DNA of 64,000 bases from Streptomyces camelliae (GTDB taxonomy: Bacteria; Actinomycetota; Actinomycetes; Streptomycetales; Streptomycetaceae): assembly GCF_027625935.1 (NCBI RefSeq), contig NZ_CP115300.1:2790001-2854000 (forward strand), read 5' to 3'. Shown here one piece after another: positions 1 through 64,000 of the stretch (its first letter is position 1; every line of letters starts with the position of its first letter). The notes under the pieces are model-generated. The model searched no databases and was not told the DNA's origin. It was given only the letters and a program-made list of their open reading frames with translations. A program made the position numbers and the translations under genes.

Positions 1-94
1 CGCGGACGTGGACGTTGACGGTGTCACCCGGGCGGAAGGCCGGGACGTCGCTGCGCAGCGACGCGGCGTCGACAGAGTCGAGCAGGTGAGACAT
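1..94 (-). CDS. rplS: 50S ribosomal protein L19 (N-terminal part, cut by window edge)
   Basis: Only the first 31 codons are in the window. They read [20 protein letters not shown] followed by [11 protein letters not shown], which fits the start of bacterial L19, a 50S protein at the 30S-50S interface. It starts at the ATG on positions 94-92. It is the last gene seen of the rpsP-KH-rimM-trmD-rplS block, which has the usual order in actinobacteria. The 135-base gap to trmD holds a small perfect hairpin (CCCCTG-TGG-CAGGGG, 186-200) that could tune read-through into rplS; that role is inference. Confidence 0.93.
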
Positions 95-229
95 TTCGTC
101 TGCTTTCTTCGCTGATGCCACAGGTCATCAACGGAAACTAGGTGTACAAGAGGTCTGCCGTGCGGGTCGGGACGGGCGTCGTGTCCCCCTGTGGCAGGGG
201 CGCACGCCGGACGGGTGCACAACAGCGGT

Positions 230-1063
230 CTATTCTTCCACGCCCCCGGCCCGCCGCCAAAATCGGCCGAACGGCTCGCCGTCGGGGTCCGGCTCCCAGC
301 CCAGGATCGAGAGCATCTCGCGGTCCTTCTTGTCGAAGGCCTTGGGATCGCAGCGCTCGATCAGGTCGGGCCGGTTGACGGTCGTACGCTTCAGGGCCTC
401 GTCGCGGCGCCAGCGGGCGATCTTGCCGTGGTGGCCGCTGAGCAGCACCTCGGGGATGTCCCGGCCGCGCCAGACGGGCGGCTTGGTGTAGACGGGGCCT
501 TCCAGGAGGTTGGCCATGGCGCCGGGCGCGAAGGAGTCGTCGCGGTGGGACTCGGCGTTGCCGAGGACGCCGGGCAGCAGCCGCGCCACGGCCTCCGTGA
601 TGACGAGTACGGCCGCCTCGCCGCCGGCGAGGACGTAGTCGCCGATGGAGACCTCGTAGACGGGCACACGCGTCGCATACTCGTCCATGACGCGCCGGTC
701 GATGCCCTCGTAGCGGGCCGGCGTGAAGATCAGCCAGGGGCGCTCGGAGAGCTCGACGGCCAGCTCCTGGGTGAAGGGGCGGCCGCTGGGCGTGGGCACG
801 ATGATCGCGGGGGCCTGCGCGCCGGTCTCGTAGCCGTCGGCGAGGACCGTGTCCAGGGCGTCGCCCCAGGGGTCGGTTTTCATGACCATGCCGGGGCCGC
901 CGCCGTACGGGGTGTCGTCGACCGTGTTGTGCCGGTCGTACGTCCACGCGCGCAGGTCGTGCACATGGACGTTCAGCTGTCCACGCGCGCGCGCCTTGCC
1001 GACGAGGGAGACGTTCAGGGGCTCCAGGTACTCGGGGAAGATCGTGACGACGTCGAGGCGCAT
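230..1063 (-). CDS. trmD: tRNA (guanine-37-N1)-methyltransferase
   Basis: TrmD methylates N1 of G37 next to the anticodon, using S-adenosylmethionine, and so prevents +1 frameshifting. The 277-residue protein opens with [13 protein letters not shown] and shows the trefoil-knot SAM site (SIGDYVLAGGEAAVL, about residues 133-147), the RYEGIDRRVMDE segment before it, and the C-terminal substrate region GRDIPEVLLSGHH. Its ATG overlaps the stop of rimM by one base (ATGA), so translation is probably coupled. Length and position in the ribosomal operon are typical. Confidence 0.97.
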   Translation of the reverse strand: MRLDVVTIFPEYLEPLNVSLVGKARARGQLNVHVHDLRAWTYDRHNTVDDTPYGGGPGMVMKTDPWGDALDTVLADGYETGAQAPAIIVPTPSGRPFTQELAVELSERPWLIFTPARYEGIDRRVMDEYATRVPVYEVSIGDYVLAGGEAAVLVITEAVARLLPGVLGNAESHRDDSFAPGAMANLLEGPVYTKPPVWRGRDIPEVLLSGHHGKIARWRRDEALKRTTVNRPDLIERCDPKAFDKKDREMLSILGWEPDPDGEPFGRFWRRAGGVEE

Positions 1064-1605
1064 CAGGACTCTTCCCGGGTCGAGTCGATCACCGCGCGGT
1101 CGTCGATCAGGCCCGGCGGGGGCGCGATGACGGCCTTCTGCTGCTCCAGGTCGATCTCGGTGACGATCTCCTCCACGAAGGGGATCATCACCTCGCTGCC
1201 GTCGGGGCGCTCCACGATGAACAGGTCCTGCGAGGGCAGGTGCGAGATCTCGGTGATCCGGCCGACCTCCTGCCCGTCCTCGGTGACCACGTCGAGGTCG
1301 ATGAGCTGGTGGTCGTAGTACTCGTCCTCGCCCTCGGGGAGCTCCTCCGGGTCGACCTCGGCGATCAGCAGGGTGTTGCGCAAGGCCTCGGCCGCGTTGC
1401 GGTCGGTGACGCCCTCGAAACGCAGGAGGAGGCGGCCGCTGTGGACGCGGCCGGCGGCGATGGTGAGCGGTCCGGTGGAGGCCGGATCGGTGGCCAGGAC
1501 GGCGCCCGGGGCGAGCCGCAGCTCCGGCTCGTCGGTACGTACCTCCACGGTGACCTCGCCCTTGATGCCGTGGGCGCGGCCGACCCGTGCGACTACCAGC
1601 TGCAC
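1063..1605 (-). CDS. rimM: 16S rRNA processing protein RimM
   Basis: RimM binds ribosomal protein S19 and helps mature the 3' domain of 16S rRNA. I start it at the GTG on 1605 ([18 protein letters not shown]), which has AGGAG about ten bases upstream; the frame stays open further but has no RimM-like residues there. The 180-residue product has the N-terminal barrel motif [10 protein letters not shown] and the C-terminal PRC-barrel segment ([16 protein letters not shown], then [18 protein letters not shown]). It lies between the KH gene and trmD and overlaps trmD by one base. Confidence 0.95.
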
Positions 1606-1687
1606 TGTGCTTGATCTCCTGTCATACGACTGCGGGCCGGGGACGGCCCAGTGGCCCTCCCCGGCCCGAGCCGGTTGCGTTGAAGCG

Positions 1688-1927
1688 TCAGCGGACGTGG
1701 TCCACGTCGACGAGGTCGACGCGGACACCACGACCGCCGATGGCGCCCACGACGGTGCGCAGAGCGCGCGCGGTACGGCCGTTGCGGCCGATCACCTTGC
1801 CGAGGTCGTCGGGGTGGACCCGGACCTCCAGCACGCGCCCGCGGCGCAGGTTGCGCGAGGCGACCTGCACATCGTCAGGGTTGTCGACGATGCCCTTCAC
1901 GAGGTGCTCAAGCGCCTCTTCGAGCAT
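1688..1927 (-). CDS. KH-domain RNA-binding protein
   Basis: A 79-residue protein made almost only of a type II KH fold. The KH signature is [16 protein letters not shown] (about residues 45-60), where the GRNG loop contacts RNA. Genes of this family (YlqC/KhpA type) sit between rpsP and rimM in many Gram-positive bacteria. KhpA proteins act in RNA metabolism and cell-size control in Firmicutes; the role in Streptomyces is not settled. The start is five bases after the rpsP stop, so the two genes are surely one operon. Confidence 0.92.
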
Positions 1928-1932
1928 GCTGC

Positions 1933-2352
1933 TCAGGCCTCGGTCGACTCGGACTCAGCCGCGGCCTCGTCCTTCTTCTCAGCCTTCTTCTTCTGGGTGA
2001 TCGCCTCACCCTTGCCCTCGTCGTCACCGCCGAGAGCCTCGAACGACGGACGCGCGGCCTTCGGCTCGGCGACGAGCAGCGGCGCGGGAGCCGGCTCGCC
2101 CTTGAACTTCTGCCAGTCGCCGGTCTTCTTCAGGATGGCGAGAACGGGCTCGGTCGGCTGCGCGCCGACACCCAGCCAGTACGCCACGCGGTCGGCGTCC
2201 ACCTCGATGACCGACGGGTTGTAGGTCGGGTGGTACTTGCCGATCTCCTCGATCGCACGGCCGTCACGGCGGGTGCGGGAGTCGGCGACGACGATGCGGT
2301 AGTGAGGCGAACGGATCTTGCCCAGACGCTTCAGCTTGATCTTGACTGCCAC
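1933..2352 (-). CDS. rpsP: 30S ribosomal protein S16
   Basis: S16 is a 30S assembly protein. The GTG on 2352 begins [20 protein letters not shown], an exact family start, with AGGAG 12 bases upstream; the longer open frame has no S16-like residues before it. The 139-residue product has the usual core (about residues 1-85, with [10 protein letters not shown] and [18 protein letters not shown]) followed by an Ala/Glu/Lys-rich tail ([19 protein letters not shown]) typical of actinobacterial S16. First gene of the ribosomal/tRNA-modification operon. Confidence 0.97.
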
Positions 2353-2655
2353 GGGAGTGGGTTCTCCTGGATTTGACGTGGTTGGGCACGGCGAGCTGCC
2401 GCGTGGGGTTGCGGTACCCGAGTGCCCGATGGACGCGTCAGCCGGAGGAGAGAGGGGTCCTGTGCGGCTGTCGAGTACAGCTAGCCATTGTGCCACACCC
2501 TGCGGGTCGCCTCTGGCCGAGGGGCGTGAGCCGGGCATGCGTGGGGCGCACCCGGCGTGGAGGTGACCGTACGTCGGGTGCGCGGCCCGGTGTTGTCGAG
2601 TTGCTGCCGAAGGCCGTCACCGGCACCCACGAGATGCCGGTACGCGCGGCCCGCG
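2353..2655. other. intergenic region upstream of rpsP
   Basis: No gene is supported here. It must hold the promoter of the rpsP operon. On the minus strand the AT-richer patch near 2475-2500 (reading CACAATGGCTAGCTGTACT) is the likeliest place, but I see no good -35/-10 pair. I also see no clear terminator for the gene that ends at 2656. Confidence 0.35.
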
Positions 2656-3252
2656 TCACGCCGCTCCGGCGACCTCCGGGATTCTGAACGGCTTGCCGCA
2701 GCCGCCGCAGACGATCGGGGCCTGGGCCAGGACCGAGGGGACCACCCGGACGTTGCGCCCGCAGTCGCAGACCGCCTTGACGCGGACGCCTCCGCCGGAG
2801 GAGCCGTGCCGGGCGGCCGGGCCGCGGAAGCTGCGGGGGGTGTCGGACGTGGTGGCCGCCGTGTGGGCCTTCAGCGCGCGCTGGAGCCGCTCGATGGTCG
2901 GGCGGTAGCGCCGCTTCGCCTCGGGGTTGAGCGTGACCAGGGAGAAGCCGCTGCTCGGGTGCGGCTCCTCGGGGTGGTCCAGGCCCAGCTCCTCGGCGAT
3001 CGCCAGGAAGCGGCGGTTGTGGTACCGGCCGGCGCGGGAGGTGTCGCGGATCCCACGGGCGGCGGCGATGCCGTGGACTGCCTCATGGAGCAGTCGCTCG
3101 AAGGAGAGCTCGTGCCCGCACGCGGACGACGACTCTCCGATCAGGGATTCTGGCGCGGCGAGATCCGGCAGCTCGGGGTGGTACCGCTGAATGTCGGCCC
3201 ACGCCTGCGCCAGCTCCGCGGCGAGAACAGGTGGTGTCTGTGTCGTGCTCAC
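2656..3252 (-). CDS. SprT-like putative zinc metalloprotease with C-terminal zinc ribbon
   Basis: A 198-residue protein of unknown role. It has a HEAVHG motif near residue 56, an HExxH zinc-protease helix, followed by a conserved-looking SRAGRYHNRRF segment about 15 residues on. That layout recalls SprT/minimal metalloprotease domains. The C-terminal 35 residues carry CDCG and CGGCG pairs (CxC...CxxC), a likely zinc ribbon. Together these suggest a DNA- or RNA-associated protease, but no substrate can be named. It starts at a GTG (3252) with no ribosome binding site; an ECF-type promoter just upstream would give a leaderless message. Transcribed toward rpsP but with its own 300-base gap. Confidence 0.7.
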   Translation of the reverse strand: MSTTQTPPVLAAELAQAWADIQRYHPELPDLAAPESLIGESSSACGHELSFERLLHEAVHGIAAARGIRDTSRAGRYHNRRFLAIAEELGLDHPEEPHPSSGFSLVTLNPEAKRRYRPTIERLQRALKAHTAATTSDTPRSFRGPAARHGSSGGGVRVKAVCDCGRNVRVVPSVLAQAPIVCGGCGKPFRIPEVAGAA

Positions 3253-3260
3253 GTAATGAC

Positions 3261-3286
3261 AACGAGCGGGAGCTCGAATGTGTTCC
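3261..3286 (-). promoter_or_regulatory. possible ECF sigma promoter
   Basis: On the minus strand GGAAC (3286-3282) is followed after exactly 18 bases by GTT (3263-3261). This matches the GGAAY-N18-GTT layout of SigR/SigH-type ECF sigma factors in actinobacteria. A start about 8-10 bases further on would fall at the GTG start of the SprT-like gene, consistent with its lack of a ribosome binding site. Pattern match only. Confidence 0.4.
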
Positions 3287-3818
3287 TATTCCGGGTCATC
3301 CCAAATAATTTGCACGTACCCGTCAGTTGCCGCTGATGCGTCCTGACGAGGGCGGGTGCGCTGATCTGCGGAGAAGCCGCACAGCTCATACCAAGCTGGT
3401 GCGTAGTCCGCCCTACGCCCACCCGTCGCCCACCACCACCCTCAACCGAGGCCCTTTCGAGCCGCCCCTTGGTTTGGCGAGTAGTGCCCCGGACGACGGC
3501 TGCGCAAGAGACGTTTCGGCCGCGCTCGGCGCACAGCCACACCTTGGTCAGCGTCCGTGACGGTCGTGACGTTACCGCGCGCCGCCCGACCTCCTGGCAC
3601 CGGCCGGTCCCCGGGAACGGACACCGTAGGGTCCTCCAGATTGCCGGGGTGTGAAATCTCGCCACAGAGGCGCTCCGACCTCAAGCAGGGCTCTACGACC
3701 TCTGGACGCCACCGCGAGCCGGGAGTTACCTGGCATACGTGGGAAGTGCGCGCGCACGGCACGGGGGCCAGGCGACCGGGCGCGGCGGCGAACTGTCGGC
3801 GGATTGGGGCGCTTACCT
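3287..3818. other. 532-base non-coding gap
   Basis: Apart from the promoter-like site at its left edge, I find no supported gene, tRNA or strong hairpin. Open frames here have poor codon use and no recognisable products. The gap separates the SprT-like gene (minus) from a methyltransferase (plus), so it should contain two divergent promoters. Confidence 0.4.
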
Positions 3819-4727
3819 ATGACACCTACGCTCGTGCGGCAGCACACTGCTCACGCGGACTCCGCACCCCGCGTGGACCTGTGCGCACGCGCGCGTGACT
3901 GGTCCGAGATCCAGGAGCGGATGCTGGTGCCGCTCTACGAAGCCGTCCACGAGCGGCTCGAAGTGGGCCCCGCCACCCGGCTCCTGGGCCTGCGCTGCGG
4001 CTCGGGGCTGGCCCTGCTGATGGCGGCCGCGAGAGGGGCCACGGTCACCGGCGTCGACGCCTCCTCCCCCGAACGCCTCGCCCTCGCCCGCGAACGCCTG
4101 CTGCCGCATGCCGCGCACGGCGGGGTCAGGGGCCTGCCCGGCGAGCCCCGAGGTCATGGCGGACCCCCCGAAATCGGCCGTACGCGTGCGCGTGCCGGCG
4201 CGGAGCTCATCGCCGGGTCGCCCGTCGAGGCCGTCGGCGCGTACAACCTCGTGACCGTCTTCGAACCCGTCGGGTGTCTCGCGGGGGACGCCGAGGGGCT
4301 CGGGGAGCTGCTGGCGCAGGCTCTGCCGCGGGCCGCACGGGGGGCCGCCGTGGTGCTGACCGGCTGGGGGCCGCCGGAGCGGTGTGCCACCTCCTCGGTG
4401 CTGCGGGTGGCGGCGAAGCTCGCCGATCCGCTGCGGAGCACGGGCAGTTGGCGGCCCGCCCAGCGGGACGACCTGGAGGAGGTCGCACAGCGCGCCGGGC
4501 TCAAGCCGGACGGCTCGGGGCGGGTCGCCTGCCCCTTCGGGTACGCCGACCTCGACAGCGCCGTACGCGGTCTGCTGTCGACGGGGCTGTTCGACGCGGC
4601 GATCGCGGCGACGGACGCCAAGCAGGTCGACAAGGAACTGACCGAGGCCCTGCATCCGTACCGGCGCCCGGACGGGACGGTGTGGATGCCGAACGTCTTC
4701 CGCTACCTCGTCGCGCGCGTGCCCTGA
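3819..4727 (+). CDS. class I SAM-dependent methyltransferase
   Basis: A 302-residue protein. Motif I of a class I methyltransferase is visible as LLGLRCGSGLALLMAAARG with an acidic residue at the end of strand 2 (VTGVDASSPERL), about residues 50-80. The substrate is unknown. The C-terminal part has VLTGWGPPERC and a long helical tail. I start it at the ATG on 3819; only a weak GGGGCG lies upstream. Motif I has Arg-Cys where most have Asp/Gly-x-Gly. It converges on ftsH, with 25 bases between the two stops. Confidence 0.75.
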   Translation: MTPTLVRQHTAHADSAPRVDLCARARDWSEIQERMLVPLYEAVHERLEVGPATRLLGLRCGSGLALLMAAARGATVTGVDASSPERLALARERLLPHAAHGGVRGLPGEPRGHGGPPEIGRTRARAGAELIAGSPVEAVGAYNLVTVFEPVGCLAGDAEGLGELLAQALPRAARGAAVVLTGWGPPERCATSSVLRVAAKLADPLRSTGSWRPAQRDDLEEVAQRAGLKPDGSGRVACPFGYADLDSAVRGLLSTGLFDAAIAATDAKQVDKELTEALHPYRRPDGTVWMPNVFRYLVARVP

Positions 4728-4752
4728 GAAAACGCCGTGCCCTGAGAAATCC

Positions 4753-6690
4753 CTAGGAATCGACGTCCTTCGTCAGGCGGGTGATCCCGGCGATCCGGTA
4801 CGCGTCCGCCTCCTCCAGCGTCTCGTTCTCCAGCAGGGCCTGCGCGAGGGCGTCCAACTGGCCGCGGTGGTCCCGGAGTTTGCGGCAGGCCTCGTCGTAG
4901 CACTCGTCGACGATCCGGCGCATCTCCGTGTCGATGACGTCCAGGGTCTGCGGGGCGGCGGCGAGCCCGTAGGCCTGCTGGGCGTCGTTCGGGAGCGCGG
5001 AAAGGCGGCCGACCTCCCGGCTCATGCCCCAGCGCGACACCATCCCGCGCGCGATGTTGGTGACCTGTTCCAGGTCGCTCTCGGAACCGGTGGTGATCAC
5101 GTCGTAGACGACGTGCTCGGCCGCCATGCCGCCGAGCGCGCCGATGATCCGGCCGCGCAGATACTCCTCGGTGTACGCGTACTTGTCCGCGTCCGGCGTG
5201 GAGAGCGTGACGCCCAGGGCCCGGCCGCGCGGCACGATCGTGATCTTGCGGACCGGGTCGGCGCCAGGCTGGAGCATGCCCAGCAGCGCGTGCCCGCTCT
5301 CGTGGTACGCCGTGCGCCGGCGCTCCTCCTCGGGCATCACCAGCGCCCGCTCCGCACCGAGCTGGATCTTCTCCAGCGCCTCGGAGAGGTCGGACTGGGT
5401 CACCGCCTGCTGCTTGCGCTTGACCGCGAGCAGGGCGGCCTCGTTGGCGAGGTTGGCCAGCTCGGCGCCGGTCATGCCCGGGGTCGTACGGGCCACCTGG
5501 GCGAGGTCGACGTTCTCGGCGAGCGGGATGTCGCGGGTGTGGATCTCCAGGATGGCCTTGCGGCCGCCGCGGTCCGGGGGCGCGACCTGGACGATCCGGT
5601 CGAAGCGGCCGGGGCGGGTCAGGGCCGGGTCGAGGATGTCGGCGCGGTTGGTGGCCGCGATGACGATGACGCCCTCCGAGCCGGAGAAGCCGTCCATCTC
5701 GGTGAGGATCTGGTTCAGGGTCTGCTCGCGCTCGTCGTGCCCGCCCATGGACGCGCCGCCGCCGCGGGCCCGGCCGATGGTGTCGATCTCGTCGATGAAG
5801 ATGATCGACGGGGCGACCTTGCGGGCCTCCGCGAACAGCTCCCGCACCCGCGAGGCGCCCACGCCCACGATCATCTCGATGAACTCCGACGCGGACGCGG
5901 AGAAGAACGGCACGCCCGCCTCGCCGGCGACCGCGCGCGCGAGCAGCGTCTTCCCGGTGCCGGGCGGGCCCGCGAGCAGCACGCCGCGGGGCATCTTGGC
6001 GCCCATGCGGCGATAGGCGTCGGGGTTCTTCAGGAAGTCGACGACGTCGTTCAGCTCGCCCTCGACCTCGTCGATACCGGCCACGTCCGCGAAGGTCGTT
6101 CGCTTCTCCCCCGGCACCAGCTCGACCGGTTTCGGTGGCGCCTTGCGGCCCAGCATGCCGCCCGCGCCGCCGAGGCCCGCGCTCATCCGCCGCGCGACGA
6201 TGATCCACAGGGCGACGATGATCAGCATCGGCGCCAGGGAGATCAGCAGATTGGCGAGAAAGCTGCGGTGCTGGACGACGGGCTGGGCGGTGACCGTGAC
6301 GTTGTGCTTGGTCAGGTTCGACCAGAGGTTGTCGTTCGCGAAGGACGGCCGCTCGGTGTTGAACTTGGTGTACGTGCCGCCGCCGGGGTTCTTCTGCTCC
6401 TTCTTGAGCTGCCCCTGGATCGAGTCGCCCTTGGCGTAGATCTTGGCGACATTGCCGTCGTTCACCTGCTTGCTGAACTCGGTGTACGAGATCGTCGGCT
6501 CGTTCTCCTCGCCGAAGTACGACAGCACCAGGTTCGCGATCAGGTACACGATCAGCGCGGTGAGGATCAGCCGCCACCAGCCGCCCCGCATCCGCGGCCC
6601 GCCGGGCGGCGGCTTCGGCGGCTCCTCCGGGGCACCTTCGGTACGCCAGGGCTGGTCGGGTGACTTGCGCGGCGGCGCGGGGTTGGTCAT
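4753..6690 (-). CDS. ftsH: ATP-dependent zinc metalloprotease FtsH
   Basis: FtsH is a membrane-anchored AAA+ protease that degrades misfolded membrane proteins and selected regulators. The 645-residue protein has a Pro-rich cytosolic start, a first membrane helix ([19 protein letters not shown]), an extracellular domain, a second helix ([19 protein letters not shown]), Walker A GPPGTGKT, Walker B IIFIDEID, the SRH region ([18 protein letters not shown]) and the zinc site HESGH. I chose the ATG at 6690; a TTG at 6708 would add six residues. Neither has a strong ribosome binding site. Ffh lies just upstream, so both genes serve membrane-protein handling. Confidence 0.95.
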
Positions 6691-6751
6691 ATCGGGACCG
6701 TACGACAATGACCAACCCCTGGCATGCCCAGCGGTGGACTCAGGGGCGAAC

Positions 6752-8302
6752 TCAGCCCATGAACTTCTTGAACTCGTCGGGCAGCTCGAACTCCTGGCCG
6801 CCCTGCTGCGGCAGCCCGAAGGCGCCTCCGGCCTGTCCGGCCGCCTCGCGGCGCTGGGCCGCCTCCAGCTCCTGCTGCTTGCGCTTCATCGGGTTGCCGG
6901 AGCGCTGCTTGCCCTTGGCCTTCTTCGGCTGCTTCTTGGCCCGGCCCGGGCCGCCGCCCATGCCCGGGATCCCCGGCATACCCGGCATGCCGCCGCCCTG
7001 CGCCATGCGGGACATCATCTTGCGGGCCTCGAAGAACCGCTCGACCAGGTTCTTCACCGCGCTGACCTCGACACCGGAACCCTTGGCGATCCGGGCGCGG
7101 CGTGAGCCGTTGATGATCGTCGGGTCCTGGCGCTCGCCCGGGGTCATCGACTTGATGATCGCGGCGGTGCGGTCGACGTCCCGCTCGTCGATGTTCTGGA
7201 TCTGGTCCTTGATCTGGCCCATGCCCGGCAGCATGCCGAGCAGCTTGGAGATGGAGCCCATCTTCCTGACCTGCTCCATCTGGGCCAGGAAGTCGTCCAG
7301 GGTGAAGTCCTGGCCCTTCTTGGACGCCAGCTTCGAGGCCATCTTGGCGGCCTCTTCCTGGCTGAAGGTCTTCTCCGCCTGCTCGATCAGGGTGAGCAGG
7401 TCACCCATGTCGAGGATGCGGGAGGCCATCCGGTCCGGGTGGAAGGCGTCGAAGTCGTCCAGCTTCTCGCCGTTCGACGCGAACATGATCGGCTTGCCGG
7501 TGATCTGCCGGATGGACAGCGCCGCACCACCGCGGGCGTCACCGTCGAGCTTGGACAGGACCACACCGTCGAAGCCGACGCCGTCGCGGAAGGCCTCGGC
7601 GGTGTTGACGGCGTCCTGACCGATCATCGCGTCGACGACGAACAGGATCTCGTCCGGGCCGACCGCGTCACGGATGTCCGCGGCCTGCTGCATCATCTCC
7701 TGGTCGATGCCCAGGCGGCCGGCGGTGTCCACGATCACGATGTCGTGGACCTTGGACTTCGCGAACTCGATGGAGTCCTTGGCGACCTTCACCGGGTCAC
7801 CGACGCCGTTGCCCGGCTCCGGCGCGTAGACGGCGACACCGGCGCGCTCGGCGACGACGCTCAGCTGGTTGACGGCGTTGGGGCGCTGGAGGTCGGCGGC
7901 GACCAGCAGCGGGGAGTGGCCCTGCTCCTTGAGCCAGCGGCCGAGCTTGCCCGCGAGGGTGGTCTTACCGGCACCCTGGAGACCGGCGAGCATGATCACG
8001 GTGGGCGGCTGCTTGGCGAAGCGCAGGCGCCGGGTCTCGCCGCCGAGGATGGTCACGAGCTCGTCGTTGACGATCTTCAGGACCTGCTGGGCGGGGTTCA
8101 GCGCCCTGGAGACCTCGGCGCCGAGCGCACGCTCCTTGACGTTCTTGATGAACGTCCGGACGACCGGCAGGGCCACGTCGGCTTCGAGGAGAGCGATGCG
8201 GATCTCGCGCGCGGTGGCGTCGATGTCCGCCTCGGAGAGCCGTCCCTTGCCGCGCAGGTTCTTGAAAGTCGCTGACAGGCGATCGGAGAGAGTGTCGAAC
8301 AC
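6752..8302 (-). CDS. ffh: signal recognition particle protein Ffh
   Basis: Ffh binds 4.5S RNA and signal sequences and brings ribosomes to FtsY at the membrane. I start at the GTG on 8302 (VFDTLSDRLSATFKNL), the usual family start, giving 516 residues. The N domain (about 1-90) is followed by the GTPase G domain with GLQGAGKTTLAGKL, DTAGRLGID and TKLDGDARGG, then a Met-rich M domain (about 300-450: MEQVRKMGSISKLLGMLPGM). The tail is rich in Gly/Met and Lys, as in other Streptomyces. The partner receptor ftsY lies 8 kb further on. Confidence 0.97.
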   Translation of the reverse strand: MFDTLSDRLSATFKNLRGKGRLSEADIDATAREIRIALLEADVALPVVRTFIKNVKERALGAEVSRALNPAQQVLKIVNDELVTILGGETRRLRFAKQPPTVIMLAGLQGAGKTTLAGKLGRWLKEQGHSPLLVAADLQRPNAVNQLSVVAERAGVAVYAPEPGNGVGDPVKVAKDSIEFAKSKVHDIVIVDTAGRLGIDQEMMQQAADIRDAVGPDEILFVVDAMIGQDAVNTAEAFRDGVGFDGVVLSKLDGDARGGAALSIRQITGKPIMFASNGEKLDDFDAFHPDRMASRILDMGDLLTLIEQAEKTFSQEEAAKMASKLASKKGQDFTLDDFLAQMEQVRKMGSISKLLGMLPGMGQIKDQIQNIDERDVDRTAAIIKSMTPGERQDPTIINGSRRARIAKGSGVEVSAVKNLVERFFEARKMMSRMAQGGGMPGMPGIPGMGGGPGRAKKQPKKAKGKQRSGNPMKRKQQELEAAQRREAAGQAGGAFGLPQQGGQEFELPDEFKKFMG

Positions 8303-8410
8303 GGCGCTCGCGGTCCTCGGGGTCGGTGACGGTCTTGGTGGGAATCGCCCTCCAGGGTATCCCGGCGCCGGATGCACCGGGGAAGGGTCGTCCCCCGGCT
8401 CGTCCCCGGC

Positions 8411-10867
8411 TCATCCTCGCAGCGTCTCCTCCAGCACCCTCGCCAGCGACGACGCGTCCTCCGCCGGCAGCTGAGCCCCCGCGCCGGTGGTGACATAGAA
8501 CGCATCCACCGCGTTGGAACCCAGCGTGCTCACATGCATGCTCCGCACCCGCACCCCCGCCTTCTCCAGCGCCATCCCGATCCGGTGCAGCAGCCCCGGC
8601 GCGTCCTGGGCCCGTACCTCGATCACCGTGGCGTGGTGGGAGGCGGCCGGGGCCACCGTGACGCGGGGCGGCGGGGCCACCCAGCCGCGGCGCCTCGGGT
8701 AGGCCGCGTCCCGTTCGGCGAGGCGGCCGGCGATGTCCAGGGAGCCGTCGAGGGCGCGGACCAGGTCGGCGCGCAGCCGGGCGGCCTGGGGCAGGGAGCC
8801 GTACTCGGCGGCGACCCGCCAGTTGAGCAGCAGGACCGAGCCGTCGTCGACGTCGTCGGGCAGGGTCACGGTGCGCAGTTCCGCCGTGCGGACCGTGAGG
8901 CGGTGCACGGCGAGGACACCGGCGACCGCGGGGAGCACGGCGGGCTGGTCGGGTACGGCGATGAGCAGCTCAACGCCGAGCGGTTCCTGGCTGGACTCCT
9001 CCTCGGTGGCCGGTTCCGTCTGGGCGCGCAGCGCGAGGACCGGGCCGCCCGTGCGGAACGCCTCGATCGCGAGGCGCTCCTGCTCGGCCGTGGGCGCGGC
9101 CGGCTCGGGCTCGTCCGGGGTGTCCCCGGCCAGGACGGCCGACACCCGCCGGACCAGGTCGGCGACGAGGGAGCCGCGCCAGGAGGACCAGGCTGCCGGT
9201 CCGGTGGCGAGGGCATCGGCCTCGGTCAGCGCGTGCAGCAGCTCCAGGGTGCTCTGGCTGCCGACCGCCTCGGCGACCGAGCGGACCGTGGCCGGGTCGT
9301 CCAGGTCGCGGCGGGTGGCCGTCTCGATGAGGAGGAGGTGGTGGCGGACCAGTGCCGACAGGACGGCCACGTCCGCGCGGTCGAAGCCGATCCGCGCGGC
9401 CACGTCCTTGGCGATGATCTCGCCCGCGACCGAGTGGTCGCCGGGCCAGCCCTTGCCGATGTCGTGCAGCACGGCTGCGACGAGGAGCAGGTCGGGGCGG
9501 CTGACGTGGCGGGTCAGTTCGGAGGCGCGGACAGCCGTCTCGATCAGGTGCCGGTCGACTGTCCAAATGTGGACGGCGTTGCGCTGCGGGCGGCAGCGGA
9601 CCCGCTCCCAGTCCGGCAGCAGGCGGGTGATCAGGCCCTCCGCCTCCAGCGCCTCCCAGACGTCGACGGTCGGGCGGCCGGAGCCGAGCAGGGTCACGAG
9701 CTGCTCGCGGGCCTCGGCGGGCCAGGGCGTGGGCAGGGGGCGCGCGGTGGCCGACAGGCGCCGTACGGCGTGCAGGGAGAGCGGGAGGCCCGCCTGCGCG
9801 GCGGCGGCCGCGGCGCGCAGCGGCAGCACGGGGTCGCGTTCGGGGCGCGCGGCACGGGCGAGCACCACCTCGCCGTCCTGCTCCACCACGCCCTCGGCCA
9901 GCGGGGAGCGCTCGGCGACCGGCTTGTTGCCGCCGCCCAGCATGGCGCGCAGCCGCGGCCGTACGGCGCGCGAACGCAGCACGCGCCCCACCTCGCGCCA
10001 GGTGACGTCACTGGCGTACGAGATCACGCGCGCGGCCTCGTACACCTGCCGCAGCAGGGTGTCGGCGTCCAGCAGGCCCAGCTCCGCCGCAACCTGGTCC
10101 TGCTCCTGGAGGGAGAGGCGATCGGTGGCCCGGCCCGTGGTCAGGTGCAGGGCGTCGCGGACGTCCAGCAGCCGACGCCGGGCGTCGGCGAGGCCCTCGC
10201 GCGGTGCGTCGGCGAGCCAGGAGGCGGCTACGGCGCGCAGGGCGGTGGCGTCGCGCAGACCGCCGCGCGCCTCCTTGAGGTCGGGTTCCAGCAGGTACTG
10301 CAGTTCGCCCTGCCGGTCGGCGCGCTCGGCGCACAGTTCCTGGAGTTCGGGGAGGCGTTTGGGGGCCTGGTTGCGCCAGTCGGCGAGGACGGCGGTGCGC
10401 AGGCCGGCGGTGAGGCCGAGGTCGCCGACGAGGTGGCGGGCGTCCAGGAGGCCGAGCTGGACCTTCAGGTCCTCCCCGGCGGTCCTGCGGGCCTCGGCCG
10501 GGGTGCGCACGGAGTGGTCGAGGGCGAGGCCGAGGTCCCAGACGGGGTACCAGAGCCGGTCGGCGAGGGCGGCCACCGCCTTGGTGTCACCGCCGTCGTG
10601 CAGCAGGAGCAGGTCGAGGTCGCTGCGCGGGGACAGCTCGCCGCGGCCGTAGCCGCCGACGGCGATCAGCGAGACACCCGTCAGCCCGGTGAGCCCCTCG
10701 GCCGCCGCCGTGAACAGCCCGGCGAGCCAGTCGTCGGTCAGTTCCGCGAGGGCGGCACGGCGCGGCGGCCCGGACCGCGCCCCCTCGGTGAGGAGGCGCA
10801 GCCGGGCCGCCGCGTAGCCGCTGGGTCCCGAGTCCTCTGCTTCCGTGCGCATGTCCGTACCCGTCAC
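8411..10867 (-). CDS. glnD: PII nucleotidyltransferase GlnD
   Basis: GlnD modifies the PII protein in response to nitrogen status; in Streptomyces it is known as an adenylyltransferase acting on Tyr51 of GlnK. The 818-residue protein has the nucleotidyltransferase signature GGYGRGELSPRSDLDL (about 71-86), an HD phosphohydrolase domain (HIWTVDRHLIETA, then VAAVLHDIGKGWPGDHSV) and C-terminal ACT domains that should sense glutamine. GTG at 10867 is chosen because GGGAG lies seven bases upstream; an ATG at 10852 is possible. It follows glnK by 31 bases in the amtB-glnK-glnD operon. Confidence 0.95.
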   Translation of the reverse strand: MTGTDMRTEAEDSGPSGYAAARLRLLTEGARSGPPRRAALAELTDDWLAGLFTAAAEGLTGLTGVSLIAVGGYGRGELSPRSDLDLLLLHDGGDTKAVAALADRLWYPVWDLGLALDHSVRTPAEARRTAGEDLKVQLGLLDARHLVGDLGLTAGLRTAVLADWRNQAPKRLPELQELCAERADRQGELQYLLEPDLKEARGGLRDATALRAVAASWLADAPREGLADARRRLLDVRDALHLTTGRATDRLSLQEQDQVAAELGLLDADTLLRQVYEAARVISYASDVTWREVGRVLRSRAVRPRLRAMLGGGNKPVAERSPLAEGVVEQDGEVVLARAARPERDPVLPLRAAAAAAQAGLPLSLHAVRRLSATARPLPTPWPAEAREQLVTLLGSGRPTVDVWEALEAEGLITRLLPDWERVRCRPQRNAVHIWTVDRHLIETAVRASELTRHVSRPDLLLVAAVLHDIGKGWPGDHSVAGEIIAKDVAARIGFDRADVAVLSALVRHHLLLIETATRRDLDDPATVRSVAEAVGSQSTLELLHALTEADALATGPAAWSSWRGSLVADLVRRVSAVLAGDTPDEPEPAAPTAEQERLAIEAFRTGGPVLALRAQTEPATEEESSQEPLGVELLIAVPDQPAVLPAVAGVLAVHRLTVRTAELRTVTLPDDVDDGSVLLLNWRVAAEYGSLPQAARLRADLVRALDGSLDIAGRLAERDAAYPRRRGWVAPPPRVTVAPAASHHATVIEVRAQDAPGLLHRIGMALEKAGVRVRSMHVSTLGSNAVDAFYVTTGAGAQLPAEDASSLARVLEETLRG

Positions 10868-10898
10868 CCAGTGGCTCCCGTCTTGTGCTGCTGTCGTG

Positions 10899-12776
<1,878 letters not shown>

Positions 12777-12920
12777 TTATCGTGACGCAACCTGCCGAGG
12801 AGGACTCCTCGGGGGGAGACAGGCCGGCCGCGGCGGGCCTCTCGATGACCTGGCATGGGGGAGCCGAGTCGGGCAGTTCGGGAGGCCCGGCCACGGCCGG
12901 GGCTTGGGATACCGGGGTCG

Positions 12921-14399
12921 TCAGACGGCCTCGGCGGTCTCCGGGAGGTCCACGGCGAGCTGGTCGGTGAGGTCGACGACGACGGCGAGGTCGCCGTAGT
13001 CCCGCGCGGCCGTGTCGACCGTCTTTCGGATACGAGTGTTCACGCGCTCGGAGCGGACCTTCTTGGCGATCTCCATCGCCCGGGTGGCGTATTCCGTGCC
13101 CTGCTCGGGCTCGCGCTGGAGCAGATGCACGGTGGCCTTGCCGATCAGGTTGAGCGCATACGACCGCTGGTGCTCCGGATCCTTGGCGAACATCTCCACG
13201 GCCCGCTGCATGAGCGGCTCGGCGAGGGAGGCGTAGGCGGGGCTGCGCCCGGCGACGTAGGCGAGGTCGCGGAAGGAGTGGGAGTTCTCGCCGTACAGCT
13301 CGGCCTCGGAGAAGAAGCGGATCCAGTCGGGGTCCGGCTCGTCCCACTCGTCGGCCTCGGTGAAGGTGTCCTCGGCCATACGGACGGCACGCTTGGTCTT
13401 GCCGGGCTGGCCCATGTTGGCGTACGCGCGGGCCTCCATCGCATACAGCATGGACTGGGTGCGCGGGCTCGCGCAGTCCCGGCTGCCGTACTGGGCGAGG
13501 TGGATGAGCTCCAGGGCGTCGTCGGGCCGGCCGAGGTGGATCATCTGGCGGCTCATGCTGGAGAGGATGTACGAGCCGAGCGGCTTGTCACCGGCCTCCT
13601 TGGCCGCGTGCAGGGCGAGGACGAAGTACTTCTGCGCGGTGGGCTGCAGACCGACGTCGTACGACATCCAGCCCGCCAGCTCGGCCAGTTCGGCCGCGAC
13701 CTTGAACAGAACGCGGGTGGTGGCCTCGGGCTGGGGCTCCTGGAGCAGGTCCGTGACCTCGTGCAGCTGGCCGACGACCGCCTTGCGGCGCAGGCCGCCG
13801 CCGCACTGGGCGTCCCACTGGCGGAACATCCGGGTGGTGGACTCCAGCAGCTCCAGCTCGGGCCGGGACAGCCGGCCGGGGCGGCGCGGGTCGAGGAGGG
13901 GCGCGGGCTCGGCCGCCACCGGGGAGGCGGGGCTCGGCACGAGCCAGCGCTGCATGGGCTCGATGAGGGAGGGGCCGGCGGACAGTGCGAGGGAGGTGCC
14001 GAGGAAGCCGCGCCGGGCGAGCATCAGGTCGCTGCGCGAGAACTCGCTGAGCAGGGCGACCGTCTGCGGTCCGGTCCAGGGCAGGTCGACGCCGGACGCG
14101 GAGGGTGACTGGCGGGCGGCGCGCAGACCGAGGTCCTCGATGGAGACCACACAGCCGAAGCGCTCGGAGAACAGCTCCGAGAGGATGCGCGGGATCGGTT
14201 CGCGGGGATTCTCGCCGTCCAGCCAGCGCCGTACGCGCGAGGTGTCGGTGGAGATGTGGTTGGCGCCCAGCTGGCGGGCGCGGCGGTTCACCTGGCGGGC
14301 CAGCTCGCCCTTGGACCAGCCGCTGCGTACGAACCACGAGCCGAGCAGCTCGTTGGGGCGCTTGTCAGCGTTCGTCCCGCTACCGCCGTTGCCGCTCAC
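12921..14399 (-). CDS. nsdA: negative regulator of differentiation NsdA
   Basis: NsdA is known in S. coelicolor as a repressor of sporulation and antibiotic production; its molecular mechanism is not settled. The 492-residue protein has an N-terminal helix-turn-helix-like part (GELARQVNRRARQLGANHIS, then RVRRWLDGENPREP), a short hydrophobic stretch (GTSLALSAGPSL) and a long TPR-like helical array from about residue 180 to 450. GTG at 14399 is chosen for the GGGATGGGGG upstream. It is transcribed toward amtB with a 343-base gap. Confidence 0.88.
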   Translation of the reverse strand: MSGNGGSGTNADKRPNELLGSWFVRSGWSKGELARQVNRRARQLGANHISTDTSRVRRWLDGENPREPIPRILSELFSERFGCVVSIEDLGLRAARQSPSASGVDLPWTGPQTVALLSEFSRSDLMLARRGFLGTSLALSAGPSLIEPMQRWLVPSPASPVAAEPAPLLDPRRPGRLSRPELELLESTTRMFRQWDAQCGGGLRRKAVVGQLHEVTDLLQEPQPEATTRVLFKVAAELAELAGWMSYDVGLQPTAQKYFVLALHAAKEAGDKPLGSYILSSMSRQMIHLGRPDDALELIHLAQYGSRDCASPRTQSMLYAMEARAYANMGQPGKTKRAVRMAEDTFTEADEWDEPDPDWIRFFSEAELYGENSHSFRDLAYVAGRSPAYASLAEPLMQRAVEMFAKDPEHQRSYALNLIGKATVHLLQREPEQGTEYATRAMEIAKKVRSERVNTRIRKTVDTAARDYGDLAVVVDLTDQLAVDLPETAEAV

Positions 14400-14899
14400 T
14401 GGAACGCCCCCATCCCTGAGACCTCTTGTCGCCGTCGCGAACCTCGGTCGCCCCGAAGGGAGACCGCCACGCGCCAGCCCTATCAGAATGCCGGTAAATA
14501 CGGCCTCCCGTCCGGCGGTTGTCACCCATCGAACGAGTTGACGACTGGCCTCCGGCAACCCATGGATGCATATGCCCCGAAGACTCGCACACTCACAGTA
14601 ATCCTACGATCACCGGTCCAGCCATGGCGATCCAGGAAACGCCACCATTCGCCACCCCTTCGAATGAACTCACGATCCCTGGTCCGCGATTCACTTGACA
14701 TAGGACGACCGAAAGTGGGCGGAGTGAGGCACGTGGGGGCGCGTGACCGTCGGCGCGCCACCCGAAGCGCTTCCAGGCGCCGCTTCGACCTCGCGCGTGG
14801 CCCGGGGCCGGCACGGGAAGGCGGAGCCCTAGCATTACGTTCCGCTTTCGCCTCGTTCCGTGTCGTAACCACCGGCGCGCTGGACCCGTTGGAGGGGGC
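14400..14899. other. 500-base divergent intergenic region
   Basis: No gene is supported. It separates nsdA (minus) from the prim-pol gene (plus) and must hold both promoters. The part from 14480 to 14720 is clearly richer in A+T than its surroundings, as expected for the nsdA control region. I see no strong inverted repeat or a convincing -35/-10 pair. Confidence 0.4.
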
Positions 14900-15562
14900 A
14901 TGGGCTTCACGATCGGCGGCATTCGCGAGATCCGCTCCAGCACGCGGCGGCGCGGCCGTTCCTCGGAGTGCACCGCCGTCGCCGAGTTCACCGGGCTGTG
15001 GGGCTGGGACGTGGTGCCGGGCGCACGGGCCGCGGCGGGCGCCTGCTCGTGCGGGCACGCCGACTGCCCGGCGCCGGGGGCCCATCCGCTCGACTTCGCG
15101 CCCCAGGTGCCGGCCGGGGCCACGCTGGACGAGGTGAGCAAGGCCTGGGCGGAGTTCCCGGGGGCCGCGGTGATGCTGCCGGTGGGCCAGGCCTTCGACG
15201 TCATCGAGGTCTCCGAAGCGGCCGGCCGGCGCGCGCTGGTCCGGCTGGAACGCATGGGCCTCCCGCTCGGCCCGGTGGCCGCGACTCCGGACGGCCGAGC
15301 CCACTTCCTCGTCGCCCCGGGCGCCGCCGCCGACCTGCCCCGGCTGCTCTACCGCATGGGCTGGGACGACCCCTCCGCCCTGGACCTGCGCGGCCTCGGC
15401 CCCGGTGCGTACATCACGGCCCCGCCCTCCGACCGGGGCGGCCTGGGCCCGGTGCGCTGGCTGCGCCCGCCGGCGCTGGACTCGGCGACGGCACCTCCGG
15501 CGGCCCGGCTGCTGCTGGGCACGCTGGCCTATGTGGCGCACCGGTCGCGGGCGCAGGCGTAA
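14900..15562 (+). CDS. stand-alone bifunctional DNA primase/polymerase (prim-pol) domain protein
   Basis: A 220-residue protein resembling the prim-pol N-terminal domain family (PF09250 type), which in plasmids and phages synthesises primers. Visible features are an N-terminal cluster CSCGHADCPAPGAHP (residues 50-64), a likely metal or structural site seen in this family, and AFDVIEVSEAAGRRAL, where an acidic catalytic pair is expected. Here the second position is Glu-Val-Ser rather than a clean DxD, so catalytic activity is uncertain. No helicase domain is attached. Ribosome binding site GGAGGGGG precedes the ATG. It ends before a shared terminator with ftsY. Confidence 0.75.
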   Translation: MGFTIGGIREIRSSTRRRGRSSECTAVAEFTGLWGWDVVPGARAAAGACSCGHADCPAPGAHPLDFAPQVPAGATLDEVSKAWAEFPGAAVMLPVGQAFDVIEVSEAAGRRALVRLERMGLPLGPVAATPDGRAHFLVAPGAAADLPRLLYRMGWDDPSALDLRGLGPGAYITAPPSDRGGLGPVRWLRPPALDSATAPPAARLLLGTLAYVAHRSRAQA

Positions 15563-15587
15563 CCCCTGACGCCGGTCCGCACAAGGC

Positions 15588-15628
15588 GAAGCGCCCGTCC
15601 CCAACTGCACCTTGGGGCCGGGCGCTTC
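15588..15628. terminator. bidirectional terminator between prim-pol gene and ftsY
   Basis: A 16-base arm (GAAGCGCCCGTCCCCA) pairs with its complement across a nine-base loop with a single mismatch. It lies between two convergent genes. No long U-tract follows, which is common for Streptomyces terminators. Confidence 0.8.
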
Positions 15629-15658
15629 TCGCGCACAGGTAGTGAATTCACTACCTGA

Positions 15659-16864
15659 TCAGTCACCGATCAGCGCGTCCACGAACGCCTCCGGCTCGAA
15701 CGGCGCGAGATCGTCCGCGCCCTCGCCGAGTCCGACCAGCTTGACCGGCACGCCCAGCTCACGCTGGACCGCGACGACGATGCCGCCCTTGGCGGTGCCG
15801 TCGAGCTTGGTGAGCACGATGCCGGTGATGTCCACGACCTCGGCGAAGACCCGGGCCTGCACCAGACCGTTCTGGCCGGTGGTGGCGTCCAGGACGAGCA
15901 GCACCTCGTCCAGCGGCGCGTGCTTCTCCACGACCCGCTTGACCTTGCCCAGCTCGTCCATGAGGCCGGTCTTGGTGTGCAGGCGGCCGGCGGTGTCGAT
16001 GAGGACGACGTCGACACCGATCTCCTTGCCCTCCTTGACCGCGTCGAAGGCCACGGAGGCCGGGTCGCCGGCCTCGGGGCCGCGCACGGTGTGGGCGCCG
16101 ACGCGCTCGCCCCAGGTCTGGAGCTGGTCGGCGGCGGCGGCGCGGAAGGTGTCGGCGGCACCGAGCACGACCGTACGGCCGTCGGCGACGAGCACGCGCG
16201 CGAGCTTGCCGGTGGTGGTGGTCTTGCCGGTGCCGTTGACGCCGACGACCATCACGATGCCGGGCTTGCGGTCCTCGGGCTCGGTCTTCACCGTGCGGTC
16301 GACGTCGGTGCCGACCAGCTTGAGCAGCTCCTCGCGCAGCAGGCCGCGCAGCTCCTCGGGGGTGCGGGTACCGAGCACCCTGACGCGCTCGCGCAGGCCC
16401 TCGACCAGTTCCTGGGTGGGCTGCACGCCGACGTCGGCGGTGAGCAGGATGTCCTCGATCTCCTCCCAGGTCTCCTCGTCCAGGTGCTCGCGCGAGAGCA
16501 GCGTGAGCAGGCCCTTGCCGAGGGCGTTCTGGGAGCGGGACAGGCGGGTGCGCAGCCGGACCAGCCGGCCGGCGGTGGGCTCCGGGATCTCGATCTCCGG
16601 AACCTCTTCGACGACGGGAGGCTCCGCCACGGCGACCGGTGCGGGGCCGCCGGGGAGGTCCACCTCCTCGATCGTCCGGCGCGGTTCGTCGCGCGGCGTC
16701 TCGGCCTCGTCGCCGACGTGCGGCTCGGCCGGGGGCGCGGTGATGTCGGGCGTCTTCGGGGGTGGCGGAGGCAGCGACTTCCGGCGCCGGCTGCCCACGA
16801 TCAGCCCACCGAGCGCGCCGAGCACGACCACGGCGATGACTACAGCAAGGATGACGGTTTCCAT
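15659..16864 (-). CDS. ftsY: signal recognition particle receptor FtsY
   Basis: FtsY is the membrane receptor for Ffh. The 401-residue protein starts with a membrane segment (VILAVVIAVVVLGALGGLIVG, residues 4-24), then an acidic Pro-rich linker to about residue 100, the NG domain with GVNGTGKTTTTGKLA, DTAGRLHTK and TKLDGTAKGG, and ends in FVDALIGD. The N-terminal anchor is typical of actinobacterial FtsY. Its start ATG is at 16864. Confidence 0.97.
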   Translation of the reverse strand: METVILAVVIAVVVLGALGGLIVGSRRRKSLPPPPPKTPDITAPPAEPHVGDEAETPRDEPRRTIEEVDLPGGPAPVAVAEPPVVEEVPEIEIPEPTAGRLVRLRTRLSRSQNALGKGLLTLLSREHLDEETWEEIEDILLTADVGVQPTQELVEGLRERVRVLGTRTPEELRGLLREELLKLVGTDVDRTVKTEPEDRKPGIVMVVGVNGTGKTTTTGKLARVLVADGRTVVLGAADTFRAAAADQLQTWGERVGAHTVRGPEAGDPASVAFDAVKEGKEIGVDVVLIDTAGRLHTKTGLMDELGKVKRVVEKHAPLDEVLLVLDATTGQNGLVQARVFAEVVDITGIVLTKLDGTAKGGIVVAVQRELGVPVKLVGLGEGADDLAPFEPEAFVDALIGD

Positions 16865-17223
16865 AACGACTCAAGTATGGCGTGACCTCCCGCCCGGCCC
16901 CTTCGTTGTACACGCGGGGCCGAGGGCCCCGCCGGGCCGGGCCGGCCCGCGGCCGATCTCAGGTCGGCCGGAAGCCCCCTCGGGGCTGAGTCACAACGGC
17001 TCCAGTATGCGGGGCCACAGGGTACGCAGAAGCGTCCCCAGGGTGTGTCACGACCCATGCGGTGGGCCGTGACACACCCTCGCTGCGAGAGCCTGTTTGT
17101 GGCTTCCTCTGAGAGACAAACGCCACTTAAGGCGAGGAGTGGGATCAAAGTACGATGGTGGCGACTCCGTCGACGCGCGTAGAGTCCCGACCGTCCCCTT
17201 CCCCCCACGGCAGGCCCTTTTTG
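16865..17223. other. divergent gap between ftsY and the permease gene
   Basis: No gene is supported. It contains a strong inverted repeat at 17041-17079 (listed separately) and, on the plus strand, a possible -10 TACGAT near 17151, about 75 bases before the permease start. Its -35 (TTAAGG) is weak. Confidence 0.4.
17041..17079. repeat. long perfect inverted repeat
   Basis: Arms of 12 bases (GGGTGTGTCACG and its exact complement) flank a core that can add three more pairs (CCC/GGG) after one mismatch. It looks like a terminator but sits between two divergent genes, about 180 bases upstream of ftsY and 145 bases upstream of the permease, so it ends neither coding unit. It may be a leader attenuator or an operator. 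Confidence 0.7.
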
Positions 17224-18684
17224 ATGAGCAAAACCGTCGAGACCGAAGGCGCTCTCGAAACCCGAGGCATCGAGCAGGTCCCGGATCACGAGCGCACCGG
17301 GAAGACCCGGGAGCTGTTCCCGACCTGGGTCGGCGCGAACATCAGCGTGCTGCTGCTGACGATGGGCGCGAGCCTCGTCGTGGCGTACCACCTGAACATC
17401 TGGCAGGCGCTGGTCGTCGCGGTGGCGGCGCCGGTCGTGTCGTACGGCCTCGTCGGGCTGATCGGGATCGCGGGCAAGCGCGGCGGCGCGCCCGGCATGG
17501 CGCTGTCGCGTGCGGTCTTCGGCCAGCGCGGCAATCTGCTGCCCGGTTCGCTGATCTGGGTCGCGCGCTGGGGCTGGGAGACGATCAACGCGGTGACCGG
17601 CGCGTACGCGATGCTCACCATCCTGGACATCCTGTTCGGCCTGAAGGCGAACAGTGTGCTCGACATGGTGACGCTGCTGGTCTTCGTCGTCGCGACGTTC
17701 GCGATCTCCGGGCTCGGCATCAACGCCGTGCAGAAGTGCAACAAGTACGCGACGTACCTCTTCGGCGTCTTCTCGGTGCTGGTGCTCGTCTACCTCATCG
17801 CGAACACGAACTGGTCGAAGGTGCTGCACCACGGCGGCGGCTCCACGGCCGCGGTGATCACCGGTGTCGGCATGATCGCGGCGGGCGGTGTCAGCTGGAT
17901 CCCGACGGCGCCGGACTTCACCCGCTACCTGCCGCGCACGGCGTCCTCGAAGGCGATCGTGGGTACGGCGGTGGGCGGCGCCGGCATCGTCGTGCTGCCC
18001 ATGGTCCTGATGGGCGCGGTGATGGCGGTCTCGACCCCGGACCTGGCCTCGGCCACCGACCCGGTGTCCTTCCTCGGCGAGATCCTGCCGACGTGGATCG
18101 CGGTGCCGTACCTGTTCATCGCGCTGATCGGCATGCTGCTGATCAACTCGATGTCGATGTACTCGGCGGGCTTCACCGCGCAGACCCTCGGCTTCAAGGT
18201 GCCGCGGCACTGGGCGGTCTCGGTGAACGCCGTGATCTCGCTGGTCTTCGGCGGGGTGCTGATGCTGGTGGCGACGAGCTTCATGGGCTCCTTCATCGCC
18301 TTCCTGTCCCTGCTCGCGGTCGCCTTCTCCGCCTGGGTGGGCGTGTTCGGCGCGGACATGCTGCGCCGCACGGAGTACGACGGCGAGGCCATGGCCGACA
18401 CGACCCGCACCAGCGCCTACTGGTACAAGGGCGGCTTCTCCCCCGCGGCCGTGGCCGCCTGGGCGATCGGCCTGCTGTCGGGCCTGATGTTCACGACCTC
18501 GGACTGGTTCACCGGCCCGCTCGCGAAGAACAACGTCATCGGCGAGTACGGCCTCGGCTGGGTCGCCACGATCGTCATCTCGGGCCTGCTGTACGTGATC
18601 CTGCCGAAGCCGGCGGTGGTGCAGCCGGCGCCGGCCCGCGAGCAGGCGGCGGAGGCCAGGGAGTCTGCGACTCTGGCCGTCTGA
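17224..18684 (+). CDS. NCS1-family cytosine/purine permease
   Basis: A 486-residue membrane protein with about twelve hydrophobic segments. The NCS1 pattern is clear: FPTWVGANISVLLLTMGASL in helix 1, AGKRGGAPGMALSRAVFG and NLLPGSLIWVARWGWETIN in helices 2-3, and TAPDFTRYLP further on. Members (CodB, PucI types) import nucleobases or related ring compounds by cation symport; the substrate cannot be read here. The start is the ATG on 17224, with no strong ribosome binding site. A luciferase-like oxidoreductase follows after 55 bases. Confidence 0.85.
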   Translation: MSKTVETEGALETRGIEQVPDHERTGKTRELFPTWVGANISVLLLTMGASLVVAYHLNIWQALVVAVAAPVVSYGLVGLIGIAGKRGGAPGMALSRAVFGQRGNLLPGSLIWVARWGWETINAVTGAYAMLTILDILFGLKANSVLDMVTLLVFVVATFAISGLGINAVQKCNKYATYLFGVFSVLVLVYLIANTNWSKVLHHGGGSTAAVITGVGMIAAGGVSWIPTAPDFTRYLPRTASSKAIVGTAVGGAGIVVLPMVLMGAVMAVSTPDLASATDPVSFLGEILPTWIAVPYLFIALIGMLLINSMSMYSAGFTAQTLGFKVPRHWAVSVNAVISLVFGGVLMLVATSFMGSFIAFLSLLAVAFSAWVGVFGADMLRRTEYDGEAMADTTRTSAYWYKGGFSPAAVAAWAIGLLSGLMFTTSDWFTGPLAKNNVIGEYGLGWVATIVISGLLYVILPKPAVVQPAPAREQAAEARESATLAV

Positions 18685-18739
18685 CGCTACGTCAGCTACC
18701 GTCCCCCTCCACCGCATCGCACCGGAGGGGGACTTTCCC

Positions 18740-19720
18740 ATGCCCGTCACGGTCGTCCGCTTCAATCTCGTCGCCCCGGGTGCCGCGCCCGCCGCGCTCT
18801 CCGCCCGTTACCGGGCCGCCGTGGAGATGGCCGCGTACGCGGACGAGCGCGGGATCAGCACCGTGCAGACCGAGGAGCATCACGGCGCCGCGAACAACTG
18901 GCTGCCGTCGCCGTTCGCCTTCGCGGGCGCGGTGTTCGGGGCGACCCGGAACATCGCGGTGACCGTGTCGGCGGTGATCGGCCCGCTGCACGATCCGCTG
19001 CGGCTGGCCGAGGAGATCGCCGTACTGGACCTGCTGAGCGGCGGGCGGCTGGTGACGGTGGCGGGGATCGGCTACCGGCCCGAGGAGTACGCCCTGTTCG
19101 GCGTCGACTGGAAGCGCCGGGGCCGGCTCCAGGACGAGCTGCTTCAGACGCTGCTGAAGGCGTGGTCCGGCGAGGAGTTCACCTACCGGGGCCACCGGGT
19201 ACGGCTCACCCCGCGCCCGTTCACCGATCCGCACCCGCTGCTGCTGGTCGGCGGCTCCTCCAGGGCCGCCGCCCGCCGGGCCGCCCGGCTGGGGCTGCCG
19301 TTCTTCCCGAGCGCGCACCTGCCCGAGCTGGAGGCGTACTACAAGGAGAAGCTCACCGAGTACGGCACCGAGGGCTGGTCGCTGATGCCCGCCGCCGAGA
19401 CGCCGCTCCTGCATATCGCCGAGGACCCGGACCGGGCGTGGACCGTGTACGGCGAGCACTTCCTGCACGAGGCCCGGACCTACGCCTCCTGGCAGTCCGG
19501 GCAGATCCGCTCGGCGGTGAGGTCGGCGGCCACGACGGTGGACGAGCTCCGCGAGGAGGGCGTGTACCGGATCCTCACCCCGGAGCAGTGCGTGGCGCTG
19601 GGTGCCGACAGTCTCGTGCTCCATCCGCTGGCGGGCGGGATGCCGGTGGCGGAGGGGTGGCGCAGCCTCAGGCTCTTCGCGGAGCGGGTGCTTCCGGTGC
19701 TGGCGGATCGAGCCGCGTGA
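18740..19720 (+). CDS. LLM-class flavin-dependent oxidoreductase
   Basis: A 326-residue luciferase-like (TIM barrel) monooxygenase or F420-dependent reductase. Family marks are QTEEHHGAANNWLPSP (about residues 46-61), DPLRLAEEIAVLDLLSGGRL and GIGYRPEEY. Substrate unknown. GGAGGGGG sits ten bases before the ATG. It lies 55 bases after the permease in the same direction, so it may act on a compound that permease brings in; this is inference. A strong terminator follows at 19952. Confidence 0.82.
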   Translation: MPVTVVRFNLVAPGAAPAALSARYRAAVEMAAYADERGISTVQTEEHHGAANNWLPSPFAFAGAVFGATRNIAVTVSAVIGPLHDPLRLAEEIAVLDLLSGGRLVTVAGIGYRPEEYALFGVDWKRRGRLQDELLQTLLKAWSGEEFTYRGHRVRLTPRPFTDPHPLLLVGGSSRAAARRAARLGLPFFPSAHLPELEAYYKEKLTEYGTEGWSLMPAAETPLLHIAEDPDRAWTVYGEHFLHEARTYASWQSGQIRSAVRSAATTVDELREEGVYRILTPEQCVALGADSLVLHPLAGGMPVAEGWRSLRLFAERVLPVLADRAA

Positions 19721-19724
19721 GGAG

Positions 19725-19885
19725 GGCGCGCAGCGGCACGGCCTCGGCCGGATCACCGCCGCCGGCCCACAGCGCGGCAACGGCGGTGGGCCGTGCGTGC
19801 GGGTGGGTGGCGACGGTCAGGGAACTGCCGAGCCGTACGCGTGGTCCATCGACGCCCAGTCGACGTCGTGGAGTCCGTCGAACAT
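19725..19885 (-). pseudogene. possible frameshifted gene remnant
   Basis: From an ATG at 19885 the minus strand reads MFDGLHDVDWASMDHAYGSA and then a stop. In another frame, reading continues with TVATHPHARPTAVAALWAGG and PLRALLTRLDPP. From memory these pieces resemble the start and a later segment of a HEAT-repeat-like Streptomyces protein, so this looks like a truncated, frameshifted copy. It overlaps nothing essential but abuts the oxidoreductase gene. The call is weak. Confidence 0.3.
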
Positions 19886-19951
19886 GTGGATCACTATGCC
19901 GGACGGCACTGACAATGCGGCTGACCTGCGGCGAAGGGGCCGTACGGCACA

Positions 19952-19994
19952 CCGCCGCCCCCGTTCCGGGCAGTGACCGGAACGGGGGCGGCGG
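19952..19994. terminator. strong bidirectional terminator
   Basis: An 18-base perfect stem (CCGCCGCCCCCGTTCCGG and complement) with a seven-base loop. It lies between the oxidoreductase (plus) and glcP (minus) and should end both transcripts. Confidence 0.85.
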
Positions 19995-20063
19995 ACGGTA
20001 CGGGGAGAGGGCAGCGGGGACTTGGCCCTTCTCCCCGAGTTCACGGGGCCTCCTGGGCGGAGG

Positions 20064-21482
20064 TCAGCCCATCTCCTCCAGCGACTTGCCCTTCGTCTCC
20101 TTGACGAACTTCAGGACGAACGGGATGGAGAGGGCCGCGAAGACCGTGTAGATGATGTAGGTGCCGGAGAGGTTCCAGTCGGCCAGCGACGGGAAGCTCG
20201 CGGTGATGGCCCAGTTGGCGATCCACTGCGCGGAGGCGGCCACACCGAGGGCGGCGGCGCGGATCTTGTTCGGGAACATCTCGCCGAGGAAGACCCAGAC
20301 CACCACGCCCCACGACAGGGCGAAGAAGAGGACGAACACGTGGGCGGCGATCAGGGCGACCCAGCCCTGGGTGCTCGGCAGCTTGCCGTCGACCAGGTGG
20401 TAGCTGAACGCCCAGGCCTCCAGGGCCAGGCCGACGACCATGCCGACGGAGCCGATGAGGGCCAGCGGCTTGCGGCCGACGCGGTCCACGAAGATCATCG
20501 CGATCACGGTGCCGACGATGTTGATGATCGACGTCGTGAAGGAGTAGAAGAACGAGTCCGCCGGGTCGATGCCGACCGACTGCCACAGCGTCGAGGAGTA
20601 GTAGAACGCGACGTTGATGCCGACGAACTGCTGGAAGACCGACAGACCGATACCGATCCAGACGATCGGCTTGAAGAAGAAGCCGCCGCCGAGCAGGTCC
20701 TTGAAGGTGGACTTGTGCTCGCTCTGCATCGCGTGCTCGATCTCGGCGACGCGGGCGTCCAGGTCGGCGTCCTGGCCCTCGACCTCGGCCAGGATCTCCT
20801 TGGCGCGCTCACGCTTGCCGACGGAGAGCAGGAAGCGCGGGGACTCGGGGATCGCGAAGGACAGCAGGCCGTAGAGGACGGCCGGGACGACCATGACGCC
20901 GAGCATGACCTGCCAGGCCTCCAGGCCCATCAGGTGGCCGCGCTGGTTGCCGTCGGCGGCGTTCAGCAGGCCCCAGTTGACCAGCTGGGAGACGGCGATG
21001 CCGATGACGATCGCGGCCTGCTGGAAGGAGCCGAGCCGGCCGCGGTAGGCGGGCGGGGCGACCTCGGCGATGTAGGCGGGGCCGATGACGGAGGCCATGC
21101 CGATGGCGAAGCCGCCGACGACGCGCCAGAGGGCGAAGTCCCACAGGGCGAAGGGCAGCGCCGAGCCGACGGCGCTCACCGTGAACAGTACGGCGGCGAT
21201 CTGCATGACGCGGATGCGGCCGATCCGGTCGGCTATGCGGCCGGCGTAGGCGGCACCGATGGCGCAGCCGATCAGGGCGATCGCGATGACCTGGGCGAGC
21301 GCGGCGGAGCCGATGTCGTAGCGGCTGCGGATGGCCTCGACCGCGCCGTTGATCACGGAGCTGTCGTAGCCGAAGAGGAAACCGCCCATGGCGGCGGCCG
21401 CCGCGATGAAGATGACGTGCCCGAGATGATCGGGATGAGCCGTTCTGGCTCCTGACTGAGGTGCCTGCGCTGTGCTGGTCAC
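20064..21482 (-). CDS. glcP: major glucose permease (sugar porter, MFS)
   Basis: A 472-residue sugar:proton symporter with twelve membrane helices. Sugar porter signatures are present: MGGFLFGYDSSVINGA in helix 1, GRIADRIGRIRVM, PESPRFLLS and, after helix 6, GVVVWVFLGEMFPNKIRAAA. Length and sequence match GlcP of S. coelicolor, which imports glucose and supports glucose kinase-mediated carbon control. I start at the GTG on 21482, seven bases after GAGGAG. The 224-base gap upstream should hold its glucose-inducible promoter; I see no clear consensus there. Confidence 0.9.
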   Translation of the reverse strand: MTSTAQAPQSGARTAHPDHLGHVIFIAAAAAMGGFLFGYDSSVINGAVEAIRSRYDIGSAALAQVIAIALIGCAIGAAYAGRIADRIGRIRVMQIAAVLFTVSAVGSALPFALWDFALWRVVGGFAIGMASVIGPAYIAEVAPPAYRGRLGSFQQAAIVIGIAVSQLVNWGLLNAADGNQRGHLMGLEAWQVMLGVMVVPAVLYGLLSFAIPESPRFLLSVGKRERAKEILAEVEGQDADLDARVAEIEHAMQSEHKSTFKDLLGGGFFFKPIVWIGIGLSVFQQFVGINVAFYYSSTLWQSVGIDPADSFFYSFTTSIINIVGTVIAMIFVDRVGRKPLALIGSVGMVVGLALEAWAFSYHLVDGKLPSTQGWVALIAAHVFVLFFALSWGVVVWVFLGEMFPNKIRAAALGVAASAQWIANWAITASFPSLADWNLSGTYIIYTVFAALSIPFVLKFVKETKGKSLEEMG

Positions 21483-21706
21483 GTGTATCTCCTCGGGCCG
21501 CGGCAACGCTGCCGGGGTGGGGGTGAGCCCTGTCAGGTTCAAGTGGTGCATAGGTCCACACCGCTCACACCTGAAGGTAAAAGCAACGTTGCAGAGACTA
21601 TGCCTTCAAGTTTCGAAGTCAATAGGTCAACGGCTGTGAGCTTTGAGATATGCCCGGTTGCCCAGCGTTCATTTCTTGAACACAGAGTGAGTTGATCTTG
21701 GAGTGC

Positions 21707-24700
21707 TCAACGTAGGCGCTGGGAGATCACCTTCGACACGCCGTCGCCCTGCATGGACACGCCGTAAAGCGCGTCGGCGACCTCCATCGTGCGCTTCTGG
21801 TGCGTGATCACGATCAGCTGCGAGGCCTCCTGCAGCTCCTGCATGATCCGGATCAGCCGCTGGAGGTTGGTGTCGTCCAGCGCGGCCTCGACCTCGTCCA
21901 TGACGTAGAACGGGCTGGGCCGGGCCTTGAAGATCGACACCAGCAGCGCGACGGCCGTCAGCGAGCGTTCGCCGCCGGACAGCAGGGAGAGCCGCTTGAC
22001 CTTCTTGCCCGGCGGGCGCGCCTCGACGTCCACGCCGGTGGTGAGCATGTTGTCGGGATCGGTCAGGACCAGCCGTCCGTCACCGCCCGGGAAGAGCCGG
22101 CTGAAGACGCCCTCGAACTCGCGGGCGGTGTCCCGGTACGCCTCGGTGAAGACCTGCTCGACGCGCTCGTCGACCTCCTTCACCACCTGAAGCAGGTCGG
22201 CGCGGGTCTTCTTCAGGTCCTCCAGCTGTTCGCTCAGGAACTTGTGCCGCTCCTCCAGCGCCGCGAACTCCTCCAGCGCCAGCGGGTTGACCTTGCCGAG
22301 CTGCTGGTACGCCCGCTCGGCCGCCTTGAGCCGCCGCTCCTGTTCGGCCCGGTGGAAGGGGCGCGGCTGGTTACGGGGATGGTCGGGGTCGTCCGGCAGC
22401 TGCTCGCCCTCGGCGGGGAGCGAGGGCGGCACGGGCTGGTGCGGTCCGTACTCCGACACCAGTCCTTCCGGTTCGACGCCCAGCTCCTCCAGCGCCTTGG
22501 TCTCCAGCTGCTCTATCCGCAGCCGCTTCTCGGCGCCGAGCACCTCGCCGCGGTGGACGGAGTCGGTCAGCTTGTCGAGTTCCGACTTCAGTTCGCGGCC
22601 GGCGGTGCGGGCGGCGGTCAGCTCCTGTTCCCGCTGTGCCTTCGCGGCCTCGGCGGCGGAGCGTTCCCGCTCGGCGCGGGCGAGGGACACCTCGATGTGC
22701 GCGAGCAGCTGCCGGGCGCCGGAGGCGACGGCCTCGGCGACGGCCGCCTCGTGGCGCAGCCGGGCCCGGCGCTGCTCGGCACGCGCGCGTGCCTCGCGTT
22801 CGGCGCGGGCGGCCCGGTCGAGCGAGTCGGCCCGCCCGGCCAGCCCCTTGACCCGCTCCTCGTGGGTACGGACCTGGAGCCGGGCCTCCATCTCGGTCTG
22901 CCGCGCGTTGGCCCCGTCGGCGGCAAGCCGGTCGCGCACGGAGGTGTCCGGCTCCTCCTCGACCGGCATCTCCTCGGCGACAGCCAGCCGTTCGGCCAGC
23001 TCCTCCGCCTCCTGTACGGCCTTCTCCAGCGCCTCCTGCGCGCGGGCGGCGGCCGCGGTGGAGCGCTCGGCCTCCCCGGCGGCGCCGCGCGCCTGTCCGG
23101 CGAGCCGGCCGAGCTGCTGGGCGACGGCCGACTTCTCCCGGTCGGCGGCCCGGCGCCGCTCCGCCAGTTCTTCCACAAGGGCGGCGGCCTCGGTACGGCG
23201 TTCGGCTGCCGCATGCTGTGCCTCGGTGAGTTCCTCGCAGCGCAGCGCCAGCTCTTCCAGCTCGGCCGCGGCTTCGTCGACCGAGGCCTGCACCTCCAGC
23301 AGGCTCGGTGCGCCCGCGGAGCCGCCGTGGGCGAAGTGGGCGCCCAGCAGGTCGCCTTCGGCGGTGACGGCTGTCAGGTCGGGGTGGGCGTGGACCAGGT
23401 CTTCCGCGTCCTCCAGGGTGTCCACCACGACGATGCCGTGGAGGAGGCGGTGGACGGCGGGCATGAGGTCGGCGGGGCCGCGGACCAGCTCCGCAGCGAA
23501 GCGCCCCCGGGGAAGGGGGGTGACGGCAGGTTCGGCGTCTGCGGGTTCATCGTGGCTTGTCGCGCCACGCGGCGGAGCCGCATGTCGATACTGCCCCGCG
23601 CCCCTTCGGTGCGCGTCCCCCGAGGTTGGCTCCGTCGGCCCCGCCAGCAACAGTGCTGCCCGGCCGCCGTCCTGCTTGCGCAGCATGCGGATCGCCTCGG
23701 CCGCCGCCGCAGGGGTCGATACGGCGATCGCGTCCGCCGCCGCGCCGAAAGCTGCGGCCAGCGGGATCTCGTGGCCCGGGGTGACCGTCAGCAGCTCCGC
23801 CGCCGGGCCCAGAATCCCGGTGAGCCGGTCCCGTGCCCCCAGCAGTATCCCGCTACCGTCCTTGCGCCTCAGCCCCAAGGCCAGGGCCTCCCGGCGGGCC
23901 TGGGTCGCGGCTCGGCGGCGTTCGGCGGCGGTGAGTGCCTCGCGGGCCGTACTCAGGGCGGACTCCGCCTCCGCCAGTTGCCGCTTGGCCGCCTCGTGCT
24001 GGTCGGTCAGGTGCGCGTCGTCGGCGTCGAGGCCGTCCACCTCGGCCTTGAGGGCCTCGTACTCCTCCTGGGCGGTGACCGCGCGTTCCTGGGCCTCGTC
24101 GCGGGCCGCGGCCAGCCGGTCGATCTCGGCCTGGGCCGAGGCGGCGCGGGAGCGGGCCGCGTTGACCTGGCCGGTCAGCCGGGCCAGGCCCTCTCGGCGG
24201 TCGGCGATGGCGCGGGCCACGTCCCTCAGCCGGCGTTCCTCGACGGCCAGTTCCCGTTCCAGCTCGGCCCGGTGGGCGACCGTGTCGTCCAGGGCGTGCT
24301 GGGCCGCGTCCAGGGCGGCCTCCAGCTCGGCCTCCTGCTCCCGGATGCGGGCGGCCTCGCGCTCCAGGTCCTCGGGGTCGCGGCCGCGGCGCTCGTCGGG
24401 GGGCGCGGACGTCGCGCTCTTCACGCGCGCGTCGGCCAGCGAGATCGTGCCGCGGACGCGTTCGGCCAGCTGGGACAGTTCGTACCAGGTCTGCTGGGCG
24501 CGCTGGAGGCGGGGCGAGAGCTGCCGTACCTCGTCCTCCAGCAGGGCCTCGCGCTGCTGGGCCTTCTTCAGCTCCTGTTCGGCCGCCTCCTTGCGTTCCT
24601 TCAGGGCCGCCTCGTCGGCGATCTCCGTCTTCAGGGCCTCGCGGAGGCGTACGAGGTCGTCGGCCAGCAGGCGCAGGCGGGCGTCCCGCAGATCCGCCTG

Positions 24701-25354
24701 GATGACCGCGGCCCGCCGGGCGACCGCCGCCTGGCGGCCCAGGGGCTTGAGCTGGCGACGCAGCTCGTCCGTCAGATCCTGCACGCGCGCGAGGTTGGCC
24801 TGCATCGCGTCCAGCTTGCGCAGGGCCTTTTCCTTGCGCTTGCGGTGCTTGAGGACGCCGGCCGCCTCTTCGATGAAGGCGCGGCGGCCCATGGGGTCGG
24901 CGTGCAGGACGGAGTCGAGCTGGCCCTGGCCGACGATGACGTGCATCTCGCGGCCGATGCCGGAGTCGGACAGGAGTTCCTGGATGTCGAGGAGCCGGCA
25001 GGTGTCGCCGTTGATCTGGTACTCGCTGCCGCCGTTGCGGAACATGATCCGCGTGATGGTGACCTCGGCGTACTCGATGGGCAGCGCCCCGTCGGAGTTG
25101 TCGATGGTCAGGGACACCTCGGCGCGGCCCAGGGGCGGGCGGCCGGTGGTGCCGGCGAAGATGACGTCCTCCATCTTGCCGCCGCGCAGCGACTTGGCGC
25201 CCTGCTCGCCCATGACCCAGCTGAGCGCGTCCACGACATTGGACTTGCCCGAGCCGTTCGGGCCGACGACACACGTGATGCCCGGTTCGAACCGGAGTGT
25301 GGTCGCCGAGGCGAACGACTTGAACCCGCGGAGGGTCAGGGCCTTGAGGTGCAC
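21707..25354 (-). CDS. smc: chromosome segregation protein SMC, with hinge insertion
   Basis: SMC with ScpA/ScpB condenses and aligns the chromosome. The 1,215-residue protein has Walker A GPNGSGKSNVVDAL near residue 32, long coiled coils (about 165-500 and 660-1000), a hinge between them, and the C-terminal LLSGGERSLTAVALL signature and Walker B YVMDEVEAALDD. It is about 30 residues longer than usual (roughly 1,180-1,190). The extra length falls in the hinge (about residues 570-620), where the coding sequence contains a Streptomyces intergenic repeat read in frame. The frame stays open through it, so the gene looks intact. Confidence 0.95.
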   Translation of the reverse strand: MHLKALTLRGFKSFASATTLRFEPGITCVVGPNGSGKSNVVDALSWVMGEQGAKSLRGGKMEDVIFAGTTGRPPLGRAEVSLTIDNSDGALPIEYAEVTITRIMFRNGGSEYQINGDTCRLLDIQELLSDSGIGREMHVIVGQGQLDSVLHADPMGRRAFIEEAAGVLKHRKRKEKALRKLDAMQANLARVQDLTDELRRQLKPLGRQAAVARRAAVIQADLRDARLRLLADDLVRLREALKTEIADEAALKERKEAAEQELKKAQQREALLEDEVRQLSPRLQRAQQTWYELSQLAERVRGTISLADARVKSATSAPPDERRGRDPEDLEREAARIREQEAELEAALDAAQHALDDTVAHRAELERELAVEERRLRDVARAIADRREGLARLTGQVNAARSRAASAQAEIDRLAAARDEAQERAVTAQEEYEALKAEVDGLDADDAHLTDQHEAAKRQLAEAESALSTAREALTAAERRRAATQARREALALGLRRKDGSGILLGARDRLTGILGPAAELLTVTPGHEIPLAAAFGAAADAIAVSTPAAAAEAIRMLRKQDGGRAALLLAGPTEPTSGDAHRRGAGQYRHAAPPRGATSHDEPADAEPAVTPLPRGRFAAELVRGPADLMPAVHRLLHGIVVVDTLEDAEDLVHAHPDLTAVTAEGDLLGAHFAHGGSAGAPSLLEVQASVDEAAAELEELALRCEELTEAQHAAAERRTEAAALVEELAERRRAADREKSAVAQQLGRLAGQARGAAGEAERSTAAAARAQEALEKAVQEAEELAERLAVAEEMPVEEEPDTSVRDRLAADGANARQTEMEARLQVRTHEERVKGLAGRADSLDRAARAEREARARAEQRRARLRHEAAVAEAVASGARQLLAHIEVSLARAERERSAAEAAKAQREQELTAARTAGRELKSELDKLTDSVHRGEVLGAEKRLRIEQLETKALEELGVEPEGLVSEYGPHQPVPPSLPAEGEQLPDDPDHPRNQPRPFHRAEQERRLKAAERAYQQLGKVNPLALEEFAALEERHKFLSEQLEDLKKTRADLLQVVKEVDERVEQVFTEAYRDTAREFEGVFSRLFPGGDGRLVLTDPDNMLTTGVDVEARPPGKKVKRLSLLSGGERSLTAVALLVSIFKARPSPFYVMDEVEAALDDTNLQRLIRIMQELQEASQLIVITHQKRTMEVADALYGVSMQGDGVSKVISQRLR
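23541..23613. repeat. Streptomyces intergenic-type repeat inside smc (copy 1)
   Basis: The 73-base segment (GGTTCATCGTGGCTTGTCGC at its start, GCCCCGCGCCCCTTCGG near its end) aligns along its whole length with 34981-35055, with a few substitutions and short gaps. This element is usually intergenic in Streptomyces. Here it encodes SMC residues about 581-605, within an Ala/Pro/Arg-rich stretch with no hinge-like sequence. Confidence 0.8.
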
Positions 25355-25482
25355 GCCGCTGGACTCTACCGGGCGCCGCTATCTCACTCCATGAACACTC
25401 GCAACCGCGCGGTTTCGCCAGTGAACATGCAGGGCACACCGTACGTTAAAGAGGGTGAAAGGATGCGCGGGGGAAGAAAAGA

Positions 25483-25504
25483 AGGGACGCCGAAGCGTCC
25501 CTTG
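25483..25504 (-). terminator. rho-independent terminator of the 67-residue coiled-coil gene
   Basis: Read on the minus strand, a nine-base stem (AAGGGACGC) closes on a TTCG tetraloop and is followed by CTTTTCTTCC, a U-rich run. It lies about 95 bases after the stop of the small coiled-coil gene and upstream of smc. Confidence 0.8.
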
Positions 25505-25597
25505 CAACTCTGACGGCCGGGTTGCGGTCGTCCGTTCCTGAGCGGTTGATGACGACAGCCCGATCGCTGCGACTGTTGTCGTGGAGCGATGCAGGGA

Positions 25598-25801
25598 TCA
25601 GGTGAGCGCAGGCTCCGCCTGGTGTGCGTCGATGCTCTCCATGATCCTGTCCTGAGAGGCGGCAGCCGTCAGCGCGTCATTCTCCGCCTGGATCCGTACG
25701 AGCTCGGACTCCAGGTCCTGGACACGCTGCTGCAGCCGTCGCATCTCGGCGAGGAGTCGAGGGTCGGAGCCGCCGACGTAACCGAGAAGCGCCTTTGCCA
25801 T
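25598..25801 (-). CDS. small conserved coiled-coil protein
   Basis: A 67-residue protein beginning MAKALLGYVGGSDPRLLAEM. Residues 13-45 form a clear heptad helix (LAEMRRLQQRVQDLESELVR). It is a hydrophilic cytosolic protein of unknown function; similar genes seem to be conserved in Streptomyces next to smc. GGAGG lies ten bases before the ATG. It has its own promoter-like site about 140 bases upstream and a terminator just downstream, so it is probably a single-gene unit. Confidence 0.75.
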   Translation of the reverse strand: MAKALLGYVGGSDPRLLAEMRRLQQRVQDLESELVRIQAENDALTAAASQDRIMESIDAHQAEPALT

Positions 25802-25937
25802 GATGGATGGTCCTCCACACTGAGTGACCGACCGATGCGGTGTGGGTCGTGAGGGATTCGCACCCGCGGTGCTTGGCACATCCGGGTGTTGCTCTGCTGT
25901 TGCTTCATGCCAAACAGCTAAGGTGCGCGGGGCTTTC

Positions 25938-25966
25938 AGCGTCTCACCAAAAAGTTTGACGGTCAA
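25938..25966 (-). promoter_or_regulatory. promoter of the small coiled-coil gene
   Basis: On the minus strand TTGACC (25966-25961), 17 bases, then GACGCT (25943-25938): a fair match to the HrdB-type -35/-10 pattern. Transcription would start near 25930 and give a leader of about 130 bases. The rest of the 381-base gap up to acyP shows nothing else. Confidence 0.5.
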
Positions 25967-26182
25967 CACGATCACGCCCCGTATTGGTGGGCGAACCGGG
26001 GGCACGCGGCCGGGAAATCGGCGGCGCGGCGACTCTTCCGGTGCCTCGGGGCGTGACGATCAGTCGTTCCTGCGGAGCCTGCCATGCCGGGCCGGTCTTG
26101 GCAACCACCAGGCTCTTTCACTCTCCGTACGCGCCCCCGGCGGCTCCCCGCGCGCCGGTCCGTACGGCACCGGGGGCCCGGC

Positions 26183-26464
26183 TCAGCGGATGGCGAAGCC
26201 GTCGTAGCCGCCGCGGGGTGTGTCCCAGATCTCGGTGACACCCTCCACGCGCCCGGGCGTGTCGTCGCCCTGGAGCCAGTCCAGCAGCCCCTCACAGCCC
26301 TCGCGCGACCCTTCCGCCACCACTTGGACGCGGCCGTCGGCCAAATTGAGAGCAAAACCACTCAGGCCGCCGATCTCCAGTGCCTTGGCTCGCGTGAACC
26401 AGCGGAAACCCACACCCTGGACGTAACCACGCACCCAGGCGACCAGTCGTACATCCTCGCTCAT
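26183..26464 (-). CDS. acyP: acylphosphatase
   Basis: A 93-residue acylphosphatase, which hydrolyses carboxyl-phosphate bonds such as those of acyl phosphates. The catalytic pattern is complete: [12 protein letters not shown] holds the phosphate loop with its Arg, and [18 protein letters not shown] holds the catalytic Asn (here LNLADG). The small alpha/beta sandwich length is typical. Its place upstream of smc is conserved in actinobacteria. Confidence 0.95.
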
Positions 26465-26552
26465 GGATGCAACCTAACCGGCCGTTGTCGCTCGGAACAC
26501 ATCCTCGCTCAGCGGCATGGGGTACCGTCCCGCCCAATGAATCTCATATGAA

Positions 26553-26572
26553 ACTCACTCGATCGAGTGAGT
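26553..26572. repeat. perfect 20-base palindrome upstream of CAP gene
   Basis: ACTCACTCGATCGAGTGAGT is fully self-complementary. It lies 48 bases before the start of the CAP-domain gene and 88 bases from the acyP start, so it could be a dimeric repressor operator acting on either gene, most likely the CAP gene. The binding protein is unknown. Confidence 0.75.
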
Positions 26573-26620
26573 CGGGTCGGTCAGAGGGACGACCGCGAGG
26601 ACGAGGAAGAGGGCAAGGAC

Positions 26621-27694
26621 ATGGGCCGCCACCGACGCTCACGCTCCGCCACCGGGAGTGACGACCCGCAGAACTCGTACCCGCAGGACGCCATCGAGCG
26701 GGACCCTTACGCGCTGGAGCTCTACCGCGGTGACCGAATACCCAAGGGCACCGCGCCGTATCTGAACCCGGAGGCCTACGCCGAGACGAACGCCAGGGCT
26801 CACGCCTATCTGTTCGCCGGCGAGGACGGCCCGGGCTCCGGTGCGGGCGGCAGGTTCGCCCCGTCCGGCGACTCCCCCCGCCGGCGCCGGAAGAGGGCCG
26901 GACGGCCGGTGCGCGCGGGACTGCTCGGTACGGCCGCCGCGCTCGCGCTCGGCACGACCGCGGTGGCCACGGGTGTGGTGCCGGGTCTGGAGCACTACAG
27001 GCTCGGCGGCGGCACGGACACGAGCGGCGGCGAGCGGGTGCAGGCGGCGGACTCGCCGGGCAACACCGCGGCCGAGCAGGGCGGTACGTCGGGCAGCGCG
27101 GGCAGTCGCGTGGGCGGCGCCGGTGCCGGCCCGGTCGCCACGCGCCCGGAGTCCCCGAGCCCGTCCGCCTCGGCGTCCCCCTCGACGTCGGCCTCCCCGA
27201 CGCCCACCCCGTCGAAGACGGCGTCCGGGACACCGGCGCCGCAGGCCACCGCGGCCAAGCCGACGGTCACCCCGTCGCGGGCGGCGAGCAAGGCGGCCCC
27301 GGTGACGTTGCCGGCGCAGGCCGCCGCCGAGGCGGAGGTACTGAAGCTCGTCAACGAGGAGCGGTCGAAGGTCGGGTGCAGCCCGCTGTCGGCGAACTCC
27401 TCGCTGACCAGGCTGGCCGAGGCGTTCAGCGACGAGATGGCCGCGCGGGGCTTCTTCGACCACACCGACCCGGACGGCAAGTCGCCGTGGGACCGGGCGG
27501 CAGCGGCCGGCATCAGCAATCTGGGCGGGGAGAACATCGCCCGCGGCCAGGCCGACGCGGCGGCCGTGATGCAGGCCTGGATGAACAGCCCCGGCCACAA
27601 GGCGAACATCCTGAACTGCGAATTCAAGACGCTCGGCGTCGGCGTCCACTTCGGCTCGGGCGGCCCCTGGTGGACACAGGACTTCGGTTACTGA
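26621..27694 (+). CDS. membrane-anchored or secreted CAP (SCP/PR1) domain protein
   Basis: A 357-residue protein. After a cytosolic N-terminus (1-90) with Arg/Lys just before it, a membrane helix (about 98-120: AGLLGTAAALALGTTAVATG) anchors or exports it. A Ser/Thr/Pro/Ala-rich linker (about 130-230) leads to a C-terminal CAP domain with FFDHTDPDGKSPWDR, GENIARG, WMNSPGHKANILN and WWTQDFG, all family motifs. Bacterial CAP proteins act outside the cell; no enzymatic role is agreed. ATG at 26621 is preceded by GAGGAAGAGGG. A 20-base palindrome lies upstream. It converges on a secreted repeat protein gene. Confidence 0.85.
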   Translation: MGRHRRSRSATGSDDPQNSYPQDAIERDPYALELYRGDRIPKGTAPYLNPEAYAETNARAHAYLFAGEDGPGSGAGGRFAPSGDSPRRRRKRAGRPVRAGLLGTAAALALGTTAVATGVVPGLEHYRLGGGTDTSGGERVQAADSPGNTAAEQGGTSGSAGSRVGGAGAGPVATRPESPSPSASASPSTSASPTPTPSKTASGTPAPQATAAKPTVTPSRAASKAAPVTLPAQAAAEAEVLKLVNEERSKVGCSPLSANSSLTRLAEAFSDEMAARGFFDHTDPDGKSPWDRAAAAGISNLGGENIARGQADAAAVMQAWMNSPGHKANILNCEFKTLGVGVHFGSGGPWWTQDFGY

Positions 27695-27714
27695 GACAAC
27701 CGCAGGTCAGAAGC

Positions 27715-28146
27715 CTAGGAACCCTCCCGGTTGGTGTTTCTGTTGTGTATGTGCAGGCGGATGTGGTTGTTGCCGGGCTCGTCATTGTTGTTGCGGTTGT
27801 GCCTGTGCAGGCGGCCGTGTCCGCTGCTCCAGTTGTTCCCCTGATCACCGGAACCGTTGCCCTGACTACTGCCGGAACCATTGCTCTGACTACTGCCGGA
27901 ACCGTTGCCCTGATCACTACCGGAACCATTGCTCTGATCACTGCCGGAACCATTGCCCTGGGTGCCGCCCGGCGGCTGTACGCGCGGCAGGAACGCCAGA
28001 GAAGCGACCGATGGTGCCGACTCCGGCGATGCGGACGAGGGATGATCAGCCGCGCTTGATACGCCGGTGCCGACTGCCAGGGCGAGGATGGGCGCCGCAC
28101 ACACGGCAGCGACCATTGGCCCCTTTCCGGCCTTCTTTGCGAGCAT
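27715..28146 (-). CDS. small secreted Asn/Gly/Ser-repeat protein
   Basis: A 143-residue protein of unknown function. It has a Sec signal peptide (MLAKKAGKGPMVAAVCAAPI, then LALAVGTGVSSA-AD, cleavage likely after SSA). A middle region has five eight-residue repeats of the form NGSGSxQx encoded by 24-base DNA repeats. The C-terminus has two related His/Asn-rich pieces (LHRHNRNNND and LHIHNRNTNR). GAGGGG precedes the ATG at 28146. Base use in the repeats (many ACT, ATT codons in complement) is unlike the neighbours, which suggests recent expansion or acquisition. It faces the CAP gene with only 20 bases between stops. Confidence 0.7.
   Translation of the reverse strand: MLAKKAGKGPMVAAVCAAPILALAVGTGVSSAADHPSSASPESAPSVASLAFLPRVQPPGGTQGNGSGSDQSNGSGSDQGNGSGSSQSNGSGSSQGNGSGDQGNNWSSGHGRLHRHNRNNNDEPGNNHIRLHIHNRNTNREGS
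27848..27967. repeat. five tandem 24-base repeats
   Basis: Five consecutive 24-base units, each beginning CCGGAACC(G/A)TTGC; the first four are near identical, the fifth diverges at its end. They keep the reading frame of the secreted protein (eight residues per unit), so copy-number change would lengthen or shorten the protein without a frameshift. Confidence 0.9.
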
Positions 28147-28323
28147 GTCGACACCCCTTGAGGGGTTTGGTGAACGATCTCTCCCCATCGAGTGTTTCGA
28201 CCTGGCGTCCGGCGTTGGCAGAGCCGGACGGCCTACAGCGTACGGGCCGGTTGGGCACTGTCGGCGGCGGGTGGGAGGCCGCAGGTCAGAGGGCCGCCCC
28301 TCACTTCTTCGGGTACCGACCGC

Positions 28324-28803
28324 TCAGAGAGCGCGGCGATAGGCCAGTCCGGGACGGCCGCCCAGCCGTCTCTCGCCGACGACGGTGAACCCGGTGCGGG
28401 CGAGCACGGCCTGTGAGGCCGCGTTGTCGAGGGTGGTCGCGGCCGTCAGGAAGGTCAGCCCGTACGTCCCGGCGGCCAGGGCGGCGAGCTCCCGCACGGC
28501 CCAGGTGGCCAGGCCCCGGCCGGCGGCGTGCTCGGCGATCCGGTACCCGAGCTCGGCGCCGCCGTCCGCCACGTCGTAGAGGTTGATCCGCCCCAGCACC
28601 TCGCCGTCGGCGCCGGCCACCACATGGAAGCGACAGACGCCCGCCTCCTGCTCGGCGAGCAGGGCGCTCAGCCGCTCGTCGAACCGGGCGAAGTACTCAT
28701 CGCCCCGGTCCGGGACGGACGCGGCGAAGTACGCGCGGTTCTCCCGCTCGAAGGCGAGGAGTGCGGGGGCGTGGTCCGGGCGGAGCAGCTGCAGCTCGGG
28801 CAT
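28324..28803 (-). CDS. GNAT-family N-acetyltransferase
   Basis: A 159-residue acetyltransferase of the RimJ/RimL-like type. The acetyl-CoA site is visible as ELGYRIAEHAAGRGLATWAV (about residues 84-103), with the RxxGxG/A pattern as HAAGRGLA. The C-terminal LDNAASQAVLARTGFTVVGE is the usual NxxSxxxxxKxGF segment. Acceptor unknown. It precedes no tight operon partner; the flavodoxin gene upstream is 52 bases away in the same direction. Confidence 0.85.
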   Translation of the reverse strand: MPELQLLRPDHAPALLAFERENRAYFAASVPDRGDEYFARFDERLSALLAEQEAGVCRFHVVAGADGEVLGRINLYDVADGGAELGYRIAEHAAGRGLATWAVRELAALAAGTYGLTFLTAATTLDNAASQAVLARTGFTVVGERRLGGRPGLAYRRAL

Positions 28804-28855
28804 GCGGGGACTGTACGCATCCCGGCATGCCCGTGTCCCCCGCTTTTCGGCGGCG

Positions 28856-29440
28856 TCAGGCCGTGGCCAGACCCCGCGCGAACACCCGCGCCGTCTCCGT
28901 CACCCGGCGGCCCAGGTGCTCGGCGGTGGCTATGTCCGCCTTGTGGACGCCCTCGGGACCCTGGTCGTTGTTGCTCTGCGCGGCGGCGCCGGAGAAGAAG
29001 CCGAGGCGGTTGAGGTCGTTCTCCGAGGCGGTGCTGGCGTTCCAGCCGGGGAGCAGACCGAGGTTCACCCAGTGCATGCCGTGCTGGGCGGCGAGGGTCT
29101 GGAAGAACTGCAGGGTGTGCAGCTTGTCGCCGCTCTTGGAGGCGGAGTTGGTGAAGCCGGCGGCCAGCTTGTCCTTCCAGTCCTGGCCGAACCAGCGCTT
29201 GGAGGTCGCCTCGGCGAAGACGTGGAAGGCGCCGGAGGCGGTGCCCATGTAGGTGGGCGAGCCGAAGACGATCGCGTCGGAGCGGTCCAGCGTCTCCCAC
29301 TGCTCGTCGGTGATCTCGTCGACCTTGATCAGGTGCACCTCGGCACCCGCGTCGGCGGCTCCGGCGCGGACGGCCTCGGCGAGGACGGCGGTGTGGCCGA
29401 AGCCGGAGTGGTAGGCGATGGAAATGACAGGGGTGGTCAC
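28856..29440 (-). CDS. flavodoxin-family NAD(P)H:quinone oxidoreductase (WrbA-like)
   Basis: A 194-residue flavodoxin-fold protein. The FMN phosphate loop is YHSGFGHTAVLAEAV (about residues 10-24) and the isoalloxazine-contacting loop is FGSPTYMGTASGAFHVFAE (about 59-77). Such proteins reduce quinones by two electrons and guard against redox stress. It is divergent from an HxlR regulator across a 127-base gap with an inverted repeat, a classic arrangement of a quinone reductase gene controlled by its HxlR neighbour. Confidence 0.85.
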   Translation of the reverse strand: MTTPVISIAYHSGFGHTAVLAEAVRAGAADAGAEVHLIKVDEITDEQWETLDRSDAIVFGSPTYMGTASGAFHVFAEATSKRWFGQDWKDKLAAGFTNSASKSGDKLHTLQFFQTLAAQHGMHWVNLGLLPGWNASTASENDLNRLGFFSGAAAQSNNDQGPEGVHKADIATAEHLGRRVTETARVFARGLATA

Positions 29441-29506
29441 TACAGACTCCTCGATCGGACAGCCCGGAAAGCGAGTGGGCAGCTCAAAAGCACTGACCTC
29501 AGGAAA

Positions 29507-29527
29507 GCACTAACTTTTAGATAGTGC
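29507..29527. promoter_or_regulatory. probable HxlR operator
   Basis: GCACTA-N9-TAGTGC is a perfect inverted repeat in the divergent gap between the oxidoreductase and HxlR genes. A further half-site (AAAGCACT) repeats 17 bases to the left. Position and symmetry fit binding by the adjacent HxlR dimer, probably repressing both genes. Confidence 0.6.
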
Positions 29528-29567
29528 AACCTGGTGGTTAGCGCTGCATCGGCGTACGCTTACCGCC

Positions 29568-29969
29568 ATGACCGCCACCACCCCGGACCAGGACCAGGAC
29601 AACCTCGCCTACGACGTCTTCGCCAAGGCCTGCCCGTCACGCACGACGCTGGAGCACGTCACGGGCCGCTGGGGCGGGCTGACGCTCGGGGCGCTGTTCG
29701 AGGGGACGCTGCGCTTCAACGAGCTGCGGCGCCGGGTCGACGGAGTGAGCGAGAAGATGCTGTCCCAGACGCTGCACGCACTGGAGCGCGACGGCTTGGT
29801 GCACCGCGCGGCACAGCCGACGAACCCGCCGCGTGTGGACTACGACCTGACTCCGCTGGGCCGCCAGGTCGCCGAGCGGCTGCTCGCCCTCATCCACTGC
29901 GTGGAGGGCTCGATGGACGACGTGCTGGCGGCACGCGCGCGTTACGACGAGACGCGCGGCGCCCTCTGA
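29568..29969 (+). CDS. HxlR-family transcriptional regulator
   Basis: A 133-residue winged-helix regulator of the HxlR (MarR-like) family. The pattern is typical: [20 protein letters not shown] at the start of the fold, [20 protein letters not shown] as recognition helix, and [19 protein letters not shown] in the wing. The cysteine at about residue 22 is the one that many family members use to sense electrophiles such as quinones or aldehydes. It is divergent from a quinone reductase. Its 3' end overlaps the 3' end of mutM by 28 bases. Confidence 0.88.
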
Positions 29970-30802
29970 CACTTCGGGCAGAAGTAACTGGACCGGTTCA
30001 TCCAGGGCCGGCGGCGGATCGGCGTACCGCACCGCTTGCAGGGCTCGCCCTCACGGCCGTACGCGTCCAGGGACCGGTCGAAGTAGCCCGACTCTCCGTT
30101 GACGTTGACGTACAGGCTGTCGAAGCTGGTGCCGCCGACGGCGAGAGCCGCGTTCATCACGTCCCGGACGTGACCGAGGAGTTCCGTCGTAACTGGGCGG
30201 GTGAAGTTCGCCGTGGGACGCTCGTAGTGGATGCGGGAGCGCCACAGCGCCTCGTCCGCGTAGATGTTGCCGACCCCGCTGATCAGCGACTGGTCCAGCA
30301 GGGCCCGCTTGATGGTGGTCCGCTTGCGGCGCAGCGCCTGATGGAAGGCCTCGTCGTCGAACAGTGGATCGAGGGGGTCGCGGGCGATGTGCGCGATGAC
30401 GTCGGGCAGGCCGCCCGGGGTGTTGTCGTGCAACGACAGCCCGCCGAAGGTGCGTTGGTCGACGAAGCGCAGTTCCGTGCCGAGGGAGTCGGCGAACCGG
30501 ACCCGGATGCGCAGGTGCTTCTCGTCCGGCGCCTCGTGCGGCTGCACCAGCAGCTGGCCGCTCATCCCGAGGTGGGCGAGGACGGACTGGTTCGTCTCCT
30601 CCAGCGGCAGCCACAGGTACTTGCCGCGCCGGCTGGGCGTGCCGATGTGGTGGCCCTTGAGGCGGTGCGCGAAGTCGTCGGCGCCCGCTATGTGCCGGCG
30701 TACGGCGCGCGGGTGCAGCACCTCGACCTCGGCGACGGTGCGGTGGGCGACCCAGCGCGCGAGACCGCGCCGGACGACCTCGACCTCGGGCAACTCGGGC
30801 AT
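29942..30802 (-). CDS. mutM: formamidopyrimidine-DNA glycosylase
   Basis: MutM (Fpg) removes 8-oxoguanine and ring-opened purines. The 286-residue protein starts [14 protein letters not shown], giving the catalytic Pro2 and Glu3 after Met removal. The conserved Lys lies in [10 protein letters not shown], the H2TH domain includes [12 protein letters not shown], and the C-terminal zinc finger reads CKRCG...FCPKCQ. All key residues are present. A strong terminator separates it from rnc upstream, so it needs its own promoter. Confidence 0.97.
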
Positions 30803-30845
30803 CGGGACCCCCGTACGGAGCGGTCGTACACAAGCGGTGGACGAG

Positions 30846-30888
30846 CCGAGCGCCCGCCCCTTTCGTCAGCGACGGGGCGGGCGCTCGG
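30846..30888 (-). terminator. terminator after rnc
   Basis: A perfect 15-base stem (CCGAGCGCCCGCCCC and complement) with a 13-base loop, located 12 bases after the rnc stop and 43 bases before the mutM start. It should cut the ribosomal operon transcript from mutM. Confidence 0.8.
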
Positions 30889-30900
30889 TACTGCTGTGGG

Positions 30901-31737
30901 TCAGACGGAGGCGGACGACGACTCGCCGCCCTCGGCCGCGGCGGCCTTGGCAGCCTCGTCGGCTTCCCTGGCCTCCTTGGCCGCCTTGGCGCGCTCGTCC
31001 GCCGCGGCCCGGATGGCCCGCCAGGCGGACTCGGCGGCCTGCTGCTCCGCCTCCTTCTTGCTGCGGCCGGTGCCGGTGCCGTACGAGACGCCTCCGACGC
31101 GGGCGGCAGCAGTGAAGGTCTTCTCGTGGTCGGGGCCGGTCTCCGTGACCAGGTACTCGGGCACGCCGAGCCCCTCGATCGCGGTCAGCTCCTGCAGGGA
31201 CGTCTTCCAGTCCAGGCCTGCGCCCAGGTTGGAGGACTTCTCGATCAGCGGGTCGAAGAGCCGGTGGACCAGCTCGGAGGCCGCGTCGAGGCCCTGGTCG
31301 AGATAGACCGCGCCGATCACCGCTTCCAGGGTGTCGGCGAGGATGGACGCCTTGTCCCGGCCGCCCGTGCCCTCTTCACCACGGCCGAGCCGGATGAAGG
31401 CGCCCAGGTCGAGGCCGCGCCCCACCTCCGCCAGCGCACGCGAGTTGACCACCGCGGCCCGCAGCTTGGCCAGCTGGCCCTCGGGCAGGTCGGGGTGGGT
31501 GCGGTACAGCGTGTCCGTGACGACGAGACCGAGGACGGAGTCACCGAGGAACTCCAGCCGCTCGTTCGTCGGCAGACCGCCGTTCTCGTACGCGTAGGAA
31601 CGGTGGGTCAGCGCACGCACCAGAAGGGCGGACTCGACCTGGTAGCCGAGCCGCCCTTCCAGAAGCGTATGGGACGAGGCCTGGTTGTCCGCTGGGCTCC
31701 CGCTCGTGCGGGAGGAGTTCTTCTTGGGCGTGGACAC
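30901..31737 (-). CDS. rnc: ribonuclease III (AbsB)
   Basis: RNase III cuts double-stranded RNA in rRNA precursors and mRNAs. In S. coelicolor the gene is absB, whose loss blocks antibiotic production. The 278-residue product has the catalytic signature [16 protein letters not shown] (about residues 58-73), a second acidic cluster ([13 protein letters not shown]) and a C-terminal dsRNA-binding domain (DWKTSLQEL to [11 protein letters not shown]). I start at the GTG on 31737 with GAGAGG upstream. The Ala/Glu-rich tail is usual in Streptomyces. Confidence 0.96.
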
Positions 31738-31757
31738 AGTGCCTCTCACCAGCCCGC

Positions 31758-31931
31758 TCAGACTTCGAGGACCTGGCGCTTGTTGTAGGTGCCGCAAGAC
31801 GGGCACGCGATGTGCTGCTGCTTGGGCTCGTGGCAGCGCTCGCACGCAACCAGGGTGGGGACCGCAGCCTTCCACTGCGACCGGCGGTGGCGCGTGTTGC
31901 TGCGCGACATCTTCCGCTTCGGAACAGCCAC
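31758..31931 (-). CDS. rpmF: 50S ribosomal protein L32
   Basis: A 57-residue zinc-ribbon ribosomal protein. It begins [20 protein letters not shown] from the GTG on 31931 and carries CERCH and CPSCG pairs, so it is the zinc-binding form. The start lies two bases after the stop of the yceD gene, the usual yceD-rpmF pair. rnc follows after 20 bases. Confidence 0.96.
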
Positions 31932-31933
31932 GG

Positions 31934-32578
31934 CTACTTCTCCTGCTTCTCGTCGACGCCCGCTTCGGCGCCGCTCATCTCGTCCTTCTCGCCGTCTTCG
32001 AGTGAACCGGCGAGTCCCTGCAAAGCCGCCCAACGGATGTCGACGGCGTCGTGGTGGTGGTCCGGGTCGTCCGCGAGCCGCGCTCCGCACTCGGAGCACA
32101 GGCCCGGACAGTCTTCCTGGCACACCGGCTGCATCGGCAGTGCGAGCACCACCGCGTCACGCAGCAGAGGTTCGAGGTCGAAGAGTCCGTCCTCGATGAA
32201 GAACCTGTCCTCGTCGTCCTCGGCGTCGTCGCCCGGTTCCGCGATCACGCGGCCCCGGTCGTCGGCGTCAGGGTACGAGAACAGCTCCTGGAAGTCCGCT
32301 TCGAGCTCCAGCTCGACCGGCTCCAGACACCTTACGCACTCCCCCTCGGCCTGTGCACGGGCGGTGCCTGTGACGAGCACCCCTTCCATGACCGACTCAA
32401 GCCGGAGTTCGAGCTCCACCGGGGCGCCGTGCGGCACTCCGATGACTCCCTGGATCCCGAGATCCGCGGGGGCGTCGATCGTGCGGGTCAGGCGCTGCAG
32501 CGCGCCAGGACGCCGGCCCAGCTCGTGTGTGTCGAACACGAGAGGGTTGCGGTGGTCGAGGCGGGCGTTGGGAGCCAT
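31934..32578 (-). CDS. yceD: YceD/DUF177 large-subunit rRNA accumulation protein
   Basis: A 214-residue YceD-family protein. Family members are needed for normal 23S rRNA levels in plants and bacteria. The first Cys pair lies in [10 protein letters not shown], and a second cluster in [13 protein letters not shown] is placed as in the family and may bind zinc. The acidic middle and C-terminus are typical. It is directly upstream of rpmF and 128 bases downstream of the SepIVA-like gene. Confidence 0.9.
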
Positions 32579-32706
32579 TCCTGCTTTCGATCTTCATGCT
32601 CGGAGGGACGCCGCCCGTCGGTGTTCCAGGCAGCGCTGATCGCGGACATACGCGCGACCGAAGAGCCAGGATACTGGACCTTTCGCTCAGGGCCCAATCC
32701 GGTCCC

Positions 32707-33801
32707 TCACTGCAGACCGCGCCCTTGCTCGTACGCCCGCAGCTGCTCAGCGCTGATCATGCTCGTGTCGAAAAGACTGGTCTCGTCCAGAGCGTAGCCC
32801 TGCTGATGGGGCTGCTCGGGCTGGTAGCCGCTCTGCTGGGAGTCGTACGAGCCCTGGTAGGCGGCGGCGTACGGATCGGCCTGCTGGTAGCCGTAGGCGT
32901 CCTGCTGACCGCCGTAGCCGGGCTGCTGCGGGAAGCCGGGAGCACCTCCCGCCGGAGCGTAGCCGGAGGTGGGGGAGTACGGGTCCGGCTGCTGCTGGTA
33001 GCCGTAGGCCGGCTGCGGCTCGTACGACGGCTGCTGCGGCGGCTGTGCGGGCCGCTCCTGGCGCTCGGCCGGGGCGTCCTGCTCGGCGAGGGCCGCGAGG
33101 TCGGCGAGGTAGTCGGCGTCGCTGGAGTGCTGGAAGGTCGTGGTGTCGTCGGCGAGGGCGCCGAGGTCGTCCGTGGCGATCCGGCCGTGCAGCTTCTGCC
33201 GGCCGCGGCCGACGGCCTCCAGGGTCTTGGCGAGGACCGCCTCGAAGGCGCCCAGCTTGGCGTCGACGTAGGCGTCGGCGTTGTGGCGCAGGGTCTCGGG
33301 GTCCTGGCTGCGCTCGGGGGCGTCCTCGTCCTCGTAGCCGTTCTCGTCCAGGCCGGGGCCGGTGCCGAGCAGCTTCTCGCGGCCGCGGCCGACCGAGCCG
33401 AGGGTCTTGGTGAGGACGACCTCGAAGTTGGCGAGCTTGGAGTCGACGTAGTCGTCCGCCTCGGCGCGGACCTCCTCGGCCTCCTGGCGGGCCTCGGCAA
33501 GGATCCGGTCGGCCTCGTTCTGGGAGCGGCGGGCGACCTCGGTGTCGGAGATCAGCGAGCCGCGCTCGGCGTGCGCGTTCTCGATGATCCGCTCGGCCTC
33601 CAGCCGGGCCTGCTCGACCATCTGCTCACGGTCGCCGATCAGCTCCTGCGCCTGCGCGAGGGAGCCGGGCAGCGCCTGGCGCAGCTCTTCCAGCATCGCG
33701 AGCAGCTCGGCGCGGTTGATCACGCAGGACGCCGACATGGGCATGGCCCGGGCGCCGGCGACCGCGGAGACGATCTCGTCGAGCTTCTTCTGCACGTCCA
33801 C
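32707..33801 (-). CDS. DivIVA-like coiled-coil protein (SepIVA-like)
   Basis: A 364-residue protein. The N-terminal 150 residues are a DivIVA-like coiled coil (MDVQKKLDEIVSAV, then QARLEAERIIENAHAERG). Its neighbours rsmD, coaD, yceD and rnc are those of SepIVA in mycobacteria, a septum and envelope factor, so a role in polar growth or division is likely. The segment YVDSKLANFEVVLTKTLGSV-GRGREKL is repeated about 70 residues later as YVDAKLGAFEAVLAKTLEAV-GRGRQKL. The C-terminal 130 residues are Gln/Tyr/Pro/Gly-rich and look disordered. The start is the GTG at 33801. Confidence 0.85.
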   Translation of the reverse strand: MDVQKKLDEIVSAVAGARAMPMSASCVINRAELLAMLEELRQALPGSLAQAQELIGDREQMVEQARLEAERIIENAHAERGSLISDTEVARRSQNEADRILAEARQEAEEVRAEADDYVDSKLANFEVVLTKTLGSVGRGREKLLGTGPGLDENGYEDEDAPERSQDPETLRHNADAYVDAKLGAFEAVLAKTLEAVGRGRQKLHGRIATDDLGALADDTTTFQHSSDADYLADLAALAEQDAPAERQERPAQPPQQPSYEPQPAYGYQQQPDPYSPTSGYAPAGGAPGFPQQPGYGGQQDAYGYQQADPYAAAYQGSYDSQQSGYQPEQPHQQGYALDETSLFDTSMISAEQLRAYEQGRGLQ

Positions 33802-33858
33802 CTGTGCTCGCCACTCTCTACAGCCGGGTTGGAGACGGACGGGACGACTGTAGTCCCA

Positions 33859-34952
<1,094 letters not shown>

Positions 34953-34980
34953 GGGGGGTCCTTCTTCATGGGCGGCTTTA

Positions 34981-35055
34981 CGGTTCATTGTGGCTGGTCG
35001 CGCCCGGGCGGCGGTAGCCGCATGGTCCATACAGCCCCGCGCCCCTTCGGGGGCG
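34981..35055. repeat. Streptomyces intergenic-type repeat (copy 2)
   Basis: This 75-base element between rsmD and recG (CGGTTCATTGTGGCTGGTCG at the left, GCCCCGCGCCCCTTCGG at the right) aligns with the segment inside smc at 23541-23613. It lies just after the recG stop, where it may serve as a hairpin-forming end signal. Confidence 0.75.
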
Positions 35056-35062
35056 TTTCACC

Positions 35063-38000
35063 TCAGCCCTTTTCCAAGAACTGCTCCCTCTCCTCGTCCA
35101 ACAAGGCGTCCAGGGCCGTGCGCAGGCCGGGAAGGTGCTCCAGCTCCGGATCCTCCGCCACCACCGCCGTCGCCTCCTCTCTCGCCTCCGCGATGACCTC
35201 CTCGTCCTCGATGACCGCGAGGACGCGCAAGGAGGAGCGGGCGCCGGACTGGGCCTGGCCGAGGACGTCGCCCTCGCGGCGCTGTTCGAGGTCGATGCGG
35301 GAGAGTTCGAAGCCGTCGAGGGTGGCGGCGACCGCGTTCAGGCGCTGGCGGGCGGCGCTGGCCTCGGGCATCTCGGTGACCAGCAGGCACAGGCCGGCGG
35401 CCGAGCCGCGGCCGACGCGGCCGCGGAGCTGGTGGAGCTGGGAGACGCCGAAGCGGTCGGCGTCCATGATCACCATGGCCGTGGCGTTGGGGACGTTGAC
35501 GCCGACCTCGATGACGGTCGTGGCGACCAGGACGTCCGTCTCGCCGGCCGCGAAGCGGCGCATGACCGCGTCCTTGTCGTCCGGGTTCATACGGCCGTGG
35601 AGGACCTCCACCTTCAGGCCCTGGAGGGGGCCCTTGGCCAGCTGGTCGGCCACGTCGAGGACCGCGAGCGGGGGGCGTTTCTCCGCCTCGTCCTCCGGGG
35701 ACTTCTTCTTGCCGGCCTTCTTGGGGTCGTCCTCCTCGTCCCCGATGCGGGGGCAGACGACGTACGCCTGATGGCCGTTCGCCACCTCCTCGCGGACCCG
35801 CTCCCAGGCGCGGGCCAGGAAGTGGGGCTTGTCGGCGGCCGGGACGACATGGCTGGCGATGGGCGAGCGGCCGGCCGGGAGCTGGTCGAGGACCGAGGTC
35901 TCCAGGTCGCCGAAGACGGTCATCGCGACCGTGCGCGGGATGGGGGTGGCCGTCATGACGAGGAGGTGCGGGGGCTGTTTGCCCTTGCCGCGCAGGGCAT
36001 CCCGCTGTTCGACGCCGAAGCGGTGCTGTTCGTCCACGACGACCAGGCCGAGGTCGTGGAACTGGACCTTGTCCTCGATGAGCGCGTGCGTGCCGATGAC
36101 GATGCCGGCCTCGCCGGTGACCAGGTCCAGCAGGGCCTGGCGGCGGGCGGCGGCCCCCATGGAGCCGGTGAGCAGCACGACCTTGGTGGCCTGCTCGGCG
36201 CCGCCCAGCATGCCTCCCTCGGCGAGCTCGCCCATCATCTCCGTGACCGACCGGTGGTGCTGCTGGGCGAGCACCTCGGTGGGGGCGAGCATGGCGGCCT
36301 GGCCGCCGGCGTCGACCGTGGCGAGCATGGCGCGCAGGGCCACCATCGTGTTGTGGGTGACCGTGAAGTTGTCGGTGACGTACGCGTGGCTCGGGTGAGC
36401 GACGCTGATGCACTGCACGGGTTTTCGTCCCACGTACTCGACGGCACGGATCCCTCGGCGGAAGGTGTCGTCCTCGGGACGTGGGCTCACGCGCTCGGCT
36501 TTGCGGGTGAGCCTGAACGGTGCGTATGCGTCGGGCAGGGCCAGCGAGACGTCGAAGGCGGCCTTCTCCGGCAGCACGCGGGCCCGGCCACCGAGCGACC
36601 GGACGAGCCAGGCGACATCGTCGGCGAGCCTGCGCGAGGCCGAGCACAGGGAGATGCTCAAGCCGTCCTCGCCGACGGTGCCATCGGCGTCCAGAAGGCC
36701 TTGCAGCAGAGCGAGACGGTTCTTGATCGAAGTGTTCTTGAAGTCGTCCGGGACGCATTCGTGCCGGGATGATCCGTCCCCCAGCGAGAGACCCAGCAGA
36801 TACGGATCGAGCGGCAGCCCCGAGTCGGCCCCGAGATCAACCGGGGTGGCTGCCGGGAGGTACCACTTCGAAGATCCGTCGGCTTCGGACGTGTCCAGCC
36901 GGAGCTCCCGGGTCGTCATGACCTCGGGGGCCTGGCCCCGGTGCCATCCGCCACTCGTGCCGACGATCCAGAGATGCTCGTCGTCGCACTCGACGGAGCT
37001 TCCATCGGAAAGGACCAGGCGCCAGACCTCACGCTCCCCTTGCGGGAACACACCGTCGATGAGCGCGATCTCCCCGTCCGGCACGACAACCTCGTCCCCC
37101 ACCGCCATGTCCCCCATGCGGCGGAAGCCTGCGGGAGTGAGCACGAGAGAGTCGAGCGGCTGTGCCTTGCCCGAACCCACCTCACCTTGCAGCAGCCGGT
37201 GCATCGGATGCTCGGTCGCCAGGTCGTCGAAGATCTCCTTGGAGACCTTCTGCTGGCCCTCGGTGAGGGTGAAGGGGAGGCGGTCGTCGAAGGCGGTGAG
37301 CAGCCCGTCGGGCGTGGGGCGCCGGGGAACGGCCGGGAGCAGGGCGTCCGCGTGGCGGCGGCGGGCCAGGGCCACCTGGAGGACGAAGGCCTCGTCCCAC
37401 TTCAGGCGGGCGCGGGCGTCGGCGATGTCCGCCTTGGTGTGCGGGCGATGGATCTTGAGCAGGGCCTCGGGGAGCGGGAGGAGGGCGCGGCCCTCGCGGA
37501 GGGACGGCGGCAGCGGGTCGACCGCCTCCTGGGCGGTGGGCAGGACCGTCTGGACCGCCTTGCCGATCTTCCAGGACTCCAGTTTGGCCGTGGCCGGATA
37601 GATGGGGATCAGGGCGCCGGCCCAGGCCTCGACGGTCTCGCCGCCGTCGCCGCGCAGCAACTCGTAGGCAGGGTGGGCCAGTTGGAGGCGGCGGTTGAAG
37701 ACGGAGACCTTGCCGGCGAACATCGCGCGCGTGCCCGGCAGCAGCTCCTTGTGCGGCTTGTGGACGCCGTTGCCGAAGAAGACCAGCTGGAGCCGGCCGC
37801 TGCCGTCGGTGATCGTGACCTCCAGGCGCTGGCCCTTGCCGCGCGGGGCCTTGGCGGAGGCGAAGGTGTGCAGCCGGGCGTCGGCCACCTGGGCGACCAC
37901 CGTGACGTGCTCGTCCATGGGGAGGTCGGCGAGGTGGGTGAGCTGGCCGCGCTCCTCGTATCTGCGCGGGTAGTGGTGGAGGAGGTCGCCGACGGTGTGC

Positions 38001-38098
38001 AGGCCGAGGTGCTCGGCCATCACCTTCGCGGTGGCGGGGCCGAGCACTGACTTCAGGGGCTGCTTCAGTGGTTCGTTCAGTGCGGGCACGAGATCCAT
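35063..38098 (-). CDS. recG: ATP-dependent DNA helicase RecG, interrupted by an intein
   Basis: RecG remodels stalled forks and branched DNA. The frame encodes 1,011 residues, of which 272 (residues 312-583) form an intein inside Walker A, so the spliced helicase would be 739 residues, normal for the family. The N-terminal wedge domain (about 1-270), Walker A rebuilt after splicing as GEVGSGK-T, the DEQH box (VVDEQHRFGVEQR), and the C-terminal motifs (ATTVIEVGVNVPNA, QLRGRVGRGS) are all present. The start is the ATG on 38098. Without splicing the P-loop is split and the helicase should be dead. Confidence 0.96.
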   Translation of the reverse strand: MDLVPALNEPLKQPLKSVLGPATAKVMAEHLGLHTVGDLLHHYPRRYEERGQLTHLADLPMDEHVTVVAQVADARLHTFASAKAPRGKGQRLEVTITDGSGRLQLVFFGNGVHKPHKELLPGTRAMFAGKVSVFNRRLQLAHPAYELLRGDGGETVEAWAGALIPIYPATAKLESWKIGKAVQTVLPTAQEAVDPLPPSLREGRALLPLPEALLKIHRPHTKADIADARARLKWDEAFVLQVALARRRHADALLPAVPRRPTPDGLLTAFDDRLPFTLTEGQQKVSKEIFDDLATEHPMHRLLQGEVGSGKAQPLDSLVLTPAGFRRMGDMAVGDEVVVPDGEIALIDGVFPQGEREVWRLVLSDGSSVECDDEHLWIVGTSGGWHRGQAPEVMTTRELRLDTSEADGSSKWYLPAATPVDLGADSGLPLDPYLLGLSLGDGSSRHECVPDDFKNTSIKNRLALLQGLLDADGTVGEDGLSISLCSASRRLADDVAWLVRSLGGRARVLPEKAAFDVSLALPDAYAPFRLTRKAERVSPRPEDDTFRRGIRAVEYVGRKPVQCISVAHPSHAYVTDNFTVTHNTMVALRAMLATVDAGGQAAMLAPTEVLAQQHHRSVTEMMGELAEGGMLGGAEQATKVVLLTGSMGAAARRQALLDLVTGEAGIVIGTHALIEDKVQFHDLGLVVVDEQHRFGVEQRDALRGKGKQPPHLLVMTATPIPRTVAMTVFGDLETSVLDQLPAGRSPIASHVVPAADKPHFLARAWERVREEVANGHQAYVVCPRIGDEEDDPKKAGKKKSPEDEAEKRPPLAVLDVADQLAKGPLQGLKVEVLHGRMNPDDKDAVMRRFAAGETDVLVATTVIEVGVNVPNATAMVIMDADRFGVSQLHQLRGRVGRGSAAGLCLLVTEMPEASAARQRLNAVAATLDGFELSRIDLEQRREGDVLGQAQSGARSSLRVLAVIEDEEVIAEAREEATAVVAEDPELEHLPGLRTALDALLDEEREQFLEKG
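36350..37165 (-). other. class 3 (WCT) intein in RecG with reduced homing endonuclease
   Basis: The 272-residue insert lies exactly between Lys and Thr of the Walker A motif. Block A starts with Ala (AQPLDSLVLTPAGFRRMGDM), not Cys or Ser. Block B ends CDDEHLWIV, with Trp after the His; block F is PVQCISVAHPSHAYV with Cys at position 4; block G is FTVTHN, with Thr before the terminal His-Asn; the +1 residue is Thr. Trp, Cys and Thr together are the class 3 signature. Two LAGLIDADG motifs remain (YLLGLSLGDG and LLQGLLDADG), but only about 20 residues lie between them, far fewer than in active enzymes. Two 60-base lines I counted are 65% and 68% G+C, lower than flanking recG. Confidence 0.93.
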
Positions 38099-38144
38099 TG
38101 CACACCACGGCACTGACAATGCCGTATATGTCTCCGGAAAGTCC

Positions 38145-38174
38145 TGGTCAGGCGGGTCGTTCGGGCCCTAGGAT
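38145..38174 (+). promoter_or_regulatory. possible promoter of the HSP90-TPR pair
   Basis: TGGTCA, an 18-base spacer, then TAGGAT on the plus strand. The start would lie about 80-85 bases before the HSP90-like gene. A fair but not strong match to the HrdB pattern. Confidence 0.4.
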
Positions 38175-38263
38175 GGCGCGCTCCGGCCATCCTTCGCGGT
38201 CACCGCCCCCTCCGGGACCGCCCGACCCCGCGCCGCACGCACTCCCCCTCCGGCGCAGTGACG

Positions 38264-40099
38264 ATGGACTCCCAGACCTCACAGTCATCCCAGGCATCCC
38301 AGTCACCTCACCCACCTCACACGTTCCAGGTCGACCTGCGCGGTCTGGTGGACCTGCTCTCGCACCACCTCTACTCCAGTCCCCGGGTCTATCTGCGCGA
38401 GCTGCTGCAGAACGCCGTGGACGCCGTCACCGCCCGGCGCGCCGAACAGCCCGATACCCCGGCCCGGGTACGGCTGTACGCGGACGGCGGGGCGCTGCGG
38501 GTGGAGGACACCGGCATCGGGCTCACCGAGGCGGACGTCCACGGTCTGCTGGCGACCATCGGCCGCAGCTCCAAGCGGGCCGACGGACTGCGCGAGGCCC
38601 GCTCCGATTTCCTCGGCCAGTTCGGGATCGGCCTGCTGGCCTGTTTCGTGGTCGCCGAGCGGATCCGGGTGGTCAGCCGCAGCGCTCGTACGCCCGATGC
38701 GCCGCCGGTGGAGTGGACGGCGAGCGACGACGGCTCGTACCGCGTCCGCACGCTGCCGCACGACGCCCGCCCCGAACCCGGTACGACCGTCCACCTGGTG
38801 GCGCGGGCCGGGGCCGGCGAGTGGCTGACCGAGCCCCGGGTGCTGGCCCTGGCCCGGGACTTCGGCTCGCTGCTGCCGTACGACATCCGGGTGGGCGAGG
38901 AGCCCGTCACCGACCTGCCCGCGCCCTGGGACCGGCCGTACCCGAGCCCCGCGAGCAGAAGGGTGGCGCTGGCCCGGCACTGTCATGAGCTGTTCGGGTT
39001 CACTCCGCTGGACTCGATCGACCTGGACGTGCCGCTGGCCGGGATCCGCGGGGTGGCGTACGTGCTGCCGGCGGCGGTCAGCCCGGCGCAGCGGGCGCGT
39101 CACCGGGTGCATCTGAAGGGCATGCTGCTGACCGAGCGGGCCGAACAGCTGCTGCCGGACTGGGCGTTCTTCGTGCGCTGTGTGCTGGACACCGACAGCC
39201 TGCGGCCCACGGCCTCGCGCGAGTCGCTGTACGAGGACGAGACGCTGGCCGCCGTGCGAGAGGCGCTCGGTGAAAGGATTCGCTCGTGGCTCACGGGACT
39301 CGCCGCCGGTGACCCGGAGCGGCTGCGGGCCTTCCTCGCCGTGCACCATCTGGGGGTCAAGTCCCTCGCCCGGCACGACGGCGAGATGCTGCGCACGATG
39401 CTGCCGTGGCTGCCGTTCGAGACGACCGACGGGCAGCTGTCCCTGGAGGAGTTCGCGCAGCGGCACCCGGTGGTGCACTTCACGCGGACCGTCGAGGAGT
39501 ACCGGCAGGTCGCGCCGATCGCGTCCGCGCAGGGTATCGGCCTGATCAACGGCGGCTACACGTACGACAGCGAGCTGGTCGAGGCGCTGCCGTCGGTGCG
39601 GCCCGGGACACCGGTCGCCGAGCTGGACGCGGACACCGTGACCGCGCACCTGGACTCCGTGGACCCGGCCGAGGAGCTGGCGCTGTCGGCTTTCCTCGCC
39701 GCCGCGCGCGTGAAGCTCGACCCGCTGGGCTGTGACGTCGTCCTACGGGCCTTTCATCCGCTCTCCGTGCCCGCGCTGCACCTGGACGACCGGGCCGCCC
39801 GGCACGAGCAGGCACGCGCGGACGCCGAGGAGCAGGCCGACGACCTGTGGGCGGGCATCCTGGGCTCGCTGCGCGGCAGCGCCCCGCGCGCGCGTCTGGT
39901 GCTCAACCATCTCAACCCGCTGGTGCGGCGCATCGGTTCACTGCAGGACCCCGAACTGATCGGCACCGCCACCGAGTCGCTGTACGGACAGGCCCTGCTG
40001 ATGGCGCAGCGCCCGCTGCGGCCGGCCGACTCGGCGCTGCTCAACCGGGCGTTCATCGGCCTGCTGGAGTGGGCCACTCATGGGGAAGGCGAGCGCTGA
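38264..40099 (+). CDS. HSP90-like (HtpG-type) ATPase
   Basis: An HSP90-family protein of about 611 residues. The N-terminal GHKL ATPase motifs are visible: ELLQNAVDAV (catalytic Glu, Mg-binding Asn), EDTGIGLTEAD, and GQFGIGLLACF in the lid. The middle part RPTASRESLYED matches the HSP90 middle-domain loop. The C-terminal region is divergent and lacks an MEEVD tail. It differs from classical HtpG in being shorter in the dimerisation part. The start may be this ATG or the GTG six bases earlier; neither has a clear ribosome binding site. Its stop overlaps the ATG of the TPR gene (TGATG), so the two proteins are probably made together. Confidence 0.85.
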   Translation: MDSQTSQSSQASQSPHPPHTFQVDLRGLVDLLSHHLYSSPRVYLRELLQNAVDAVTARRAEQPDTPARVRLYADGGALRVEDTGIGLTEADVHGLLATIGRSSKRADGLREARSDFLGQFGIGLLACFVVAERIRVVSRSARTPDAPPVEWTASDDGSYRVRTLPHDARPEPGTTVHLVARAGAGEWLTEPRVLALARDFGSLLPYDIRVGEEPVTDLPAPWDRPYPSPASRRVALARHCHELFGFTPLDSIDLDVPLAGIRGVAYVLPAAVSPAQRARHRVHLKGMLLTERAEQLLPDWAFFVRCVLDTDSLRPTASRESLYEDETLAAVREALGERIRSWLTGLAAGDPERLRAFLAVHHLGVKSLARHDGEMLRTMLPWLPFETTDGQLSLEEFAQRHPVVHFTRTVEEYRQVAPIASAQGIGLINGGYTYDSELVEALPSVRPGTPVAELDADTVTAHLDSVDPAEELALSAFLAAARVKLDPLGCDVVLRAFHPLSVPALHLDDRAARHEQARADAEEQADDLWAGILGSLRGSAPRARLVLNHLNPLVRRIGSLQDPELIGTATESLYGQALLMAQRPLRPADSALLNRAFIGLLEWATHGEGER

Positions 40100-43000
40100 T
40101 GGGTGAGATCACCGACTTCGAGGCACTGCGCCGGGCGATGGCGGAGAACTCCGAGCAGCCGGAGGGTCCCGCCCGCAACGCGCGCGCGGAGCAGCTCCTC
40201 GCCGACGCCGAGCGGCTGGGCATCCCGCTCGCCGTGATCGAGGCGCTCGGGCACCAGCTGAAGGTCTACAACTACAGCTCCGAGAAGGACAGGATGTTCG
40301 TCCCGTTCGCGCGGCTGCTGCGCATGTGGGACGAGCGGCCGGAGGACTTCGACGCGTACGAGACGCACGCGCTGCACTGGGTCTTCAAGTGGATGTCGGC
40401 GGGCATGCTGGACCAGCCGCACGTGCCGCTCGCCTCGGTCGAGAAGTGGCTCGGCGAGATGGCGCACCGCTACCGGCTCGCCGGGCACTCCGAACGGGCC
40501 GTGCACAGCGCCGAGTTCAGCGTGGCCGCCCACATCGGCGACCTCGCGCGCGCGGAGCGGGCCTACGACGCGTGGCTGGCCGCGGACCGGGACGAGATGG
40601 CCGACTGCCACGCGTGCGAGCTGCACGGGCAGGGCGAGTGGCAGGTCACCCGCGGCCGGGACGCCGAGGCCCTGGAGCTGTGGCGGCCGGTGCTGGAGGG
40701 CGAGTTCACCTGCGCGCACGAACCGCACACCGTGCTGGCGTCCTCGCTGGTCCCGCTGCTGCGGCTGGGCCGTGTGGACGAGGCTCGCGCGCATCACCTG
40801 CGGGGCTTTCGCCTCGTACGCCCGATGGAGTCGATGCGCGCCGCGTACGCCGACCATGTGGAGTTCTGCGCGCTGACCGGCAACGAGGCGCGCGGTCTGG
40901 AGCTGCTCGCCGAGCGGCCGGCGTACTTCACGGACACCGGGCACCCGCGCAGCCGCCTGGACTTCCTGGCCGTGGTGACCCTGCTGATGGACCGGCTGAC
41001 CGAGCTGGGCCTCGGCGGCCGGCGGGTGCCGGGCCCGGCCGGGCGAAGCTGGACGGCGGACGAACTCGGCGCCCACGCGCGCGTGGAGACCCTGGAGCTG
41101 GCCGAGCGGTTCGACCGGCGCAACGGCACGTCGTACGTCGGCGACCGGGCACGCGCGCGCATGGCCCGACGCCCGCTGGTGGACCGCCTGCCCCTGGGCG
41201 TGCGCACGACGCGTACGGCACCGGCACCACCGCAGGCGCCCCCGCCGCCGGAGTCGTCCGACCTGGCCACCCGGCTGGCGGAGGCACGGCACCTGTCGGA
41301 AACGCTGCGCCCGCACGCGCTGGAGGCCTGGGCCGCGGTCGCGCAGGCGGCGGAAGACGCGGAACTGTCGCCCCGCGACCGCGCGGAGATCGCCGACCAC
41401 GAGGCGATGGCCCGCGGCCCCGAGGGCATCGAGCTGTTCGAGCGGGCTGCGGCGCTGTACGCCGAGGCCGGCGACCCCGGCGAGGCGCTGGCGGCACGCG
41501 CGCGTGGAGCGTACGTCCGCGCACTGACCGGCGAGGTGGACGCGGCCCTGACAACGGTCACGGCCCTGTACGACGAGATCCTCGCCCTGTACGCCGACGA
41601 GGGCACCGGGGTACGGCAGACGGCGTCGGTGGTGATGAGCCGGGCCCGGATCCTGATGCGGGGCGTGCACGAGGGCACGGTGTTCGAGCCGGCGGCAGCC
41701 GGGACGACCCCGGACGGTTCGGCACCGGCGGGACCCACCTCGGGCAGACCAGAACCGGCCGAGGCGGCCCCGGAAGGGACGGAATCCGACCAACCGGCCC
41801 CACGGCAGGGCGAGCCGGGCCCGGAGGAAGCCGGCCCCGAGCAGCCGGCGCCTGGGAGCACCAGGGCGGACGGAACAGCGGCCGACCAAAGGGCCCCTCG
41901 GCAGAGCGAACCGGAGCCGGGGCAGGAGGCAGCCGGGACGCAGTGGCCGGTCCCTGAGGATGCCGGGCCGGACGGGACGACGGGCGGCCGACCGGCACCT
42001 CGGCAGAGCGAACCGGAGCCGGGGCAGGAGGCAGCCGGGACGCAGTGGCCGGTGTATGGGGGTGGTGGGGTGGATGCCGCCGCGCTCGCCGAGCAGGCTG
42101 TGCGGGAGGTGATCGCTCTCGTCGGCGGGTGTGATGCGCAGGACGTGCGGTTGGCGGCGCGGGCCGCGGAGGCGCGGGGGATGCTCGGTGAGCTGGCCGG
42201 GCTGCGCGGAGACGCCGGGCGCGCTGCCGCGTTGTTCCGCGAGGCCGTCGGCGCCTACATCGACGCCGGGCTGCCGTGGTTCGCCGTGGAGTACGAGGTG
42301 CAGGTCGCCTCCCTCGCCCATCAGGCCGGTGACGCGGCCGGGGCCGAGCGGGCGCTGCGGTCCGCCCTGGAGCACGGCGGGCCGTACGTGGAGCCGGTCG
42401 GTCGGGCCCAGTTGCATCTGCAGCTCGCCGAGGTCGTCGGCGGGCGCGGTGAGGTCGTCGAGGCCGCCGAACATGCCCTCCAGGCCGCGCACTGGGCCGA
42501 CGAGGCGGGCGAGAGCGGCACGCTGGGCGCCTGGGCCAGGCAGCAGCTGGGCGGATTCCTGCTGCGGCAGGGGCGGTGCGCGGAGGCCGCGGAGGTGCTG
42601 GAGTCGGCCCTGACCGAGCTGTCCGCCGAGACGCACGGCGACGGGGCCGTCGTACAGGCGCTGTGGTGGCTCGGTGACTGTCTGGGCGAGCTGGGTGATC
42701 ACCGGGCGGCCGCCGAACGCCGGCTGCGGGCCGCCGAGTTCGCCCGGCACTGGCCCGAGCAGCAGGACCACGCCACGCTCGCCCATCTCGCCGCCGAGTC
42801 CCTGGGCCACGCCGGTCTCCTGGCGGAGGCCGAGCAGGCGTACGCGCGCGCGGGCGAACTGTGGCGGGCGCTGGGCAACCCGCAGTTCCTGGTGCGCTCA
42901 CTGCGTGCCCGCGCGTGGCTGGCCCTGCGCGAGGGCGCCGGGGCGGAGAGTGGGCGAGCGCTGATGGCGGACGCGGTGCGTACGTGCGAGGACGCGCTGG

Positions 43001-43401
43001 CGGCCGCCGCGGACCCGGTGGCCCGCGAGGAGCTCACGGCCGAACTGGGGACCACCCACCGCCAGTTCGGCGATCTGCTGGCCCGCTCCGCGACCGAGGA
43101 GGCCGACGAGGAGGACACGGAAGGGGCCGAGGACGGCTTGATCCAGGGTGCCTTCGAGGCCGCGCTGGGTCACATGGACCGGGCTGCCGCGCTGTTCGGC
43201 ACGCTCGGCGCGGACGGGCTGCACAGCCGTACCGGTGCCGAACTGGCTGCGGGCTGGCTGGAGGCCAATCTCGGCAGGCCCGCCGAGGCGATCACACGCG
43301 CGCGTGCCGTGCTCGCGGCCTACGAGGACGCCGGCGACGAGGACGCGACGGTGCGGGAGCGGCGGACGGAGGCCACCCAGATGCTCGGCCTGGAGGACTG
43401 A
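40099..43401 (+). CDS. large tetratricopeptide-repeat protein
   Basis: An 1,100-residue helical-repeat protein with no signal or membrane segment. Residues 1-350 form one helical array, residues 375-530 a second, and residues 660-1,095 a third with clear TPR units ([32 protein letters not shown]-like repeats). A Pro/Glu/Ala/Gly-rich linker at about 540-655 joins them and includes a repeated 56-base DNA segment. No catalytic motif is seen. Translational coupling to the HSP90-like gene suggests that it is a co-chaperone or client scaffold. Function unknown. Confidence 0.8.
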   Translation: MGEITDFEALRRAMAENSEQPEGPARNARAEQLLADAERLGIPLAVIEALGHQLKVYNYSSEKDRMFVPFARLLRMWDERPEDFDAYETHALHWVFKWMSAGMLDQPHVPLASVEKWLGEMAHRYRLAGHSERAVHSAEFSVAAHIGDLARAERAYDAWLAADRDEMADCHACELHGQGEWQVTRGRDAEALELWRPVLEGEFTCAHEPHTVLASSLVPLLRLGRVDEARAHHLRGFRLVRPMESMRAAYADHVEFCALTGNEARGLELLAERPAYFTDTGHPRSRLDFLAVVTLLMDRLTELGLGGRRVPGPAGRSWTADELGAHARVETLELAERFDRRNGTSYVGDRARARMARRPLVDRLPLGVRTTRTAPAPPQAPPPPESSDLATRLAEARHLSETLRPHALEAWAAVAQAAEDAELSPRDRAEIADHEAMARGPEGIELFERAAALYAEAGDPGEALAARARGAYVRALTGEVDAALTTVTALYDEILALYADEGTGVRQTASVVMSRARILMRGVHEGTVFEPAAAGTTPDGSAPAGPTSGRPEPAEAAPEGTESDQPAPRQGEPGPEEAGPEQPAPGSTRADGTAADQRAPRQSEPEPGQEAAGTQWPVPEDAGPDGTTGGRPAPRQSEPEPGQEAAGTQWPVYGGGGVDAAALAEQAVREVIALVGGCDAQDVRLAARAAEARGMLGELAGLRGDAGRAAALFREAVGAYIDAGLPWFAVEYEVQVASLAHQAGDAAGAERALRSALEHGGPYVEPVGRAQLHLQLAEVVGGRGEVVEAAEHALQAAHWADEAGESGTLGAWARQQLGGFLLRQGRCAEAAEVLESALTELSAETHGDGAVVQALWWLGDCLGELGDHRAAAERRLRAAEFARHWPEQQDHATLAHLAAESLGHAGLLAEAEQAYARAGELWRALGNPQFLVRSLRARAWLALREGAGAESGRALMADAVRTCEDALAAAADPVAREELTAELGTTHRQFGDLLARSATEEADEEDTEGAEDGLIQGAFEAALGHMDRAAALFGTLGADGLHSRTGAELAAGWLEANLGRPAEAITRARAVLAAYEDAGDEDATVRERRTEATQMLGLED
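41896..42053 (+). repeat. 56-base direct repeat in the TPR-protein linker
   Basis: The segments 41896-41951 and 41998-42053 are identical, 102 bases apart, and encode the same residues (PRQSEPEPGQEAAGTQWPV). The unit keeps the reading frame (34 codons). Confidence 0.9.
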
Positions 43402-43437
43402 GTCCCACGCGCACCCCAGCCCTCCCCTCCCCGCCCC

Positions 43438-45144
43438 TCACTCCACCCCGATGAGCAGCAGCGCCCCCTGCCGGCCTCCCCGGTACACCACGGTGTCGAC
43501 GGCGAGGTAGGACTCGCGCACCCGGGTCTCCAGGTGGTCGGTGACGGTCTCGGGGGCCTCGTCGCCCACGACGAGGGTGACCAGCTCGCCGCCGGCCTGG
43601 AGCATGCGGTCCAGGACGGTGACCGCGGTGGCGGTGACGTCGGGGCCGATCACCGCCACGTCGCCGTCGATCAGCCCGAGGACGTCCCCGGCCTGGCAGA
43701 TGCCGGCGGTCGTCCAGGACTCGTGCTCGGCGACGACGACCTCGGCGTACCGTGTGGCGCCGGCCGCCGAGGTCATCTGGACGACGTCCTCGTCGAACCG
43801 GCGTCCCGGCTCGTGCACCGCGAGCGCGGCGATGCCCTGGACCGCCGAGCGGGTCGGGATCAGGGCCACGCGGATGCCCTCGGCGCGGGCCTGCTCGGCG
43901 GCCGCGGCGGCCGTGTGGCGCAGCTCGGCGTCGTTGGGCAGCAGGACGACCTCGCGCGCGTGGGCCCGCCGTACCGCCTGCACCAGCTCCCCGCTGGCGG
44001 GCGGCTCCCCGGGGCGCGCGAGGACGGTGGTGGCGCCGGCCTCGGCGTACAGCCCGGCCAGGCCCTCGCCCGGTACGACGGCGACGACGGCCCGCTGCAC
44101 CCGCTCGCGCGGGGGCCGTCCGCGCCCGGTGTGCACGTCCCCGAGCCCGAAGTGCGTGATCCGGATCCGGTACGGCCGCCCGGCCTCCACGCCCGCCTCC
44201 ACGGCGGCACCGGCGTCGTCCACGTGCACATGGACGTTCCACAGCCCGTCGCCGCCGACCACGACCAGGGAGTCACCGAGGGCGTCGAGCCGTCCCCGGA
44301 GCCGGTCCACGGCCGTGTCGTCGGCCTCCAGGAGGTAGATCACCTCGTAGGCGGGCCCGTCGGGACCGTTTCCGTCGGCACACGGCCCGTTGCCGGAAAC
44401 GAGCGCCACACGCGCGTGCGCCTCGGAAACGACGGCCACGACGCCCGGGCCCCCCGGCGCCTCCCTTACCGCCTCCCCCGTGCACGCCTCCACCAGCGCG
44501 CCCAGCACCGCCACGAGGCCGCGTCCGCCCGCGTCGACCACTCCGGCCCTGCCCAGCACCTCCAGCTGGCCCGGAGTCGCCGCCAGGGCCGCTCGGGCGC
44601 CCTCGTAGGCCGCGCGCGCGACCGCCCCGCAGTCGCCCTCGGCCCCCTCGGCGGCGTCGGCGGCGTCGGCGGCGGCCGAGGCGACCGTCAGCACCGTCCC
44701 CTCCACGGGGTGGGCCACGGCCTGCCGGGCGGAGTCGGCGGCCCGCCGCAGCGCCAGCCGCAGCCCGGCACCGTCGGTGCGGGACTCCTCACCGACCGCC
44801 TCGTCGTCCTCGGCGAGCACCTGGGCCATCCCCCGCAGCAGCTGCGCGAGGATCGTCCCGGAGTTGCCCCGGGCGCCGATGAGCGCGCCGTGGGCCATCG
44901 CGTGCACGGCATCCGCGAGGGACGGCTCCCCGTCGCCCGCCTCGTAACCGGAGAACACGGCCTCCACGGCCGTCGCCGCCGATTCCAGGGTGAGGTAGAG
45001 GTTCGTGCCGGTGTCCCCGTCGGCCACCGGGTAGACGTTGATCGCGTCGATCTCCTCGCGGGCCCGCCCCAGTGCGCCGAGGGCCAGACCGCACCAGGTG
45101 CGCACCGCGAGAGCATCGAAGAATGTCTGCGGCACCTGCGCCAC
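43438..45144 (-). CDS. FakA-like DAK2/DegV-domain kinase
   Basis: A 568-residue protein related to FakA, the ATP-binding subunit of fatty acid kinase (in Firmicutes it phosphorylates fatty acids held by FakB). The DAK2 (DhaL-like) ATP domain occupies about residues 1-200 with NVYPVADGDTGTNLY (metal-binding Asp pair) and ARGNSGTILAQLL. The middle FakA domain and a C-terminal DegV-like part (VEAGRPYRIRITHFG onward) follow. I start at the GTG on 45144 because GGGAGG lies five bases upstream. No FakB gene is nearby. In most bacteria this gene pairs with rpmB and recG, as here. Confidence 0.85.
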   Translation of the reverse strand: MAQVPQTFFDALAVRTWCGLALGALGRAREEIDAINVYPVADGDTGTNLYLTLESAATAVEAVFSGYEAGDGEPSLADAVHAMAHGALIGARGNSGTILAQLLRGMAQVLAEDDEAVGEESRTDGAGLRLALRRAADSARQAVAHPVEGTVLTVASAAADAADAAEGAEGDCGAVARAAYEGARAALAATPGQLEVLGRAGVVDAGGRGLVAVLGALVEACTGEAVREAPGGPGVVAVVSEAHARVALVSGNGPCADGNGPDGPAYEVIYLLEADDTAVDRLRGRLDALGDSLVVVGGDGLWNVHVHVDDAGAAVEAGVEAGRPYRIRITHFGLGDVHTGRGRPPRERVQRAVVAVVPGEGLAGLYAEAGATTVLARPGEPPASGELVQAVRRAHAREVVLLPNDAELRHTAAAAAEQARAEGIRVALIPTRSAVQGIAALAVHEPGRRFDEDVVQMTSAAGATRYAEVVVAEHESWTTAGICQAGDVLGLIDGDVAVIGPDVTATAVTVLDRMLQAGGELVTLVVGDEAPETVTDHLETRVRESYLAVDTVVYRGGRQGALLLIGVE

Positions 45145-45402
45145 CTGCGCCTCCCTGAGCCGGCCGTACGTGGGACGCAGCGTAGACCCCGATCGGGCGT
45201 CCGGCGGAAGAGGGCCGGGAGCGGGGCCCTGAGCTGCCATGGTAGTTTCCTAGGACGGACGCAGTCGTTGTATGCTGCTCCGGTTGCCCGATCCACATCG
45301 GGCTGTTCCCCTGGCACCGCCACTCAGATTCAGGTCTTACGATCTCGATTCCCGGCATGCCGGGATTAACCGTAAGTGCATCTGAAGTCTTTGGAGTGAC
45401 CC

Positions 45403-45588
45403 GTGGCTGCCAACTGCGACGTCTGCGGCAAGGGGCCGGGCTTCGGCAACAACATCTCGCACTCGCACCGCCGTACGTCCCGCCGCTGGAACCCGAACAT
45501 CCAGCGTGTGCGTACCGTGGTCGGCGGGACGCCGAAGCGCGTGAACGCCTGCACCTCGTGCATCAAGGCCGGCAAGGTCTCGCGCTGA
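45403..45588 (+). CDS. rpmB: 50S ribosomal protein L28
   Basis: A 61-residue L28 of the zinc-binding type, with CDVC near the N-terminus and CTSC near the C-terminus. It begins with GTG ([20 protein letters not shown]), preceded by GGAGTGACCC. The 258-base gap to the FakA-like gene holds divergent promoters; a TATGCT near 45273 is the best -10 candidate on the plus strand. A strong terminator follows. Confidence 0.97.
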
Positions 45589-45631
45589 CGCCAACAGCTG
45601 AGCGCGCGGCCACTGCTGGTTCGCTGCACTG

Positions 45632-45663
45632 AGCCGGTCCACCTCTGGGTGGGCCGGCTTTTT
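45632..45663 (+). terminator. rho-independent terminator of rpmB
   Basis: A 12-base stem (AGCCGGTCCACC and its complement with one G-T pair), a TCTG tetraloop and then TTTT. One of the few classic hairpin-plus-U-run terminators in the window. Confidence 0.92.
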
Positions 45664-45735
45664 GCCGTACCCACACGCGCCGTACCCACACACGCCGTAC
45701 CCAGGCGCCCCACCCACGCGCCGTACCCGCGCCGG
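45664..45735. repeat. short degenerate tandem repeats between rpmB and thiD
   Basis: GCCGTACCCACACGC occurs twice in tandem (15-base unit), with two further partial copies. They lie between the rpmB terminator and the thiD stop and encode nothing recognisable. Confidence 0.7.
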
Positions 45736-45736
45736 A

Positions 45737-46518
<782 letters not shown>

Positions 46519-46522
<4 letters not shown>

Positions 46523-47484
46523 GACTCGATGTCCCCGAAGTGGTCCCAGCCGCCCTTGCTGGTCCAGGGCGCCCCGTCGACGGTCACCTGGGGCAGCGCG
46601 GAGGGGTTGAGGACCTCACCGATGACCTTCCAGCGGGCCGGCAGCTTGGTGTCCGGCGGGAAGGTCGCGACGATCGCGTGGTCCTCTCCCCCGGTCAGCA
46701 CCCACTGCAGCGGGTCCACGCCGACGGCCTGACCGATGTCGTTCATCTGGGTCGGGATGTCGATCGCGCCGGAGCGGATGTCGATGCGGACCTTGCTCGC
46801 CTCGGCGATGTGCCCGAGGTCGGCGATCAGGCCGTCGCTCACGTCGCACATCGCGGTCGCGCCGAGCCCCGCGGCGGCCGGGCCCGCGTGGTAGGGCGGC
46901 TCGGGGCGGCGGTGGGCCTCCACGAAGGCGCGCGGGGAGCGGAAACCGCGGGAGAGGACCGCGTAACCGGCCGCGGACCAGCCCAGCCAGCCCGTGACGG
47001 CCACCACGTCGCCCGGCTGGGCTCCCGCGCGCGTGACGGGCTCCTGGTTGCGCAGATCGCCGAGCGCGGTGATCGACACCATGATCGTGTCGCCGCGTAC
47101 GACGTCCCCGCCGACCACGGAGGCGCCCGCGACCTGGCACTCGTCGCGCAGGCCGTCCATCAGCTCGCTCGGCCAGGTCACCGGCAGTTCGGCGGGCACG
47201 ACCAGGCCGAGCAGCAGGGCGGTCGGCACGGCGCCCATCGCGGCGATGTCGGCGAGGTTCTGGGCGGCCGCCTTGCGTCCCACGTCGTAGGCCGTGGACC
47301 AGTCGCGGCGGAAGTGCCGCCCCTCCAGCAGGATGTCGGTGCTCGCCACCACGCGCCGGTCGGGCGCGGCGACCACCGCGGCGTCGTCGCCGGGGCCGAT
47401 CCGCACCGCCGGGGTGGTGGTGAGACGGGAGGTGAGCTCCCTGATGAGCCCGAATTCCCCGAGCTCACCAACAGTGCCCTTCAT
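46519..47484 (-). CDS. thiL: thiamine-monophosphate kinase
   Basis: ThiL makes thiamine pyrophosphate from TMP and ATP. I start at the ATG on 47484 ([20 protein letters not shown]), with AGGGAA upstream, giving 321 residues. Motifs are [11 protein letters not shown] (metal and ATP), [27 protein letters not shown] and [15 protein letters not shown]. Upstream lies a 271-base gap with an array of inverted half-sites. Confidence 0.95.
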
Positions 47485-47555
47485 TTCCCTGGCTCCCCTT
47501 CTCTGCCTTGCCGTGCCCACTCGCGCGTCATCAGTGTCCCCGATACGGTCGAGAT

Positions 47556-47628
47556 GACCGTCGTTGCGGTCGGTCCGACCGTCCGCTGCGGTCAGGATGA
47601 CCGTCCGTTGCGGTCGAAGGCGACCGTC
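47556..47628. repeat. array of about 22-base-spaced GACCG...CGGTC elements
   Basis: GACCGTC followed after 4-5 bases by CGGTC occurs three times (beginning 47556, 47577, 47599), and a fourth GACCGTC begins at 47622. A further CGGTC lies at 47546. The spacing is 21, 22 and 23 bases, near two helical turns. It lies between thiL (minus) and the RAM-domain gene (plus), so it may be a cooperative operator. Confidence 0.7.
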
Positions 47629-47755
47629 AACCTCCGCCGTGCCTGCACCCTGGCGCGCAAGCCCGGTTCCCGCAGGTCTCCCCTCGGGGAGCGGCGACGC
47701 GATACCGTGGCGTTCCTTTTCCCCACATGATCCTCGTGGCCGCCCTGGAGGTTCC

Positions 47756-47989
47756 GTGGTACAGGCGTACATCCTGATCCAGACGGAGGTCGGCAAGGCG
47801 TCGACCGTCGCCGAGACCATCAGCAAGATCCCTGGAGTGATCCAGGCCGAGGACGTGACGGGTCCGTACGACGTCATCGTGCGCGCCCAGGCCGACACGG
47901 TCGACGATCTCGGCCGCATGGTGGTCGCCAAGGTCCAGCAAGTGGACGGCATCACCCGCACCCTGACCTGCCCGGTCGTGCATCTGTAG
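47756..47989 (+). CDS. stand-alone Lrp/AsnC ligand-binding (RAM) domain protein
   Basis: A 77-residue protein that is only the effector-binding domain of Lrp/AsnC regulators (VVQAYILIQTEVGKASTVAE, then VTGPYDVIVRAQADTVDDLG). It has no helix-turn-helix, so it cannot bind DNA alone; family members sense amino acids and may assemble with full-length Lrp proteins. It starts with GTG at 47756, five bases after GGAGGTT. A lipoprotein gene follows after 20 bases. Confidence 0.92.
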   Translation: MVQAYILIQTEVGKASTVAETISKIPGVIQAEDVTGPYDVIVRAQADTVDDLGRMVVAKVQQVDGITRTLTCPVVHL

Positions 47990-48009
47990 CCCCCGTCTAC
48001 GCTTGGCCG

Positions 48010-48531
48010 GTGAACATCTTCCGTCACCGGCCCCTCGTCCTGCTCGCGCCCGCGCTGCTGCTCGCGGTCGCGGGCTGTTCCTCGGCAGACGACAGCGCGA
48101 CGGTGGCGGTTCCCACCCCCGACGCGAGGACGGCTCCGGTGTGCCGGGCCCTGCACCGGGTCCTGCCGCAGAAGCTCGACGGTCGCAGCCGCAACGACCC
48201 CGCACCCCGGTCCGCCTACACGGCGGGCTGGGGAAGCCCGGCGATCATACTGCGCTGCGGTGTCGCACGGCCGCCGAAGATGGTCGATCCGAAGGTGGCC
48301 GAAGGGGGCGACCGTGACGCGATCGCGGGCGGGGTGGACGGCGTCGACTGGCTGATGGAGAAGCTCGGCGACGGCACCTGGCGGTTCACCACGGCCAATC
48401 GCACGGCCTATGTGCAGGTCAGCCTGCCCAAGGGGATGTCCGCGCAGGAGGAGGGCACGACGGTGCTCACGGGGCTCGCGTCGGCCGTGAAGGAGGCGAT
48501 CCCGACGGGGATCGCCTCCATGCGCGGATGA
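48010..48531 (+). CDS. DUF3515-family lipoprotein
   Basis: A 173-residue lipoprotein. The signal peptide runs from residue 1 to 22, with lipobox VAGC and the lipidated Cys at 23. The mature part (PVCRALHRVLPQKLDG, PAIILRCGVARP, DWLMEKLGDGTWRFTT) matches the actinobacterial DUF3515 family, whose role is unknown. GTG start at 48010. Placed between the RAM gene and convergent ddl, as in other Streptomyces. Confidence 0.82.
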   Translation: MNIFRHRPLVLLAPALLLAVAGCSSADDSATVAVPTPDARTAPVCRALHRVLPQKLDGRSRNDPAPRSAYTAGWGSPAIILRCGVARPPKMVDPKVAEGGDRDAIAGGVDGVDWLMEKLGDGTWRFTTANRTAYVQVSLPKGMSAQEEGTTVLTGLASAVKEAIPTGIASMRG

Positions 48532-48543
48532 CCTGCCAGCCGG

Positions 48544-49701
48544 TCAGCGAAGCCCGGTCGGGCGGCGCAGCGCGGCCTGGACCAGGCGGTCGATCAGCTC
48601 GGGGTAGCTGACGCCGGTGGCCTGCCACATCTGCGGGTACATCGAGATCGGCGTGAAGCCGGGCAGGGTGTTGACCTCGTTGATCACGAACTCGCCGTCC
48701 TCGGTGAGGAAGAAGTCCGCGCGGACCAGGCCCTCGCAGGAGACCGCCTCGAACGCCTCCACCGCGAGCCGGCGCACCTCGGCCGTCTGCTCCTCGGTGA
48801 GCGGCGCCGGGACGATGCCGGGCGTGGAGTCGATGTACTTGGCCTCGAAGTCGTAGTACGCGTGCGCGTCCGGCGGCGGGATCTCGGCCGGCACGGAGGC
48901 GCGCGGGCCGTCCTCGAACTCCAGGACGCCGCACTCGATCTCACGGCCGCGTACGGCGGCCTCGACCAGGATCTTGGGGTCGTGCGCCTGCGCGGTGGCG
49001 ATCGCCTCGTCCAGGCCGGACAGGTCGTCGACCTTGGTGATGCCGATGGACGACCCCGCGCGCGCGGGCTTCACGAACAGCGGCCAGCCGTGCTCGCCGG
49101 CGAAGTCGATGATCTTCTTGCGGGCGGCGGACTCGTCCTGCGCCCACTCGCGGGGGCGGATCACCAGGTACGGGCCGACCTTGAGCCCGAAGGAGGTGAA
49201 GACCCGCTTCATGTACTCCTTGTCCTGGCCGACGGCCGAGGCGAGCACACCGGCGCCCACGTACGGCACCCCGGACAGCTCCAGGAGGCCCTGGAGGGTG
49301 CCGTCCTCGCCGTAGGGGCCGTGGAGCACCGGGAAGACCACGTCGACCTCGCCGAGCGCCTTGGGCACGGAGCCGGGCTCGGTGTAGACGACCTCGCGGT
49401 TGGCCGGGTCGACGGGGAGCACCACGCCGCCCTCGTGCGACTCGGCGAGCTGGTCGACGCTGGGCGTGCGGCGGTCGGTGATGGCCATGCGCTCCGGCTC
49501 GTCGGCGGTGAGCGCCCACCGGCCGTCCTGGGTGATGCCGATCGGCAGGACGTCGTACTTCGTCCGGTCGATGGCCTTGAGGACGGCGCCGGCGGTGACC
49601 ACGGAGATCCCGTGTTCGGAGCTGCGCCCGCCGAACACGACGGCCACACGCGGCTTCCGCGACGGCTGCTCAGGGCTCTGGGGAAGGTTCTCGGTGCTCA
49701 T
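48544..49701 (-). CDS. ddl: D-alanine--D-alanine ligase
   Basis: Ddl joins two D-alanines for peptidoglycan. The 385-residue ATP-grasp protein has VAVVFGGRSSEHGISVVTA at the start, FPVLHGPYGEDGTLQGLLEL in the dimer and substrate region, VKPARAGSSIGITKV in the ATP site and FVINEVNTLPGFTPISMYPQ at the metal site. The site Glu and Asn of NEVN are intact. It is convergent with the lipoprotein gene and 81 bases from gpsA. Confidence 0.96.
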   Translation of the reverse strand: MSTENLPQSPEQPSRKPRVAVVFGGRSSEHGISVVTAGAVLKAIDRTKYDVLPIGITQDGRWALTADEPERMAITDRRTPSVDQLAESHEGGVVLPVDPANREVVYTEPGSVPKALGEVDVVFPVLHGPYGEDGTLQGLLELSGVPYVGAGVLASAVGQDKEYMKRVFTSFGLKVGPYLVIRPREWAQDESAARKKIIDFAGEHGWPLFVKPARAGSSIGITKVDDLSGLDEAIATAQAHDPKILVEAAVRGREIECGVLEFEDGPRASVPAEIPPPDAHAYYDFEAKYIDSTPGIVPAPLTEEQTAEVRRLAVEAFEAVSCEGLVRADFFLTEDGEFVINEVNTLPGFTPISMYPQMWQATGVSYPELIDRLVQAALRRPTGLR

Positions 49702-49782
49702 ATCGCGTTGAGAGTACCCGTTGGTAGAGCCCGGATACAGCGTCGACTCCGCCCGGGAACGGACAAAGACGGGCGGGTTCGC

Positions 49783-50793
49783 TCAGCGTCGTTCCGGCTT
49801 CGCGCTGCGCGACATCAGCTCCTTGACGGCGGTCACCGGCGACTTGCCCTCGTGCACGATGGCGACGACCGTCTCGGTGATGGGCATGTCGACGCCGTGC
49901 CGGCGGGCCAGATCCAGCACGGACTCGCAGGACTTGACGCCCTCGGCGGTCTGCTTGGTGACCGCGATGGTCTCCTCAAGGGTCATGCCCTTGCCGAGGT
50001 TGGTGCCGAAGGTGTGGTTGCGCGACAGCGGCGAGGAGCAGGTGGCCACCAGGTCGCCGAGGCCCGCGAGTCCGGAGAAGGTCAGCGGGTCGGCGCCGAG
50101 CGCGACCCCGAGCCGCGCGGTCTCGGCGAGGCCGCGGGTGATGAGCGAGCCCTTGGCATTGTCGCCGAGCCCCATGCCGTCCGCGATGCCGACGGCGAGC
50201 CCGATGACGTTCTTCACGGCACCGCCGAGCTCGCAGCCCACCACGTCGGTCTCCGTGTACGGGCGGAAGTACGGCGTGTGGCAGGCGGCCTGCAGGCGGC
50301 GGGCGACGGCCTCGTCGGCGCAGGCGACGACGGCGGCGGCGGGCATCCGGGCGGCGATCTCGCGGGCCAGGTTGGGCCCGGTGACGACGGCGATGCGCTC
50401 CGGGCCGACCTTGGCGACGTCCTGGATGACCTCGCTCATCCGCATGGTGGAACCGAGTTCGACGCCCTTCATCAGGGAGACGAGCACGGTGTCCGGGGCC
50501 AGCAGCGGGGTCCACTCGGCGAGGTTCTCGCGCAGGGTCTGGGAGGGCACGGACAGGACCGTGAAGTCGGCGCCGGCCAGAGCCTCGGCGGGGTCGGTGG
50601 TCGCCCGGACGTTCTCGGGGAGTTCGACGCCCGGCAGGTAGTCGGGGTTGGTGCGGGTGGTGTTGATCGCCTCCGCGACCTCGGCACGCCGGGCCCACAG
50701 GGTGACCTCGCATCCGGCGTCGGCGAGCACGATGGCGAAGGCCGTGCCCCACGAACCGGCGCTGAAGACCGCCGCCTTGACCGCCTTGCTCAC
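49783..50793 (-). CDS. gpsA: NAD(P)-dependent glycerol-3-phosphate dehydrogenase
   Basis: GpsA makes sn-glycerol-3-phosphate for phospholipids. I start at the GTG on 50793 (VSKAVKAAVFSAGSWGTAFA), with GGAGGGGCAGGG upstream, giving 336 residues. The Rossmann motif is SAGSWGTA and the active site region is GCELGGAVKNVIGLAVGIADG with catalytic Lys. It overlaps plsC by four bases (GTGA), so the two phospholipid genes are coupled. Confidence 0.95.
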   Translation of the reverse strand: MSKAVKAAVFSAGSWGTAFAIVLADAGCEVTLWARRAEVAEAINTTRTNPDYLPGVELPENVRATTDPAEALAGADFTVLSVPSQTLRENLAEWTPLLAPDTVLVSLMKGVELGSTMRMSEVIQDVAKVGPERIAVVTGPNLAREIAARMPAAAVVACADEAVARRLQAACHTPYFRPYTETDVVGCELGGAVKNVIGLAVGIADGMGLGDNAKGSLITRGLAETARLGVALGADPLTFSGLAGLGDLVATCSSPLSRNHTFGTNLGKGMTLEETIAVTKQTAEGVKSCESVLDLARRHGVDMPITETVVAIVHEGKSPVTAVKELMSRSAKPERR

Positions 50794-51599
50794 TTGCCCT
50801 GCCCCTCCGGTTCGCTGCCCTGCGTCTGTGCCTGGTGGGTCTGCGTCTGGGTCTGCGTCTCGGTCTGCGCCCGGGTGCGGCGCCGCTGTTCGATCCGCTC
50901 GCGGCGCGGGTCGTAGGGCGTCTCGGGCGCCTTCTCGCCGCGGATCTCCTCCAGCAGGCGGGTGATGGCCGCCATGATGACCTCGGTGGCCTCCTTGAGC
51001 AGCTCCGGGGTCATCTCCCTGCCGTAGAAGCGCGAGAGGTCCACGGGCGGGCCCGCGAGCACGTGGTGCGTCTTGCGCGGAAAGAGGTTCGGCTTCTTGG
51101 CGTACGCCGGCAGCAGTTCGTTGGCGCCCCACTGGGCGACCGGAATCACCGGGCACTTGGTCTGCAGGGCCACGCGGGCGGCGCCCGTCTTGCCGGTCAT
51201 GGGCCAGCCGTCCGGGTCGCGGGTGAGGGTGCCCTCGGGGTAGAAGGCGACGCACTCGCCGCGCTCCACGGCGTCGATCGCGGCCCGGAAGGCGCTGAGC
51301 GCGTCGGTGGACTCGCGGTAGACGGGGATCTGCCCGGTGCCGCGCATGGCGGCGCCGATGAATCCCTTCTTGAAAAGTCCGCTCTTCGCCAGGAATCGCG
51401 GAACACGTCCGGTGTTGTACTGATAGTGCGCGTACGCGAAGGGGTCCACGTGGGAATTGTGGTTCACCACGGTGATAAATCCGTCCTCGGCCGGAATGTG
51501 CTCCATTCCGCGCCAGTCCCGCTTGATCAGAATCACCAGCGGCGGTTTGCAGATCACCGCGGCGAAGCGGTACCAGAAGCCGATTCTGCGGCGGGGCAC
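50790..51599 (-). CDS. plsC: 1-acyl-sn-glycerol-3-phosphate acyltransferase
   Basis: A 269-residue acyltransferase that acylates lysophosphatidic acid. The catalytic NHxxxxD motif is VVNHNSHVDPFAY (about residues 45-57), and the second motif is FYPEGTLTRDPDG. The N-terminus is hydrophobic (IGFWYRFAAVICKPPLVILI), and a Gln/Thr-rich tail (TQTQTQTH) follows a charged stretch. GTG at 51599 is chosen because GAGGAAGG lies eight bases upstream. Confidence 0.92.
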   Translation of the reverse strand: MPRRRIGFWYRFAAVICKPPLVILIKRDWRGMEHIPAEDGFITVVNHNSHVDPFAYAHYQYNTGRVPRFLAKSGLFKKGFIGAAMRGTGQIPVYRESTDALSAFRAAIDAVERGECVAFYPEGTLTRDPDGWPMTGKTGAARVALQTKCPVIPVAQWGANELLPAYAKKPNLFPRKTHHVLAGPPVDLSRFYGREMTPELLKEATEVIMAAITRLLEEIRGEKAPETPYDPRRERIEQRRRTRAQTETQTQTQTHQAQTQGSEPEGQGK

Positions 51600-51797
51600 T
51601 AGGACACCTTCCTCTAGGGGCTGCCACCCCGGCGGGGGCCGCAACAGTGTCGCCCCGGACCGCCGGTCTGTCGAGAACACCGTACGCCCGCCCGTCGCCC
51701 ACCCCACCCTTGCAAGGAGCTTCGCACACCCCCTGATTTTCGTGTCCTCGGATGCCCCAGGTGACAATGAGCGCGACAAGAGAGGGACGGTACGCCG

Positions 51798-52433
51798 GTG
51801 CAGTGGACCTTGGTCATCCCCCTGAAACCGTTGGCGCGGGCCAAGAGCAGGCTGTCGGACACGGCGGCGGACGGGGTGCGCCCGGGGCTGGCGCTGGCGT
51901 TCGCGCAGGACACGGTGGCGGCGGCGCTGGCGTGTGCGGCCGTGGCGAGTGTGGCGGTCGTCACGGACGACGAGCGGGCCGGCCGCGAGCTGGCGGCGCT
52001 GGGCGCACGCATCGTCCCCGACACCCCCGCGGACGGCCTGAACGCCGCTCTGGCGCACGGCGCGGCCGCGGTGCGCGCATATCGCCCCTGCGCCCCCGTG
52101 GCGGCCCTGAACGCCGACCTGCCGGCCCTGCGCCCGCTCGAACTGGCCCGCGTACTGGCGGCCGCAGCGGAATTCCCCCGCGCGTTTCTCGCGGACGCGG
52201 CGGAGATCGGCACGACGTTGCTGGCCGCGGGCCCGGAACAGGAATTGCACCCGGCGTTCGGCCCCGATTCGCGCAGCCGCCACCGCACCTCGGGCGCAAA
52301 GGAACTCACCCTGGCCGGCGTGGATTCGGTACGGCAGGACGTGGACACCGGGAATGATCTGCGTGCGGCGCTGGCCCTGGGGGTGGGGCCGTACACGACT
52401 GCTGCTGCGGCGGGTTTGCTGAGCGCCCCGTAG
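51798..52433 (+). CDS. cofC: phosphoenolpyruvate/2-phospho-L-lactate guanylyltransferase (F420 synthesis)
   Basis: A 211-residue nucleotidyltransferase of the CofC/FbiD type that activates phosphoenolpyruvate or phospholactate with GTP for coenzyme F420. Visible motifs are VIPLKPLARAKSRLS near the start (nucleotide loop), AVVTDDERAG, ALNADLPALRP with the metal-binding Asp, and the C-terminal VDSVRQDVDTGNDLRAAL. GTG start, preceded by AGAGGGA. It is divergent from plsC. It fits with F420-type oxidoreductases elsewhere in the genome. Confidence 0.9.
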   Translation: MQWTLVIPLKPLARAKSRLSDTAADGVRPGLALAFAQDTVAAALACAAVASVAVVTDDERAGRELAALGARIVPDTPADGLNAALAHGAAAVRAYRPCAPVAALNADLPALRPLELARVLAAAAEFPRAFLADAAEIGTTLLAAGPEQELHPAFGPDSRSRHRTSGAKELTLAGVDSVRQDVDTGNDLRAALALGVGPYTTAAAAGLLSAP

Positions 52434-52443
52434 GCTGAACATC

Positions 52444-52647
52444 ATGCAGGCCACGGCATACACCTACGACCCAGCGACGCGCAGCGGACAGGTGCTGCTC
52501 GACGACGGCACCCCCCTCCCCTACGACACCGCCGCGTTCGACGCCGGGGGCCTGTTGCTCCTGCGGCCCGGGCAGCGGGTGCGGATCGAGACCGAGGGCG
52601 AGGGGAACGCCCTGCGGATCACGCTCGTCACCCTGCAGACCCTGTAA
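52444..52647 (+). CDS. small conserved OB-like protein
   Basis: A 67-residue protein ([20 protein letters not shown], later [12 protein letters not shown]). Length, the GxVxxDDG loop and the regular beta pattern recall an OB fold like cold-shock proteins, but the aromatic RNA-binding patches are absent. Function unknown. It follows cofC by ten bases and is likely transcribed with it, ending at the terminator at 52677. Confidence 0.7.
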
Positions 52648-52676
52648 CTGCCCGTACTGCCTTCACACACGCCGCG

Positions 52677-52703
52677 GGCCGGGCTCCCCGAGGGAGTCCG
52701 GCC
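52677..52703. terminator. bidirectional terminator between the OB-like gene and hupS
   Basis: A 12-base stem (GGCCGGGCTCCC and complement, with one G-T pair) with a three-base loop, between convergent genes. Confidence 0.8.
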
Positions 52704-52726
52704 CGGCGCGTGAGTGCCCTGTGGAC

Positions 52727-53371
52727 CTACGACGTCGCCTTGCGCGCGGTGGTCTTCTTCGCCGTGGTCTTGCGGGCCGTCGACTTCTTGGCCGGCGCCT
52801 TCTTCGCGGTGACCTTCTTGGCCGGGGCCTTCTTGGCCGTCGCCTTCTTCGCCGCGGTGGTCTTCGCCGCGGTGGTCTTGGCGGCCGCCGTGGTCTTCTT
52901 GGCGGGCGCCTTCTTCGCCACGGCCTTCTTGACGGCGGCCTTCTTCGCCGGAGCCGCCTTCTTCGCCGTGACCTTCTTCGCGGCCGCCTTGGTGACCTTC
53001 TTCGCGGCGGCCTTCTTGACCGTCGCCGCGGCGCCGCCGGTCAGGCTGCCCTTGGGCGCCTTCTTGACGGCGACCTCGCCACCGCGCGGGAGCTTCTTCG
53101 TACCGCTCACCAGGTCCTTGAAGCCCTGGCCCGCGCGGAAGCGCGGCACGGAGGTCTTCTTGACCCGAACCCGCTCGCCCGTCTGGGGGTTACGGGCGTA
53201 ACGGGCGGGGCGGTCCACCTTCTCGAAGGACCCGAAGCCGGTGACCGAGACCCGGTCGCCCGCGACGGTCGCGCGGACGATGGCGTCCAGGACCGCGTCG
53301 ACAGCATCGGCCGCTTGCTGGCGGCCGCCCATCTTGTCGGCAATCGCTTCTACGAGCTGCGCCTTGTTCAC
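52727..53371 (-). CDS. hupS: HU-family DNA-binding protein HupS with Lys-rich tail
   Basis: HupS is the sporulation-associated HU of Streptomyces, which compacts spore chromosomes. Of its 214 residues, about 1-93 form the HU domain ([36 protein letters not shown]). The rest is a histone H1-like tail of KKAPAKK/KKTTA repeats. The start is GTG at 53371. A promoter-like site lies 50-80 bases upstream in an A+T-rich leader. The lysine-tail repeat is low-complexity in DNA too. Confidence 0.95.
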
Positions 53372-53422
53372 GTCTTCCCCTTCGGAGACATCGCCAGAAC
53401 GAAAGTGTTCAAGCTTTTTCGC

Positions 53423-53451
53423 ACGTTAGGCAGATATATACCGCAAATCAA
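53423..53451 (-). promoter_or_regulatory. promoter of hupS
   Basis: TTGATT (53451-53446), 17 bases, TAACGT (53428-53423) on the minus strand, a good match to an HrdB-like promoter. It is in an unusually A+T-rich patch for this genome. Confidence 0.55.
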
Positions 53452-53507
53452 ACACGAAACGGGCTTATCACCCTTGTGCCGCAACGGACTCGGCGGTCTC
53501 GGTCTGT

Positions 53508-53738
53508 TCAGCGGTCCTCTTCGGGGATCCGACCCTCGTCGAGGTCCGCGTTGAACCGTTCGAGCCGCCTCGCCGCAGCGGCGAGATCGTGCTTGGCCGC
53601 GGCCGTAATGACCAGCAGCTTCCGGGTCAGCGCCATCCGTACGCCCTCCGGGACTTGCAGTGCGCGCACTCTTGCGTGCGCTTCCTTGAGCTGGTTCGCG
53701 ACCGCCGTATAGAGCTGGAGTTGGCCGTCGTGTCCCAT
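53508..53738 (-). CDS. small conserved helical protein
   Basis: A 76-residue hydrophilic helical protein ([20 protein letters not shown], later [20 protein letters not shown]). It resembles hypothetical proteins I recall near hupS in other Streptomyces; no function is known. The start ATG at 53738 is preceded by no strong ribosome binding site. It is transcribed toward hupS, with the hupS promoter in the gap. Confidence 0.65.
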
Positions 53739-53923
53739 GCACAGATTGTGCCATCTGGGGCGAGTTGTCGCCTGCGCAGGGTGCAACTGCCGCCTCAAAT
53801 GGCCTTACAGGCACTTGCGGAGGCCGCGATCATTGCACTCACCTACCCCCTCAACGCCCTGTCTAACGTGGGAAGTTGAGCGAAGCGTAAGAATCCCGCA
53901 GGTCCGTCCGGGTCCAGACATGG

Positions 53924-53956
53924 CTGTACCCCCAATCGTGGCGATCGGGGGTACAG
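53924..53956 (-). terminator. terminator after leuD
   Basis: CTGTACCCCC pairs with GGGGGTACAG, and inside it ATCG pairs with CGAT after one mismatch. It lies 36 bases after the leuD stop. Confidence 0.7.
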
Positions 53957-53992
53957 ACGGGGTGGCGCGGTGGCCGAAATCAGACCTGGAGA

Positions 53993-54586
53993 TCAGGCCT
54001 GGAGCGTCCGCGGCTTGTAGGACGGCCGCTTGGCCTCGTACGCGGCGATGTCGGCCTCGTTCTGGAGGGTGATGGAGATGTCGTCCAGGCCGTTCAGCAG
54101 CCGCCAGCGGGAGTTCTCGTCCAGCTCGAAGGAGGCGGTGATGCCCTCCGCACGAACCTCACGAGCCTCAAGGTCCACAGTGACCTCAGCAGTGGGGTCC
54201 GCTTCCGTGAGCTCCCACAGCGCGTCCACGACCTTCTGGTCCAGAACCACCGTGAGCAGGCCGTTCTTCAGCGAGTTACCCCGGAAGATGTCCGCGAAGC
54301 GGGCGGAGATCACGGCCTTGAAGCCGTAGTTCTGCAGCGCCCAGACGGCGTGCTCACGGGAGGAGCCGGTGCCGAAGTCGGGGCCGGCGACCAGGACGGT
54401 CGCGCCCTGCCGCTCGGGGCGGTTGAGGACGAACTCGGGGTCCTTACGCCAGGCCTCGAACAGGCCGTCCTCGAACCCGTCCCGCGTGACCTTCTTGAGC
54501 CAGTGAGCAGGGATGATCTGGTCGGTGTCGACGTTGCTGCGGCGCAGCGGGACGGCCCGGCCGGTGTGCGTGGTGAAGGCTTCCAT
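53993..54586 (-). CDS. leuD: 3-isopropylmalate dehydratase small subunit
   Basis: LeuD pairs with LeuC to turn 2-isopropylmalate into 3-isopropylmalate in leucine synthesis. The 197-residue protein begins [20 protein letters not shown] and has [13 protein letters not shown] and [13 protein letters not shown] (substrate loops), then [15 protein letters not shown]. It starts six bases after the leuC stop, and a hairpin terminator follows it. Confidence 0.96.
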
Positions 54587-54592
54587 GGCTGA

Positions 54593-56020
54593 TCAGACTC
54601 CAGCGGGCGCGGCGGTTGCGTCGGTCAGGTCGGCGGGCGAGGCCAGGTGGCCCAGGACGGCGGTGGCGGCCGCGACCTGCGGCGACACCAGGTGGGTACG
54701 GCCGCCCTTGCCCTGCCGGCCCTCGAAGTTGCGGTTGGAGGTGGAGGCGGAGCGCTCACCCGGGGCCAGCTGGTCCGGGTTCATGCCGAGGCACATCGAG
54801 CAGCCCGCGTGCCGCCATTCGGCGCCGGCCTCCTTGAAGACCACGTCCAGGCCCTCGGAGACGGCCTGCAGACCGACCCGCGCGGAGCCGGGGACGACCA
54901 GCATCCGTACGCCGTCGGCGACTTTGCGGTCCTTCAGCAGCTCGGCGGCGGCGCGCAGGTCCTCGATGCGGCCGTTGGTGCACGAGCCTACGAAGACGGT
55001 GTCCACCTTGATGGAGCGCAGCGGCTGGCCGGCCTCCAACCCCATGTACTCCAGGGCCTTTTCGGCGGCGAGGCGCTCCGAAGCGTCTTCGTACGAAGCC
55101 GGGTCGGGGACGGCCGCCGAAAGCGGCGCGCCCTGGCCGGGGTTGGTGCCCCAGGTGACGAACGGGGAGAGCGACGCGGCGTCGATGTGGACCTCGGCGT
55201 CGAAGACCGCGTCCTCGTCCGTCCGCAGGGTCTTCCAGTACTCCACCGCGGCGTCCCAGTCGGCGCCCTCGGGGGCGTGCGGGCGGCCCTTGAGGTACGC
55301 GAAGGTGGTCTCGTCGGGGGCGATCATGCCCGCGCGGGCGCCGGCCTCGATCGACATGTTGCAGATGGTCATCCGGGCCTCCATCGAGAGCTTCTCGATG
55401 GCGGAGCCGCGGTACTCCAGGATGTAGCCCTGGCCGCCGCCCGTACCGATCTTGGCGATGATCGCCAGGATCAGGTCCTTGGCGGTGACGCCCTCGGGCA
55501 GCTCGCCGTCGACCGTGATGGCCATGGTCTTCGGGCGGGCCAGGGGCAGCGTCTGGGTGGCCAGCACGTGCTCGACCTGCGAGGTGCCGATGCCGAACGC
55601 CAGCGCGCCGAAGGCACCGTGCGTGGAGGTGTGGGAGTCGCCGCAGACGACGGTCGTGCCCGGCTGGGTCAGTCCGAGCTGCGGACCGACCACGTGCACC
55701 ACGCCCTGCTCGACGTCACCGAGCGGGTGCAGCCGGACGCCGAACTCGGCGCAGTTCTTGCGCAGCGTCTCCAGCTGGGCCCGGGAGACCGGGTCCGCGA
55801 TGGGCTTGTCGATGTCGAGGGTCGGGGTGTTGTGGTCCTCGGTCGCGATGGTGAGGTCGAGACGGCGCACCTGCCGACCGCTCTTGCGCAGCCCGTCGAA
55901 GGCCTGCGGGCTGGTCACCTCGTGCAGCAGGTGCAGATCGATGAAGAGGAGGTCGGGCTCGCCCTCGGCGCGCCGGACGACATGGTCGTCCCAGACCTTC
56001 TCCGCGAGTGTCCTACCCAT
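54593..56020 (-). CDS. leuC: 3-isopropylmalate dehydratase large subunit
   Basis: LeuC carries the catalytic 4Fe-4S cluster. I start it at the ATG on 56020 ([17 protein letters not shown]), nine bases after GGAGGG, giving 475 residues. The cluster Cys residues are in [10 protein letters not shown] and [30 protein letters not shown] is the family signature. It is divergent from ndgR, with an inverted repeat between, so NdgR probably controls leuCD. Confidence 0.97.
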
Positions 56021-56186
56021 CGCTTTCCCTCCGGCCGGCAAACGTCCACCGGCCCAACTAGAGATCTTGAGGAGGAGACGCCCGCGCCCCAGGTGTCGTG
56101 ATTCCGGGCGTCCGCCACCGGGCCCGTTGGTCCGCGGGCCGCTGTGTGATTCCAGGGTGGCGCGTTCCACGGAAAATTGAACTTGC

Positions 56187-56203
56187 GTTTCACAGAGTGA
56201 GAC
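56187..56203. promoter_or_regulatory. NdgR/IclR-type operator between leuC and ndgR
   Basis: GTTTCAC-AGA-GTGAGAC is an inverted repeat with one mismatch. It overlaps the ndgR promoter: TTGCGT, 17 bases, GAGTAT puts transcription at or near the ATG, which suggests a leaderless ndgR mRNA. NdgR is known to bind the leuC promoter in S. coelicolor; the exact bases here are my inference. Confidence 0.6.
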
Positions 56204-56217
56204 GTGAGTATCGTTGC

Positions 56218-56934
56218 ATGGACAACAGTAGCGGCGTCGGCGTTCTGGACAAGGCGGCCCTCGTCCTGAGCGCTCTGGAGTCCGGTCCGGCCACCCTCGC
56301 GGGTCTGGTCGGGGCCACCGGACTGGCACGACCCACGGCTCACCGCCTGGCCGTGGCCTTGGAACACCACCGCATGGTGGCACGCGACATGCAGGGCCGT
56401 TTCATTCTCGGCCCGCGCCTCGCGGAGCTTGCGGCGGCGGCCGGCGAGGACCGCCTGCTCGCCACGGCAGGCCCCGTGCTCACCCACCTCCGCGACGTCA
56501 CCGGCGAGAGCGCGCAGCTCTACCGACGCCAGGGTGACATGCGTATCTGCGTGGCCGCGGCGGAACGCCTGTCCGGCCTGCGGGACACCGTCCCGGTGGG
56601 CTCCACGCTCACGATGAAGGCCGGCTCCTCGGCGCAGATCCTCATGGCCTGGGAGGAGCCCGAGCGTCTGCACCGGGGCCTGCAGGGTGCCCGCTTCACG
56701 GCGACGGCCCTGTCGGGCGTACGGCGCCGCGGCTGGGCCCAGTCCATCGGCGAGCGCGAGCCGGGCGTGGCGTCCGTCTCCGCGCCCGTACGCGGCCCCT
56801 CCAACCGCGTCGTGGCCGCCGTCTCCGTCTCGGGCCCCATCGAGCGCCTGACCCGCCACCCGGGCCGTATGCACGCCCAGGCGGTCATCGACGCGGCAGC
56901 GCGCCTGTCGGAGGCCCTGCGCCGCTCGGGCTGA
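56218..56934 (+). CDS. ndgR: IclR-family regulator NdgR
   Basis: NdgR regulates leucine and other amino acid genes and affects antibiotic production and stress in Streptomyces. The 238-residue protein has an N-terminal winged helix ([20 protein letters not shown] to [11 protein letters not shown]) and a C-terminal IclR effector domain ([36 protein letters not shown]). The ATG at 56218 lacks a ribosome binding site, consistent with a leaderless message. It is divergent from leuCD, the usual arrangement. Confidence 0.94.
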
Positions 56935-56965
56935 GCCCCGCGCCCTTCGGGGCTTCGGAAAGCAC

Positions 56966-57005
56966 CGAGGAGGGCCTGCCTCAACGCCGCGGCAGGCCCT
57001 CCTCG
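56966..57005. terminator. bidirectional terminator after ndgR
   Basis: A 14-base perfect stem (GAGGAGGGCCTGCC) with a ten-base loop and one extra closing pair. It ends ndgR (plus) and the DUF4188 gene (minus). Confidence 0.85.
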
Positions 57006-57021
57006 CTCCCCCGTCCCCCCG

Positions 57022-57531
57022 TCAGCCGGCCTTCTCGGCCACCGGCGCCTGTCCCGACCGGTGGGCGAACCGGTCCTTCGCGTACCGGCCCCGCTTCTCC
57101 AGCGGGATCTGCCCGTGCGCGGCGGCCAGCCCGAACGCGGGCATGTCGTCGTAGATCGCCTCGTACGACCCCTCCGGCACGACGTACGTCTCGTGCCAGA
57201 TCCCGACCTGCCCGCGCAGCTTGCCGCTGCGCTCCTTGCGGTTGAGCGTGGCCCACGCCTTGTGGTGGAACGCGTCCGGCGCGGTCGCGTAGGCGTACAG
57301 CTTCGCCTTGGACTCCCAGTACTGCACGATGTAGTACGTCCGTGGCGACGCCGTCAGCATGACCTTGGCCCGCAGCCCTCGCGCGGGGTCCTTCTCCAGC
57401 TCTCGGAGCATCCGCAGCATCGCGAGCATCACGGGCAGCCACAGGTGCACGGCCCAGAACCGGTTGATGCGCATGCCGATCAGCAGGACGACGACGTCGC
57501 CCTTCGCATCAGCGGTCGTACGGGTGACCAT
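57022..57531 (-). CDS. DUF4188-domain protein
   Basis: A 169-residue protein of the DUF4188 family (VVVLLIGMRINRFWAVHLWL; YYIVQYWESKAKLYAYA; GIWHETYVV), a dimeric alpha/beta-barrel (ferredoxin-like) fold related to monooxygenase-type proteins. Function unknown. The start ATG (57531) is preceded by GGGGGAAG eight bases upstream. It is divergent from a MerR regulator across an 83-base gap with a perfect inverted repeat, so it is very likely controlled by that regulator. Confidence 0.8.
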   Translation of the reverse strand: MVTRTTADAKGDVVVLLIGMRINRFWAVHLWLPVMLAMLRMLRELEKDPARGLRAKVMLTASPRTYYIVQYWESKAKLYAYATAPDAFHHKAWATLNRKERSGKLRGQVGIWHETYVVPEGSYEAIYDDMPAFGLAAAHGQIPLEKRGRYAKDRFAHRSGQAPVAEKAG

Positions 57532-57560
57532 GACCACTTCCCCCTTGTTGGTGAGCGGCG

Positions 57561-57586
57561 CTATCCAAATAGCGATGATTGGATAG
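57561..57586. promoter_or_regulatory. MerR operator, 8-base arms
   Basis: CTATCCAA-N10-TTGGATAG is a perfect inverted repeat between the DUF4188 and MerR genes. A third half-site (TTATCCAA) lies six bases to the right. The layout suits a MerR-type dimer in a divergent promoter. Confidence 0.7.
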
Positions 57587-57614
57587 TGCCGTTATCCAAG
57601 AAGGAGCGCAAGAC

Positions 57615-58259
57615 ATGCGGCTCGCCGAACTGAGCAGACGCAGCGGTGTGTCCACCGCGACGATCAAGTACTACCTGCGCGAAGGCCTGTTGCCGCCGGG
57701 CCGCCAGATCAACCCCACGACGGCGGAGTACGACGACGGGCATCTGCGCCGGCTGCGGCTGGTGCGCGCGATGATCCAGGTCGGCGGGATCCCGGTGGCC
57801 ACGGTCCGGGAGGTGCTGCGCCACGTCGACGACTACGCCCTGGGCCGCACGATCCGGCTGGGTGCGGCCCTGTGGGCACTGCCGCAGGTACCGGAGCCGG
57901 ACGAGGACGACGTGTTCGTACAGGCGGCACACCGGGAGGTGGACGAGCTGCTGGACCGGTTGGGCTGGTCGAACGCGAAACTGCTGACGACGATCTCCCC
58001 CTCGTACCGCTCCTTGGTGGTGGCGGTGGCCGCGTTCCGCCGCCTCGGTTACGAGTGGGGGTTCGAACTGCTCGCGTCCTACGGCACGTTGATGCACGAG
58101 GTGGCCAAACTCGACCTGGACGTCGTGGAGACGCATCCGACGGAGGCGGAGAAGGTGGAGACGGCGGTGCTCGGCTCGGTGCTGACCGAGCCGATGCTGC
58201 AGGCACTGCGCCGGCTGGCCCAGGAGGAGGAGTCGGCGCGCCGCTACGGTTTCGAGTAG
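57615..58259 (+). CDS. MerR-family transcriptional regulator
   Basis: A 214-residue regulator. The winged helix starts MRLAELSRRSGVSTATIKYY and YLREGLLPPGRQ, continuing to the second helix-turn-helix and HLRRLRLVRAMIQVGGIPVA. The C-terminal effector domain is large and mostly helical (DEDDVFVQAAHREVDELL onward) and has no cysteine metal motif, so it probably senses an organic ligand. AAGGAGCG precedes the ATG. It is paired with the DUF4188 gene. Confidence 0.9.
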   Translation: MRLAELSRRSGVSTATIKYYLREGLLPPGRQINPTTAEYDDGHLRRLRLVRAMIQVGGIPVATVREVLRHVDDYALGRTIRLGAALWALPQVPEPDEDDVFVQAAHREVDELLDRLGWSNAKLLTTISPSYRSLVVAVAAFRRLGYEWGFELLASYGTLMHEVAKLDLDVVETHPTEAEKVETAVLGSVLTEPMLQALRRLAQEEESARRYGFE

Positions 58260-58273
58260 CGCCCGGGTACGAC

Positions 58274-58303
58274 GAAGGCCCCCCACCGAAGTGGAGGGCC
58301 TTC
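58274..58303. terminator. terminator between MerR gene and tRNA cluster
   Basis: Arms of 13 bases (GAAGGCCCCCCAC and its complement with one mismatch) around a CGAA loop. It can end both the MerR transcript and the tRNA transcript on the other strand. Confidence 0.75.
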
Positions 58304-58309
58304 CCTGTG

Positions 58310-58382
58310 TACCCCCGACCGGATTCGAACCGGCGCTACCGCCTTGAGAGGGCGGCGTGCTAGGCCGCTACACAACGGGGGC
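58310..58382 (-). tRNA. tRNA-Glu (CTC)
   Basis: 73 bases on the minus strand beginning GCCCCCGTTGTG. The seven-base acceptor stem, D arm and T loop (GGTTCGAATCC) pair well. The anticodon loop reads CCCTCTCAA with anticodon CTC. Last gene of the cluster. CCA is not encoded. Confidence 0.95.
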
Positions 58383-58410
58383 GTGGATCCTGCGTTTCCG
58401 CAGGTCCGAG

Positions 58411-58482
58411 CTGGTCTACCTGGACTCGAACCAAGACTAACTGAACCAGAATCAGTCGTGCTGCCAATTACACCATAGACCA
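58411..58482 (-). tRNA. tRNA-Gln (CTG)
   Basis: 72 bases beginning TGGTCTATGGTG. The acceptor stem TGGTCTA/TAGACCA closes fully, with G as discriminator. The anticodon loop reads GATTCTGGTTC with anticodon CTG. The T loop has GGTTCGAGTCC. Confidence 0.95.
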
Positions 58483-58503
58483 ATGATGGTTTAGACCAGT
58501 CAG

Positions 58504-58576
58504 TACCCCCGACCGGATTCGAACCGGCGCTACCGCCTTGAGAGGGCGGCGTGCTAGGCCGCTACACAACGGGGGC
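58504..58576 (-). tRNA. tRNA-Glu (CTC)
   Basis: 73 bases identical to the copy at 58310-58382, including the CTC anticodon. Confidence 0.95.
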
Positions 58577-58605
58577 CCTAGCGATCCCGACAAGATCAGG
58601 ATCAG

Positions 58606-58678
58606 TACCCCCGACCGGATTCGAACCGGCGCTACTGCCTTGAGAGGGCAGCGTGCTAGGCCGCTACACAACGGGGGC
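58606..58678 (-). tRNA. tRNA-Glu (CTC)
   Basis: 73 bases, as the other Glu copies except for a compensated pair change in the anticodon stem (GCTGCC/GGCAGT instead of GCCGCC/GGCGGT). Anticodon CTC. Confidence 0.95.
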
Positions 58679-58699
58679 TTTGCAGATAAGCTCTGCGAG

Positions 58700-58771
58700 C
58701 TGGCCTACCTGGACTCGAACCAAGACTAACTGAACCAGAATCAGTCGTGCTGCCAATTACACCATAGGCCA
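58700..58771 (-). tRNA. tRNA-Gln (CTG)
   Basis: 72 bases, as the Gln copy at 58411 except for a compensated acceptor change (TGGCCTA/TAGGCCA). Anticodon CTG. First gene of the cluster in the direction of transcription. Confidence 0.95.
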
Positions 58772-58861
58772 CTGGAACTCAAGCCCCTGCGGGGTCCTCG
58801 TTCTAGCTTGCTCCTCGGGGCTCCGGCCTTTCGGCCCGCTCCCCTCGGCGCAGGAAGAACA

Positions 58862-59602
58862 TTACCTGAAGGTGGACGGGGCTCCAAAACGGGTATCCGC
58901 ACGGACGAGCGCGGGGAGTTCGGCGAGGGTCGAGATCCGGTGCACCACGCCCTCCTCGGCGAGCTCCCGCGCGGCCTGGTCACCGGCCGTCCCGCGGTCG
59001 ATCCACACGGACAGCAGCCCGGCCTCGGCGGCGCCGCGTCCGTCGATCTCCGGGTGGTCGCCGACGTACGCCACCTCGTGCGGAGGCAGTCCGAGGGCTT
59101 CGCAGGCCGCCCGGAAGGCCCCGGCCTCCGGCTTGGAGACGCCCAGCTCGGCGGCGCACAGGACGGCCTCGAAGCGGTCGAGGATGCCGAGGGTGCGCAG
59201 CTTGTGCTCCTGGACCGTGAGGCTGGAGTTGGACAGCACCGCGTGCCGGTGGCCGCCGAGGCCGTCCAGGGTGGGCACAACGTCCGGGAACAGCCGCCAG
59301 GCGGCCTCGTAGTGGCGCAGGTAGTGCTCGAACCAGGCGTCCGCCTCCGCGTCGGCGAGTGGCTCGCCCAGGAAGTAGCGGACGCGGTCGCGCCGCTGGC
59401 CCTCGAAGGTGTTCTCGCCGGCCGCGAAGCGCGCCCACTCCCGGTCGGTGCACTCCCGCCACCACTGAAGGGCCTCGTCGGGCCCGCCGTACCAGGCCAG
59501 CAGCCCCTCGGCTTCGAGGTAGGCGGCCATGCCCTCCCGGTCGGCCGTCGTGTAGTCGAACAGGGTGTCGTCCACGTCCCAGACCACTGCACTGATCGTC
59601 AT
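58862..59602 (-). CDS. HAD-family hydrolase
   Basis: A 246-residue haloacid-dehalogenase phosphatase of the YjjG/PyrP kind. Motif I is DVDDTLFDY (residues 9-17), motif II LSNSS, motif III VSKPEAGAF and motif IV VGDHPEIDGRGA; all four are intact. It may act on nucleotides or sugar phosphates; the substrate is unknown. The ATG on 59602 starts it. A RelE-like gene diverges from it 81 bases away. Confidence 0.9.
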   Translation of the reverse strand: MTISAVVWDVDDTLFDYTTADREGMAAYLEAEGLLAWYGGPDEALQWWRECTDREWARFAAGENTFEGQRRDRVRYFLGEPLADAEADAWFEHYLRHYEAAWRLFPDVVPTLDGLGGHRHAVLSNSSLTVQEHKLRTLGILDRFEAVLCAAELGVSKPEAGAFRAACEALGLPPHEVAYVGDHPEIDGRGAAEAGLLSVWIDRGTAGDQAARELAEEGVVHRISTLAELPALVRADTRFGAPSTFR

Positions 59603-59683
59603 GGTCCGACCGTAACGCCGGGCCGGGGCGGGCGTGACGGTTTCCGGCCGTCCCGGGGTGGGCGGATGCCGTAGCTTGGGGCC

Positions 59684-59968
59684 ATGCACGAGTACCGCGT
59701 CCAGTTCACCGTCGAGGCCCGCGAGGCGTACGACTCGCTGCCCGGCTCGCGCCAGGCCCAGCTGGACAAGGCGCTGCGGATACTGGCCCGCGATCCGTTC
59801 CGGAAGAACTCGACCGCGCCGCTCGGCCCGGACGAGCATCTGCGCAAGGCGTATGTGGCCCCCGGCGTGATGCTGGAGTACATGGTGGCCGGGGCGATCA
59901 TGGTCATCGTCGTGCTGGAGATCTTCGACGAGAGCCACTACCTGATCGACGAAGCCGACGCGCAGTGA
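59684..59968 (+). CDS. RelE/ParE-superfamily protein without a visible antitoxin
   Basis: A 94-residue RelE-fold protein (MHEYRVQFTVEAREAYDSLP, then ALRILARDPFRKNS and IMVIVVLEIFDES). The pattern fits type II toxins of the RelE/ParE group. No small antitoxin-like gene is found on either side: the gene is flanked by a HAD phosphatase and by gltX. It may be an orphan or an inactive derivative; catalytic residues cannot be judged with confidence. Confidence 0.75.
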   Translation: MHEYRVQFTVEAREAYDSLPGSRQAQLDKALRILARDPFRKNSTAPLGPDEHLRKAYVAPGVMLEYMVAGAIMVIVVLEIFDESHYLIDEADAQ

Positions 59969-59970
59969 CC

Positions 59971-60018
59971 GACGCGAAGGGGCGGCAACCGGAGTTCCGG
60001 TTGCCGCCCCTTCGCGTC
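59971..60018. terminator. very strong bidirectional terminator
   Basis: A perfect 22-base stem (arm starting GACGCGAAGGGGCGGC) with an AGTT loop. It lies between the RelE-like gene (plus) and gltX (minus). Confidence 0.9.
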
Positions 60019-60026
60019 CGGCTCGA

Positions 60027-61550
60027 TTACGCGGCGAGCCTGGCCAGCGCCGCGTCGATGCGGGCCAGCGTCTTCTCCTTGCCCAGGACTTCCAGGGACT
60101 CGAAGAGCGGCAGGCCGACCGTGCGGCCGGTGACGGCGACGCGGACCGGGGCCTGGGCCTTGCCGAGCTTGAGGCCGTGGGCCTCGCCGGCGGCCAGGAC
60201 GGCCTCCTTCAGGGAGTCGGGAGAGCTCCAGTCGGCCGTCTCCAGCTTCTCCTTCGCCGTGCGAAGCAGGGCGTCGCTGCCCTCCTTCATCGCCTTCGTC
60301 CAGGACGGCTCATCGAAGACCGGCTCCGCCAGGAACAGGAAGTCGACGTTGTCGGTGATCTCCGACAGGACCTTGAGACGGGTCTGCGCGTGCGGGGCGA
60401 TCGCCTCCCACTTGGCCTCGTCGAAGTCCTCCGGCGCCCAGGGGGCGAACGGGGCCTTCAGCCACGGGCGGCAGCGCTCGGTGAACTCCTTCACATCCAG
60501 CATGCGGATGTGGTCGGCGTTGATCGCCTCGCACTTCTTCAGGTCGAAGCGCGCCGGGTTGGGGTTCACGTCGGCGATGTCGAAGGCCGCGACCATCTCC
60601 GGGATCGTGAAGATGTCCTGGTCCGCGGAGAGCGACCAGCCCAGCAGGGACAGGTAGTTGAGCAGACCCTCGGGCAGGAAGCCCTGCTCGCGGTAGAGGT
60701 TCAGCGACGACTGCGGGTCACGCTTGGACAGCTTCTTGTTGCCCTCGCCCATCACGTACGGCAGGTGGCCGAAGGCCGGGATCTGCTTCGCGATGCCCAG
60801 CTCGGTCAGCGCCTTGTACAGGGCGATCTGGCGCGGGGTGGAGGAGAGCAGGTCCTCGCCGCGCAGGACGTGGGTGATCTCCATCAGGGCGTCGTCGACC
60901 GGGTTGACCAGCGTGTAGAGCGGGGCGCCGTTCGCCCGGACGATGCCGTAGTCCGGCACGTTCTCGGGTGTGAAGGTCAGCTCGCCGCGGACCAGGTCGG
61001 TGAAGGTGATCGTCTCGTCCGGCATCCGGAAGCGGACGATGGGCGCACGGCCCTGGGCCTTGTACTCCTCGACCTGCGCCTCGCTCAGGTCACGGCAGTG
61101 ACCGTCGTAACCCGACGGCCTGCCCGCGGCCCGCGCCGCCTCGCGGCGGGTGTCCAGCTCCTCCTGGGAGCAGTAGCAGCGGTAGGCGTGGCCGGCGTCC
61201 AGGAGCTTCTGGGCGACATCGGCGTAGATGTCCATGCGCTGCGACTGGCGGTACGGCGCGTGCGGGCCGCCGACCTCGGGGCCCTCGTCCCAGTCGAAGC
61301 CCAGCCAGCGCATCGCGTCGAGCAGCTGGTTGTACGACTCCTCGGAGTCGCGGGCCGCGTCGGTGTCCTCGATGCGGAAGACCAGGGTGCCCTGGTGGTG
61401 CCGGGCGAACGCCCAGTTGAACAGGGCGGTGCGGACCAGGCCCACGTGGGGGTTACCGGTGGGCGAGGGACAGAAACGGACGCGTACGGGGGGTGGGGGT
61501 GCCCCCTGCTCGAGCGAAGCCGAGAGCTTGGGGGAGGATGCGCTAGCCAC
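60027..61550 (-). CDS. gltX: glutamyl-tRNA synthetase (non-discriminating type) with repeat-encoded N-tail
   Basis: GltX charges tRNA-Glu and, in actinobacteria, also tRNA-Gln, which the amidotransferase GatCAB then corrects. The class I motifs are [20 protein letters not shown] (HIGH box HVGL) and [11 protein letters not shown] (KMSKS box). I start it at the GTG on 61550 ([20 protein letters not shown]), which overlaps the upstream stop by eight bases. The core begins only at VRVRFCPSP; the preceding 23 or so residues are encoded by a Streptomyces repeat. About 507 residues. A TTG at 61559 is also possible. Confidence 0.95.
61490..61536. repeat. Streptomyces repeat element in the 5' end of gltX
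   Basis: GGGGGTGCCCCCTGCTCGAG, then CGAAGCCGAGAGCTTGGGGG: an element I recognise as common in Streptomyces, usually in intergenic positions. Its strand here is read through as [15 protein letters not shown] in GltX. Confidence 0.75.
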
Positions 61551-62328
61551 GCTTGACAACCTTGTTGGTGAGAGTGCCGATGCCTTCGATGGTGACGGCG
61601 ACCTCGTCGCCGACGTGCAGGGGGCCGACCCCCGCGGGGGTGCCGGTGAGGATGACGTCGCCGGGGAGCAGGGTCATGGCCTCGGAGATGTTGACGACCA
61701 GGTCCTCGATGGGGTTGATCATCTCGCTCGTGCGGCCCAGCTGGCGCTGTTCGCCGTTGACCGTGAGCTGGATGGTCAGGTCGTTCGCGCGCGCCAGGTC
61801 CAGGTCCGTCTCCACCCAGGGACCGAGCGGGCAGGAGGTGTCGAAGCCCTTGGCCCGGGCCCACTGCTTCTCGCGCCTCTGCACATCGCGGGCGGTGACG
61901 TCGTTGGCGCAGGTGTAGCCGAAGATCACGTCCTTGACGCGTTCGCGCGGGACCTCGCGGCACATACGGCCGATCACGACGGCCAGCTCGGCCTCGTGGT
62001 GCACCTCCTCGGAGAACGAGGGGTACTGGATGTCGTCGCCGGGCCCGATCACCGAGGTGGACGGCTTGAAGAAGGCGAACGGGACGTCGGGCACCTCGTT
62101 GCCCAGTTCGCGCGCGTGCTCGCCGTAGTTGCGGCCGAACGCGACGACCTTGTTGGGGAGGACCGGCGGGAGGAGTCTGACCTTGCTGAGCGGCACCTTC
62201 GTACCGGACAGCTCGTAGTCCGCGAACGGGATGCCCTTGATGATGTCGAGAACGAGTTCGTCCTGCTTGTCGCCCTCGACCGCGCCGAAGGCTACGTTCC
62301 CGTCGATGGAGAACCTGGCGATGCGCAC
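61543..62328 (-). CDS. fumarylacetoacetate hydrolase (FAH) family protein
   Basis: A 261-residue metal-dependent hydrolase/isomerase/decarboxylase of the FAH family. Metal ligands are in [13 protein letters not shown] (Glu and Glu) and in [12 protein letters not shown] (Asp); the substrate Lys is near [16 protein letters not shown]. It opens with [15 protein letters not shown] and contains [13 protein letters not shown]. The natural substrate is unknown. GTG start at 62328. Its stop overlaps the gltX start by eight bases, so the two are coupled. Confidence 0.88.
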
Positions 62329-62414
62329 GGGATCCTGCGCCCCTCAACTAGAACCGGCGTACTGACGCCCCAGGTTAACCGGTCGATGGGCGGCAATCCG
62401 CCCGAAAAAGCAGT

Positions 62415-62447
62415 CCGCCGAATTCCGTGGTGCACGGAATTCGGCGG
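62415..62447 (-). terminator. terminator of the NPRR-motif gene
   Basis: A perfect 15-base stem (CCGCCGAATTCCGTG) with a three-base loop, 20 bases after the stop of the 63-residue gene. Confidence 0.85.
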
Positions 62448-62467
62448 AATAGGTGAGCGCCGGTCGG

Positions 62468-62659
62468 CTACTCTGCGGCTGCCGCCGCCGGGACCGGGAC
62501 GTCCATGAGGACGGTGCGCCGGGGGTTGGCCGTCTGGGCCGGGAGGTCGACGGAGTGCTCCGGCAGCTCGGCGGTCTGCAGTTCGCCCGCGTCCTTCAGG
62601 TGCGCCAGGGTCGTGCGCCGCGGGTTCGCGATCTTGTGGAACATCATCGTCGTCTTCAC
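62468..62659 (-). CDS. 63-residue protein with duplicated NPRRTxL motif
   Basis: A short hydrophilic protein: MKTTMMFHKIANPRRTTLAH near the start, then ELPEHSVDLPAQTANPRRTV and a PVPAAAAAE tail. The ANPRRT(T/V)L segment occurs at residues 11-18 and 44-51. I do not recognise a family with known function; similar products exist in Streptomyces as hypothetical proteins. A GTG start with AGGA eight bases upstream supports translation. It has its own terminator and long upstream region. Confidence 0.6.
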   Translation of the reverse strand: MKTTMMFHKIANPRRTTLAHLKDAGELQTAELPEHSVDLPAQTANPRRTVLMDVPVPAAAAAE

Positions 62660-63229
62660 CGTTGTCGTCCTGTGCCCTCTGGTCGTGTGGGTTTGCAGAG
62701 TCGTCCCTCTTGTAAAGCGTCAGGCTAAACATCCGATTCCCCGCCGACGGCGCCAACCGCCGCCGTGCGGCGTGTGAGTTTGCTCACGACCTCGCAGACA
62801 AACCGGTCAAATCTCGCCAGCAACGCGCCCTAGTGAAACGGACATTGCCCCTCTGAACCCATCATTCCGCTCCTGATCATGGCGACTGGGACACCTGACA
62901 CCGACCGCCGACTCGCAGGGATACGCCCGTTATGCACGGGATAAGCTTCCACGAGCGGTGACCTGACCCTCACATTCCGTCACCGATGTCACGGCTCGGC
63001 ACCGGCCCTTGTTGGAGATCCGGCACTGTGCTGGAATTCCACGGACCGCCGCAGGATCGAGCCGGCGCACAGGGGGCGCGAAGCAGCGCCGAGTGGCGGG
63101 CGAGAACAGGGGGAACGAGGGCGGTCACTCAAGACCACCGGGGGGCGTATTCAGGGCGCTCTCCACAACGCCGACACCGTGTCCCTCCGTTCGCGCGGAG
63201 GGGTGCCTGGTCCAGAGGTTGCGACGCTA
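62660..63229. other. 570-base divergent intergenic region
   Basis: No gene is supported. It holds the control regions of the NPRR-motif gene and the cvn1 conservon. GTGAG-TTT-GCTCAC (62773-62785) is a small inverted repeat. The part 62700-62970 is richer in A+T than its surroundings. No convincing consensus promoter is seen. Confidence 0.4.
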
Positions 63230-64000
63230 GTGCAGGGACGTTTCAAGAGGGATGGCAGCGCTTCGGCGGAGCCGGAGCCGCACGACGGGACTGGCCCCAT
63301 GAAGGGCGGTTCCTCCCCCCAGCACGCCCAGAACCCGGGCCCGGCCCCGACTCCGGACGGCGGTGAGCGCGGCGGGCGTCCCGGCGCGTCCGGACCGGCC
63401 GCCTCGGCCACGGCGTCGGCAACCGGCGGCGGCTCCGGGGCCCCCACGCCGACCGTGAAGCCCGCCAAGGGCTCCACCGGCACCGGCTCACGCATGGCGC
63501 TGCGCAACTGGCGCATCTCCACGCGTCTGGTCTCCCTGCTCGCCCTCCCCGTGGTCGCGGCGACCTCGCTGGGCGCGCTGCGCATCGACCAGAACATCAC
63601 CGACATCCAGCAGCTCGACAACATGAAGCTGCTGACGGACATGACCAAGCAGGCCACCGAGCTGGCCGCCGCGCTCCAGGAGGAGCGCGACCAGTCCGCC
63701 GGTCCGCTGGCCCACGGCCTGAAGGCGACCGACTACACGGTCAAGGGCTACCAGGAGAAGACCGACCGGGCCCGCGAGAACTTCCTCAACGCCTCCGAGC
63801 AGATCGACGCGGCCAGCAAGAGCGGCAACCTCCAGGGCGTCCGCGACGCGCTCGTCGGCCTCGCCAACCAGCTGGACGACCTGGCCAAGATCCGCCGCTC
63901 GGCCTACCAGTCGCAGAACAACTCGACCCAGACCATCGAGTCGTACCACCGCCTGATCACCCAGCTGATCAGCCTCTCCCAGGACATGGCCGAGGCGTCC
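63230..64000 (+). CDS. cvnA1: nitrate/nitrite-sensor histidine kinase of conservon 1 (partial)
   Basis: The window ends inside this gene after 257 codons. The product has a Gly/Pro/Ala-rich cytosolic start (residues 1-85), a membrane helix (about 92-115: ISTRLVSLLALPVVAATSLG) and the start of an extracytoplasmic helical domain rich in Gln/Asp (LAAALQEERDQSAGPLAHGL) of the nitrate-sensing (NIT) type. The position after gltX fits CvnA1, the sensor-like protein of the first conservon with CvnB/C/D. GTG start at 63230; no strong ribosome binding site; the first clear ATG is at residue 24. Confidence 0.82.
   Translation, partial: MQGRFKRDGSASAEPEPHDGTGPMKGGSSPQHAQNPGPAPTPDGGERGGRPGASGPAASATASATGGGSGAPTPTVKPAKGSTGTGSRMALRNWRISTRLVSLLALPVVAATSLGALRIDQNITDIQQLDNMKLLTDMTKQATELAAALQEERDQSAGPLAHGLKATDYTVKGYQEKTDRARENFLNASEQIDAASKSGNLQGVRDALVGLANQLDDLAKIRRSAYQSQNNSTQTIESYHRLITQLISLSQDMAEAS

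Follow-up and report, generated by a model that had tools for sequence, protein, structure and literature searches.

The best-known class 3 inteins are those of DnaB and of phages. Among the described systems, those closest to the element reported here are DnaBi1 of Mycobacterium smegmatis (6bs8) and DnaB1 of M. chimaera (6rix), which share with it the WCT residues, the lack of an N-terminal Cys or Ser and the HINT fold, and the first of which likewise sits in a helicase P-loop, where a Ser of the loop doubles as splicing residue (PMC6195587). A 2018 review (PMC5874633) already lists RecG among intein hosts in its Table 1, the entry there giving Eubacteria only and neither class nor site. The initial annotation of our locus knew of no well-described RecG intein, and this stands as far as a description goes, since the literature searched, with subscription papers mostly outside it, returned no recognised account of a RecG class 3 intein; the host, on the other hand, had already been listed. 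A likely source of the table entry is Novikova et al. 2016.

The window analysed here is a stretch of 64,000 nucleotides from Streptomyces camelliae, and the features of its recG gene are collected in Table 1. Translation of the inserted segment gives 272 residues, from AQPLDS to FTVTHN, and the junction DNA (...GTGGGTTCGGGCAAG/GCACAGCCG... at one end and ...ACCCACAAC/ACGATGGTG... at the other, a slash here and below marking the insertion point) puts it precisely at the point where the Lys codon of GSGKT, the Walker A motif of RecG (GEVGSGK/T), would meet the Thr codon. An in-frame insert of this length, at this position and with these coordinates, had been called before, and translation and junction DNA both agree with it, the gene lying on the minus strand. 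The open reading frame matches the NCBIfam RecG equivalog NF008167 with 1120 bits (cut-off 995) in two stretches that flank the insert, and a protein of the same species (P0002) has the same 1011 residues as the window RecG read from the ATG. Ligated in silico, the two exteins give 739 aa and ~80 kDa, close to the ~79 kDa foreseen for the spliced form. No second intact RecG was found in the window genome, where no other match was stronger than 2e-22 and the leading one is probably Mfd. A gene with an HSP90-like ATPase domain is divergent to recG (38258-40099, plus strand), and the genes downstream of recG we take, from family matches, to be coaD-like and rsmD-like.

Table 1. Features of the intein-containing recG gene (positions within the window)
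Feature	Position	Strand	Basis or remark
recG intein-containing ORF	35063..38119	minus	1018 codons from TTG; 1011 aa from likely start ATG 38098
N-extein of RecG, end ...LLQGEVGSGK	37166..38098	minus	translation
Class 3 intein (very likely), 272 aa	36350..37165	minus	translation, residues, fold
C-extein of RecG, start TMVALRAM	35063..36349	minus	+1 Thr codon 36347-36349
Block A region, residues 1-13 (AQPLDSLVLTPAG)	37127..37165	minus	Ala1 replaces Cys/Ser; Ala1 in 71/71
Block B region, residues 55-68	36962..37003	minus	D61-x-x-H64 and Trp66 (W of WCT); Cys60 in 69/71
First LAGLIDADG motif, residues 122-133 (YLLGLSLGDGSS)	36767..36802	minus	alignment
66-residue deletion junction, His135/Glu136	36760..36761	minus	alignment with 338-aa relatives
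Second LAGLIDADG motif, residues 153-162 (LLQGLLDADG)	36680..36709	minus	Pfam LAGLIDADG_3 at residues 150-194
Helix of kept second repeat, residues 182-193 (DDVAWLVRSLGG)	36587..36622	minus	
Block F region, residues 248-265	36371..36424	minus	Cys252 codon 36410-36412, expected initiating nucleophile; Cys in 71/71
Block G, NFTVTHN	36350..36370	minus	Thr270 (T of WCT), His271, Asn272; all three in 71/71

We consider it very likely that the insert in Walker A of RecG is a class 3 intein. The definition of this class, as given in PMC3196547, includes a Trp at block B position 12, and in all 71 RecG-site inserts that we collected residue 1 is Ala and neither Cys nor Ser, Trp66 follows two residues after the block B His64, Cys252 occupies block F position 4, and Thr270 (block G:5), His271, Asn272 and the Thr at +1 are each kept. 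The initial annotation had read just this set (Ala1, Trp, Cys, Thr and Thr+1) as the mark of class 3, and every one of these residues is present in the window copy. The insert has the HINT fold, and among solved structures the M. smegmatis DnaB intein, itself of class 3, matches it best. The Pfam intein model PF14890 stayed below its cut-off everywhere in the window genome, with two sub-threshold matches only, so that the class assignment rests on motifs, on class 3 homology and on the fold.

The occurrence of the element was followed by a protein search in a sample of 392 Streptomyces genomes. A match at E up to 1e-5 was found in 122 of them, and in 71 the best match fell below 1e-50; the stretches of all 71 were read and are RecG, interrupted at this site. 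From the weaker matches six were fetched and four were readable, being three PhoH and one DnaB (host by sequence reading). A DNA pattern of the uninterrupted site, with up to two mismatches allowed, matched in 317 of the 392 genomes, a reversed control pattern in one, and all 52 of these 317 that were read proved to be uninterrupted RecG (GEVGSGK-T). Intein-free alleles of recG, which had been proposed as a check, are thus abundant in related Streptomyces. The occupied and the empty-site genomes do not overlap at all, and four genomes fall in neither set; one of them (G119) has a frame-broken contig whose alignment is that of an empty site, and no full RecG match was found in the other three (G001, G050 and G099). 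The presence of a homologous insert at an identical codon boundary in 71 genomes indicates that it is not there by chance.

Beyond this sample, the best 79 of 166 relatives in a scan of named species comprised 76 Streptomyces loci with GEVGSGK/T and 3 Actinomadura loci with GDVGAGK/T, one of the latter having been checked as RecG (NF008167, 1057 bits, cut-off 995). Two other genera of the Streptomyces family carry the RecG-site insert (L136, L139). In a class-wide sample of 394 genomes, the 18 stronger-scoring loci of other families that were read all lie at sites other than the one in RecG. The 20 RecG-site inteins included in a tree of 65 chosen rows group together in one clade, with a support of 100/99. 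A plasmid of Rhodococcus rhodochrous bears, beside tyrosine recombinase genes, a RecG-like helicase with a same-site class 3 intein (L319:2103-5780), which has 54% identity over 92% of the query; the helicase scores below the curated RecG cut-offs (648 vs 718). It is possible that this plasmid locus represents a vehicle between genera.

The RecG-site inteins are of two kinds, 44 of the 71 having 336-339 aa and 27 having 247-327 aa, and no mini-intein of ~140 aa occurs among them. The 44 long forms contain two complete LAGLIDADG repeats under purifying selection, and in several of them an acidic residue of a LAGLIDADG motif has been replaced; in the model of a 338-aa relative the two repeats have their helices at 121-130 and 213-227, and the model aligns with PI-SceI over 323 residues. 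The window copy lacks residues 136-201, that is 66 residues of the first repeat, and does not have two complete repeats. In all 27 short forms the main deletion lies within residues 131-203 (338-aa numbering), which is the rest of the first repeat, and residues 204-229 and 232-278 remain close to fully occupied; many short forms have further small gaps at 72-76, 230-231 and 279-296. The dN/dS of the endonuclease is 0.17 in full-length inteins (407 pairs, 44 sequences) and 0.58 in those below 300 aa (160 pairs, 20 sequences), and that of the splicing blocks 0.05-0.09 and 0.19-0.32, respectively, all these values being Nei-Gojobori estimates on high-GC genes, from pairs within a set dS range, and to be read as comparisons only.

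From the residues, the position, the single RecG gene and the purifying selection, all of them observed, we infer the following splicing chemistry. RecG would be made as a precursor of 1011 aa, its P-loop split between Lys and Thr; Cys252 would attack the Lys-Ala1 bond and take the N-extein, which Thr+1 would then take over, and Asn272, aided by His271, would cyclise, leaving an intact GSGKT loop in a RecG of 739 aa. As the N-extein would pass to Thr+1 and GSGKT would be restored, this Thr may serve at first as a splicing nucleophile and later as the Walker A Thr. The window copy, in which the first repeat is gone beyond its LAGLIDADG helix, should be immobile, and the 66 missing residues suggest that it should be competent in splicing and not in homing.

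Other explanations of the insert were weighed against this reading. That it belongs to RecG proper, as ordinary sequence or as a domain specific to this protein, we regard as virtually inconceivable: the empty sites in 317 of the 392 congeners rule this out, contrary to what one would expect if most homologues carried the insert as ordinary sequence, and the HINT fold and the LAGLIDADG remnants also speak against it. That the short inteins still cut DNA with their half endonuclease, two single-repeat proteins pairing as a dimer, is extremely improbable. Some single-motif LAGLIDADG enzymes do act as dimers, and the window copy retains both LAGLIDADG aspartates (GDG and DADG), but the copy from the same species (L002) has DAGG where DADG is expected, and the remnants show the raised dN/dS given above (0.58 vs 0.17 in full-length forms).

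A loss of splicing, with recG left as a pseudogene or yielding cleaved pieces only, is very improbable too, although a class 3 pseudogene intein, Arth_1007, is on record (PMC3196547): all the listed splicing residues are intact in the window copy as in the other RecG-site inserts, the RecG frame is open with no second RecG found in the genome, and between the window intein and its relative L003 the C-terminal splicing block shows no amino-acid change, the N-terminal one having 4 nonsynonymous vs 17 synonymous differences. By analogy, the intein might instead act as a regulated switch, in which oxidation of Cys252 would delay splicing and keep RecG inactive. We hold this unlikely, if less so than the foregoing. 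An oxidation-linked delay has been reported for the P-loop DnaB intein of M. smegmatis, which is of the same class, occupies the same kind of site and uses a P-loop residue as +1 nucleophile (PMC6195587), and a second Cys (Cys60) lies beside block B in 69 of the 71 inteins; however, its position differs from that of the reported partner, Cys48 (PMC6195587), and most sampled Streptomyces do without an intein whose copies come and go, which fits a selfish element.

The least expected result of our analysis is that the endonuclease decays from one side. The intein tree requires at least 7 changes between full and short forms, 4 of them forced by starred branches. When seven deletions (one pick from 11 short clades, the parsimony minimum) were scattered randomly over residues 113-300, they fell within the observed 71 residues (131-201 as coded) in 3 of 200,000 trials, and with all 11 short clades taken as deletions none of 200,000 trials was as tight, figures to be read with the fact that only 4 changes are forced, that the region was picked after the data had been seen and that one sequence reaches 203. 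A further set of 96 inteins, taken from different hosts or genera (99 distinct rows minus 3 references, with 3 loci skipped and 11 identical copies dropped), includes 8 shorter than 330 aa. In 7 of these (L209, L320, L139, L171, L140, L238, L168) sequence is missing from the first repeat and the second is wholly or mostly retained, and in one (L237) both are lost; loss of the second repeat alone was found in none of the 8. L140 and L238 retain about half of the first repeat, and in L209 the second LAGLIDADG helix is only partly retained; L139, which joins a short intein of Streptomyces with weak support (82/81), may not be an independent case.

We tentatively suggest, at not quite an even chance, that class 3 inteins decay in a fixed order, repeat 1 being lost and repeat 2 kept because the helical core of the second repeat would have become part of the folding or support of the splicing domain. 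In an old short clade of 12 sequences dN/dS is 0.32 for the second LAGLIDADG helix and 0.37 for the helix after it; blocks A-B of this clade have 0.18, the C-terminal splicing stretch has 0.48, and neighbouring stretches range from 0.68 to 0.80. Since the same two helices show 0.14 and 0.05 in full-length inteins, the constraint is relaxed and not gone, which slightly lowers the odds of a fixed order. Against it stand also the gaps of the short forms at 72-76 and 279-296 and the mycobacterial DnaB class 3 inteins, which splice without any endonuclease. A deletion hot spot would be a possible alternative, as would a merely greater tolerance for the loss of repeat 1. When the endonuclease was taken out of VMA inteins, splicing is reported to have been greatly reduced in one of them and not in another, and such dependence has been termed mutualism in a paper where the homing cycle is also described (PMC8966425); the decay of the RecG intein fits this idea, short of proof. 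If decay in a fixed order is true, recG of Streptomyces would serve as a set of naturally occurring deletions for studying the proposed dependence of splicing on the endonuclease scaffold.

As to its movement, full-length relatives with a conserved two-repeat LAGLIDADG endonuclease may gain or lose the one site, and the element would thus spread by homing. A quick tree of 123 RecG genes (the 71 occupied and 52 of the 317 empty) requires at least 27 changes of occupancy, 17 of them forced by starred branches, and such patchiness fits homing plus loss. The nearest relative by intein differs from that by extein in 46 of the 71 cases; the window intein is nearest to L003 (the same-species copy aside), and the window RecG, among intein-bearing RecG genes, is nearer to L028. 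Over all 2485 intein pairs the synonymous difference is larger in inteins (0.54) than in exteins (0.36), which suggests that many copies are old residents and the patchiness is partly due to loss, a comparison biased by the lower GC3 of the inteins (0.847 vs 0.948 in exteins). Fresh homing with co-conversion might leave a drop of divergence beside the site; among occupied alleles the synonymous difference did not drop with proximity to the site, and we therefore claim no co-conversion tract. We propose that the window copy persists because its imprecise removal would break recG.

At +2 a Met (TMVA) is present in 71 of 71 occupied sites and in 35 of 52 sampled empty ones, the other 17 having Leu (TLVA); in tree-independent pairs the median p for this association is 0.0625, and accordingly we only note it. 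One occupied genome (L072) stands out in the RecG tree by the very long branch of its RecG (0.55).

Here the host of a class 3 intein is a recombination-repair helicase of which the window genome has a single copy. Within one genus, a single codon boundary shows stages of the homing cycle: sites without an intein, inteins with the whole endonuclease, and inteins that have lost one repeat in part or almost entirely. As these stages coexist, the homing cycle and the proposed dependence of splicing on the scaffold can be tested with natural alleles. There is also a consequence for annotation: many among the 120 relatives listed are named only 'helicase-related protein', and PF14890 misses the RecG insert at its cut-off.

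Compared with known systems, the RecG intein differs from the mycobacterial DnaB inteins, which have 139-145 aa, no endonuclease and Ser at +1, by the half LAGLIDADG domain of the window copy. A Streptomyces DnaB (L033) apparently has two inteins, a class 3-like one at the P-loop and a Cys-starting one further on. The class 3 inteins of actinomycete PhoH share the WCT residues, the THN end, a LAGLIDADG domain and mostly the AQP start, but lie at RGR/T and not in Walker A, in a clade separate from that of RecG; we observed them in PhoH-like proteins (host by sequence reading) of Streptomyces and other actinomycetes (L031, L034, L036, L143-L149, L151-L167). A further class 3 intein sits at EGN/TN (L140, L141, L142), in hosts that are possibly prophage endolysins, that of L142 having a PG_binding_1 match at 1.1e-11 and a weak CHAP match at 1.8e-4, below cut-off. 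The best-scoring non-RecG relative among the loci read (L150) interrupts HPVGAGK/T in a large protein with a helicase C-terminal domain. PI-SceI and the archaeal VMA inteins share the HINT domain and the two-repeat LAGLIDADG endonuclease, but are longer, of low identity (16-21%) and of class 1 chemistry. The P-loop inteins of phages (for example those in gp40 of phage EL and in DarB-like proteins of large phages) belong to the same class, although their hosts are others and they fall outside the RecG clade in the tree of 65 chosen rows; the junction reads GK/T or GK/S in 58 of 71 loci from a viral scan, which makes P-loop insertion common in the class 3 group. Among the known class 3 inteins, the RecG element is a new site-family.
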